Below are positions 1 to 39,522 of a stretch of DNA of 39,522 nt, one piece after another; within the stretch, counting starts at the first letter, position 1; each line of letters opens with the position of its first letter. The notes beneath the pieces are model-generated. The model searched no databases, was not told the DNA's origin, and saw nothing but the letters and a program-made list of their open reading frames with translations. Made by a program: the position numbers and the translations under genes. Source of the stretch: an uncultured Clostridia bacterium (GTDB lineage Bacteria; Bacillota; Clostridia; Oscillospirales; Ruminococcaceae); the NCBI GenBank assembly GCA_947628655.1, contig CANRAS010000019.1, positions 1 to 39,522 on the forward strand, written 5' to 3'.

Positions 1-349
1 GATACCACCCGTCAAAACTGTACCCGCTTTTGGTTGGCGGGGCGGGCGGGGTAAGTTTCTCGCCGTAGTTTGCCTGCACCTCGGCTGTTGCCGTGCCGTC
101 GCTTACAAATACCGCCTTGTAGCTGTTCAGCGTCCACTTCGCGTAGAGCGTTATATCGTTCGCGGGCATAACGTTGCCTGCAAAATCCCACTCGTTTAAT
201 AACTGCTCGTCAAGATACCACCCGTCAAAACTGTACCCGCTTTTGGTTGGCGGGGCGGGCGGGGTAAGTTTCTCGCCGTAGTTTGCCTGCGCTTCGGCGG
301 TTTCTGTGCCGTCGCTTACAAATACCGCCTTGTAGCTGCTCAGCGTCCA
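1..349 (-). repeat. 213-bp tandem repeats encoding InlB B-type units
   Basis: The sequence starting at 1 recurs at 214 almost unchanged, giving a 213-bp (71-residue) unit. A more diverged unit lies at about 350-545. The near identity of neighbouring copies suggests recent duplication or gene conversion, and the unit stays in frame. Confidence 0.85.
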
Positions 350-2350
350 CTTCGCGTAAAGGGTAATATCCCGCGCGGGCATTGTGACGTTTTCCCACTT
401 CTCGCTCAAATCCTTATCGACAAACCACCCGCCGAACGTGTAACCCGTTCTTTCAACATTCGGCAAGGAAACACTTTCGCCGTATTCAACGCTTTGGGTG
501 GGAATTTCCTCGTCATATCCCAAATCGAATGTCACGGTAAACGACTTGTTGCTGACCTTGCCGTTGTTTGAGTAATCCGCGCCGTCCTCGTTTATAAACT
601 CATTGTTGTTTTCTACAGTTCCGTTGTTTTCAAAACTGCTCTCGGAAGTGTTTTTAAATTCACCGTTATTCGTAAGCGTACCGTTATTTGCAACCTTTCC
701 GCTGTTCGTGAGTTCGCCGTTGTTTTCCATTTTGCCGTAGATTGTGTTGGTAAATTCCCCGCTGTTGGAAAAAGAACCGCTTTCGCTGTTTGTAAGTGTA
801 CCGTAATTTCCAACAAACCCGACTTCTTCGTTCGTAAGTTTACCGTTGTTGTCGATATTACCGTCGTTCATAAATTCTCCGCTGTTGGAAACCGAACCTC
901 TTTCGCTGTTTGTAAGCGTTCCGCGGTTGTCGATAATTGCGTGACTTTCGTTTGTGAGTTCACCGCTGTTTGTAAGCGTTCCGCGGCTGTCGATAATTGC
1001 GTCACTTTCGTTCGTAAGTTCACCGCTGTTTGTAAGCGTTCCGTTGTTGTCGATAATTGCGCGACTTTCGTTCGTAAGTTCGCCGCTGTTTGTAAGCGTT
1101 CCGAAGTTGTAGATCATTGCGTCACTTTCGTTCGTAAGTTCACCGTTGTTGTCGATTTTACCGTCGTTTTTTATCCTGCCTCCATTAGTCAAAGTAACAC
1201 CATCGGGTACAGTAAGCGTAGAGCCATCGGGAATAACAAGCATTTCACCTTCATCAACGGTGTAATCTTCGGGGAGAACGACATTGCCGTAAACTTGTGC
1301 GGTATAGTTGTCGCCGAGAATAACGTTCCATTCATTTTGATTACCCTTGTTAGATATACTGCCGTGGACAATAGCATTTCCGTTTTCTCCCGTGGAGAAA
1401 ACGCCGCCCGTGATCCTATTCTTTTTCAAATCTTCCTTACTTTTACCTTGAGGACCGTCGCCGATACTGCCGCTCTTGCCGTCACCGCCGTTAGCCCAGA
1501 CTTCACCGCCCGAAATCTCAACGCCGCCTTTATTCCGCAAACCGCCGCCGATTGCCGAAGAACGATTTGTGCCTGTAGCCCATATTTTGCCGCCGCTGAT
1601 TTTTACATTGCCTGCGCCCTCACAGCCGCCGCCTATTGCCGCGCCCTCGTTGCCACTATGCGCGGTTACTTCTCCGCCTGTTATCGTAACATAACCATCA
1701 GCTTGAAATCCTCCGCCGATAGCCGCGCCAAGAACATCACTTGACGCTGAAACCAATCCGCCGTTTATAACAACGCGACCGTGCGAATGTCGTCCGCCGC
1801 CAATGCCCGCACCGCAAAACGTGCCGTGTGATGTAACATTACCGCCGTTAATTGTGATAAGTCCACTTTCGGTATAAGTATCGTTGCCCTCAATGGAATT
1901 GCTCCCGATACCTGCATTATCGTTACCCCCGCTTTGTACGTTAATTATGCCGTTATTACTGTAATCCGCGCTTTGTCCCCAAATCGTCAGCGAGTTCTCG
2001 CTTTCAACGCGTATTCCCTGTGAAAAAGTACACTCCGCGCCGTCCGCTATAATTATATTTACATCGCCGTTTATTTCAACGCGATTATTTATTGTATCGA
2101 CAGAATTATCAAGCACATACCACCCCGTCGACAACGTTTTGACATCGGCGGTGACAGCCGTTGCCGACACGGACTGCATACCGTTTGTGGTAGGGTCGTA
2201 ATAATTACATTCATCAGTAGTAGAAACATTCGGGCTTGTTTCCGCACGAGCATACGCAGATTTCGTCGGAATATCCGCGGTGTAAACCGACAACGGTATG
2301 CACAGCGCCGTAAATAGGGCGGTAAAGTTTCTTAACAATTTGCGTTTCAT
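1..2350 (-). CDS. Secreted repeat-rich surface protein, C-terminus beyond left edge
   Basis: The frame is open for 783 codons from the ATG at 2350, which has GGAGG eight bases upstream, to the window edge, so the C-terminus and any cell-wall anchor are not seen. Residues 1 to about 24 form a signal peptide (MKRK, then a hydrophobic stretch ending SVYTA). Residues about 163-303 hold five repeats of about 30 residues with a GAxIGGG core and TINGG/ISGG strands, as in beta-helix adhesins. Residues about 393-597 are NNGxLTNSGELTNES repeats. From about 602 there are three InlB B-type (Listeria-Bacteroides) repeats ending FDGWY...MPANDITLYAKW, the last cut by the edge. No enzyme motif is visible. 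Inference: an exported adhesin-like or cell-surface protein. Two promoters and a candidate structured RNA lie upstream. Confidence 0.85.
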   Translation of the reverse strand, partial: MKRKLLRNFTALFTALCIPLSVYTADIPTKSAYARAETSPNVSTTDECNYYDPTTNGMQSVSATAVTADVKTLSTGWYVLDNSVDTINNRVEINGDVNIIIADGAECTFSQGIRVESENSLTIWGQSADYSNNGIINVQSGGNDNAGIGSNSIEGNDTYTESGLITINGGNVTSHGTFCGAGIGGGRHSHGRVVINGGLVSASSDVLGAAIGGGFQADGYVTITGGEVTAHSGNEGAAIGGGCEGAGNVKISGGKIWATGTNRSSAIGGGLRNKGGVEISGGEVWANGGDGKSGSIGDGPQGKSKEDLKKNRITGGVFSTGENGNAIVHGSISNKGNQNEWNVILGDNYTAQVYGNVVLPEDYTVDEGEMLVIPDGSTLTVPDGVTLTNGGRIKNDGKIDNNGELTNESDAMIYNFGTLTNSGELTNESRAIIDNNGTLTNSGELTNESDAIIDSRGTLTNSGELTNESHAIIDNRGTLTNSERGSVSNSGEFMNDGNIDNNGKLTNEEVGFVGNYGTLTNSESGSFSNSGEFTNTIYGKMENNGELTNSGKVANNGTLTNNGEFKNTSESSFENNGTVENNNEFINEDGADYSNNGKVSNKSFTVTFDLGYDEEIPTQSVEYGESVSLPNVERTGYTFGGWFVDKDLSEKWENVTMPARDITLYAKWTLSSYKAVFVSDGTETAEAQANYGEKLTPPAPPTKSGYSFDGWYLDEQLLNEWDFAGNVMPANDITLYAKWTLNSYKAVFVSDGTATAEVQANYGEKLTPPAPPTKSGYSFDGWY
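905..1150 (-). repeat. 60-bp in-frame tandem repeats (20-residue units)
   Basis: Four consecutive 60-bp units encode GTLTNSGELTNESxAIIDNx. They are aligned exactly at 60-base steps (around 901, 961, 1021 and 1081) and differ at only a few positions. Shorter degenerate relatives continue on both sides, about 560-1170. Such repeats can change number by slippage without breaking the frame. Confidence 0.85.
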
Positions 2351-2417
2351 TATAATGCCTCCATTTAAAACCCGCGCCACAGCCACAAAAACCGTGACTA
2401 TATTCAATACGCACTAT

Positions 2418-2446
2418 ATTATATGAAAATACGCTCGAAAAGACAA
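2418..2446 (-). promoter_or_regulatory. Sigma-A promoter of the surface protein gene (proximal)
   Basis: On the minus strand TTGTCT (2446-2441) and TATAAT (2423-2418) are separated by exactly 17 bp. Transcription would start near 2411, leaving a leader of about 60 nt before the ATG at 2350. Confidence 0.75.
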
Positions 2447-2492
2447 CAAACGGCACATTGCAAGACAAGATGACGTCCGTTGTTACGCTTTA

Positions 2493-2521
2493 ATTATAAC
2501 TCTTTTCGTTACGATTTGCAA
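2493..2521 (-). promoter_or_regulatory. Second sigma-A promoter of the surface protein gene (distal)
   Basis: TTGCAA (2521-2516) and TATAAT (2498-2493) on the minus strand with a 17-bp spacer, 75 bp upstream of the proximal promoter. The gene may therefore have two tandem starts. Confidence 0.6.
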
Positions 2522-2628
2522 GGGCTTTTTTTAAGAAACTTTTGTGAAAGGCAAGGTAATTTTTCCCATTTCTGCGAAACGAGTTATTAAAACTTAAAGC
2601 GCCGTTAAACTTACTGCGAGTTTTTCTC

Positions 2629-2661
2629 CAAAACAAAAAGTGCGCAGCCGCAGCTACGCAC
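2629..2661 (-). terminator. Intrinsic terminator of the structured RNA
   Basis: On the minus strand a 9-bp stem (GTGCGTAGC with GCTGCGCAC, loop of four, 2661-2640) is followed by TTTTTGTTTT. Its 5' arm can instead pair with an upstream segment at 2669-2677, so the terminator has a possible antiterminator. Confidence 0.7.
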
Positions 2662-2794
2662 CGAAAAATGCATAGCTCACATTGCTGCGACACAATAGAT
2701 GTTATCCTTTAAACACGGAAACACTAAGAGCCCGCACTTTTACCACAGTAAAAGTGTGTACAGAATTTAGAAAATTATTATATTATGTCGCAAC
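2630..2794 (-). ncRNA. Candidate structured RNA or attenuator upstream of the surface protein gene
   Basis: A strong promoter (2798-2826) starts a transcript near 2791-2794 that can fold almost at once. A 9-bp closing helix pairs 2794-2786 with 2692-2684. Inside are a 9-bp hairpin with a four-base loop (2756-2735) and a second bulged hairpin (2723-2717 with 2707-2700). After the closing helix, segment 2677-2669 can pair with 2660-2652 over 9 bp, excluding the terminator that uses the same segment. I see no ORF with a ribosome binding site. It does not match the riboswitch consensus sequences I can recall (THF, fluoride, ZTP, c-di-GMP-I), nor 6S or SRP RNA. It could be a sensor of unknown class acting on the surface protein gene about 280 nt downstream, or a stand-alone small RNA. 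Confidence 0.5.
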
Positions 2795-2797
2795 TTC

Positions 2798-2826
2798 ATT
2801 ATAGCACACCGCCGCGGCTTTGTCAA
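2798..2826 (-). promoter_or_regulatory. Sigma-A promoter of the structured RNA
   Basis: Consensus TTGACA (2826-2821) and TATAAT (2803-2798) on the minus strand with a 17-bp spacer. There is no coding start in the following 300 bases, so the promoter serves a non-coding leader or RNA. Confidence 0.8.
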
Positions 2827-2852
2827 GTTTTTTCAAAAAAATTTACTGAACA

Positions 2853-2876
2853 AAGAAAAAGCGGGCAAACGCCCGC
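2853..2876 (-). terminator. Intrinsic terminator after the hydrogenase-MCP gene
   Basis: On the minus strand GCGGGC, a four-base loop and GCCCGC are followed by TTTTTCTTT (2876-2853), about 75 bases past the stop at 2949. It lies beyond the heptamer tract and hairpin. Confidence 0.8.
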
Positions 2877-2880
2877 GCAA

Positions 2881-2946
2881 GAGCAACCCGCAAAGCGGAT
2901 TGCTCGCTTACTTCTTACCTCTTACTTCTTACCTCTAACTTCTAAC
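2881..2946 (-). repeat. Heptamer tract plus hairpin, copy 1
   Basis: Read on the minus strand, the tract begins two bases after the stop of the hydrogenase-MCP gene and consists of about six 7-bp units such as GTTAGAA and GTAAGAG (2946-2907). It is followed by an 11-bp hairpin with a TTT loop (GAGCAATCCGC with GCGGGTTGCTC, 2905-2881). The same tract-hairpin order recurs at 36056-36129. Confidence 0.8.
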
Positions 2947-2948
2947 AT

Positions 2949-4874
2949 CTACTCTCCCAGCATACTCTCCGCTTTGGTAACTAATCCCTCTACACGGTTG
3001 TTAATATCGGACACCTTGCTCATTGCTCCGCTGATGTCGTTGCCCTTGCTCATCGTGTCGGCTACGTTGTCGCGGACTTCGTTCATCATACGGGAGATTT
3101 CCGACATCTTCGCGTTTACGGTTTCGAGTATGCTGTTGACGGCTTTTATGTTGTCGAACACAAGGGCGTTGCCCTTTTGCGCCTCCTTGACAGCCTCCTG
3201 CGAGTGTCCCGCAAGATTGCCGACTTCCGACGCTACGACCGCGAAACCTCTGCCCGCGTCACCCGCGTGCGCCGCCTCTATGCTCGCGTTTATCGAGAGT
3301 ATGTTTATCTGCCGTGCGATTTCGTCAATGTCGCGGGTCGTGTTCGCAAAACTGCTGATACTGCCGTTTATAGAACCCATTGCCTTGTTAATATCATCGG
3401 ACAGCGTTTTCAGTTCGTCGAGTATCGACGCGAGCGAAGTTATCTGCGTATGGTTCGTAGTGTTCAGTTCGGTTATACCGCCGACCGCCTCCGTAACGCT
3501 CCCGATGTTTTCGGTAAGTTCCGCTACCACTTGATTAAGTTCATTAGTAACTTCGCCTATCGCGGTATTCGTTTCGGCAATGCGCAGGTTGCGCTTGTTC
3601 GCCTCGCCCTGCATATACTGAGCGCAGCTTGAAACCGACGAAACGCCCATAATAATCGCCCGCGCCATTTCACGGCACGTTGCAAATCCGCAGGCGTGGC
3701 AATTGTAGTTGCGTTCCGTTTCCGTGAACTTGTTCATCTTGTCGAGCATATCGTCTATCTGCTCGTCCGTGACGTTGATTTTCGCTATATCTTCGGGCGG
3801 AACGGTCCGCAGGAAATCCTCATAGCGGAGCGTTTTGTCGAACTCCAAGAACTGCCTGTCGCGGTGCTTTCTGTCGAACCTTACACGGTGATTGCGGTTG
3901 TACTTTTCAATTCCGTTCATAATACCGCTCATACGGTAAATGGACATCTGTTCGCCGATAGCGGGACCCGAACCGCACCCGTTTCCGCACGACAGCACGT
4001 CAAACACATCGGGCAGGTCGCGCTCGCCGATTTGCGAATACATATCGAGGTTTTTGTAAACAACGTCCGTTCCCTCGGAGTTTATAACGCCGAGTTCGGG
4101 GTTTTCGAGTTCAAGGCAGGCTTTCAGCCCTCCGGGACGCGGATAAATCGCGCCCATAATTCCTCCCGCGCCCGAAAATTCAAAGTCGGAGCGCACTTTT
4201 CTAAGGCTTTCAAAGTTAGTGCCGTTTTCTTTCAGATGTTCGCCCAGACGCTCGAACGTCACGTTGTAGTCGATAAGTCCGCTGTCGCGGAACTCGTCCG
4301 ACTTCGCGATACACGGAGAAAGCGCGGCGATTTTCGCCTGTTCGCCCAAATATTTTTTAAGATAAACCGCCGTGCAGAGCATAGGCGACATAACGGGCGA
4401 CAGGTGCTTTAACGCCTCGTGGCAGAATTTCTTTATGTAGTTTACGATAGCGGGACACGGCGATGATATAAGTTTCGTTTTCGGGTTCTTTTCAAGGTAA
4501 CGCACATGCCCCCAAGTGCAGACGTCCGCGCCGAACGACACATCGTAAATCTTCTCAACGCCGTTCTTTTTCAGAATGTCCAGCACATTCCGCCAGCAGC
4601 CGTCAAACGAAACTTTCACAGCGGGCGCGCATACAGCGATAATTTTCACGCCGCTTTTGAGGTCGTTCCAGAACCGTTCGGTATCGTCGGTATATCCCCG
4701 CGCGTTGTGCGAACATACCTTAACGCACGCGCCGCAGCGGATACATTGCTGTTCATTGATGTTGAACACCAACTTCCCGTTCTCGTCGTACTCGACATTA
4801 TTCGCCCCGATTGACGGGCAAACGCGCACGCAGTTGTTGCAGGCGACACATTTGGATTTATCGAATGTAATCAT
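2949..4874 (-). CDS. Cytoplasmic [FeFe]-hydrogenase-like / methyl-accepting chemotaxis fusion protein
   Basis: 641 residues with no membrane segment. Residues 1-60 carry two [4Fe-4S] ferredoxin motifs (Cys 9/12/15/19 and 44/47/50/54). Residues about 75-330 are a [FeFe]-hydrogenase large-subunit C-terminal domain with SSPCPA (Cys140), LSPCIAK (Cys188) and CGNGC (Cys296, Cys300). A further four-cysteine cluster follows (392, 395, 400, 417; CHACG). Residues about 430-641 are a chemoreceptor signalling coiled coil whose tip covers about 517-555. The first cysteine of the catalytic L1 motif (TSCCP), the proton-transfer residue, is proline here, as expected of a sensory rather than a turnover enzyme. 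Inference: a soluble receptor that reports hydrogen or redox state to CheA. No che genes are in the window. The start has AGAAGGAC upstream. Confidence 0.85.
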
Positions 4875-4935
4875 ACCATGTCCTTCTTTTCTAAAGTTGC
4901 TGTTGTTTTCCGATTGTAACGCGGGGTTTGGCGTG

Positions 4936-5030
4936 GAAGAGGCTAGAGATTAGAGGCTAGAGGCTAGTTTCTAGTGTGCGCTACTAGATGCTAGAGATTA
5001 GAAGCTAGTAGCTAGTTTCTGGTGTGCGCT
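4936..5030 (+). repeat. Heptamer tract, copy 2 (start of element A)
   Basis: Two successive runs of 7-bp units (CTAGAGA, TTAGAGG, CTAGTTT and similar), each ending in GTGTGCGCT. They lie just upstream of the hydrogenase-MCP start and read toward rny. Confidence 0.8.
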
Positions 5031-5272
5031 CTGCGGGCGCGGAAAGATTGTCTTAGGGTCATAGCGCCCCTGCAATGCGGTGAGGTTCGGCGTGGCTCAA
5101 TTCAAGCGCCCCGCGCCCTTATCCCGCATTAGCTTGCCGTCCCGCGCCAAACGCGCCCTTACCGCCCGTGCCGAGCCTTTGCCCGACCGCCCGCAATTCG
5201 CCTGTCGGCGAATTTAACGGCGCTTACGCGCCGTTGTTTTGCGCTGCGCGCAAAACGCGGGCTATGTTATCA
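5031..5272 (+). repeat. Dispersed structured intergenic element A
   Basis: About 240 bp, GC-rich, without a credible gene. It shares long blocks with 14029-14275: the AGATTGT core, the CTCAATTCAAGCGCCCCGCG block and, at the right end, three consecutive hairpins. These are ATTCGCC/GGCGAAT, ACGGCGC/GCGCCGT and GTTTTGCGC/GCGCAAAAC. The stems are identical in both copies while all three loops differ. Together with the tract at 4936-5030 it fills most of the 471-base gap between the hydrogenase-MCP gene and rny. Confidence 0.8.
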
Positions 5273-5302
5273 ACGCCGCCGCGACGTGGCTTTCTTCCAC
5301 AT

Positions 5303-5336
5303 TCTATTAAGAGTTGCACGGCTTTGCCGCGCAACT
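5303..5336 (-). terminator. Possible intrinsic terminator of rny
   Basis: On the minus strand an 11-bp stem (AGTTGCGCGGC with GCCGTGCAACT, loop AAA, 5336-5312) starts ten bases after the rny stop. It is followed only by CTTAATAG, a weak U tract. Confidence 0.45.
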
Positions 5337-5345
5337 CCTGTTTAC

Positions 5346-6953
5346 TTATTTCGCGTAATCGACCGCTCTGCTTTCGCGGATCATATTCACCTTTATCTGA
5401 CCCGGATATTCCATTTCGTCCTCGATACGCTTAGCAATATCACGCGCAAGCACTTTCATATTATCGTCGTTCACCTGTTCGGGCTTGACCATAATACGAA
5501 CCTCACGACCCGCCTGAATTGCGAACGACTTATCAACGCCGCTGTAGGAATTGCATATTTCCTCCAGCTTTTCAAGACGCTTGATATAGTTCTCGTAATT
5601 CTCACTTCTCGCCGCGGGTCTTGCCGCGCTTATTGCGTCCGCCGCCTGAACAAGACACGCGATCACCGTTCTGCACTCAACGTCGCCGTGGTGAGCCTCG
5701 ATAGCGTGAATAACTTCGGGGCTTTCCTTATACTTCTTGCACACATCGACGCCGATTTGAACGTGCGAACCCTCTATCTCGTGGTCGAGCGCCTTTCCTA
5801 TGTCGTGCAGAAGTCCCGCGCGTCTTGCAAGAGCCGCGTCCACACCGAGTTCGCTCGCCATTATCCCCGCCAAATGCGCAACTTCAATCGAGTGATTAAG
5901 CACGTTCTGGCGATAGGACGTTCTGTACTTCAAACGTCCGATAAGACGCACGAGTTCGTGGTTCAAACCGTTTACGTTCGTTTCCATAACGGCGCGTTCG
6001 CCCTCCTGCTTAATACGCTGTTCAACTTCCTTGCGCGCCTTCTCAACGGTTTCCTCAATTCTCGCGGGGTGAATACGCCCGTCCTGAATAAGTTTCTCAA
6101 GAGCCAGCCTTGCAATCTCACGGCGAACGTGGTCAAAGCACGAAACAGTGATAGCCTCAGGAGTATCGTCAATGATAAGGTCAACGCCCGTCAGCGTTTC
6201 GAGAGCGCGGATGTTTCTTCCCTCACGCCCGATTATGCGGCCTTTCATCTCGTCATTCGGAATAGCCACGACAGACACCGCCATTTCCGACACGGTATCC
6301 GCCGCAAGTCTTGAAATGGCAAGCGAGATATACTTTCTCGCCTTTTCGTCGCTTTCGTCCTTTATCTGCTGTTCATAAGCGGCAAGTTTCACCGCTTTTT
6401 CGTGGTTCAGTTCGGAATCGAGCATTTCGAGCAGATGTTCCTTTGCCTGCTCCTGCGAAAAGCCCGATATTTTCTCCAAAATCTCCATTTGCCCCGACTT
6501 GATTTTTTCCGCCTCTGCGATTTTCTCGTCGGCTTTCTTGTGCTTTTGCTGAAGAGCCTCCTCCATTTTTTCGAGCTTGTCGTTCTTCTTGTCGAGATTT
6601 TCTTCCTTTTGTGCCACTCTGCGCTCCGAACGTGAAATTTCACTTCTGCGCTCTTTGATTTCCTTTTCGGCAGCCGCCTTGTCGTGCTGAATTTCCTTTT
6701 CAGCCTCTGTACGCATGGCGTATATCTCGTCCTTTGCCTCAACGAGCTTTGCCCGCTTTAGATCCTCGGCTTTTTCATTCGCCTCGTCGATGATGCGCGC
6801 CGACTCTTTTTCGGCGGACTCAAACTGCGCCTCGGCAGACTTTATGCGGTGCTTTACGCCCTGTCTGAAACAAAAAAAGCCTGCAACGACCGCGCCGAGT
6901 ATCAGCGATGAAAGCATACCGATCATTGCGACGTATAATTCCATTGTTGGCAT
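5346..6953 (-). CDS. rny: Ribonuclease Y
   Basis: 535 residues, close to the usual 510-530. An N-terminal membrane anchor (about 6-28) is followed by a long charged coiled coil (about 35-200). Then come a KH domain with the GREG loop (residues 242-245) and an HD domain with the metal-binding His383-Asp384 in [12 protein letters not shown]. RNase Y is the membrane-bound endoribonuclease that initiates mRNA decay in many Bacillota. The ATG at 6953 has AGGAGGGG eight bases upstream. It appears monocistronic, with a promoter at 7255-7283 and a leader of about 295 nt, long enough for autoregulation, though no motif for that is evident. Confidence 0.97.
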
Positions 6954-7254
6954 TGCCGTTTTCCCCTCCTTATTTTGATACGCGCGGCAAAACGCGCGAA
7001 AATAATTCGGCGGAACAAATATACAATTTTTCAGTCCTCGTCTTATTTTTTGAGATTTTCTGTTGATTTAATCTGTAACCGAAGTGATATAATATCGCCA
7101 AAGCATTTTATCTTCAGCGTGAAAAAGGAAAGCATATGCGCGGTATTCCCGCAAATCATATATCAGCCGCCGTAACGTTATAAAAACTTTTAAGTATCAT
7201 AAACGTCAGCGAATCTTCAACGCGAACTAATCGCGATTAAAAACCCTCATTTTT
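6954..7254 (-). other. Long leader of rny, no gene seen
   Basis: About 300 bases between the promoter at 7255-7283 and the rny start. It is AT-rich and holds the rny ribosome binding site at its end. I see no ORF with a ribosome binding site and no clear long hairpin. Confidence 0.5.
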
Positions 7255-7283
7255 ATTGTACTACAAAATAACCAAATTGTCAA
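7255..7283 (-). promoter_or_regulatory. Sigma-A promoter of rny
   Basis: TTGACA (7283-7278) and TACAAT (7260-7255) on the minus strand with a 17-bp spacer. The surrounding sequence is duplicated at 7958-7986, where it drives the neighbouring gene. Confidence 0.7.
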
Positions 7284-7478
7284 GGATAATTCTCACATTA
7301 TTTCGGCGTTTTTTCATATTTTTTTCGTGTAACGCTGAAAATTGGACAAAATATACAAGAAAACGCCCCAAAATCGCGCAAAATTGGTAATATTTTTTCG
7401 CGCACGTTTTGGGGATTTTTGTTTAAAAACAACAGATTTTTGAATAATGTATCTTTTGGAGCAAGCCGTTTAATATTA
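7257..7478. repeat. Direct repeat flanking the small membrane protein gene, left copy
   Basis: Contains AATTGTCAAGGATAAT and TTTCGGCGTTT near the left end and a 50-bp block (CAGATTT, GAATAATGTATCTTTTGG, GTTTAATATT) at the right end. Both blocks recur in the same order at 7957-8084 around the other side of the gene at 7490-7909. The left copy is about 95 bp longer in the middle. Confidence 0.75.
7355..7414 (-). terminator. Possible terminator of the small membrane protein gene
   Basis: On the minus strand CCCCAAAA and TTTTGGGG (7414-7407 and 7373-7366) flank complementary GCGC-rich arms, followed by CGTTTTCTTG. The long loop makes it a weak candidate. Confidence 0.35.
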
Positions 7479-7489
7479 TGATAAGTATA

Positions 7490-7909
7490 TCAATCGCGTC
7501 TGTTTACCCGCGCCTTTATTGTTTTCACCAAATTCATCAGCAATTTTACAATTAATTGAACCAACAGCAACAGAACCAAAAGAACTAAACATTCGATAAG
7601 CGCGACATCGCGATGATATGAAAAAAACACACCCACGCCGTACGGGTGGAAACTTTCACTTGAAATCGCAAAAGCAAGAAAGCAGTAGATTACATCGGGT
7701 ATTATCCATACGCGAAAATGTTTCTGACAAACCTCCATAATAACCGAAATCACCGCGAGAGGCAAAGTAATCCGCAGGGAATCTAAGTCTATTTCAATAT
7801 GACTTGTCGCGGGTATATTCGGAATTATCAAAAAAGCTATGATATAATATGTAATGACAACAACGGTGTTTATTACTATTTCTTTTGAATGTTCCTTTAA
7901 AAATTTCAT
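7490..7909 (-). CDS. Small hydrophobic membrane protein, unknown function
   Basis: 139 residues with about four hydrophobic segments (about 11-30, 48-62, 70-85, 105-130), a lysine-rich start (MKFLKEHSKE) and a basic end (KTIKARVNRRD). I do not recognise the family. The ATG at 7909 has GAGG about eight bases upstream. The promoter at 7958-7986 gives a leader of about 40 nt. The gene sits between two copies of the same promoter region, so it probably reached this place by duplication or insertion between rny and the lipid operon. That arrangement suggests a self-contained transcription unit. Confidence 0.7.
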   Translation of the reverse strand: MKFLKEHSKEIVINTVVVITYYIIAFLIIPNIPATSHIEIDLDSLRITLPLAVISVIMEVCQKHFRVWIIPDVIYCFLAFAISSESFHPYGVGVFFSYHRDVALIECLVLLVLLLLVQLIVKLLMNLVKTIKARVNRRD

Positions 7910-7956
7910 AATCTTACCTCAATTCTTAAACGCGGGCTGTTGCTGTAACTTGATTT

Positions 7957-8084
7957 TATTATACAGCAAAACAACCGAATTGTCAAGGATAATCAGAAGA
8001 TATTTTCGGCGTTTAGAGGGAATTGCAATTTAAAGCAACAGATTTATGAATAATGTATCTTTTGGGGCAAGCTGTTTAATATTG
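7957..8084. repeat. Direct repeat flanking the small membrane protein gene, right copy
   Basis: Second copy of the region at 7257-7478. It carries a better minus-strand promoter, and its right end joins the plus-strand promoter of the lipid operon, so in this copy it acts as a divergent promoter region. Confidence 0.75.
7958..7986 (-). promoter_or_regulatory. Sigma-A promoter of the small membrane protein gene
   Basis: TTGACA (7986-7981) and TATAAT (7963-7958) on the minus strand with a 17-bp spacer. It matches the consensus fully and is paralogous to the rny promoter. Confidence 0.85.
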
Positions 8085-8088
8085 CCCA

Positions 8089-8117
8089 TTGAAAAATAAA
8101 CGAAATAGGGGTATAAT
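8089..8117 (+). promoter_or_regulatory. Sigma-A promoter of the acyl-chain operon
   Basis: TTGAAA (8089-8094) and TATAAT (8112-8117) with a 17-bp spacer. The transcript would start near 8124, which rules out an upstream TTG at 8089 as start of the first gene. Confidence 0.8.
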
Positions 8118-8166
8118 AAAGTATAGCGCAGTTTATTGCAATTTCAGCAGTCAAAGGAGCGGTAGT

Positions 8167-8838
8167 GTGGACAAAGCGTCACAGAAAAAGCAAACGTTTT
8201 TGGGCAGGATATTTCAAACGCTGATTACTTGGACGGTGTATTTTCTGTTTCACCCGAAGATAATCTACGCCGACAAGACGCTGAAAAAACGCTTAAAGGG
8301 GAAATCCGTGGTGTTTGTGGCAAACCACACGCACCATTTTGACGGCGCGTTCGCGATGTCCGTAATGTGGCGTCACAAGCCGTATTGCTTAGTCAAAAAG
8401 AGCTGGTTCGAGAAAAAAGGCACGGGAAAGTGCATTGCCTTGTGCAGAACGATACCCATTGACCTTGACGAGGCGGACGGCGCATGGTATGAAACGGCGC
8501 AGGAGATAGTGCGCGGCGGCGGTTCGCTGTTGATATTCCCCGAGGGCGGGCTTGCGAGAAACAAGCGGATAAACGAATTCAAGCCCGGCGCGGGTCTGCT
8601 TTCGGCAAAGACGGGAACGCCGATTGTGCCGTGCGCGATTTGGGGCGCGTATCCGATGGTTTTCGGAAAGCGACAGAAAATGCTCGTAGGCGAGCCGATT
8701 GAAAGCAACTGCCCAGACTCAATGCGCCCGTCAAAATACGCAAGACAGCTTATAGCGCAGTCGGAGCAGGCGGTAAAGGATCTATACGCGCAGTTGTATG
8801 AAAAATACGGCGGCTGCGGACAGTATGATTTAAAGTAG
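8167..8838 (+). CDS. plsC: PlsC-family lysophospholipid acyltransferase
   Basis: 223 residues from a GTG start that has GGAG seven bases upstream. The frame is open back to 8089 but that part overlaps the promoter. Motif I NHTHHFD (Asn53, His54, Asp59) supplies the catalytic His-Asp pair, FPEGG (124-128) is motif III, and GTPIVP (about 150-155) is motif IV. The family transfers acyl groups from ACP or CoA to lysophosphatidate or related acceptors at the inner membrane face. It is first in an operon with its own ACP, ketosynthase, ketoreductase, dehydratase and PPTase, so it may deliver the chain made there to a lipid, as the acyltransferases of aryl-polyene clusters do. That substrate is inferred. 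A small hairpin (8847-8865) separates it from the ACP gene. Confidence 0.85.
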   Translation: MDKASQKKQTFLGRIFQTLITWTVYFLFHPKIIYADKTLKKRLKGKSVVFVANHTHHFDGAFAMSVMWRHKPYCLVKKSWFEKKGTGKCIALCRTIPIDLDEADGAWYETAQEIVRGGGSLLIFPEGGLARNKRINEFKPGAGLLSAKTGTPIVPCAIWGAYPMVFGKRQKMLVGEPIESNCPDSMRPSKYARQLIAQSEQAVKDLYAQLYEKYGGCGQYDLK

Positions 8839-8899
8839 TACACGATTTCGCTTTTATAAAGCGAATGGAATATTTTTATTTAATTAAGGAGAAGAAATT

Positions 8900-9148
8900 A
8901 TGAACCACGAAGAAATTTGCGCAAAAATCAAGGATATGCTCGTTGAGAACCTGAGAATACCCGCTGACGAACTCGAATACACGAGCGAACTGTTCGGCGA
9001 CGACATCGGTCTGGACTCTATCGACTCTATCGAGATAATCGCGGGTATCGACAACCTGTTCGGCGTTCAGATGACGGGCGCGGCACGCGAGAACTTCCAG
9101 ACTATCGAAACCCTCGCGAAGTACGTTGAAGAACATCAAGGAGCGTAA
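8900..9148 (+). CDS. Acyl carrier protein
   Basis: 82 residues, acidic, with the phosphopantetheine attachment site GLDSIDS (Ser40). It has the usual ACP helix pattern but is not the most common housekeeping sequence, which has DSLD. AAGGAG precedes the ATG by about nine bases. It carries the growing acyl chain as a thioester for the enzymes encoded downstream; the phosphopantetheinyl transferase at 12574-13284 can activate it. The stop codon is separated by one base from the ketosynthase ATG, so the two are translationally linked. It may be a dedicated ACP of this operon rather than the main FAS ACP. Confidence 0.95.
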   Translation: MNHEEICAKIKDMLVENLRIPADELEYTSELFGDDIGLDSIDSIEIIAGIDNLFGVQMTGAARENFQTIETLAKYVEEHQGA

Positions 9149-9149
9149 T

Positions 9150-11393
9150 ATGTCAAAACGTGTTGTTGTTACGGGTCTGGGGCTTATCTGCGCACTCGGC
9201 GGGAATGCCGAAGAGTGCTGGAACGCCGCGGTAAACGGCGTTACGGGAATAGCGCCCGTAAAGACCGTGAACGCCGAGGGGTGTTACGCAAACCTCGGCG
9301 CGGAGGTCGATACGCCGAACGCGGAACTTTCCTCGGAGGATTACGACCGTTCCTCGCTTTTGTGTATCAAGGCGGCGGGAGAGGCTCTTAAAGACAGCGG
9401 ATATGAAGTAACGTCCGCGAACTCGGACAGAATTGGCGTAATTATCGGAAACTGCGTAGGCGGCGCGGTTTCTATCGACAAATACTACACCGCAAAGCAA
9501 AACGGCGGTGGAAAGAACACCGACGTGCTGAAAATGCCCGCGGCGGCTCTCGCAAATAACGTCGCGTTCCACTACGGACTGAACGGCACGACCGCAAACA
9601 TCGTGAACGCCTGCGCGGCGGGGACTATCTCGCTTGCGTATGCCGCAGACCTTATCCGTTCGGGCAAGGCGGACGCGTTTGTCGCGGGCGGTTCGGACAG
9701 CTTTTCGTCGCTCGCGTTCGCGGGATTTCACGCATTGCACGCGCTCTCCGCAGACCCGTGTTCGCCGTTCAACCACTCCAACGGAATAACTTTAGGAGAG
9801 GGCGCGGGTATCCTTATTATTGAGGAATACGAACACGCAAAAGCGCGCGGCGCGAAGATTTACTGCGAAGTTCTCGGCAGCGGCGTTTCATCGGACGCGC
9901 ACCACATCACCGCTCCCGACCCCGAAGGCAAGGGACAGATGCTTGCGATTTCACGCGCTGTCGAAAATTCGGGACTTTCCGCTAATGATATAGACTATAT
10001 CAACGCGCACGGCACGGGTACGGCGAAGAACGACGAGGCGGAGTTCCTTTCACTTCACACTCTGTTTGACGAAAACGACCATTTGTCCGTAAGTTCGACA
10101 AAATCTATGACGGGGCATTGCCTAGGCGCGGCAGGTTCGATCGAGGCGGTGTTCACCGTGAAAGCCGTGTGCGAGGGAGTAGTCCCGCCGACAATCGGCT
10201 ACACGGACGAGAATTTGGCGAACCTCAAGGAAAAAGCGGGCGGTATTGATTTCGTTCCGAACACTAAACGCGAAAAGGACATAGAGTTCGCGGCAAGCAA
10301 CTCTTTCGCGTTCGGCGGGAACAACGCGTCAATAGTATTCGCGAAAAAACCGCGCGAGATACCCGACCGCACGAATAACGAGCGCGTTTTCATAACTGGT
10401 ATGGGCGAGGCTTTGGGTGCGCCGACTGCCGAAATAAGCGGTGACGACTATAAAGAACACGGCATAAAAATGGCGTTCTACCGTAAACTCGACCGCTTTT
10501 CGCAGTTACAGTTAATAAGCGGTATGCGCGCGCTTAAAGACGCTGACATTACCGTGACGGACGACAATTCAAAGGACGTCGGAATAGTTGTCGGCACGGC
10601 GGACGGTCCGCTCACCGAAGTGTACAACTTCCAGAAAACCGTCTGCGAAAACGGCACGGCGGCAGGTTCGGCGTTCGCGTTCCCGAACACGGTTTACAAC
10701 GCGGCGGGCGGTTATTTCAGCATTTTTGCGGGAATAAAGGGCTATAACGTCACAAACGCGAACTCCGTTCAGGCGGGCTTGCAGAGCCTTTGCTATTCGG
10801 CGGACGTAATAAGAAACGGCGACGAAAGCATTATGGTCGCGACAGGCACGGACGAGAACACCGAAGTTACGCGTTATCTTTACGACACTTTGGGAATACT
10901 CTCAAGCGACAAGTTGGGCGAGGGTTCGGTTTCAATAGTTTTGGAAAGCGAAACGAGCGCGAAATCCCGCGGCGCGAAGAAATACGCCGAACTCGCGGGC
11001 TGGGCAAGCGCGCATAAGAGCGTGGAATTCGGCACAATCAAAGGCTCGGAGGACGCGCTGAAAAAGGTAATCCTCGACGCCTGCGCAAACGCGGGAATAA
11101 CTCCCGCAGAAGTCGGCTGTATCTTCGGCTTTGCGAACGGACACCCCGCGATAGACGCGCTTGAACGCGATGTGTTAAGCGAGATATTCGGCGCGGACAG
11201 CGATGTTTTAAAGAACGTTGTCGAAGTAAAACAGACCGTAGGCGAGGCGCGTGCGGCGGCGGCGGCAAAACAGGCGGCTAAAGCGGCTGAATGTCTTAGC
11301 GCGGAGGACTGCGCTTACAAATACGCGCTTGCCGTGTCGTTCGGGCTGGGCGGGCAGTATTCGGCGGTAGTATTAAAGAAGTGTGAGGATTAA
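9150..11393 (+). CDS. Fused ketosynthase / chain-length-factor-like protein (double KS)
   Basis: 747 residues, almost twice a FabF. AAGGAG precedes the ATG; an upstream TTG at 9126 lies inside the ACP gene and is unlikely. The N-terminal half (about 1-400) is a complete KAS II-type ketosynthase with Cys155 in NACAAGT, His287 in AHGTGT, and Lys318 and His323 in TKSMTGHCLGAAG. The C-terminal half (about 411-747) has the same fold but no catalytic residues. The cysteine position aligns with Val540 (NSVQAGLQSL), the first histidine region reads FANGHP, and TGH is replaced by VGE. This matches the KS-alpha/KS-beta (chain-length factor) pair of type II polyketide synthases, here joined in one chain. 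Inference: it condenses malonyl-ACP units and fixes chain length. The product is unknown. Confidence 0.85.
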   Translation: MSKRVVVTGLGLICALGGNAEECWNAAVNGVTGIAPVKTVNAEGCYANLGAEVDTPNAELSSEDYDRSSLLCIKAAGEALKDSGYEVTSANSDRIGVIIGNCVGGAVSIDKYYTAKQNGGGKNTDVLKMPAAALANNVAFHYGLNGTTANIVNACAAGTISLAYAADLIRSGKADAFVAGGSDSFSSLAFAGFHALHALSADPCSPFNHSNGITLGEGAGILIIEEYEHAKARGAKIYCEVLGSGVSSDAHHITAPDPEGKGQMLAISRAVENSGLSANDIDYINAHGTGTAKNDEAEFLSLHTLFDENDHLSVSSTKSMTGHCLGAAGSIEAVFTVKAVCEGVVPPTIGYTDENLANLKEKAGGIDFVPNTKREKDIEFAASNSFAFGGNNASIVFAKKPREIPDRTNNERVFITGMGEALGAPTAEISGDDYKEHGIKMAFYRKLDRFSQLQLISGMRALKDADITVTDDNSKDVGIVVGTADGPLTEVYNFQKTVCENGTAAGSAFAFPNTVYNAAGGYFSIFAGIKGYNVTNANSVQAGLQSLCYSADVIRNGDESIMVATGTDENTEVTRYLYDTLGILSSDKLGEGSVSIVLESETSAKSRGAKKYAELAGWASAHKSVEFGTIKGSEDALKKVILDACANAGITPAEVGCIFGFANGHPAIDALERDVLSEIFGADSDVLKNVVEVKQTVGEARAAAAAKQAAKAAECLSAEDCAYKYALAVSFGLGGQYSAVVLKKCED

Positions 11394-11406
11394 CAAAGGA
11401 GAAACT

Positions 11407-12135
11407 ATGGTTGCACTTGTAACGGGCGCGTCGCGCGGAATAGGCAGGGCGTGCGCCCTTAAACTTGCAAGGGACGGTTACGACATCGCCGTAAACTACA
11501 ACTCAAACGACCAAAAAGCGAATGAAACCGTATCCGAGATAGAGGCGCTTGGAAGAAAAGCGAAAGCGTTCAAGGCGAACACGGCGGACCTTGCGGCGGT
11601 ACAGGGAATGTTCCGCGAGGTACAAAAGGAGTTCGGCGGGCTTGACGTTCTCGTCAACAACGCGGGCGTTGTTGACGACGCGTATCTGCTGATGATAAAC
11701 GAGGAATCGCTGTCGCGTTCACTTGACGTAAACATCAAAGGCTACTTTCATTGCGCACAGCAGGCGGCTCTTAAAATGATGAGCAAAAAGCACGGGAAAA
11801 TCATCAACATCTCGTCGGTAAGTTCCGTGCTTGCGGTCGAGGGGCAGGGCGTTTATTCGGCAACAAAAGGCGCGGTAAACTCAATGACCGCAACGCTTGC
11901 GAAAGAACTCGCCCCGCGCGGCATAACCGTAAACGCAGTCGCTCCGGGATTTATCGAAACCGATATGCTCGACAATATCCCCGCCGAAAAACTCGCGGAA
12001 TACAACAAGGCTATTCCTGCTGGACGTTTCGGCACGGTGGACGATGTGGCGAACGTCGTGGCGGCGCTTTGCTCGCCCGCGTTCGATTACGTCACGGGGC
12101 AGGTTATCGTGCTTGACGGGGGGCTTAGTCTATGA
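11407..12135 (+). CDS. fabG: 3-oxoacyl-ACP reductase (FabG-like short-chain dehydrogenase)
   Basis: 242 residues from the ATG at 11407 with AAAGGAG upstream. The frame opens earlier but only within the ketosynthase tail. The NAD(P)-binding loop is TGASRGIG (residues 6-13), NNAG is at 84-87, and the catalytic tetrad is Asn109, Ser137, Tyr150 and Lys154 (YSATK). It reduces the beta-keto group left by the ketosynthase to a beta-hydroxyacyl-ACP in the cytoplasm. The stop overlaps the start of the dehydratase gene by four bases (ATGA), a sign of coupled translation. Confidence 0.95.
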   Translation: MVALVTGASRGIGRACALKLARDGYDIAVNYNSNDQKANETVSEIEALGRKAKAFKANTADLAAVQGMFREVQKEFGGLDVLVNNAGVVDDAYLLMINEESLSRSLDVNIKGYFHCAQQAALKMMSKKHGKIINISSVSSVLAVEGQGVYSATKGAVNSMTATLAKELAPRGITVNAVAPGFIETDMLDNIPAEKLAEYNKAIPAGRFGTVDDVANVVAALCSPAFDYVTGQVIVLDGGLSL

Positions 12136-12584
12136 TGAATTTGCTTGAAATAAACAAACGCATAAAACAGCGCCCGCCGTTTCAGATGATTGAGAAAGTC
12201 CTCGAACTCGAACCGAACGTTTCGGCAGTCGGCATTAAAAACGTTTCCGTAAACGAGCCGTATTTTACAGGGCATTTCCCCGAAGTGCCGATAATGCCGG
12301 GAGTGCTTTTGATAGAAAGCGCGGCGCAGCTGTGCAGTCTTGTGATTGCTCCCGAAAACGCAGAGGACGATAAACTGTATGTGCTGTTAAAAGTAAAGGA
12401 TTTCAAGTTCCTAAAGCCCGTTGTTCCCGGAGATACGCTGAACATCTGCGTAAAATGCACACTCGCGGCGTCGGGCGCTTACGAGTTTTCGGCGGTAATT
12501 TCCGTTGACGGACAAGTAAAGGCAAAAGGCGTTATGCTGTTTACCTCCATTGAAAAAAGTGCGGTGTATTCAAATGAAACTTGA
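12132..12584 (+). CDS. fabZ: Beta-hydroxyacyl-ACP dehydratase (FabZ-like hotdog protein)
   Basis: 150 residues. The signature GHFPEVPIMPGVLLIESAAQ (47-66) holds catalytic His48 and Glu62, and RPPFQMIEKV (14-23) matches the usual N-terminal RYPFLLVDRV. It removes water to give trans-2-enoyl-ACP. Start is at 12132 (overlapping the reductase stop) or the next codon at 12135. No enoyl reductase gene follows, so chains handled only by this operon would keep their double bonds. Dehydratases of aryl-polyene clusters belong to the same hotdog family, so either role fits. Confidence 0.92.
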   Translation: MMNLLEINKRIKQRPPFQMIEKVLELEPNVSAVGIKNVSVNEPYFTGHFPEVPIMPGVLLIESAAQLCSLVIAPENAEDDKLYVLLKVKDFKFLKPVVPGDTLNICVKCTLAASGAYEFSAVISVDGQVKAKGVMLFTSIEKSAVYSNET

Positions 12585-13284
12585 TTTTTCAGCGTCAATC
12601 ATAACGGGCGGGGTTCGTACGCGCGTGGAAAATACCCGCTTGTTCTACGCCGACGGGTGCAAGGCGTATTTTGACGATATTTTAAGCAAGCGCGGCAAGG
12701 CGTTTGCCGATTCGGCGTGCGGATTTTTACTGCTTGACAGTTTACTTCAAAAGCACAAGATAAACAGGCTTGAACTCGTGATTACTCTCGATGAAAGCGG
12801 CAGACCCCGCACGAACCGCGCCGATTTGGATTTCAGCATATCGCACAGCGAGGGCTGCGCGGCGTGCGCCGTTTTGCTCGGCGAAAATACGGACAGCGAA
12901 CCCGTCAAGGTCGGCATTGACATTCAGCACGAACGCCCGTACTCTCTCGAAAAAATGACGGAACTTGCCCGCGCGTTTATGAACGACGAGGAACTTGGAA
13001 AGTTCTCCGAACCGTCGGACGACAAGCACATTCCGCTGATAAACAGCGACAGGGATATGGAGCATTTCGCGCGGAAAAACAAGCAGTTCTACACGGCGTG
13101 GACGCACCGCGAGGCGCTTGCCAAACGCGAGGGCGCGGACATTTTCGACAATCTGAAAACGGCGAAAATCGCCGACGAACACTTCCGCGACGGCGTTATA
13201 AACTCGTGCGGAGAACGGTATTATTACGCGATTTGCGCTCCGTCAGAGGCGTTTTACGAGCCGCCCGCGGAGGAGGACGAATGA
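12574..13284 (+). CDS. 4'-phosphopantetheinyl transferase (Sfp-type)
   Basis: 236 residues from the ATG at 12574, which overlaps the dehydratase by 11 bases and has no clear ribosome binding site, suggesting coupled translation. GRPRTN...FSISHSEG (about 76-94), GIDIQ (114-118, metal-binding Asp116) and WTHREALAKREG (176-187, with Glu180 and Lys184) are the three family signatures. The enzyme transfers phosphopantetheine from CoA to the serine of an ACP. Finding it beside an ACP and a ketosynthase supports a self-sufficient synthase. The acidic C-terminal tail (PPAEEDE) is unusual but short. Confidence 0.9.
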   Translation: MKLDFSASIITGGVRTRVENTRLFYADGCKAYFDDILSKRGKAFADSACGFLLLDSLLQKHKINRLELVITLDESGRPRTNRADLDFSISHSEGCAACAVLLGENTDSEPVKVGIDIQHERPYSLEKMTELARAFMNDEELGKFSEPSDDKHIPLINSDRDMEHFARKNKQFYTAWTHREALAKREGADIFDNLKTAKIADEHFRDGVINSCGERYYYAICAPSEAFYEPPAEEDE

Positions 13285-13997
13285 AGATACTGATACTGAA
13301 CGGTTCGCCGCGCGGAGCGCGTTCAAACACGTTACGGCTGGCAACAGCTTTCGCGGACGGTTTCCCCGACGGCACGGAATTAGAAACGCTCCACCTTAGC
13401 GACCTCAACATCAAGCCTTGCCTGGGCTGTTTTTCGTGCTGGACTAAAACGGCGGGGCGGTGCGTAATAAGCGATGATATGAAAACCGTCAGGCGCGCCA
13501 TAGAACTTGCCGATGTGATAATCGAGAGTTTTCCGCTGTATTTTTTCGGTATGCCGACCGCTATTAAAACAATGACCGATAGGTGCCTGCCGTTTATGAA
13601 AACCTACCTCGGCACGAGCGACGAGGACGGCAAGTCGTCATTCCACCAACTTCGCGACGAGCGTATGCGGGAGAAAAAACTCGTGCTTATCTCCACCTGC
13701 GGATATGTGCAGGCACAGCCGATGTACCCCGCGCTTTTAAAGCAATACGACCTGATTTGCGGTGAGGGGAACTACACCGCGATACTCTGCCCGCAAGGCG
13801 AGTTGTTCGGCTATGACGGCTTAGCGGAACGCCAGAAGAACGCCTATCTCGCGGACGTCCGCACAGCGGGCGCACAGTTTGCGAAACTCGGCAAAATCCC
13901 CGCTGAAACCGCCGAACGCTTGAAAAAACCTGTACTTTCAGCGGGAGGGTTTCAAGTTGTCGTTAATAACCATTGGGGGAGCGGGGACAGTTTATAG
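13281..13997 (+). CDS. Iron-sulfur flavoprotein (NADPH-dependent FMN reductase family)
   Basis: 238 residues. The ATG at 13281 overlaps the PPTase stop and has GGAGG upstream. The flavodoxin-like start MKILILNGSPRG binds FMN phosphate. Cys47, Cys50, Cys53 and Cys61 form the compact CX2CX2CX7C motif of archaeal and clostridial Isf proteins, which hold one [4Fe-4S] cluster. These proteins shuttle electrons from ferredoxin to small acceptors; the natural partner is often unknown. As last gene of the acyl-chain operon it could supply electrons to, or act on, the product, but that is only context. The last codons and stop lie in a heptamer repeat (13989 onward). Confidence 0.85.
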   Translation: MKILILNGSPRGARSNTLRLATAFADGFPDGTELETLHLSDLNIKPCLGCFSCWTKTAGRCVISDDMKTVRRAIELADVIIESFPLYFFGMPTAIKTMTDRCLPFMKTYLGTSDEDGKSSFHQLRDERMREKKLVLISTCGYVQAQPMYPALLKQYDLICGEGNYTAILCPQGELFGYDGLAERQKNAYLADVRTAGAQFAKLGKIPAETAERLKKPVLSAGGFQVVVNNHWGSGDSL

Positions 13998-14026
13998 TTA
14001 AAAGTGTTGAGTGCAAAGTATGAATA
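13989..14026 (+). repeat. Heptamer tract, copy 3 (start of element B)
   Basis: Five to six 7-bp units (AGTTTAT, AGTTAAA, AGTGTTG and so on) begin inside the last codons of the flavoprotein gene and supply its TAG stop. Unit by unit it matches the tract at 36996-37038. Confidence 0.8.
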
Positions 14027-14028
14027 AA

Positions 14029-14275
14029 GCAGCGCGGGCGTTGCCCGCGCTTATTAGATTGTTTGCGGGTCGTTACGCCCCTGCAAATGCGGGTGCGGTT
14101 TGGCGTTGCTCAATTCAAGCGCCCCGCGCCCTTATCCCGCGTACCGTAACCGCCCCGCGTATAAACGCGCCTGCACCGCCCGTAGCGCTCCCGTGGCGCG
14201 ACCGCCCGCAATTCGCCTGACGGCGAATTAACGGCGCTGTCGCGCCGTTGTTTTGCGCTCCGCGCAAAACGCGGG
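14029..14275 (+). repeat. Dispersed structured intergenic element B
   Basis: Starts with a hairpin (GCGCGGGC GTT GCCCGCGC, 14031-14049) that may also end transcription of the acyl-chain operon. It continues with the AGATTGTTTGCGGGTCGTTACG core and the blocks shared with element A. It ends in the three hairpins whose stems equal those of element A and whose loops differ. Together with its tract and the MCP promoter it accounts for the 468-base gap 13998-14465. Confidence 0.8.
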
Positions 14276-14371
14276 CTGTGTTACCCATAGGTCAACCCGC
14301 TCTCCGTGTTTCCGCCAGAAACAATTTGTTATATTTTGCCTAAAAATCTTCAACAAATATATAAATTCCTA

Positions 14372-14400
14372 TTGACTTTTTCAGGAAGATGTTGTATAAT
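14372..14400 (+). promoter_or_regulatory. Sigma-A promoter of the membrane chemoreceptor
   Basis: TTGACT (14372-14377) and TATAAT (14395-14400) with a 17-bp spacer, about 65 bases before the start codon. Motility genes often use sigma-D; this one looks like sigma-A. Confidence 0.8.
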
Positions 14401-14465
14401 TAAATAGGATAATTTCCGCATATTCTAAAATATTTCTAAAAAATATGGCTTGGAGGTATGGTAAA

Positions 14466-16409
14466 ATGTCCGGAAAGGGAACTAAAATTAAGTACCGCAT
14501 TTTGAGATTGGGGCTTATCAGCGTGGCGGTCAGCATTTTGCTGTTACTGCTCGTGATGAGCATTACGACGATAACTTCTAATAACGACAGTCTCAAAAAT
14601 CAAACGAAGTCGCTGGCTGCGGCTTATAAAAATACGATAACAAACACCGTGAATGCGCTGACTTTGGAACTTAATTCCGCGGCGAACGACACGGAGGTTT
14701 TCGATGAAAATGTTCCTATAGAAATGCGGAAAGCGCGCCTTGACGAACTCGCGTCCACGACCCTGTTCAAGGATTTCGCGGTGGCGTTTAAGGACGGCAC
14801 TACATATAACAACACGGATATTTCCGACCGCGAGTATTTTCAGCAGGCAATAAACGGCGCTGTTGCGATTTCCTCGCCCGTTATCCGAAAGACGGACAAT
14901 TCCGTCACGACAATGATGGCGGCGCCCGCGTCGTATAACGGCGAACAGTTCGTCATATACGGCGGTATCGACGCGAACTTTTTCTCAAACGGCTTTGAGG
15001 ACATCGACTTGGGCGAGGGGAGCAGTGTAATTGTCCTTGATAAATACGGTCAGATAATCGCGTCGTCCGATTTGGCGGACGTTGCGAATATGACTATGCT
15101 GACAGAAAGCGAAAACAGCGGACTTGCAAAACTCGCAGGCGCAATGATTGGCGGAAACGAGGGTTCGATGAACTTCAAAAACGGCAGTCACAATATACTC
15201 GCGTACTATATGCCTATTGAAGGCACGGACGGTTGGTCAATAGCCGTTTCGGCGAATTTTGACGACGTAATAAAGTCCGTGATCCTTGATTTGGCAATAG
15301 GCGTAGGGCTCGGATTGCTTTTGATGGCTTTGGGAACGTTTATGGTAATAAAAGTCGCGCGTAATATTTCAGGTCCTATCGAAAAATCGACAAAGCGCCT
15401 GAAAATGCTGTCCGAGGGCGATATAACCACGCCGTTCAACGTGGACGCGCCGAACGATGAAACTCGCGTTCTCGAACAGTCGCTTTACGCTACCGTTGAC
15501 AGACTTCATTCTTATATAAACGATATAAGCGGAGTTCTGGAGCAGTTGGCAGACGGCAATTTGACGGTTAAATCCCGTATCGAATACCGCGGAGATTTTG
15601 CGAAAATAGGAACGTCGCTCAACAAAATTTCCTCGTCGCTGAACTCCGCAATGACTGCTGTTAAGAAAAGCGTAAGCGATATTCGTATGGGAGCAAGCCA
15701 AGTAGCGGAGGGTTCGCAGAGCCTGTCCGAAACGGCAATCCGCGAGGCGGAATCCGTAGATAAGATTTCAAATACGATAATTTCAATAAAACAGCAGGCG
15801 GACAATTCCGCAGAGATTGCGAAAAATGTTGCCGAACTTGCTCAGGACGCGAACACAAGCGCAAAGGACGGCGGCGAACTTATGAAAGTACTTCTTGAGG
15901 CTGTCGAAAATATAAAGGAAAAATCAGCGTCGATAAAGAATATTATTCAAACAATAGACGATATTGCGTTCCAGACGAATATCCTCGCTCTTAACGCGGC
16001 AATTGAGGCGGCAAGAGCGGGCGAGGCGGGAAAGGGTTTTGCGGTCGTAGCGAACGAGGTCGGAAACCTCGCGGCGAAGAGCGCGCAGGCGGCGCAAAAC
16101 ACCACGAACCTTATAAACGACTCGCTGAACGCCGTTGACAAAGGCACGGAACTTGCCTCCGATGTTTCAAACGCAATGGACAGTATCGTTGTCGGGATAA
16201 ACAAGATATTTGAACATATGAGCCAGATGACGACTGCCGCGACGGAACAGCAGGCTGCCGTAGCGGAAATCACCAGCGGAATGTCGCAAATTGAGGACGG
16301 TATGCACACAACGTCCGCGACCGCCGAAGAAAGCGCCGCGTCCAGCGAGGAACTTTCTTCCCTCTCGACGGTACTCGCGAACGAAGTCGGGAAGTACATT
16401 ACGGAATAA
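14466..16409 (+). CDS. Methyl-accepting chemotaxis protein with dCache ligand domain
   Basis: 647 residues from the ATG at 14466, which has GGAGG nine bases upstream; an in-frame ATG at 14445 overlaps that site and is less likely. TM1 spans about 12-35. An extracytoplasmic dCache-type domain covers about 40-270 ([20 protein letters not shown], then [13 protein letters not shown]). TM2 spans about 271-295, HAMP 296-350, and a second HAMP-like stretch about 355-400. The signalling hairpin has its tip at about 499-536 ([38 protein letters not shown] region). No C-terminal receptor pentapeptide is present. dCache domains commonly bind amino acids or organic acids; the ligand here cannot be read. 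It is monocistronic. Confidence 0.95.
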
Positions 16410-16414
16410 CAGAA

Positions 16415-16445
16415 AAGAGCCGAGGTTTTCCTCGGCTCTTTGCTT
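16415..16445 (+). terminator. Intrinsic terminator of the chemoreceptor gene
   Basis: An 11-bp stem (AAGAGCCGAGG with CCTCGGCTCTT, loop TTTT) is followed by TTTGCTT, five bases after the stop. A remnant of it appears as coding sequence at 17153-17185. Confidence 0.9.
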
Positions 16446-16492
16446 GCATAATAATTGCATAATATTCACATAAATAAAGGGAGAAAATCACA

Positions 16493-17185
16493 TTGAGAAA
16501 ATTCTGGGGCGTTGCCAAAAACGAAAATTTCAGCGTAGGCTGTACGGGAAAAACGGTTTTTGTGTATGACAGCAACGGCAAGGAAACCGCGAAGTTTTCT
16601 GATTTTCCGCACGCTTACAAGGCGGTGTTTATGCCGAACAACAACATCATAGCCGTGAAGTCAACGGAGGGCAGTCTTGGGTTTTATAATCTTGATACGC
16701 TGTCGCTTATTAAGTTCGTTACGATAACGAAAATCGGAGCGCAGGACGAGGGTTTTGCGTTTTCTCCCGACGGAAAATATTTCTACAATATCGAAAAACC
16801 GAACGACACGACGCGCACCGAACTCGCAGTTTACGAAACGGAGAATTTCACAAAAACCGAAACGATTTTTGCGGATAACGAGAAAATGGTATTGGATTGT
16901 TTGGAGTTTGACGAAACGGGCGTGTGCTATGTATTAGGCTTTATGCGCGGGGATACGGGGATTATCGCGAACGGATTTACGGCGATTTTCGACCGTGAAA
17001 ACAAAACCTTAACCGACATTCGCCCGCACGAGATTAAGACTTACAACTATCTTCACGCATACAAGAAATGCGAGTTATACGGTTTCACCGAAAAGTCGGT
17101 TGAATTAAATCCCGCGCTGAGCAAACTCGCAGAAATTCCGAAAACGAGCGTTAAAGAGGTTTTCCTCGGTTCTTTTCCTGCATAA
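16493..17185 (+). CDS. Unknown protein, upstream copy of a tandem duplicate
   Basis: 230 residues from a TTG start with AAAGGGAG upstream; the paralogue at 17205 has ATG at the same place. I do not recognise the family. The pattern of short strands ending in YDSNGK, FSPDGKYFYNI and IFDRENKTL resembles beta-propeller (WD40/YVTN-like) blades, and there is no signal peptide. It is very similar to 17205-17894 over about 220 codons, so the duplication is recent. The last ten codons (about EVFLGSFPA) differ from the paralogue and resemble the terminator and leader upstream of this gene, so the tail is probably a junction artefact of the duplication. Confidence 0.75.
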   Translation: MRKFWGVAKNENFSVGCTGKTVFVYDSNGKETAKFSDFPHAYKAVFMPNNNIIAVKSTEGSLGFYNLDTLSLIKFVTITKIGAQDEGFAFSPDGKYFYNIEKPNDTTRTELAVYETENFTKTETIFADNEKMVLDCLEFDETGVCYVLGFMRGDTGIIANGFTAIFDRENKTLTDIRPHEIKTYNYLHAYKKCELYGFTEKSVELNPALSKLAEIPKTSVKEVFLGSFPA

Positions 17186-17204
17186 ATCGAAAGGAGCAAA
17201 TCGC

Positions 17205-17894
17205 ATGAAAAAATTCTGGGGCGTTGCCAAAAACGAAAATTTCAGCGTAGGCTGTACGGGAAAAACGTTTTTTGTGTATGACAGCAACGGCAAGGAAACC
17301 GCGAAGTTCTCGGACTTCCCGCACGCTTATAAGGCGGTGTTTATGCCGAACAAAAACATCATAGCCGTGAAGTCAACGGAGGGCAGTCTTGGGTTTTATA
17401 ATCTTGATACGCTGTCGCTTATTAAGTTCGTTACGATAACGAAAATCGGAGCGCAGGACGAGGGTTTCACGTTTTCTCCCGACGGAAAATATTTCTACAA
17501 TATTGAAAAACCGAACGACACGACGCGTACCGAACTCGCAGTTTACGAAACGGAACATTTCACAAAAACCGAAACGCTTTTTGCAGATAACGAGAAAATG
17601 GTATTAGATTGTCTTGAGTTTGACGAAACGGGCGTGTGCTATGTATTAGGCTTTATGTGCGGGGATACAGGGGTTATCGCGAACGGATTTACGGCGATTT
17701 TCGACCGCAAAAACAAAACGCTTGTTGACATTCGCCCGCACGACCTCGAAACCTACGATTATCTTCAAGCATACAAAAGCCGGGAATTAGACGGCTTTAC
17801 CGAAAAGGCGCTTGAATTTAACCCCGAACTTAGCGACATTGAGGAGATAACGAAAACTAGTGTGAAAGAAGAGTTTGATAAAAGCGGGAAATAA
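17205..17894 (+). CDS. Unknown protein, downstream copy of a tandem duplicate
   Basis: 229 residues, ATG at 17205 with AAAGGAG upstream, 19 bases after the first copy's stop. It has the same propeller-like pattern as the copy at 16493. Its C-terminus (KTSVKEEFDKSGK) is probably the original one, since the other copy's end derives from duplicated non-coding sequence. Most substitutions between the copies are conservative or silent, suggesting both are still under selection or split recently. No terminator is seen before the tRNA promoter. Confidence 0.75.
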   Translation: MKKFWGVAKNENFSVGCTGKTFFVYDSNGKETAKFSDFPHAYKAVFMPNKNIIAVKSTEGSLGFYNLDTLSLIKFVTITKIGAQDEGFTFSPDGKYFYNIEKPNDTTRTELAVYETEHFTKTETLFADNEKMVLDCLEFDETGVCYVLGFMCGDTGVIANGFTAIFDRKNKTLVDIRPHDLETYDYLQAYKSRELDGFTEKALEFNPELSDIEEITKTSVKEEFDKSGK

Positions 17895-17954
17895 TTTCCT
17901 GCCGTGTTTTTTGTACAATTTGCTTGACAACTCCGCCGAGTGAAAGCATAGCAC

Positions 17955-17983
17955 TTGACATTTCCCGAAAAAGGTGCTATAAT
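17955..17983 (+). promoter_or_regulatory. Consensus promoter of tRNA-Pro
   Basis: TTGACA (17955-17960) and TATAAT (17978-17983) with a 17-bp spacer, a perfect sigma-A match about 45 bases before the tRNA. Confidence 0.9.
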
Positions 17984-18028
17984 ATTAACAGTCGCTGGGT
18001 ATTGACGTTCAACGCCCTGCGAACTTAT

Positions 18029-18104
18029 CGGGGTGTGGCCCAGTTGGTAGGGCGCGGCATTTGGGATGCTGAGGTCGCGTGTTCGAATCACGTCACTCCG
18101 ACCA
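18029..18104 (+). tRNA. tRNA-Pro (anticodon UGG), CCA encoded
   Basis: All four arms fold. The acceptor is CGGGGTG with CACTCCG (one G-U) and the D stem is GCCC/GGGC. The anticodon stem CGGCA/TGCTG has loop TTTGGGA, so the anticodon is TGG (18062-18064) and reads CCN proline codons. The T arm is GCGTG TTCGAAT CACGT. Discriminator A is followed by an encoded CCA. It is a single gene, not part of a tRNA cluster. Confidence 0.95.
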
Positions 18105-18143
18105 ACAAATTCGCCCCGCTTATGCGGGGCGAATTTGTTGGTC
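18100..18143 (+). terminator. Perfect 20-bp inverted repeat at the 3' end of tRNA-Pro
   Basis: The acceptor end plus CCA and the next bases (18100-18119) are exactly complementary to 18124-18143, with loop TTAT. It probably acts as terminator, although the only nearby T run (TTTTTT) lies ten bases further on. Its arm includes the CCA end, so the hairpin would have to be cleaved or opened during tRNA maturation. Confidence 0.6.
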
Positions 18144-18370
18144 ACAATGGGCTTTTTTGTCGCCTTCGGCGACTGCAAAAGCCTCATTGCCGGCAATGTT
18201 CCGCTCGAAAAGCCCTAAAGGCTTTTCGATTTCGCTCCGCTACGCTGCGCGAAATACCGCGGAACATTGCGGGGTTGATCTTCTCTTATAACATTACCTA
18301 TGCTCGTTTCGCTACGCGAAACATCGCTAAATGCGCTTTCCCCGCCGTTGGCGGGGGAAAGCACGGTAAC
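18144..18370. repeat. Array of nested hairpins between tRNA-Pro and the DUF2798-like gene
   Basis: No gene is seen. Hairpins in order: GTCGCC TTC GGCGAC inside a longer arm (18153-18188); an outer 12-bp stem GCAATGTTCCGC/GCGGAACATTGC (18193-18204 and 18259-18270) that encloses TCGAAAAGCC/GGCTTTTCGA and TTTCGC/GCGAAA; GTTTCGC TAC GCGAAAC (18306-18322); and GCTTTCCCCGCC with its complement (18335-18362). The last resembles the hairpin at 36868-36894. A heptamer tract bounds the right end. Confidence 0.75.
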
Positions 18371-18380
18371 CGCCTTAATT

Positions 18381-18413
18381 CTTATCTCCTACTTCTAACC
18401 TCTTACCTCTAAC
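18381..18413 (-). repeat. Heptamer tract, copy 4
   Basis: Read on the minus strand it consists of units GTTAGAG, GTAAGAG, GTTAGAA, GTAGGAG. It begins inside the last codons of the DUF2798-like gene and supplies its C-terminal residues and TAG stop. Confidence 0.75.
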
Positions 18414-18982
18414 AGCTCCTCTGGCGTATTTTCCACTTCAACTTTTCTCCGCGCGAAAATCGCCTTGAATATCGTCCTTACCGCGGGTTGAATAAAGAAC
18501 AGCTGCGTAAAAAACGCGAACGGGAAGTTTAGGCACACGAGTTTCAGCCACTGCGCCAACAGCGACACAAGCGAAAATCCCGCGTAATACGGGTAATACA
18601 AGAACGCGGCAATTAAACTCATCGCGGGACACATAATTCCCACCGTAGCGCAGATTATCGCCGTTTCAAACAGTACGGGGTGAGTGGAATTGGGCGAAAA
18701 TACTTTTGACGCGAGTTTAAACGAAAGCGGACTGCCCACGATGTTCTCCAAAGAAAACGCAAACGCAAATTCGATAATCACAACCGCCCATATCGGCAAA
18801 TGCGTTCCGAACATATAAACTCCGCCTTGCTTACCTATCGCCTCAATCACGCTGACTGCACCGTTTATCTCCATAAGCGTGTTTCCGTTGACGACATACA
18901 GACTGTAAAATACATAAGCGTGTACTGTTATCACGACCGTGATAAACGCGAATATCATCTTTTGAAATTTGTTTTGCGGCAT
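18395..18982 (-). CDS. DUF2798-like membrane protein
   Basis: 195 residues, ATG at 18982 with AGGAGG upstream. About four membrane segments lie at about 8-28, 62-82, 105-128 and 140-165. The second half (WLKLVCLNFPFAFFTQLFFIQPAVRTIF) and the start (NKFQKMIFAFITVVITVHAYVF) resemble the two-helix DUF2798 unit, so the protein may be two such units. No biochemical function is established for the family. The final residues (LEVRG) are encoded by a heptamer repeat, so the native C-terminus may have been a few residues different. It has its own promoter. Confidence 0.7.
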   Translation of the reverse strand: MPQNKFQKMIFAFITVVITVHAYVFYSLYVVNGNTLMEINGAVSVIEAIGKQGGVYMFGTHLPIWAVVIIEFAFAFSLENIVGSPLSFKLASKVFSPNSTHPVLFETAIICATVGIMCPAMSLIAAFLYYPYYAGFSLVSLLAQWLKLVCLNFPFAFFTQLFFIQPAVRTIFKAIFARRKVEVENTPEELLEVRG

Positions 18983-19022
18983 AATTTCCTCCTAAAATTA
19001 CTCAATATTTTTCTCGATTTTC

Positions 19023-19051
19023 AGTATAACATTTTTAGGGATTTTTTTCAA
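19023..19051 (-). promoter_or_regulatory. Promoter of the DUF2798-like gene
   Basis: TTGAAA (19051-19046) and TATACT (19028-19023) on the minus strand with a 17-bp spacer, about 40 bases before the ATG. Confidence 0.65.
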
Positions 19052-19136
19052 AGGGATTTTTTCACAAAAATATTCAACAAACGGCGCAGGGGAATTGAAC
19101 CGCGCCAACCGCTGACAGCTAATCTTGACAGCTAAG

Positions 19137-19165
19137 TTGACAACTATTGTTAAATATGCTATAAT
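19137..19165 (+). promoter_or_regulatory. Promoter of the DUF4304-like gene
   Basis: TTGACA (19137-19142) and TATAAT (19160-19165) with a 17-bp spacer. Directly upstream TGACAGCTAA occurs twice (about 19113 and 19126), which could be an operator. Confidence 0.8.
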
Positions 19166-19217
19166 AAACTTATCCCCAACCCCCGCCTAAGATTTCAGCA
19201 GACACAAGGAGGACATT

Positions 19218-20570
19218 ATGGGACGATTTTCAACGAACATAAACGTAAAATGCGCGGATTTCGCCGATAAATTCACCGAAATTATGAAAAAGCGCGGTTA
19301 CGAAACCTGCACGGAGGACTATGCAACTTTGTCGTATGTTATCGCGCAGGGGCAATTTTGGGCGACGCTTGCGGAAAAGAATTACAATTCCGACATTCGA
19401 ATGACCCTCGACGATACGAAGTTTATTGCAAAGGAACTGAACACACCCGCATTTATGCTTGAAGTCGTGGACAGCGATTTTGCAATGATAAAGCTGAACG
19501 GCACGGAAGTCATAGTCGGCGACGGTTCGGGTTACGGCATAGAGAACGCGCCAAAGCCCGACAGAACGCTCTGGGAACCGCTTGTCACAAACGGAACATT
19601 TGAACGGCTGACGGAGATTTGGCAGACGCACGAGGTCTTTGTCGAGGACGCGCTCGCAAAGTCCGCGCCGTTGCTTGGCATAGAACCGCAGTTTATCATG
19701 GCGGATTACCGCGAAATTCTGGATATGTCGGACGGCGCGAATATTACAAGACTTTATTTCAAGAAAATAGGCGCGGGCAAGCCGTTGACTTTAAACGCGG
19801 CGTTCAAGCAGGTTTTCGGCGAGGGACTTGAACCTCTCGGATTTAAGCGGATAAAGAGCAAATATCCTTATTTTGTGAGGGTCGTTCCCGGTGGGGAAAT
19901 TATACACGTTATCACGTTATTAAACGAACCCTCATATATAAGGGGGAAAAAATGCTTTAATATTTTTGGCGGGATTGCGACTGTCTATCGTGATGAAATT
20001 GATTTAACCCAAGACCCTGAAGTTGAGAATATAAATTGGATGCGGAGTAATGCGCGCATAGCTGTTTTGACCGATACAAAATATGATTTTGCTTATAAGG
20101 GAGGGTTCCAAGAGTTTTTCTTTGAAACCAATAACGAAAGCGAAATGCTTTATGAACTGCAACACTCGTTCGATGTTACACGCAAAATTATGTTGCCTGT
20201 TATTTCAAAAGCAGTTGATATTTACTCAACCATTGAATGTTTTTCTATTATGGGTATGCCGTTGTCTTTCAATAAGCGCTTTGAGGGTATGTTGTTTCTT
20301 AAAACGCCAAGATATGCCGATATTTTTATTAACGAACTTCAAAAATGTGATAACGAGTACAAAGAAAAAATGGAGCAACAGATAGAAGGGTATACTTTGG
20401 AAGGGTACGAAACAGAACTTCGTAAAACTAAGGAAGTTTTACAACGTGAAGTTTCGCCAATTGACGAGGTATTTGCAAACCCCGATTTGTTGGCTGAAAA
20501 TATGGCAGAACTTGAAAGGCGCAAAACATTTAACACGGAAACGCTTAGATCCTACGGACTGGACATTTGA
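19218..20570 (+). CDS. Unknown two-part protein, second part DUF4304-like
   Basis: 450 residues, AGGAGG six bases before the ATG, no signal peptide or membrane segment. Residues 1 to about 190 match nothing I recognise. From about 195 the sequence (LNAAFKQVFGEGLEPLGFKRIKSKYPYFVRVV...IIHVITLL...FNIFGGIATVYRD) resembles DUF4304, a family of unknown function. Base composition changes inside the gene: up to about 19900 it matches its neighbours (about half GC), then it falls to roughly 37-38 per cent GC with AT-rich codons until the stop. That suggests the 3' two fifths came from another source. The frame is intact throughout. Confidence 0.75.
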   Translation: MGRFSTNINVKCADFADKFTEIMKKRGYETCTEDYATLSYVIAQGQFWATLAEKNYNSDIRMTLDDTKFIAKELNTPAFMLEVVDSDFAMIKLNGTEVIVGDGSGYGIENAPKPDRTLWEPLVTNGTFERLTEIWQTHEVFVEDALAKSAPLLGIEPQFIMADYREILDMSDGANITRLYFKKIGAGKPLTLNAAFKQVFGEGLEPLGFKRIKSKYPYFVRVVPGGEIIHVITLLNEPSYIRGKKCFNIFGGIATVYRDEIDLTQDPEVENINWMRSNARIAVLTDTKYDFAYKGGFQEFFFETNNESEMLYELQHSFDVTRKIMLPVISKAVDIYSTIECFSIMGMPLSFNKRFEGMLFLKTPRYADIFINELQKCDNEYKEKMEQQIEGYTLEGYETELRKTKEVLQREVSPIDEVFANPDLLAENMAELERRKTFNTETLRSYGLDI

Positions 20571-20575
20571 CATAC

Positions 20576-20610
20576 AAAATTTTCGCCTATCCCACGATAG
20601 GCGAAAAAAT
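20576..20610 (+). terminator. Hairpin after the DUF4304-like gene
   Basis: A 12-bp stem (TTTTCGCCTATC with GATAGGCGAAAA, loop CCAC) starts ten bases after the stop. The tail on the plus strand is A-rich then TTT, so it is a plausible but not typical terminator. Confidence 0.5.
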
Positions 20611-20631
20611 TTCCCCGCCGTTTCCCAAAAG

Positions 20632-20660
20632 TTGACAACTCCACGGGAATATGTTATAAT
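20632..20660 (+). promoter_or_regulatory. Promoter of the methionine synthase block
   Basis: TTGACA (20632-20637) and TATAAT (20655-20660) with a 17-bp spacer, only 18 bases before the first ATG. The very short leader leaves no room for a SAM or cobalamin riboswitch or a T-box. Confidence 0.85.
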
Positions 20661-20678
20661 AAATAATGGTGATTAAAA

Positions 20679-21344
20679 ATGAAACTTGAAAAACTGAACC
20701 GCGCCGAGGCGTTCCGCTATATGGGACATAGGGGCGGCGCGATACCCGATAATATAGAGGCTCTCGCCGACGAGTGCGAGGCTGTTCTGCTGTCAGCCGT
20801 TACGCCGAAATTCGTCTGGCGGGCGTTCGATATTCGTAAAACCGAAAACGGCGTTAAAGTGGAAAACACCCCGCTTGTTTTGCGGGGCGAGAGTATCGCC
20901 GAGCATTTGCAAAACTGCGAAAAATGCGTTCTGCTTGCCGTGACTTTGGGCGGCGGCGCGGACAGAGTTATCCGCACATATGAAAACGGAGCAATGGAAA
21001 AAGCCGTCATTGCCGACAGTCTGGCAAGCGCCGCTGTTGAGCAGGTGTGCGATTATGCCGAGAGCGAAATTCAAGATAAACTCGGCGGGTTTCATTTCAC
21101 ATGGCGGTTTTCGCCCGGATACGGCGATTTCCCGCTCGATATTCAAGCAGAACTCCTCACGGCGGTTGACGCGGGCAGGCGCATTGGTCTTAACGTTTCG
21201 GAAAGCCTGATGCTCCTCCCTACTAAATCCGTCACCGCCGTTATCGGCGTTTCGGCGAATGAAATCCCAAAGGGCAAGCGAGGGTGCGCTTTGTGTAGTC
21301 TTAGGAATAATTGCGTTTATCGACAGCGGGGAGAACATTGCTGA
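20679..21344 (+). CDS. Cobalamin-dependent methionine synthase reactivation-domain protein
   Basis: 221 residues that correspond to the C-terminal activation domain of E. coli MetH, here a separate gene. Visible signatures are RFSPGYGDFPLD (143-154), the SAM-binding region of this domain, TKSVTAVIGVS (182-192), and a terminal cysteine cluster C203, C206, C212 followed by VYR. It binds S-adenosylmethionine and helps re-methylate oxidised cob(II)alamin in MetH. The gene immediately precedes metH, whose product lacks this domain. Separate activation proteins of this kind are known in Clostridia and Thermotogae. The terminal cysteines are an extra feature and could bind an iron-sulfur cluster, which is inference. 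Confidence 0.88.
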   Translation: MKLEKLNRAEAFRYMGHRGGAIPDNIEALADECEAVLLSAVTPKFVWRAFDIRKTENGVKVENTPLVLRGESIAEHLQNCEKCVLLAVTLGGGADRVIRTYENGAMEKAVIADSLASAAVEQVCDYAESEIQDKLGGFHFTWRFSPGYGDFPLDIQAELLTAVDAGRRIGLNVSESLMLLPTKSVTAVIGVSANEIPKGKRGCALCSLRNNCVYRQRGEHC

Positions 21345-21345
21345 C

Positions 21346-21380
21346 AGTTATTAGAGAATAGTTGTTAGTAGTTAGTTATT
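21346..21380 (+). repeat. Heptamer tract, copy 5
   Basis: Five 7-bp units (AGTTATT, AGAGAAT, AGTTGTT, AGTAGTT, AGTTATT) begin two bases after the stop of the reactivation gene. They are close to the tract at 35946-35981. No hairpin follows, and the tract lies in the transcript leader of metH. Confidence 0.7.
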
Positions 21381-21430
21381 TGGGAAATTGCGTTGCTGTT
21401 TCTGTTGAACAGAAATTGAAAGGATTAAAT

Positions 21431-23827
21431 ATGGATTTTAACGAATTATTGCAAAAAGAATTTGTGTGCCTTGACGGTGGAATGGGAACAATGTTGCAAG
21501 CGCGCGGAATGAAAGCGGGGACAATTCCCGAAACGCTGAACCTTGAAAACCCGCGTATGCTGATTGACATACATAAGGAATATATATCGGCGGGCGCGGA
21601 TATTGTCTATGCGAACACGTTCGGCGCGAACCGATTTAAACTCGCGAAAAGCGGTTATTCCGTCGATAGAATTATCCGCGCGGGCGTTCATAACGCGAAA
21701 ACTGCGGTCGCCGAAAGCGAAAATCCCTCCGCGCTCGTCGCCCTTGACATAGGACCTATCGGAACGCTTTTAGAGCCGACGGGAACGCTGTCGTTTGAAG
21801 AGGCGTATGAAATCTACAAGGAAGAAATCACGGCGGGAAAAGACGCGGACGTTATCGTGCTTGAAACGATGACCGACCTCTATGAATTAAAAGCCGCTCT
21901 GCTCGCCGCAAAGGAGAACTCCGCTCTGCCCGTTATCTGCACGATGACTTTTGAAGAGAATATGCGCACGTTCACGGGAACGTCGATTTCCGCTATGGCG
22001 CTGACCCTGGAGGGTTTGGGCGCGGACGCTGTCGGCGTTAATTGTTCATTAGGTCCTGCGGAACTTTACCCGATTGCCGAGGAACTCTGCAAGTGGACAA
22101 GACTGCCCGTTGTGCTGAAACCGAATGCAGGACTTCCCGACCCCGTGACGAACGAATACAACATAACGCCCGCGCACTTTGCGGAACTTATGCGGAAAAT
22201 CGTACCGCTGGGCGTTAAGATATTCGGCGGGTGCTGCGGCACTACTCCCGAATTTATCCGCGAACTGAAAACAATGCTCTCGCGGGAGAAATTCTGCCCG
22301 CGCGATGTAAAAATCCCCGCCGCGTGCTGTTCGGCGAGCAAAACAGTAATAATCGACCGTCCGCGCGTAATCGGCGAACGTATAAATCCCACGGGAAAAA
22401 AGCGTTTCAAAGAGGCGCTCCTCGCGAATGATATTGACTACATATTGGGACAGGCAATAGAGCAGGTTCACGGAGGAGCGGATATTCTCGATGTGAATGT
22501 CGGTTTACCCGGAATTGACGAGGGCGAGATGATGACGCGCGTCGTGAAAGCCGTTCAGGGCGTGGCTGACTTGCCTTTGCAGGTGGATTCCACGATACCC
22601 GAAGTCCTCGAAAAGGCGCTCCGCGTATATAACGGCAAGCCTATTGTGAACTCCGTAAACGGCGAGGAAAAGAGTATGCAGGCGGTTTTGCCGCTTGTGA
22701 AGAAATACGGCGCGTGCGTTACGGCGCTCTGCCTTGACGAAAACGGCATACCGAAAACCGCGGAGGGTCGTTTTGCTATCGCAAAGCGGATTTTAGACCG
22801 CGCTCTCTCGCTCGGTATTCCGAAAGAAAACGTGTTTATCGACTGCCTGACGCTTACCGTATCAGCGGAGCAGGACGCGGCAATGGTGACGCTTGACGCG
22901 CTCCACAGAGTAAAAACAGAACTCGGACTTAAAACGGTGCTAGGTGTTTCCAACATCAGTTTCGGACTTCCCGAACGCGTCATAGTAAACCATAACTTTC
23001 TGACAATGGCGCTTACAAACGGCTTGGATCTGCCGATTATCAACCCGAACTCCGCCGATATGATAGGCGCGGTGCGCGCGTTTAACGTACTCGCGGGGTT
23101 TGACCGCAACTCGCTCGAATACGTCGCGGCATACGGCGCAAAAAAGGAAACTCCCGCCGAAGTGAAATCGGATATGACACTCGAATACGCGCTTGAAAAC
23201 GGTCTGAAAGCGGAGGGCGCGAAACTCACCGAAGAACTTCTGAAAACCACCGACCCCATGGACATAATCAACAATATCTTAATCCCCGCGCTTGACAAGA
23301 CGGGCGCGGATTTTGAAAGCGGGAAGATATTCTTACCTCAGCTTATACTTTCTGCGGGCGTTGCGCAAAGCTGTTTTGAGGTGATTAAGAACCACTTCGC
23401 AAAAACGGGCGCGTCTAACGTTTCAAAGGGCAAGATAATTTTAGCGACCGTCAAGGGCGACATTCACGACATCGGAAAGAACATCGTGAAAGTTCTGCTT
23501 GAAAACTACGGCTATGAAGTTATAGACCTCGGCAAGGACGTGCCGTATGAAACCGTGCTTAACTGCGCGGTTGAACAGAACGTTCACCTTGTCGGACTGT
23601 CCGCGCTGATGACGACCACGCTTTCGAGTATGGAAAAAACCATCGCGCTCCTGCACGAAAACCGCGTTGACTGCAAGATAATGGTAGGCGGGGCGGTGCT
23701 TACTCCCGAATATGCAAAGCAAATAGGCGCGGATTACTACGCGAAAGACGCGAAAGGCTCGTGCGACATCGCGAAAGAGGTTTTCGCAAAGTTCTACCCG
23801 AACGAGGGAGCGGAGGACTTAAAATGA
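21431..23827 (+). CDS. metH: Methionine synthase, B12-dependent, without activation domain
   Basis: 798 residues from the ATG at 21431, which has AAAGGA upstream. Domains in order: homocysteine-binding barrel (about 1-290) with zinc ligands Cys205, Cys268 and Cys269 (VNCSLGP, GGCCGTT); methyltetrahydrofolate (pterin) barrel (about 310-570, beginning VIGERINPTGKKRF); cobalamin cap (about 590-665); and the B12-binding Rossmann domain with GDIHDIGKN, His679 being the cobalt ligand. E. coli MetH has about 1227 residues; the missing C-terminal third is the preceding gene. It transfers a methyl group from methyl-H4folate to homocysteine in the cytoplasm. Its stop overlaps azlC by four bases. Confidence 0.96.
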   Translation: MDFNELLQKEFVCLDGGMGTMLQARGMKAGTIPETLNLENPRMLIDIHKEYISAGADIVYANTFGANRFKLAKSGYSVDRIIRAGVHNAKTAVAESENPSALVALDIGPIGTLLEPTGTLSFEEAYEIYKEEITAGKDADVIVLETMTDLYELKAALLAAKENSALPVICTMTFEENMRTFTGTSISAMALTLEGLGADAVGVNCSLGPAELYPIAEELCKWTRLPVVLKPNAGLPDPVTNEYNITPAHFAELMRKIVPLGVKIFGGCCGTTPEFIRELKTMLSREKFCPRDVKIPAACCSASKTVIIDRPRVIGERINPTGKKRFKEALLANDIDYILGQAIEQVHGGADILDVNVGLPGIDEGEMMTRVVKAVQGVADLPLQVDSTIPEVLEKALRVYNGKPIVNSVNGEEKSMQAVLPLVKKYGACVTALCLDENGIPKTAEGRFAIAKRILDRALSLGIPKENVFIDCLTLTVSAEQDAAMVTLDALHRVKTELGLKTVLGVSNISFGLPERVIVNHNFLTMALTNGLDLPIINPNSADMIGAVRAFNVLAGFDRNSLEYVAAYGAKKETPAEVKSDMTLEYALENGLKAEGAKLTEELLKTTDPMDIINNILIPALDKTGADFESGKIFLPQLILSAGVAQSCFEVIKNHFAKTGASNVSKGKIILATVKGDIHDIGKNIVKVLLENYGYEVIDLGKDVPYETVLNCAVEQNVHLVGLSALMTTTLSSMEKTIALLHENRVDCKIMVGGAVLTPEYAKQIGADYYAKDAKGSCDIAKEVFAKFYPNEGAEDLK

Positions 23828-24549
23828 AACAGCAAAAGACCGTTATTCTGTCCGCGCTGAAAGCCGCGTTCCCGCATACCATTCCGATTATGGCGAGTTT
23901 TCTGTTCTTGGGAATGACCTACGGAATTTATATGAACGTTTCGGGGTTCAGCTTTGTTTATCCGATGATAATGAGCGTTGTCATATTCGGCGGGTCGCTG
24001 GAATTTGTCGCGGTGCAGATGCTGTTATCGACGTTCGCACCGCTCCAGACGCTTATTATGTCAATCCTAATTCAGGCGCGGCATTTGTTTTACGGGCTTG
24101 CTATGCTCGACAAATACAAGAACACGGGCGCAAAAAAGCCGTTTTTGATATTCGGACTATGCGATGAAAGTTTTTCGATAAACTGTTCCGTTGACATTCC
24201 GAACGGCATTGACAAGGGTTGGTTTATGCTCTGGGTGACGTGGTTAAATCAACTGTACTGGTTCACGGGTTCAACCTTAGGCGGTTTGCTCGGCTCGTTT
24301 ATAAACTTCAACACCGAGGGTTTAGAGTTCGTTATGACGGCGATGTTTGTAGCAATTTTTGTTGACCGCTGGAAAAAGGAACATCATCATTACACTTCGC
24401 TTATCGGAGTGATTATCTCCGCAGTATGCCTTGTGATATTCGGCGCGGAGTCGTTTATGCTGCCGACAATGGCGTGCATATTGTGCGTGCTTACCGTTTT
24501 CAGAAAGCCGATTGAAAAAAGCCTTGAGGGGAGCGGTGACGAGAAATGA
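23824..24549 (+). CDS. azlC: AzlC-family branched-chain amino acid exporter, large subunit
   Basis: 241 residues from the ATG at 23824, with GGAGG upstream and ATGA overlap with metH. Six to seven membrane helices; the family signatures [26 protein letters not shown] and [15 protein letters not shown] are present. AzlC works with the small protein AzlD, encoded next with a four-base overlap. Homologues (BrnFE of Corynebacterium) export isoleucine, leucine, valine and also methionine. Being co-translated with metH, methionine or its analogues are the likely substrates here; that is inference from context. Confidence 0.93.
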
Positions 24550-24872
24550 CGTTAGTTCAGCAGATAATCACAATAGCAATGTGCGCCGTCGGAACGATGC
24601 TCACAAGGTTCCTGCCGTTTTTGGTGTTCAGTTCAAAAAAGCCTATCCCGAAATACGTTGATTATTTGGGACGAGCGCTTGCGGGCACGGTTTTCGGAAT
24701 GTTGATAGTATACTGTTTAAAGGACGTAAACGTCTTGCAGGGAAGTCACGGACTGCCTGAACTTATCGCGATAATAGTTGTAATCGCACTTCACCTGTGG
24801 CAGCGCAAAATGCTCCTCTCTGTAGCGGGAGGAACAGTTTGCTATATGCTGTTGGTTCAATTAGTGTTTTAA
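24546..24872 (+). CDS. azlD: AzlD-family branched-chain amino acid exporter, small subunit
   Basis: 108 residues with four hydrophobic segments. [12 protein letters not shown] near the start and the [12 protein letters not shown] helix fit AzlD. The ATG overlaps the azlC stop. It forms the transporter with AzlC in the cytoplasmic membrane. The stop lies seven bases from the stop of the convergent gene at 24880. Confidence 0.92.
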
Positions 24873-24921
24873 AAAGCCGTCAGTAATTTCCGCAGAAATC
24901 GGAGGTTTCTTTCGGCTTTTT
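24871..24921. terminator. Weak shared hairpin between convergent genes
   Basis: AAAAAGCCG (24871-24879) and CGGCTTTTT (24913-24921) could pair around a 33-base loop that overlaps the 3' end of the transglutaminase-like gene. As an A/T-flanked stem it could work for either strand but is far from typical. Confidence 0.35.
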
Positions 24922-26064
24922 CTTCGGTATAACCGCGCGCACCGCAATGCCCACGGCTAATACTCCTATGGCAATATACAGCCAATTGTCCGTGTGGTAT
25001 TTTTTTTCGGACACGAGGCGCAGTTCTTCGGGCAGAAATTCTATCGTGTCATCGCCGTAAACGTATCTGTCGGAGTAGTAAGAACCCTTTCCGATATGCC
25101 CCGTAGTGAAACCGTCGGGGGCAACGTCGGACGCCGATGTGAGGATAAACGGGTGCATACGCTTGATTTCCGCGTCGGTGTAGTTCACCGTGTCGCAGGC
25201 GGTAACGTCCGTGAAGTAGTTTTTGCCGTCAAGCACGACCGTGTTCCAGCCGTGCGCGCCCTCGTCGCCCATATATCCCGTGACATAGTGACATTCTATC
25301 CCGCCTAAACCGCACAAATATTCAAACGCCAGACCGTAAGCCTCGCACACAACATTAGTGTCCGGGTCGCCGTCGAATACACTGACTATTCGCCACGGGC
25401 GAATATCCTCTTCGGAAAAATTGTCCGTATCCGCGGCGTGGTGGTCGTATTTCACGGCTTTGCAGATTTCCTCGGCGTAACCGCAGATTTTTTCATAATC
25501 GCTTTTTCCGTCATATTTTGCGGCAATCGCCTTTGCATTTTCAAACGCTTTCTGCGCGTATTCTACATCTTCTTTTTGAATATATCCGAAATTCAATCCG
25601 CTGTCATAGTCGGAGTAATTGATAAAGTCATAGTCGGAGTAATCAACAAACACGGGCGACGGGTAGCAGTACATACTAACGCCGTACACGCCGTATTCGC
25701 TTTCAAGATACGGCGTAATCCAAAGGTAATCGAGCCAGTATGTATATTCGGGAACGTATCGTTCGAGGAAAAACTCCACCTTTTTGGCGGAGGCGTATGC
25801 CTCGTCCCTGCTGTCGGGCATTTCCGAAAATTCAAACCAAACCCCGCCTGCCGGCGGTTCTTCGCCCATTGAAACTTTCCGCAGGAAATCGACCGCCTTG
25901 CGGTAGAGTTCCTTTTCAAAGCCGTTCATATAACGTTCGGGAAGTTCGATACAGCTTGTTATCCGCTCCGCTTTAGGCTCGCCCCGCACGAGTTTTAACG
26001 CAAGCAACCCGCAAAGCAGTACTTCCGCTGTGATAAGTATTATCAGAATTACCTTTTTCGCCAT
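24880..26064 (-). CDS. Membrane-anchored transglutaminase-like protein
   Basis: 394 residues. An N-terminal signal or anchor (about 4-25) and a C-terminal helix (about 366-383) followed by PKKKPKETSDF place the middle outside the cell. The transglutaminase-like core has Cys240 in VVCEAYGLAFEYLC, His271 in AHGWNTV and Asp286 in YFTDVTACD, the complete Cys-His-Asp triad. The region before it (about 105-165) is rich in tyrosine and aspartate (DYSDYDFINYSDYD). Bacterial members include surface proteases and cross-linking or peptide-processing enzymes; the substrate cannot be told. GGAG precedes the ATG at 26064. It may be cotranscribed with purL (70-base gap), since the hairpin between them is oriented for the other strand. 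Confidence 0.82.
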   Translation of the reverse strand: MAKKVILIILITAEVLLCGLLALKLVRGEPKAERITSCIELPERYMNGFEKELYRKAVDFLRKVSMGEEPPAGGVWFEFSEMPDSRDEAYASAKKVEFFLERYVPEYTYWLDYLWITPYLESEYGVYGVSMYCYPSPVFVDYSDYDFINYSDYDSGLNFGYIQKEDVEYAQKAFENAKAIAAKYDGKSDYEKICGYAEEICKAVKYDHHAADTDNFSEEDIRPWRIVSVFDGDPDTNVVCEAYGLAFEYLCGLGGIECHYVTGYMGDEGAHGWNTVVLDGKNYFTDVTACDTVNYTDAEIKRMHPFILTSASDVAPDGFTTGHIGKGSYYSDRYVYGDDTIEFLPEELRLVSEKKYHTDNWLYIAIGVLAVGIAVRAVIPKKKPKETSDFCGNY

Positions 26065-26086
26065 AAATTCTCCTGCAATCGGTTTT

Positions 26087-26126
26087 ACAGCGGGCAGTCC
26101 GAAAAACGGACTGCCCGCTGTTTTTT
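26087..26126 (+). terminator. Strong plus-strand intrinsic terminator
   Basis: A 15-bp perfect stem (ACAGCGGGCAGTCCG with its complement, loop AAAAA) is followed by T6. The U tract lies on the plus strand although both flanking genes are on the minus strand. Its only visible clients are antisense or readthrough transcripts from azlCD. Confidence 0.75.
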
Positions 26127-26133
26127 AACCCGC

Positions 26134-29100
26134 TTAGCTAAAATATTCCACTCCGCTCTTAAACAGCAATTGGTCTTTGTTTCCGTCAACGTTTTTCGCG
26201 ACATAATCGGTTATGCGCTCCGTGTGTCCCATTTTTCCGAGAACGCGTCCGTCGGGGGAGATTATACCCTCGACAGCACACATAGAGCCGTTAGGGTTGA
26301 ACATCGCGTCCATTGTCGGCTCGCCTTTGAGGTCAACGTATTGAGTGAGTATCTGCCCGTTGTCGATAAGTCTGCGCATTATCTCGCCGTTCGCGACAAA
26401 TCTTCCCTCGCCGTGCGAAATCGGTATCGCGTGAATATCGCCGACCTTGCAGTTCGCAAGCCACGGGGATTTATTCGTGCAAATTCTCGTATAAACAATC
26501 TGCGACTGGTGGCGTCCTATTTCATTGTAAGTAAGCGTCGGGCTGTCCTCCGTAGACGTTTCTATATGTCCGAACGGCACAAGTCCGAGTTTTATCAGCG
26601 CTTGGAAACCGTTGCAAATGCCTATCATCAGACCGTCGCGCTTGTAGAGCAGATTTTCCGCGCCGTCCGCGATTTTCGGTATGCGGAAAAACGCGTTTAT
26701 GAACTTCGCCGAACCCTCAGGCTCGTCGCCGCCGCTGAACCCGCCGGGCAGAGCGATAATCTGCGCGTTGTTCATAAGTTTGGCGAACGCGTTTATGCTG
26801 TCCTCTATATCGCCTGCGGTAAGGTTTTTGATAACGAAAATATCCGCTTTCGCTCCACATTCCTCAAACGCCCTTGCCATATCATATTCGCAGTTAGTGC
26901 CCGGAAATACGGGGATAAGAACGCGCGGAGAGGAGATTTTCGGCGATTTGCGGTTTACGGTGAGTTCGCACCCGCCCGTGTATTCCGCTTTTTCGGGCGC
27001 GGGGAGATAGCTTGTCCGCTGTTTGAATATCGGCTCAAGCGTGTTGTCCCAGCTCTTTTCGAGGTCGGTCAAATCAAGTTCAACGCCGTTGCTTACTATC
27101 TTGTATTCGTCTAATGTTTCGCCGATTATTTTAACGCCGTTCGGAACTTCGTCGCCGTCTATTTCCATCAGAAATGCGCCGTAAACGGGCGTGAAAAGCT
27201 GTTCATCGGACAGCCCGTCGAGTTTCGCGCCTATGTGATTGCCGAGCGACATTTTGAAAACGCCCTCCGCAAGTCCGCCGTTTGCTATGCTCCACACGGA
27301 AATCGCCTTTTTCTGCGCTATCAGTTTTTCAACCGTGCCGAACACTTCGCGCACACTGCTCCAGTCGGGCAGACCGTTCAGGTCGTATATCGGCGCGATG
27401 TAGCCTATCTTGCTGAACGGGCATTTAAATTCCGCGCTGATGATATTCTCCGCTTTTGCCGTGGACACCGCGAATGACACGAGCGTTGGCGGTACGTCTA
27501 TAAGTTCGCCGTCCGCACTTCCGTTCTTCTCGAATGTTCCGCTCATACTGTCCTTGCCGCCGATAGCGCCGCACCCAAGTTCAAGCTGAGCCTTGTACGC
27601 GCCGAGCAATGCCGCGAACGGCTTGCCCCAGCGTTCAGCCTTGCCGAGCGTTCTTTCAAAGTATTCCTGGAACGTAAGCCGGCACTTCTTATAAGTACCG
27701 CCCGCCGCGACCACTTTCGCAATGCTCTCGACTACCGCGCAGATTGCGCCGTGATACGGCGACTGTTCGGACACCGCGGGGTTAAAGCCCCAGCCCATTA
27801 TTGACGCGGTGTTTGTCTTACCGCCGAGGACGGGGATTTTCGCCGCCATAGCCTGTACGGGCGTTTGCTGATAACGTCCCGAAAACGGCATAAGCACCGT
27901 TCCCGCGCCTATTGTGCTGTCAAAACGCTGAACCAGCCCTCTTTGAGAGCATACGTTAAGGTCGCTTACAAGGCGTTTCCAATCTTCGGGGGTGTTCGCT
28001 TTGCCCGTGGAATAGCTGACGTGTACTTCGGGAACGTAAACGTTCGTATGCTTTTCCGCGCCGTTCGAGTTTAAGAACTCGCGCGAAATATCCACTATCG
28101 TCTTGCCGTTCCACGTCATTTTAAGACGAGGTTCAGCCTTTACGACCGCCACGGGCGTGCTTTCGAGGTTCTCCTCGGAGGCAAGCGCGCGGAATTTCTC
28201 AACGTCCTTTGCCGCGACAACTACCGCCATTCGCTCCTGCGATTCGGAGATAGCAAGTTCCGTGCCGTCCAGACCGTCATACTTTTTCGGCACTTTGTCA
28301 AGGTCGATTTCAAGACCGTCGGCGAGTTCGCCTATTGCTACCGAAACGCCGCCCGCGCCGAAGTCGTTGCACCGCTTTATAAGTTTCGCCGCGTCGGGAT
28401 TTCTGAACAGCCTTTGCAGTTTGCGTTCTTCGGGAGCGTTGCCTTTTTGAACCTCCGCGCCGCAGGTGTCAAGCGACTGTACGCTGTGCGCCTTTGAAGA
28501 ACCCGTTGCTCCTCCGCATCCGTCGCGTCCCGTTCTCCCGCCTAGGAGAATTACCACGTCATCGGGCGCGGGGCGTTCGCGGCGGACGTTCTTTGCGGGA
28601 ACAGCCCCGACGACCGCGCCTATCTCCATTCGCTTTGCCATATACCCGCTGTGATATATCTCCGCGACGTGTCCCGTCGCAAGTCCTATCTGGTTTCCGT
28701 AGGACGAATACCCCGCCGCCGCAGTCGTCGTTATCTTGCGCGGAGGGAGTTTCCCCGAAATCGTTTCCTCAACGGGCAAAAGCGGGTCGGACGCGCCTGT
28801 TACGCGCATAGCCTGATAGACGTAAGAACGCCCCGAAAGCGGGTCGCGGATAGCGCCGCCCAGGCACGTTGCCGCGCCGCCGAACGGTTCTATCTCCGTC
28901 GGGTGGTTGTGCGTTTCGTTCTTGAACATCAACAGCCATTCCTCGTCCTTTCCGTCAACGTCCACGGTTATTTTCACGGAGCAGGCGTTTATCTCCTCGC
29001 TTTCGTCAAGGTCGGGGAGAAGTCCGTCGTTTTTCAGCTTTTTCGCCGCAAGCGTCGCTATGTCCATAAGGCAGACGGGTTTGCCCCCGCGCCCCAAATC

Positions 29101-29865
29101 CTCGCGGTCGGCGCGGTACTGCGCGAACGTGTTCTCGATATACGGCGTTTTAATGTCCGCCTTGTCGATTATCGTGCCGAAAGTCGTGTGACGGCAATGG
29201 TCGCTCCAATAGGTGTCTATCATTCGTATTTCCGTGATTGTCGGGTCGCGGTGTTCGCTCTTGAAGTAATCCTGACAGAATTTTATGTCGTCGTTGTCCA
29301 TAGCAAGCCCGTAATTCGTGACAAAATCGGAAAGTTCCGCGGGGGTTTTCTTGATGAACCCTTTCAGCGTTTCAACCTCCGTCGGCACGGAGTAGCTTAC
29401 TTTCAGCGTTTTCTTTTCTTCAAACCCGCACTCGCGCGACTCTACGGCGTTTATCAGATAGTGCTTTATCCGTGTGAATTCATCGTCGCTGATGTTTCCG
29501 CTTAAAATGTAGATTTTCGCGTATTTTACATCGGGACGTTCGCCGTGTACGAGCATTTGTATACACTGCGCCGCCGAATCCGCGCGCTGGTCAAACTGCC
29601 CCGGCAAAAACTCCACGGCGAACATACGTTCGTTTTCCGAAAGCGCGGGGAGCGTATAGAACACCTCGTCCATCGGCGGTTCGCTGAACACAGTCGGCAC
29701 AGCCGCCTTGAAATCCTCCTCCGACAGCCCCTCGGCGTCATAGCGGTTGATTATCCTCACGCCCTCAACGCTCTTTATTCCGAGCGCGTCCGTAAGGTCG
29801 GACAGCACAGCCGCGCTTTCCGTAGCGAACAGTTTCTTCTTTTCCACATAAATACGATAAACCAT
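26134..29865 (-). CDS. purL: Phosphoribosylformylglycinamidine synthase, single-chain type
   Basis: 1243 residues, the long form in which synthetase and glutaminase are one polypeptide. The N-terminal PurS-like part is followed by the linker and synthetase domains (SDHCRHTTFGT, NETHNHPTEIEPFGGAATCLGG, GGRTGRDGCGGATGSS). The C-terminal class I glutaminase domain has Cys1084 (GICNGFQ) and His1151/Glu1153 (SHGEG). It converts FGAR, ATP and glutamine to FGAM in purine synthesis in the cytoplasm. GGAGGAG precedes the ATG. mtaB lies 56 bases upstream on the same strand. Clostridia often have this long form. No purine riboswitch or PurR box is evident. Confidence 0.97.
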   Translation of the reverse strand: MVYRIYVEKKKLFATESAAVLSDLTDALGIKSVEGVRIINRYDAEGLSEEDFKAAVPTVFSEPPMDEVFYTLPALSENERMFAVEFLPGQFDQRADSAAQCIQMLVHGERPDVKYAKIYILSGNISDDEFTRIKHYLINAVESRECGFEEKKTLKVSYSVPTEVETLKGFIKKTPAELSDFVTNYGLAMDNDDIKFCQDYFKSEHRDPTITEIRMIDTYWSDHCRHTTFGTIIDKADIKTPYIENTFAQYRADREDLGRGGKPVCLMDIATLAAKKLKNDGLLPDLDESEEINACSVKITVDVDGKDEEWLLMFKNETHNHPTEIEPFGGAATCLGGAIRDPLSGRSYVYQAMRVTGASDPLLPVEETISGKLPPRKITTTAAAGYSSYGNQIGLATGHVAEIYHSGYMAKRMEIGAVVGAVPAKNVRRERPAPDDVVILLGGRTGRDGCGGATGSSKAHSVQSLDTCGAEVQKGNAPEERKLQRLFRNPDAAKLIKRCNDFGAGGVSVAIGELADGLEIDLDKVPKKYDGLDGTELAISESQERMAVVVAAKDVEKFRALASEENLESTPVAVVKAEPRLKMTWNGKTIVDISREFLNSNGAEKHTNVYVPEVHVSYSTGKANTPEDWKRLVSDLNVCSQRGLVQRFDSTIGAGTVLMPFSGRYQQTPVQAMAAKIPVLGGKTNTASIMGWGFNPAVSEQSPYHGAICAVVESIAKVVAAGGTYKKCRLTFQEYFERTLGKAERWGKPFAALLGAYKAQLELGCGAIGGKDSMSGTFEKNGSADGELIDVPPTLVSFAVSTAKAENIISAEFKCPFSKIGYIAPIYDLNGLPDWSSVREVFGTVEKLIAQKKAISVWSIANGGLAEGVFKMSLGNHIGAKLDGLSDEQLFTPVYGAFLMEIDGDEVPNGVKIIGETLDEYKIVSNGVELDLTDLEKSWDNTLEPIFKQRTSYLPAPEKAEYTGGCELTVNRKSPKISSPRVLIPVFPGTNCEYDMARAFEECGAKADIFVIKNLTAGDIEDSINAFAKLMNNAQIIALPGGFSGGDEPEGSAKFINAFFRIPKIADGAENLLYKRDGLMIGICNGFQALIKLGLVPFGHIETSTEDSPTLTYNEIGRHQSQIVYTRICTNKSPWLANCKVGDIHAIPISHGEGRFVANGEIMRRLIDNGQILTQYVDLKGEPTMDAMFNPNGSMCAVEGIISPDGRVLGKMGHTERITDYVAKNVDGNKDQLLFKSGVEYFS

Positions 29866-29921
29866 TTTTTCTCCTCCGAAGTATTTTTTTAGAAGTAATG
29901 AGTTACCCCATATTTACACTA

Positions 29922-31193
29922 TTAAATTAATTGCCCTATGCAATAATTGTCCCGATAGTCGGTTATCTTCACATCCGCGAGCGCCCCGCGCGGGAGTTTT
30001 TCGCCGTAAAGCCGTATTGGGATATAGCTTTCGGAAAATCCGTGCGAAAATTCCGTTCCGCGCGGTTTTTCAACGAGTATCGTCTGCACCGTACCCAGCC
30101 TGCTTTCAAAGAACTTCTGTTCGAGTTCCACAGCAACTGCGGTCAGCATATCAACGCGGTCGCTCCTGACTTTCGGCGGGACTTGCTCCATTTCCGCCGC
30201 CACGGTTCCCTTTCTTAAAGAATACGGGAAAACGTGTATTTTCGCAAACCCTATTTCCCGCGCGAAATCCGCGCTTTCTATAAACTCCTCGTCCGTTTCG
30301 CCGGGAAATCCGACTATCATATCGGTGGTTATCGAGCAATCGGGGAACGTTTCGCGGAGCCGTTCGACTATCCTCCTGTACTGCTCGGTGCTGTACTTCC
30401 TGTTCATACGTTTCAGAACGCTGTCACTTCCCGACTGAAGTGACAAGTGAAAGTGCGGACACAGCGCTTTTGTTTCGTGTAAAGCCGTGATTAGCTCGTC
30501 CGTCATCATTTCGGGTTCGAGAGAACTGAGCCTTATCCGTTCCGCTTTCGAGCGCCCCGCCGCCTTTACCGCGTCGGCAAGCGTGACCCCTATGTCCTGC
30601 CCGTAACAGCAGAGGTTAATTCCTGTCAGGACAATCTCGCGGTGTCCGTTTTCAACGCAGGATTTTGCCTGCTGTTCGATTATTTCAATCGGCAGGGAAC
30701 GCACCCTCCCGCGCGCCGTCGGTATGATACAGTACGAGCAGAAACGGTCGCACCCGTCCTCTATTTTAATAAACGCGCGCGTCCTGTCCTCGTCGGGTAC
30801 GGCGCTGTCTGTTTCGTATTCGCGCGGCAGAGGCGTTATCTTCACGGTCTTTACGCGCGTTTTCAGAAAATCCTTGACAACGCGCGGTATACGGCTTTTG
30901 TCCGAATTGCCGATTACAATATCCGCGTCTTGATTAAGTCCCGCCTCTTCGGGGTAGCTTTGCGGAAAGCACCCGCAAAGCACCGTCACGGCGGCGGGGT
31001 TCTCGCGCCTTGCCCGCGACAGCGCGTGACGAACTTTCGCCGCGGCAGTACCCGTCACCGCGCAGGAGTTCACGACGCAGACGTTCGCCTTGCCGTCCGT
31101 TTTCGTGAAACCGTTTTCCTCAAACGCTTTTTCAATCGCCGCGCTTTCGCAGAAGTTCAGCTTACAGCCTAGTGTAATTACTTTGTACGTCAT
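29922..31193 (-). CDS. mtaB: tRNA t6A37 methylthiotransferase MtaB
   Basis: 423 residues from the ATG at 31193, which has GAGGAG upstream; the frame opens seven codons earlier at a TTG that overlaps this site. The N-terminal UPF0004/MTTase domain has Cys10, Cys44 and Cys73 or Cys75 (GCKLNFCE, NSCAVT, LCGCFPQ). The radical SAM domain has CX3CX2C at 148/152/155 (DGCDRFCSYCIIPTARGR), and a TRAM-like end follows. It inserts sulfur and a methyl group into t6A at position 37 of ANN-decoding tRNAs (ms2t6A). The cytoplasmic enzyme carries two [4Fe-4S] clusters. It may be cotranscribed with purL. Confidence 0.93.
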   Translation of the reverse strand: MTYKVITLGCKLNFCESAAIEKAFEENGFTKTDGKANVCVVNSCAVTGTAAAKVRHALSRARRENPAAVTVLCGCFPQSYPEEAGLNQDADIVIGNSDKSRIPRVVKDFLKTRVKTVKITPLPREYETDSAVPDEDRTRAFIKIEDGCDRFCSYCIIPTARGRVRSLPIEIIEQQAKSCVENGHREIVLTGINLCCYGQDIGVTLADAVKAAGRSKAERIRLSSLEPEMMTDELITALHETKALCPHFHLSLQSGSDSVLKRMNRKYSTEQYRRIVERLRETFPDCSITTDMIVGFPGETDEEFIESADFAREIGFAKIHVFPYSLRKGTVAAEMEQVPPKVRSDRVDMLTAVAVELEQKFFESRLGTVQTILVEKPRGTEFSHGFSESYIPIRLYGEKLPRGALADVKITDYRDNYCIGQLI

Positions 31194-31225
31194 TTCGTTC
31201 TCCTCAAATTTCAATATTCGTATAT

Positions 31226-31336
31226 CGAATATTGTTTAGAAAATATACTTTCTGTACATTTAATTGCTTTTGCGTTAATATTCACAAAGCGAATATTATT
31301 CGGCAAATATACTTTGGGTATATGAATTTGCTTTCT
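31226..31336. repeat. Two AT-rich direct repeats upstream of mtaB
   Basis: CGAATATT, AAATATACTTT and TTGCTTT occur in the same order at 31226-31270 and 31290-31336, about 64 bases apart. Together they fill the gap between mtaB and the metallophosphoesterase. They may form operator sites or result from local duplication; no clear promoter pair is seen. Confidence 0.5.
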
Positions 31337-32189
31337 AATCCGTTTTCCTATGCAGTCGGAGTATCACAAGTTCGGGCGGGTTGTTTATCTTCGGGTAGAG
31401 CGTGCTGTTGCCAAGCCCGCGCGATACCGCCATAGTGCATTGAGAACTGCCGTTTTCTGTCGGATTTGTAATATTTTCCGTAAATATACCCTCGGTATAT
31501 TTTGGGAACCACCCTTGATGAACCGCGAAAAGCCCCTTGTGCCTGAACCTTACCTGCCCGCCGTGCGCGTGTCCCGCAAGCGCGAGCGAGATGTTGTGTT
31601 TTCTGTAAACGTCAAACAGTTCGGGACGGTGGGTAAGCAGTATCGTAAAGCCGGGGCATTCTAAAGCGGACAGCTTTTCATCGGTGAGTTCCGCGGGCGG
31701 GATTGCCGCCCTAAACGTCGGGTCGGAAAGCCCGATAACCGAAATCGTATCGCCCCCGCGCGTTATCGTGACGCGCCTGTCGTCAAGCACTTGTGCGCCT
31801 AAGTTTTCAAGGGTAGGGACGATTTCCGAAAAGTAATCCGCAAAACGCTGTTCGTGGTTTCCGCTTACATAGAAACACGGCGCGTAAGAGGTAACGGCTT
31901 TCAGAAACGCATACGCGTTTTGCCGCCGTGCCGTGTGGAACAAATCCCCCGTAATCGCTGTCATATCGGGCTTTGCGGAGCGTATTGCTCCTAAAAGCGT
32001 TTTCTGTTCCGCGCCGAATTTCGCGTTGTGCAGGTCGGACGCCTGTGCTATCGTGAACCCGTCAAATCCTGCGGGAAGTCCGCTTGAATATAAATCGTAT
32101 TCCGAAACAGTCAGCCGAAAATTGTCCCATATCGTCCAAGCCGTGACCGCTCCGATTGCGGCGAAAACAGCAATAGCCGTTTTATTCAT
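31335..32189 (-). CDS. YkuE-like metallophosphoesterase, membrane-anchored
   Basis: 284 residues with an N-terminal hydrophobic anchor (about 3-21). All metallophosphoesterase motifs are present: DLH (Asp52, His54), GDLFH (Asp82), GNHE (Asn111, His112), THRPE and AGHAHGGQ. These bind two metal ions in a calcineurin-like fold. The family includes YkuE-type and UDP-2,3-diacylglucosamine hydrolase-like enzymes acting at the membrane; the substrate is not evident. The gene upstream of mtaB on the same strand is this one, with about 140 bases between them. Confidence 0.88.
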   Translation of the reverse strand: MNKTAIAVFAAIGAVTAWTIWDNFRLTVSEYDLYSSGLPAGFDGFTIAQASDLHNAKFGAEQKTLLGAIRSAKPDMTAITGDLFHTARRQNAYAFLKAVTSYAPCFYVSGNHEQRFADYFSEIVPTLENLGAQVLDDRRVTITRGGDTISVIGLSDPTFRAAIPPAELTDEKLSALECPGFTILLTHRPELFDVYRKHNISLALAGHAHGGQVRFRHKGLFAVHQGWFPKYTEGIFTENITNPTENGSSQCTMAVSRGLGNSTLYPKINNPPELVILRLHRKTD

Positions 32190-32314
32190 AACTCAAAACC
32201 CTCCGTGTTGGGCAATATGTCGAAAAACGCCATATTCTTTTGTGCAATTTCACCAAGATATAACCTCTCTACTCTTATATTATACTTGAAATCTCCGAAT
32301 TTTGCAATAAGCTA

Positions 32315-32343
32315 TTGACTATTTTGAAATTTATTGTTATATT
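32315..32343 (+). promoter_or_regulatory. Promoter of the first HPr-like gene
   Basis: TTGACT (32315-32320) and TATATT (32338-32343) with a 17-bp spacer. A start near 32350 excludes the in-frame codons at 32334-32349 and supports the ATG at 32400. Confidence 0.7.
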
Positions 32344-32399
32344 ATTTTATGGGAGATGAAATTCTCCTTGCAGAAATAGAAGAAAGGGTGAAATTTTTT

Positions 32400-32645
32400 A
32401 TGACAGAATGTAAGGTAAAGTTAAATTCCATAGCGGACGTGAAAGAGTTCACCTCGCTTGCGAACAGCCGCACGTTTGATTTGGACTTGGTTTCGGGCAA
32501 GTATACTGTAGACGCGAAGTCGATTATGGGTATTTTCAGCCTTGACCTCTCGAAAACCCTGTCGCTCGTACTCCACGGAAGTGATGAAGAGTGCAAAGAT
32601 TTTATGGAAGACGCGAAGAAATTTATAACAGATGTACAAATTTGA
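32400..32645 (+). CDS. HPr-fold protein lacking the phospho-acceptor histidine, copy 1
   Basis: 81 residues from the ATG at 32400 (GAAAGGGTG upstream). The stretch DAKSIMGIFSLDLSK is the HPr region around Ser46, the site phosphorylated by HPr kinase in Bacillota, and length and strand order fit HPr. The region that should hold GLHARPA with catalytic His15 reads NSIADVKEFTSL, so it cannot pass phosphate from Enzyme I to PTS permeases. Crh of Bacillus is the known precedent: a regulatory HPr paralogue without His15. A role in carbon catabolite signalling is therefore possible but inferred. A paralogue follows at 32763. No PTS genes are nearby. Confidence 0.8.
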   Translation: MTECKVKLNSIADVKEFTSLANSRTFDLDLVSGKYTVDAKSIMGIFSLDLSKTLSLVLHGSDEECKDFMEDAKKFITDVQI

Positions 32646-32676
32646 GCGAAAACGCGAAAATACTTTGAAATTCCTC

Positions 32677-32705
32677 TTGACAAGACGAGGGATTTATGGT
32701 AAAGT
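32677..32705 (+). promoter_or_regulatory. Promoter of the second HPr-like gene
   Basis: TTGACA (32677-32682) and TAAAGT (32700-32705) with a 17-bp spacer, about 50 bases before the ribosome binding site. The two paralogues thus have separate promoters. Confidence 0.65.
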
Positions 32706-32762
32706 AAATTCGTAGGAAGAAACATAGGCGCGTATGCGCCCGACAGTGAAAGGATGATTGTT

Positions 32763-32993
32763 ATGACAACTGCAAAGGTACGCATAAACACGATTGATGA
32801 TGTAAAGAACTTCGTCAGCATCGTAACGGGTGTTGAATACGATGTTGATATTGTAAGCGGCAGATACGCTATTGACGCGAAGTCGATTATGGGTATTTTC
32901 AGCCTTGACCTCTCAAAGGAACTTGAACTTCGTATCCACAGCGACAACTGCGCAGATTTCCTCGATGAAATCAAATCGTACGTTGTTGGTTAA
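32763..32993 (+). CDS. HPr-fold protein lacking the phospho-acceptor histidine, copy 2
   Basis: 76 residues from the ATG at 32763 with AAAGGA upstream; an upstream TTG at 32754 overlaps that site. It shares DAKSIMGIFSLDLSK, whose serine corresponds to HPr Ser46, and the pattern VDIVSGRYAIDAKS with copy 1. The N-terminal His15 region reads NTIDDVKNFVSI, again without histidine. The two proteins are related but clearly diverged outside the shared core, so this is an older duplication. A terminator follows at 33017. Confidence 0.8.
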   Translation: MTTAKVRINTIDDVKNFVSIVTGVEYDVDIVSGRYAIDAKSIMGIFSLDLSKELELRIHSDNCADFLDEIKSYVVG

Positions 32994-33016
32994 TTCGCAA
33001 GAATTAGAGAATATTA

Positions 33017-33050
33017 CGTCTGCGGTGAAAACTGCGGGCGTTTTATTTTT
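33017..33050 (+). terminator. Intrinsic terminator after the second HPr-like gene
   Basis: A 10-bp stem (CGTCTGCGGT with ACTGCGGGCG, allowing G-U pairs) closes a GAAA tetraloop and is followed by TTTTATTTTT. The G-U pairs make it work only on the plus strand. Confidence 0.75.
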
Positions 33051-33060
33051 CGGCTAATTT

Positions 33061-34128
33061 CTAATTTAATAAAACCGCGATAATCTCGTTCGATACAAGA
33101 AAGCCTTTCGGAGTAAGCGACAGTTTGCCGTCGCTTATTTTGTAATATTCGCGCGGAATGTATTGCAAACGCTGTTGAATTTCGCTTGTAAGCGCAATTC
33201 CGTCTGTTAGGCGCAAGCCGAGCATTACGCGCTCTTCCTCGCGGTCGGGGGACGTTTCAAGCGTCTGTTCGGTCTGAAATTCGTCGCTTATAAACTTTTC
33301 AAGGCTTTTCGGTACGAAAAAACGCCTGCCGTTATAATAAGAGTGCGCCGACGGACCTATGCCGACGTATTCTTCGGCGTGCCAGTATTTCAGATTGTGA
33401 CGGCTTTCATAGCCCGCTTTCGCGAAGTTGCTTATTTCGTACTGCCGAAAACCGTGTTTTTCCAATAGTTCAACCGCCGTAAGATACAGCGCGCCTTGCG
33501 CATCCTCGTCGGGAAGTTTCGCGGAAATCTCGTCATAACGCCTGCCGAACACCGTGTTTTCCTCTATTTTCAGCAGATACGCCGAAACGTGCGTTATCGG
33601 AAGTCCGCAAAGCGCGGTGAGCGTTTGCGCGAGCGTTTCCCGCGTTTGATTTGGCACGGCGAGCATAATATCTGCGGAGATGTTCTCAAATCCCGCTTTT
33701 TCGGCTTGTAAAACAGCGTCAGCCGCCGTGCGGGCGGTGTGCGTCCTGCCGAGCGCGGAAAGTTCCTCGGCGCACAGCGACTGCACCCCGAACGACAGGC
33801 GGTTTACTCCGGACTGTTTCAGTATGCGCAGAGTATCAGCACTTAGCGTATCGGGATTACATTCGGCGGTTATTTCGGCGTTTTCGGTGATATTCGCACG
33901 GGATAATATTTCGCCGATATATTCGGCGATAAGCGCGGGCGTTCCTCCTCCGACATACACCGTGTCGAAACGTTCGTTTTCATAGCGCGATAAATTGCGG
34001 ATAACGGCGTTTTTGTATTCCTCCGCTTTGCTTTGATTAAACGGCAATGAATAAAAATCGCAGTACGGGCATTTCTTTTTGCAAAACGGAACGTGAATAT
34101 AAAGTCCGCGCGGAGCGTTATTCTTCAT
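33061..34128 (-). CDS. hemW: HemW, radical SAM heme chaperone
   Basis: 355 residues from the ATG at 34128, which overlaps the lepA 3' end by 11 bases; the longer frame upstream lies wholly in lep[21 protein letters not shown] places the CX3CX2C cluster ligands at Cys16, Cys20 and Cys23, with the CDF form typical of HemW; VYVGGGTP and the HemN C-terminal domain (about 290-355) follow. Once annotated as oxygen-independent coproporphyrinogen oxidase, HemW is a heme-transfer protein. The lepA-hemW order is common in Bacillota, often before hrcA-grpE-dnaK, which are absent here. No other heme genes are in the window. Confidence 0.93.
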
Positions 34129-35929
34129 CGAGTTTAAGCACCGCCATAAACGCCTCCTGCGGGACTTCCACCGTTCCGAAACGGCGCATACGCTTTTTGC
34201 CCTCTTTCTGCTTTTCAAGCAGTTTTTTCTTTCGTGTAATATCACCGCCGTAGCACTTCGCGAGGACGTCCTTGCGCAAGGCTTTTATTGTTTCCCGCGC
34301 GATTATCTTCCCGCCGACGCAGGCTTGAACAGGCACTTCAAAAAGCTGGCGCGGGATATGCTCTTTCAGCTTTTCAGCCATTTTGCGGGCGCGGGAATAC
34401 GCGCTGTCCGCGTGGACGATAAACGACAGCGCGTCTATCATCTCGCCGTTTAGCATTATATCAAGTTTTACGAGCTTGCTCGGCTCGAAACCCTTTATTT
34501 CATAGTCATAGCTTGCATAACCGCGCGTTCGCGACTTCAGCGCATCAAAGAAGTCGTAAACGATTTCGTTCAGCGGGAGTTCATAGTGCAGGTCAACGCG
34601 CTTTTCGTCGATGTATTTCATATCCTTGAACACACCGCGCCTGTTTTGGCAAAGTTCCATAATATTCCCGACATAATCCGACGGCGCATAGATATGCGCG
34701 GTAACTACGGGTTCGTATGCTTGTTTTATCAGCGTTGTGTCGGGGTAGTTGAACGGGTTGTCTATCATCTTTATCTCGCCGTTTGTGAGTTCTATTTTGT
34801 AAACAACACTCGGCGCGGTCGTTATTATGTCAAGGTCGTATTCGCGCTCTATGCGCTCTTGAACTACGTCCATATGAAGAAGTCCCAAAAATCCGCACCT
34901 AAATCCGAAACCCAAAGCGACGGAACTTTCGGGTTCAAAAGACAGCGACGCGTCGTTTAACTGTAGTTTTTCGAGAGCCTCGCGCAGGTCGGGGTACTTC
35001 GCGCCGTCGGCGGGGTAAATTCCGCTGAACACCATCGGGTTCACGTCGCGGTAGCCGGGGAGCGCCTCTGCCGCGGGGTTTTGCGCGTTCGTTACGGTAT
35101 CGCCGACTTTCGTATCGCCGATATACTTAATTGACGCGGCAATGTAGCCGACTTCGCCCGCTTTTAATTCCGAACACGGAACTAGTTCGACAGCGCCCAT
35201 ATATCCCGTTTCGACAACGGTAAATTCCGCTCCCGACGCCATCATTCGGATTTTATCGCCCGCTTTTACGCTCCCCTCTTTCACTCGTACATAGACGATA
35301 ACGCCCTTGTAGCTGTCGTAGTAGCTGTCGAAAATCAGCGCTTTCAGCGGGGCGTTGGTATCGCCGTTCGGCGCGGGGATTTTGCTGACGATTTCCTCCA
35401 TAACCGCGCGGATATTTGTTCCCATTTTCGCGGATATTTCGGGCGCGTCCATAGCCTCTATGCCGATAACGTCCTCAATTTCGCGCTTTACTTCTTCGGG
35501 GTGAGCGGACGGCAGGTCGATTTTATTCACGACGGGAACGACTTCCAAATCGTTTTCCACCGCGAGATAGGTATTCGCAAGGGTCTGCGCCTCTATTCCC
35601 TGCGACGCGTCAACGATAAGCACCGCGCCCTCGCACGCGACGAGCGACCGCGAAACCTCGTAATTAAAGTCAACGTGACCGGGGGTATCAATCAAATTGA
35701 AGATATACTCCTCGCCGTCGTCGGCTTTGTATTTAAGTCTTACGGCGCGCGCCTTGATAGTAATACCGCGTTCGCGTTCTATATCCATATTGTCGAGCAG
35801 TTGTTCTTCCATATCGCGCAGAGCGACCGTTTCGGTCTGTTCGAGTATTCTGTCCGCGAGAGTAGACTTCCCGTGGTCGATGTGCGCTATTATGCAGAAA
35901 TTGCGGATTTTGTTTAGGTAGTTATCCAT
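34118..35929 (-). CDS. lepA: Elongation factor 4 (LepA), ribosome-associated GTPase
   Basis: 603 residues, the usual length. The G1 loop is AHIDHGKST (15-23), switch region [10 protein letters not shown]3 DTPGHVDF and G4 NKIDLP, followed by the EF-G-like domains II, III and V and the LepA-specific C-terminal domain (ending in basic [22 protein letters not shown]). It acts on ribosomes during initiation or stalled elongation. AAGGAG precedes the ATG by ten bases. A heptamer tract lies immediately upstream (35946-35981), and no clear promoter is seen between it and the gene at 36126, so the leader is probably repeat-derived. Confidence 0.98.
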
Positions 35930-35945
35930 TTAGTTAAATCTCCTT

Positions 35946-36129
35946 CTAGTTGCTAGAGAATAGTTGTTAGTTATTAGTTTTGGTGCGCACTTCGTGCGCG
36001 GATTAGATTGTCTGCGGGTCGTTACGTTGACGAGAAAGGGTTAGCAGGACTTACAGAGTTATCCGCAAAGCGGATAACTCGCTTACTTCTAACTTCTAAC
36101 AGCTTACCTCTAACTTCTTCAACCTCTAA
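35946..36129. repeat. Composite element with inward-facing heptamer tracts (copies 6 and 7)
   Basis: The left end reads inward on the plus strand: units CTAGTTG, CTAGAGA and so on (35946-35981), hairpin GCGCAC TTC GTGCGC, then the GATTAGATTGTCTGCGGGTC core (36001). The right end reads inward on the minus strand: units of GTTAGAA type (36129-36082) starting at the stop of the gene at 36126, then hairpin GAGTTATCCGC TTT GCGGATAACTC (36080-36056). About 185 bp, non-coding, filling the lepA upstream gap. Confidence 0.8.
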
Positions 36130-36746
36130 TTATCTTCATTGTATTCCGCGTCTAAATACCATTCTAACTCTTCTAATTTCTCGCTGAAATCCTCGGCGCT
36201 TTCCCATGCGGGGAGGTCAAACGATTGCCAGCGGTCGTTTTTCAGCAATTGGCGTACTACATACAAGTCGTTCTTGCGGTTCGTTGTGCTTTCATCGAAA
36301 TCCCTAAGCGGAGCGAACACGCCGTATTCGCCCTCTAATTTGTATATTATGAACTCCCCGAACTGATAGACATTCAGCCCCGTACCCGAAATCAGCGTTT
36401 TTACCGTCGTGCTGTCTATGTTGAGCGCGGTTTCGTTCAGTGTGAACATCGCAAGCGGATTGTCCGCATAATGCGCCTTGTCATGCTCCGAGGCGACTTT
36501 CTTGTACCTGCTCTCGTCAAATACAAAGTCGGCGGGCATAAGGTAATAACGGCTCGCGGGGTTCTCGTAGCAATGCACGACCGTGAACTTTTCCCCGCCG
36601 TATTCCTTGGTGTAAACGGTATCTTTCGGCTCGTAGAATATTCCGATAACGAATTTCACCGCGAAAATAAATATCCCCGTACTCACGAGAACAATCAACA
36701 TCGGCAGGCACTTTAAAAATGCGCTTTTAAACTTCTCTTTTGTCAT
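36126..36746 (-). CDS. Membrane-anchored protein of unknown function
   Basis: 206 residues. One hydrophobic segment (about 14-36) after a basic start (MTKEKFKSAFLK) implies a signal anchor with the rest outside. The outer part is acidic and aromatic-rich (YGGEKFTVVHCYENPASRYYLMPADFVFDESRY) and ends EELEWYLDAEYNEDN. I do not recognise a family. GGAG precedes the ATG and a good promoter lies at 36778-36806. It is bounded on both sides by heptamer-repeat elements; its stop lies at the outer edge of a tract. Confidence 0.75.
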   Translation of the reverse strand: MTKEKFKSAFLKCLPMLIVLVSTGIFIFAVKFVIGIFYEPKDTVYTKEYGGEKFTVVHCYENPASRYYLMPADFVFDESRYKKVASEHDKAHYADNPLAMFTLNETALNIDSTTVKTLISGTGLNVYQFGEFIIYKLEGEYGVFAPLRDFDESTTNRKNDLYVVRQLLKNDRWQSFDLPAWESAEDFSEKLEELEWYLDAEYNEDN

Positions 36747-36777
36747 AATAATCTCCGTTAAATCAACTCTCGCTTAT

Positions 36778-36806
36778 ATTATAGCACAGGGCGAGGGGTT
36801 TGTCAA
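36778..36806 (-). promoter_or_regulatory. Promoter of the membrane-anchored unknown gene
   Basis: TTGACA (36806-36801) and TATAAT (36783-36778) on the minus strand with a 17-bp spacer, a full consensus match. Confidence 0.85.
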
Positions 36807-36830
36807 GGTTAATAAAACAAGCCGTCCATC

Positions 36831-37038
36831 AGTTTACAGTGCATAGTGCTGAGTGCATAGTAAAAGCGTTCCCCCCGCTGTCGGCGGGGGAAACGTCAAA
36901 AAAACAAGCCTGCGCGACCTACGGGGCTTGTAATATTTAGTGTGCAAACCTCTTAACTTAAAGACAATCTAATCCGCGCGGGCGCAGCCCGCGTAACTAT
37001 ATACATACTCAACACTCAACATTATTAACTATAAACTG
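36831..37038. repeat. Composite element with inward-facing heptamer tracts (copies 8 and 9)
   Basis: The left tract on plus (AGTTTAC, AGTGCAT, AGTGCTG, AGTGCAT; 36831-36861) is followed by a GC-rich hairpin (36868-36894). The right tract on minus (AGTTTAT, AGTTAAT, AATGTTG, AGTGTTG; 37038-36996) is followed by hairpin CGCGGGC TGC GCCCGCG (36993-36977) and GGATTAGATTGTCTT (36975-36961). The two ends thus form degenerate terminal inverted repeats of a 208-bp non-coding unit. Confidence 0.8.
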
Positions 37039-37041
37039 TAT

Positions 37042-38049
37042 TTAAAGCGCAAATTCCTTGTCTATTTCAATCAGCCGTTCGTTGATCTCGCTGAAATCCT
37101 TGACTCCCGCGCGGATAAGTTCCTCGACAATGCGGTCGCGCTCGTCCACGGGGTAGTCATAGCCCGCGCACTTTATGAAACAATAGCGGTCCTCGTCGGA
37201 AAGTCCCATACCGATTGCCATTGCGATTACTCGGTTCTTTTTCGGACGCGTTATCTTCCCGCTGCGGAATTTGCTGATACTGCCCTTGTCGTAATCTATC
37301 ATATTTGCAAGCTGTTCGGCGTTGTCAATAAAATTATACAGATAATTGCTAAGACGCTTTTTGCAAAATTCACTTTTCGTAAGCCCCGAATTTTTTATAT
37401 CCTCGTTAAATCGGCGTTCGTATTGTATGAAAACATCGTTGTATTGCTCCGCGGTGTCTTTGCTTTGCTCAAGCTGAACAGGTCTTGTGTCGGGCGGCGT
37501 TACGAGATAGATATTCATTTCCGACTGCATTTCCTTAGCGTACAGACTTACCGAAACCCGCGCTCCTCTGAACAGCAAAAATTCGGTTTTCGGACTGAAG
37601 TAATTCGCCGACGCGTCAATAAGGTCAATTCCCAAAACAGGGCACACGACGCTTTCGGCATACCGAATATGCGCCCAATCCAGAATTTCGACATAACATT
37701 CTCGTATACTTCGGCGATACTCGTACATAAAGTCCCCGGGGGTCATATCGTGCGGAGGTTTTTCGACATAGACAAACAGGATATTCCGCACGTTCAAATC
37801 ACAGCCGTTAGTTACGATAATCTCGCCGAATTTCATTTGAAACCCGCCGTCGGCGCGAAAATTATCTTCGAGCTTTTTTCTAAGTTCAGCCCCGCCTGCG
37901 AACAGCGCCCTCGAAAACAGCGAGCGGCGAAGTCCCATGTCGTTTGACAGCATACGAATATCTTGTTCGCAAACGGGAATGACAAGCGCGTCCGCGCGGA
38001 TTTTTTCCGCGAACTTCACCATGTCGCCCGATAATATCTTAATAGGCAT
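37042..38049 (-). CDS. Macrodomain protein with C-terminal helix-turn-helix
   Basis: 335 residues. Residues 1 to about 185 look like a macrodomain (ADP-ribose-binding fold): IKILSGDMVKFA with the conserved GD, DALVIPV, AGGAEL, a GEIIVTNGCDL strand, NILFVYVEKPPHD and ESVVCPVLG. Residues about 240-335 contain an XRE-like helix-turn-helix (NAEQLANMIDYDKGSISKFRSGK) followed by a helical tail (CAGYDYPVDERDRIVEELI). It could be a transcription factor sensing ADP-ribose or a related NAD metabolite, or an effector of stress or phage response; the sequence does not decide. It has a full promoter upstream (38170-38198) and only a weak ribosome binding site (AAAGGGG, twelve bases away). The neighbours are not defence genes. 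Confidence 0.75.
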   Translation of the reverse strand: MPIKILSGDMVKFAEKIRADALVIPVCEQDIRMLSNDMGLRRSLFSRALFAGGAELRKKLEDNFRADGGFQMKFGEIIVTNGCDLNVRNILFVYVEKPPHDMTPGDFMYEYRRSIRECYVEILDWAHIRYAESVVCPVLGIDLIDASANYFSPKTEFLLFRGARVSVSLYAKEMQSEMNIYLVTPPDTRPVQLEQSKDTAEQYNDVFIQYERRFNEDIKNSGLTKSEFCKKRLSNYLYNFIDNAEQLANMIDYDKGSISKFRSGKITRPKKNRVIAMAIGMGLSDEDRYCFIKCAGYDYPVDERDRIVEELIRAGVKDFSEINERLIEIDKEFAL

Positions 38050-38069
38050 AATAACAAAGACCCCTTTAA

Positions 38070-38124
38070 ACAGTTTACAGTTGACAATAAATAGTGCAAG
38101 GCAGAAGTTAGAGTAAGAAGTAAG
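38070..38124 (+). repeat. Heptamer tract, copy 10
   Basis: Begins like the 36831 tract (AGTTTAC, AGTTGAC) and passes into units of the GTTAGAG/GTAAGAA type, so it joins the two sub-families seen elsewhere. It lies just upstream of the macrodomain gene and is followed by a degenerate version of the CCGC-AAG-GCGG hairpin. Confidence 0.7.
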
Positions 38125-38169
38125 ACCGCCAAGCGGATAACCAACTTCAATTCCGACATTTATTATATT

Positions 38170-38198
38170 ATTTTAGCATAATATTCCGATTATGTCAA
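38170..38198 (-). promoter_or_regulatory. Promoter of the macrodomain gene
   Basis: TTGACA (38198-38193) and TAAAAT (38175-38170) on the minus strand with a 17-bp spacer. The leader of about 115 nt would include the heptamer tract. Confidence 0.75.
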
Positions 38199-38614
38199 GT
38201 GTTGACGGCGCAGGGGCGGTGGTATAATCATATTATCGGATATTCGTCGGATATATGCGGATTTTCGGGATAGTACAATTTATGCAAATTCAAAAATGTA
38301 CCGCGGCATACCCGCCCGTGTATCTGCGACAGTTTCTTATTGACAGAAAAAATCGTGAACAGCATTATGGAAAACAAGCATTTCAGACGTTAATACAACA
38401 TTTGGTATTTAAGGAATTTAGCGTCGCTATGCGGTTGACGCGCCGCGCTTTTGTTCACAACTTTTTGCAGAGCCTTTTCTCAATTTTGAATATACTTTTT
38501 ATTATACCCAAAGTCTGATGAAAGCGGTTTGTTTTATGTGTCAAAAAATAGCCGAACAACATATTTTGAAGTACAAAACCTGTTAAAGTAATTTATAATA
38601 AGGAGTGAACTGTT

Positions 38615-39522
38615 TTGAACAGACAAAATTTTTCTAATAATATGGGAAATAATAGTTGTTGTATTCCCGGACCTCCCGGACCCCCCGGACCTCCCGGCTG
38701 TCCCGGACCAAGAGGACCTCAGGGTGAAAGAGGTTTAAGAGGATTTCAAGGTGAACGAGGACCTCAGGGCGAACGCGGTTTAAGAGGTTTTCAAGGCGAA
38801 CAAGGTCCTATAGGTGAAACAGGTCCGCAAGGCTCGCAAGGCGAACAAGGTCCTATAGGTGAAACAGGTCCGCAAGGCCCGCAGGGCGAACCAGGCCCTG
38901 TAGGCGCAACAGGTCCGCAAGGACCGCAGGGCGAACAAGGTCCTGTAGGAGCAACAGGTCCGCAAGGCCCGCAGGGCGAACAAGGACCTATAGGCGCAAC
39001 AGGCCCGCAAGGCCCGCAAGGCGAACCAGGTCCTGTAGGAGCAACAGGTCCGCAAGGACCGCAAGGCGAACAAGGTCCTGTAGGCGCAACAGGTCCGCAA
39101 GGCCCGCAGGGCGAACAAGGACCTATAGGCGCAACAGGCCCGCAAGGCCCGCAAGGCGAACAAGGACCTATAGGCGCAACAGGTCCGCAAGGCCCGCAGG
39201 GCGAACAAGGACCTATCGGCGCAACAGGTCCGCAAGGACCGCAAGGCGAACAAGGACCTATCGGCGCAACAGGCCCGCAAGGTCCGCAGGGCGAACAAGG
39301 ACCTATAGGTCCAACAGGCCCGCAAGGTCCGCAGGGCGAACAAGGACCTATAGGCGCAACAGGTCCGCAAGGCCCGCAGGGCGAACAAGGACCTGTAGGC
39401 GCAACAGGTCCGCAAGGCCCGCAGGGCGAACAAGGACCTATAGGTGCAACAGGTCCGCAAGGACCGCAAGGCGAACAAGGACCTATCGGCGCAACAGGCC
39501 CGCAAGGTCCGCAGGGCGAACA
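38615..39522 (+). CDS. Collagen-like Gly-X-Y repeat protein, C-terminus beyond right edge
   Basis: 302 codons are visible from a TTG start (AAGGAG nine bases upstream) and the frame is open at the edge. A short N-terminus without signal peptide ([17 protein letters not shown]) leads into [16 protein letters not shown] and then uninterrupted Gly-X-Y triplets, mostly [18 protein letters not shown]. Such proteins in Bacillota (BclA, BclB and relatives) form trimeric filaments on spores or cells; cysteines 15, 16 and 29 could cross-link them. The globular C-terminal domain that would tell the type is not in the window. A spore-surface role is a reasonable guess given the missing signal peptide. 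Confidence 0.9.
38815..39522 (+). repeat. 45-bp tandem repeats of the collagen-like gene
   Basis: The 15-residue unit (five Gly-X-Y triplets, [15 protein letters not shown]) is repeated about fifteen times to the window edge with mainly silent changes (GGT/GGC/GGA). Number changes by slippage or recombination would keep the frame. Long-read data would be needed to trust the copy number. Confidence 0.9.

Follow-up and report, generated by a model that had tools for sequence, protein, structure and literature searches.

A seven-gene operon of an uncultured Clostridia bacterium (Ruminococcaceae) probably encodes a dedicated type II synthase for a secondary lipid, in which an unsaturated chain would be made and passed to a membrane lipid, much like a dissociated polyunsaturated fatty acid (PUFA) synthase or an aryl-polyene (APE) lipid system in strict anaerobes. 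The operon lies at positions 8167-13997 of the window, the whole stretch of 39,522 nucleotides analysed here, and all seven open reading frames are on the same strand. It contains a ketosynthase (KS) joined to a chain-length factor (CLF) in a single chain, together with its own acyl carrier protein (ACP), ketoreductase (KR), dehydratase (DH), phosphopantetheinyl transferase (PPTase) and PlsC-type acyltransferase, and it exists besides a separate housekeeping fatty acid synthesis (FAS) locus on contig C5. The arrangement is not a chance one, since dozens of genomes have operons with these components, mostly in the same order, and many gut Clostridia share it.

Composition and layout of the operon

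The annotated features are as follows, all on the forward strand.

8089..8117, +: promoter-like TTGAAA-17-TATAAT (consensus scan, 11/12 matches), about 50 bases 5' of the GTG start
8167..8838, +: PlsC-type acyltransferase (PF01553, 1.1e-20); GTG start; NHTHHFD and FPEG motifs
8900..9148, +: dedicated ACP (PF00550, PP-binding, 1.3e-10); GLDSIDS phosphopantetheine site
9150..11393, +: single-chain KS-CLF, 747 aa; ketoacyl-synt N and C domains
9150-10379, +: KS half of KS-CLF; Cys155, His287, Lys318, His323
10380-11393, +: CLF half of KS-CLF; Asn538 in place of Cys, Glu699 in place of the second His
11407..12135, +: KR, FabG-like SDR (TIGR01830, 1.9e-77, below cut-off); YSATK; conserved columns
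12132..12584, +: FabZ-type DH (NF000582, 3.7e-38, above cut-off); GHFPxxPIMPGVL motif; conserved columns
12574..13284, +: Sfp-type PPTase (PF01648, 1.1e-6)
13281..13997, +: FLV, flavodoxin-fold FMN oxidoreductase and candidate ene-reductase (PF03358/PF02525)
13419-13463, +: CX2CX2CX7C motif of FLV, residues 47-61

An earlier reading made from the letters of the window (the sequence-only reading) had described seven tightly packed genes with overlaps of 4-14 bases and one promoter. The count of seven holds, with the seventh gene, FLV, counted there yet left unnamed. Only three of the junctions overlap (KR/DH by 4, DH/PPTase by 11 and PPTase/FLV by 4 bases), whereas the others are gaps of 61 bases (PlsC-ACP), 1 base (ACP-KS) and 13 bases (KS-KR). 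The promoter-like site is a match by consensus only, because the region has nine such sites against 5.0 +/- 2.1 in shuffled sequences. The PPTase and the PlsC-type acyltransferase that the same reading had assigned to this type II operon were both confirmed by their profile matches.

The signature residues of the components are largely conserved among complete homologues, with the NHx4[DE] motif present in 54/54 PlsC proteins, the DS[IL] motif in 78/78 ACPs and HFPx3IxPG in 59/63 dehydratases. For the PPTase, poorly chosen motif patterns matched 3/29 and 0/29 homologues and conserved columns were used instead, which gave G-x-D-x-Q and W-T-x-R-E over 30 rows. PADLOC returned nothing for the three operon proteins tried.

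The fused KS-CLF chain

The chain matches the fabF profile TIGR03150 (5.8e-145) best over residues 3-397, with a score of 483 bits that is just below the cut-off of 493.75. The Cys, His, Lys and His of the KS half are intact in all 84 aligned rows. In the CLF half, Asn takes the place of Cys in 83/83 readable rows (one row has X), the second His is replaced by Glu, Asp or Asn in 84/84 rows and the first His position is never occupied by His. The description of a second, CLF-like KS domain that lacks Cys and His is therefore correct.

The AF2 model of the chain has a pLDDT of 88.5 and a pTM of 0.92. In a Foldseek search the PUFA synthase PfaC, with its fused KS-CLF (6RIW; TMq 0.81, 18% identity), ranks first and is the only one of the 50 matches listed to span the chain. 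The two chains of PDB 9s5h match both halves well. The VIA-align comparison of the whole model covers the KS half, on which all its matches fell, and not the CLF half. By structural alignment the KS half shares 40% identity with Bacillus subtilis FabF, which scores above the Iga (ishigamide) protein for this half, and the profile of the C-terminal half likewise ranks FabF above the actinorhodin CLF.

In the best tree the KS half was placed outside FabF, together with the Priestia and Streptomyces fused KS-CLFs (92/83), which are its nearest non-clostridial kin at about 33-35% identity. The check on the separate halves, which had been set beforehand, is answered in part, as an AU test did not firmly reject the joining of the KS half to FabF (p 0.076). 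A clade made up of the clostridial KS and CLF halves alone was rejected (p 0.0003). Iga was not included in the tree, whose deep grouping of CLFs links long branches, and six rows were dropped from the second tree for long branches (three APE proteins and Streptomyces KSa, KSb and L112). The Photobacterium locus L139 was checked as a source of PfaC for the tree and has none, its open reading frames being at most 506 aa.

Distribution, enoyl reductases and the flavoprotein

KS-CLF was found in 38 of the 43 genomes of the genus and is patchy elsewhere, for example in Ruminococcus bromii and Lachnospira eligens. The sequence-only reading had called such a single chain unusual, which does not agree with this distribution nor with the fused KS-CLF chains that occur elsewhere. 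Of the loci collected, 46 have enough flank to be assessed. ACP, KS-CLF and KR occur in all 46 assessable loci, FLV in 44, DH in 37, PlsC in 34 and PPTase in 19. The lipid and DH steps are not universal within the operon, because PlsC is absent from 12 and DH from nine of the 46 loci. A patatin-like phospholipase gene on the same strand was observed near the operon in 14/82 loci and plsX in 2/82.

No fabD, fabK/fabI or acc gene was found in the operon of the window, as claimed. The claim does not extend to the family: ten loci (nine of them lachnospiral) have fabD and acc beside the operon, with FabK found in none of the ten, and nine others adjoin FAS genes, with fabH, fabK, fabD and fabG in 9/9 and FabZ seen in 5/9. 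The nine assessable loci that lack DH are those beside FAS genes. No FabV turned up in any of the 82 loci, and the 12 FabI matches listed out of 34 (at most 47 bits) fall on KR genes.

The operon is not the only FAS locus of its genome, a situation that would have spoken against a special role. The locus on C5 comprises fabD, fabH, fabG, fabF, accB, fabZ, accD and accA, and the genome has an unlinked FabV, which is also present in 17 of 19 genomes of the genus. FabK is absent from this genome and from all 19 genus genomes (the positive control detected it in 7/12 genomes of other orders), and a FabI query, run without a positive control, gave 0/31 genomes. FabI and FabK were accordingly rejected as the hidden enoyl reductase of the genome, where FabV was found instead. 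Six SDR places were located in the genome, and the five that were read all have the ordinary Y-x3-K.

The operon has no canonical enoyl reductase, as had been stated, but this statement overlooked FLV. FLV is a protein of the flavodoxin fold and FMN_red type (FMN_red/Flavodoxin_2 matches of 1.6e-17/2.4e-16; AF2 pLDDT 85.8) that would be expected to bind FMN. Its CX2CX2CX7C motif is invariant in 71/71 rows and resembles that of iron-sulfur flavoprotein (Isf). The fold is that of azo, quinone and flavone reductases, and quinone and azo reductases make up most of the structural neighbours listed. The superfamily includes the ene-reductase FLR (flavone reductase, 7D38). Among PDB sequences FLR matches FLV best (E 2.8e-7), though over residues 2-108 only, and its fold score is close to those of other reductases. 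In G217 FLV is present but unlinked, and weaker FLV-like genes were found in 10/291 genomes of the order that have no KS-CLF at E 1e-90. FLV is a candidate reductase that may decide the degree of unsaturation of the chain.

Proposed pathway, known relatives and alternatives

The synthase would work as follows. The PPTase would load the ACP, for which housekeeping fabD and acc presumably supply malonyl groups in this genome, and KS-CLF, acting as a built-in pseudo-heterodimer, would lengthen a small starter by malonyl units and set the chain length. Judging from their families, KR and the FabZ-type DH would convert each beta-keto group to a trans double bond; since no canonical enoyl reductase is in the operon, the chain should stay wholly or partly unsaturated. 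If certain double bonds are reduced, or the chain is modified in some other way, FLV is the likeliest enzyme to do so. PlsC would then transfer the completed chain from ACP to 1-acylglycerol-3-phosphate or a lysophospholipid, and the membrane lipid so formed would bear a polyunsaturated chain. As a counterpoint, housekeeping FabV could saturate the chain in trans. No starter-unit gene points to the primer.

In PUFA (Pfa) synthases the enoyl reductase PfaD is a flavin-dependent TIM-barrel protein of the FabK kind and the product is destined for lipid. These synthases also carry KS and CLF as a single fused chain and, according to the domain orders available in PMC3098273, include KR, DH, PPTase and a separate enoyl reductase gene in the set. 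However, they are type I multidomain proteins with tandem ACPs and their own AT, whereas the operon consists of discrete genes with one ACP and no AT domain; its flavoprotein is of the flavodoxin fold, with no NMO domain in the seven genes and no FabK in the genome. A bolder reading makes the operon a type II counterpart of PUFA synthase in gut Clostridia that are strict anaerobes, in which FLV, perhaps with an Fe-S cluster, is a new class of enoyl reductase acting in only some cycles, so that a polyunsaturated chain of defined structure is made without O2 and placed on phospholipid by PlsC; we regard this as unlikely.

Highly reducing type II polyketide synthases resemble the operon in the intact KS Cys-His-His (and Lys), the CLF partner without catalytic Cys and the clustering of ACP, KR and DH without a canonical enoyl reductase, as in the window, but KS and CLF of Iga are separate chains (ishigamide KS-CLF, 6KXD). 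A product of their kind, a pure all-trans conjugated polyene placed on lipid by PlsC, with FLV only as a redox or protective helper that might, for example, keep the polyene or a quinone reduced, has a substantial though less than even chance. Besides the logic of KS-CLF, KR, DH and ACP, it agrees with the ten loci that have fabD and acc but neither FabK nor FabV, and with the APE cluster of Escherichia coli CFT073, for which KS, CLF, KR, DH, ACP and a lysophospholipid acyltransferase but no enoyl reductase are listed. Against it, FLV is kept more widely than DH, PlsC or PPTase, which is unusual for a helper, and an aryl-starter gene is absent from the seven. In the APE cluster the CLF is short and separate, and another KS for initiation, an aryl-starter ligase, a methyltransferase and export proteins are present as well, all of them absent from the seven genes; the cluster is without a PPTase of its own. 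Since no aryl-starter, ligase or export gene was found among the seven, the aryl polyene suggested by the sequence-only reading is unsupported.

A somewhat unlikely alternative is that FLV is the operon's own enoyl reductase and that the product, instead of a polyene, is a special fatty acid of unusual length, reduced in part or in full. The predominance of quinone and azo reductases among the structural neighbours listed for FLV, the FLR match limited to about 107 of its residues (Isf-type oxidoreductases share the flavodoxin fold as well), the nine loci where FabK also adjoins and the weaker FLV-like genes of genomes without KS-CLF all count against this. A second ordinary FAS, as an accessory FabF-derived module that feeds housekeeping lipid, with FabV in trans, is improbable: the similarity of both halves to FabF, the AU result for joining it and the nine loci beside FAS genes are offset by the dead CLF half conserved throughout, the operon's own ACP (and PPTase in 19/46 loci), the separate housekeeping FAS, the grouping of the fused KS halves and the rejected clade of clostridial halves.

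The dedicated secondary-lipid synthase that we prefer has relatives on Priestia megaterium pBM500 and on Streptomyces plasmids, where a single-chain KS-CLF lies beside ACP, KR, DH and fabD. Priestia also has a PPTase, but differs in an MFS transporter and a thioesterase, and the Streptomyces plasmids differ in additional KSs, with AMP-binding and MFS proteins also present in L105. The stretches examined, for which the PLSDB annotation is incomplete, have neither a flavodoxin-type nor a PlsC gene annotated. The yellow substance of Clostridium thermocellum (celluxanthenes, flavoaffinins) was considered as kin and set aside, its polyketide synthase being called iterative type I in the available parts of PMC12144888 and PMC11839114.

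None of the literature matches listed (titles and starts of abstracts, with subscription journals mostly outside) describes an operon with a fused KS-CLF from gut Clostridia. If the proposal is true, gut and rumen bacteria, including the cultured R. bromii and L. eligens, make a membrane lipid of which our searches gave no description, and they do so with an operon that nearly all genomes of one genus carry. Polyunsaturated or polyene lipids would then have a route that needs no oxygen, and the known enoyl reductases could gain a member with the flavodoxin fold; the question of the product is testable in named cultured strains.

Organisation and conservation of the operon

A total of seven genes, all on one strand, form the operon in the window, which is contig C19 of a 2.09 Mb genome (completeness 95.6%).

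Features of the window
8167-13997, +: seven genes encoding a PlsC-type acyltransferase, ACP, KS fused to a second, KS-like half, FabG-like KR, FabZ-type DH, Sfp-type PPTase and an FMN_red/Flavodoxin_2 protein (FLV)
16493-17185 and 17205-17894, +: tandem genes, beta-propeller-like by weak Pfam matches and identical to each other at 197 of 224 residues
38615-39520, +: collagen-like Gly-X-Y repeat protein, 45-base unit in about 16 copies, open at the contig end

The fused ketosynthase-chain length factor (KS-CLF; 747 aa) has a KS half with intact catalytic residues and a CLF half without Cys and His. Three gene junctions are overlaps (4, 11 and 4 bases) and three are gaps (61, 1 and 13 bases), and a promoter-like site, found by consensus scan only, precedes the operon. 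The sequence-only reading counted seven genes correctly but left the last, flavodoxin-fold one without a name.

Gene content was surveyed with profiles in 82 loci (the best 80 of 157, plus L010 and L103), of which 46 were assessable, with at least 2.5 kb of upstream and 4.5 kb of downstream flank.

Occurrence in the assessable loci
ACP, KS-CLF and KR: each 46/46
FLV: 44/46
DH: 37/46
PlsC: 34/46
PPTase: 19/46

FLV is more widely kept than DH, PlsC and PPTase and is therefore a core part of the system. It is absent next to the operon at L049 (at locus level) and L010; in the L010 genome (G217) it is found on a different contig in the order TetR-DUF308-patatin-FLV. FLV-type genes next to a patatin-like phospholipase with DUF6363 were observed in G217:C29 (L137), where the pair follows TetR and DUF308 genes, and in G112:C20 (L136), a genome in which KS-CLF was not found at E 1e-90 despite the FLV-type gene. 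In L126 (G172) and L127 (G267), an FLV-like domain occurs inside 559-aa and 549-aa frames with hydrophobic C-terminal segments, both adjoining a PadR regulator gene; the former has an SCP2 match below threshold.

Nine loci (two with the title Saccharofermentans) lack DH, and all nine adjoin FAS genes, with fabH, fabK, fabD and fabG in every case and FabZ in five within the available stretch. Ten other loci have fabD and acc genes alongside the operon, with FabK found in none of them; nine are lachnospiral, and the tenth (L083) belongs to the same order as the window. No FabV was found by profile in the 82 loci; the 34 FabI profile matches are all at or below 47 bits, and the twelve listed fall at KR genes. 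A same-strand patatin-like phospholipase lies within 3 kb in 14 of the 82 loci, and plsX in two.

Eight loci of the FAS-adjacent type (L059, L061, L064, L065, L067, L069, L070 and L072) encode a conserved 203-227-aa protein upstream of ACP with the motifs N[CS]GCG[IV][IV]AGLDA and HWVT. This is perhaps papain-like, which is a guess; the one member scanned gave no Pfam match at 1e-5.

Distribution and ancestry of the KS-CLF

With the own genome counted, KS-CLF was found in four of 295 genomes of the order sample (E 1e-90) and four of 391 of the class sample (E 1e-150). Within the genus it occurs in 38 of 43 genomes (25 of 27 of high quality), three matches being split or partial. With each GTDB species represented by one genome, a scan at E 1e-3 found relatives encoded in 157 stretches. 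The best 80 of these are titled as Clostridia or its subgroups, save for Bacteroides sp. (L050), Bacillota (L057) and plain 'bacterium' (L054, L083), and include Ruminococcus bromii ATCC 27255 and YE282, Ruminococcaceae P7, Eubacterium sp. MSJ-21 and Lachnospiraceae G41. A 627-kb plasmid of Lachnospira eligens ATCC 27750 (L103, NC_012780.1) carries the operon together with fabD, acc, plsX and flavodoxin-family genes.

Near-full-length single-chain relatives (33-35% identity) occur on Priestia megaterium and Streptomyces plasmids, where they adjoin ACP, KR, DH and fabD. In a 50-row tree, built after six rows with long branches in the first tree had been removed, the clostridial KS halves and these fused KS halves form one group outside FabF (92/83). 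The clostridial, Priestia and Streptomyces CLF halves unite at 100/100, at a point where long branches meet and the program gave a warning. A clade made up of the clostridial KS and CLF halves only, the pattern expected from a recent duplication, was rejected (p 0.0003). Forcing the clostridial KS halves to join FabF gave p 0.076, which is no firm rejection.

Fatty acid synthesis and enoyl reductases

The operon is not the housekeeping FAS, nor the sole FAS locus of the genome: contig C5 holds fabD, fabH, fabG, fabF, accB, fabZ, accD and accA, with a 464-aa ORF, outside the domain scan, in the place of accC. FabK was found in none of 19 genus genomes, in contrast to 70 of 119 genomes sampled from the family, and FabV is present in 17 of the 19. 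In the own genome FabV (G000:C15:13370-14050) is unlinked to the operon; its identification is based on the score (E about 1e-108), because the family was matched in none of 14 control genomes.

Proposed function

The gene content, catalytic residues, protein folds, conservation and a separate FAS are established by the analysis, and the reaction steps are inferred. The PPTase would load the ACP, the KS-CLF would elongate the chain, KR and DH would reduce and dehydrate it, and PlsC would transfer it. Because the window operon has no canonical enoyl reductase (ER), the chain should stay unsaturated, unless reduced by FLV or by FabV in trans. The earlier premise of a missing reductase is correct for canonical ERs in the window operon but is put in question by FLV, whose role as ene-reductase is a reasonable guess and no proven finding. 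PlsC, patatin and plsX suggest that the chain ends up in phospholipid, although not universally, since PlsC is absent from 12 of 46 loci.

The operon appears to work like polyunsaturated fatty acid (PUFA) synthases and aryl polyene (APE) lipid systems as a member of neither. The domain orders in PMC3098273 likewise include a fused KS-CLF, PPTase and separate reductase, in type I chains whereas discrete genes are found here. The likeness to APE lipids is to those in PMC8253772; the aryl-polyene detail of the sequence-only reading is unsupported, as none of the seven genes is an aryl-starter, second KS or export gene. Firmicutes are among the KS-CLF holders in a type II PKS catalogue (PMC10132072), in whose main text a word search gave no occurrence of 'fused', 'Clostridia' or 'Ruminococc', and no description of this operon was found among the matches listed in literature searches.

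The core of the sequence-only reading, a dedicated KS-CLF lipid operon, holds. The operon is real and conserved and, as far as could be seen, is an uncharacterised variant of the KS-CLF lipid synthases.
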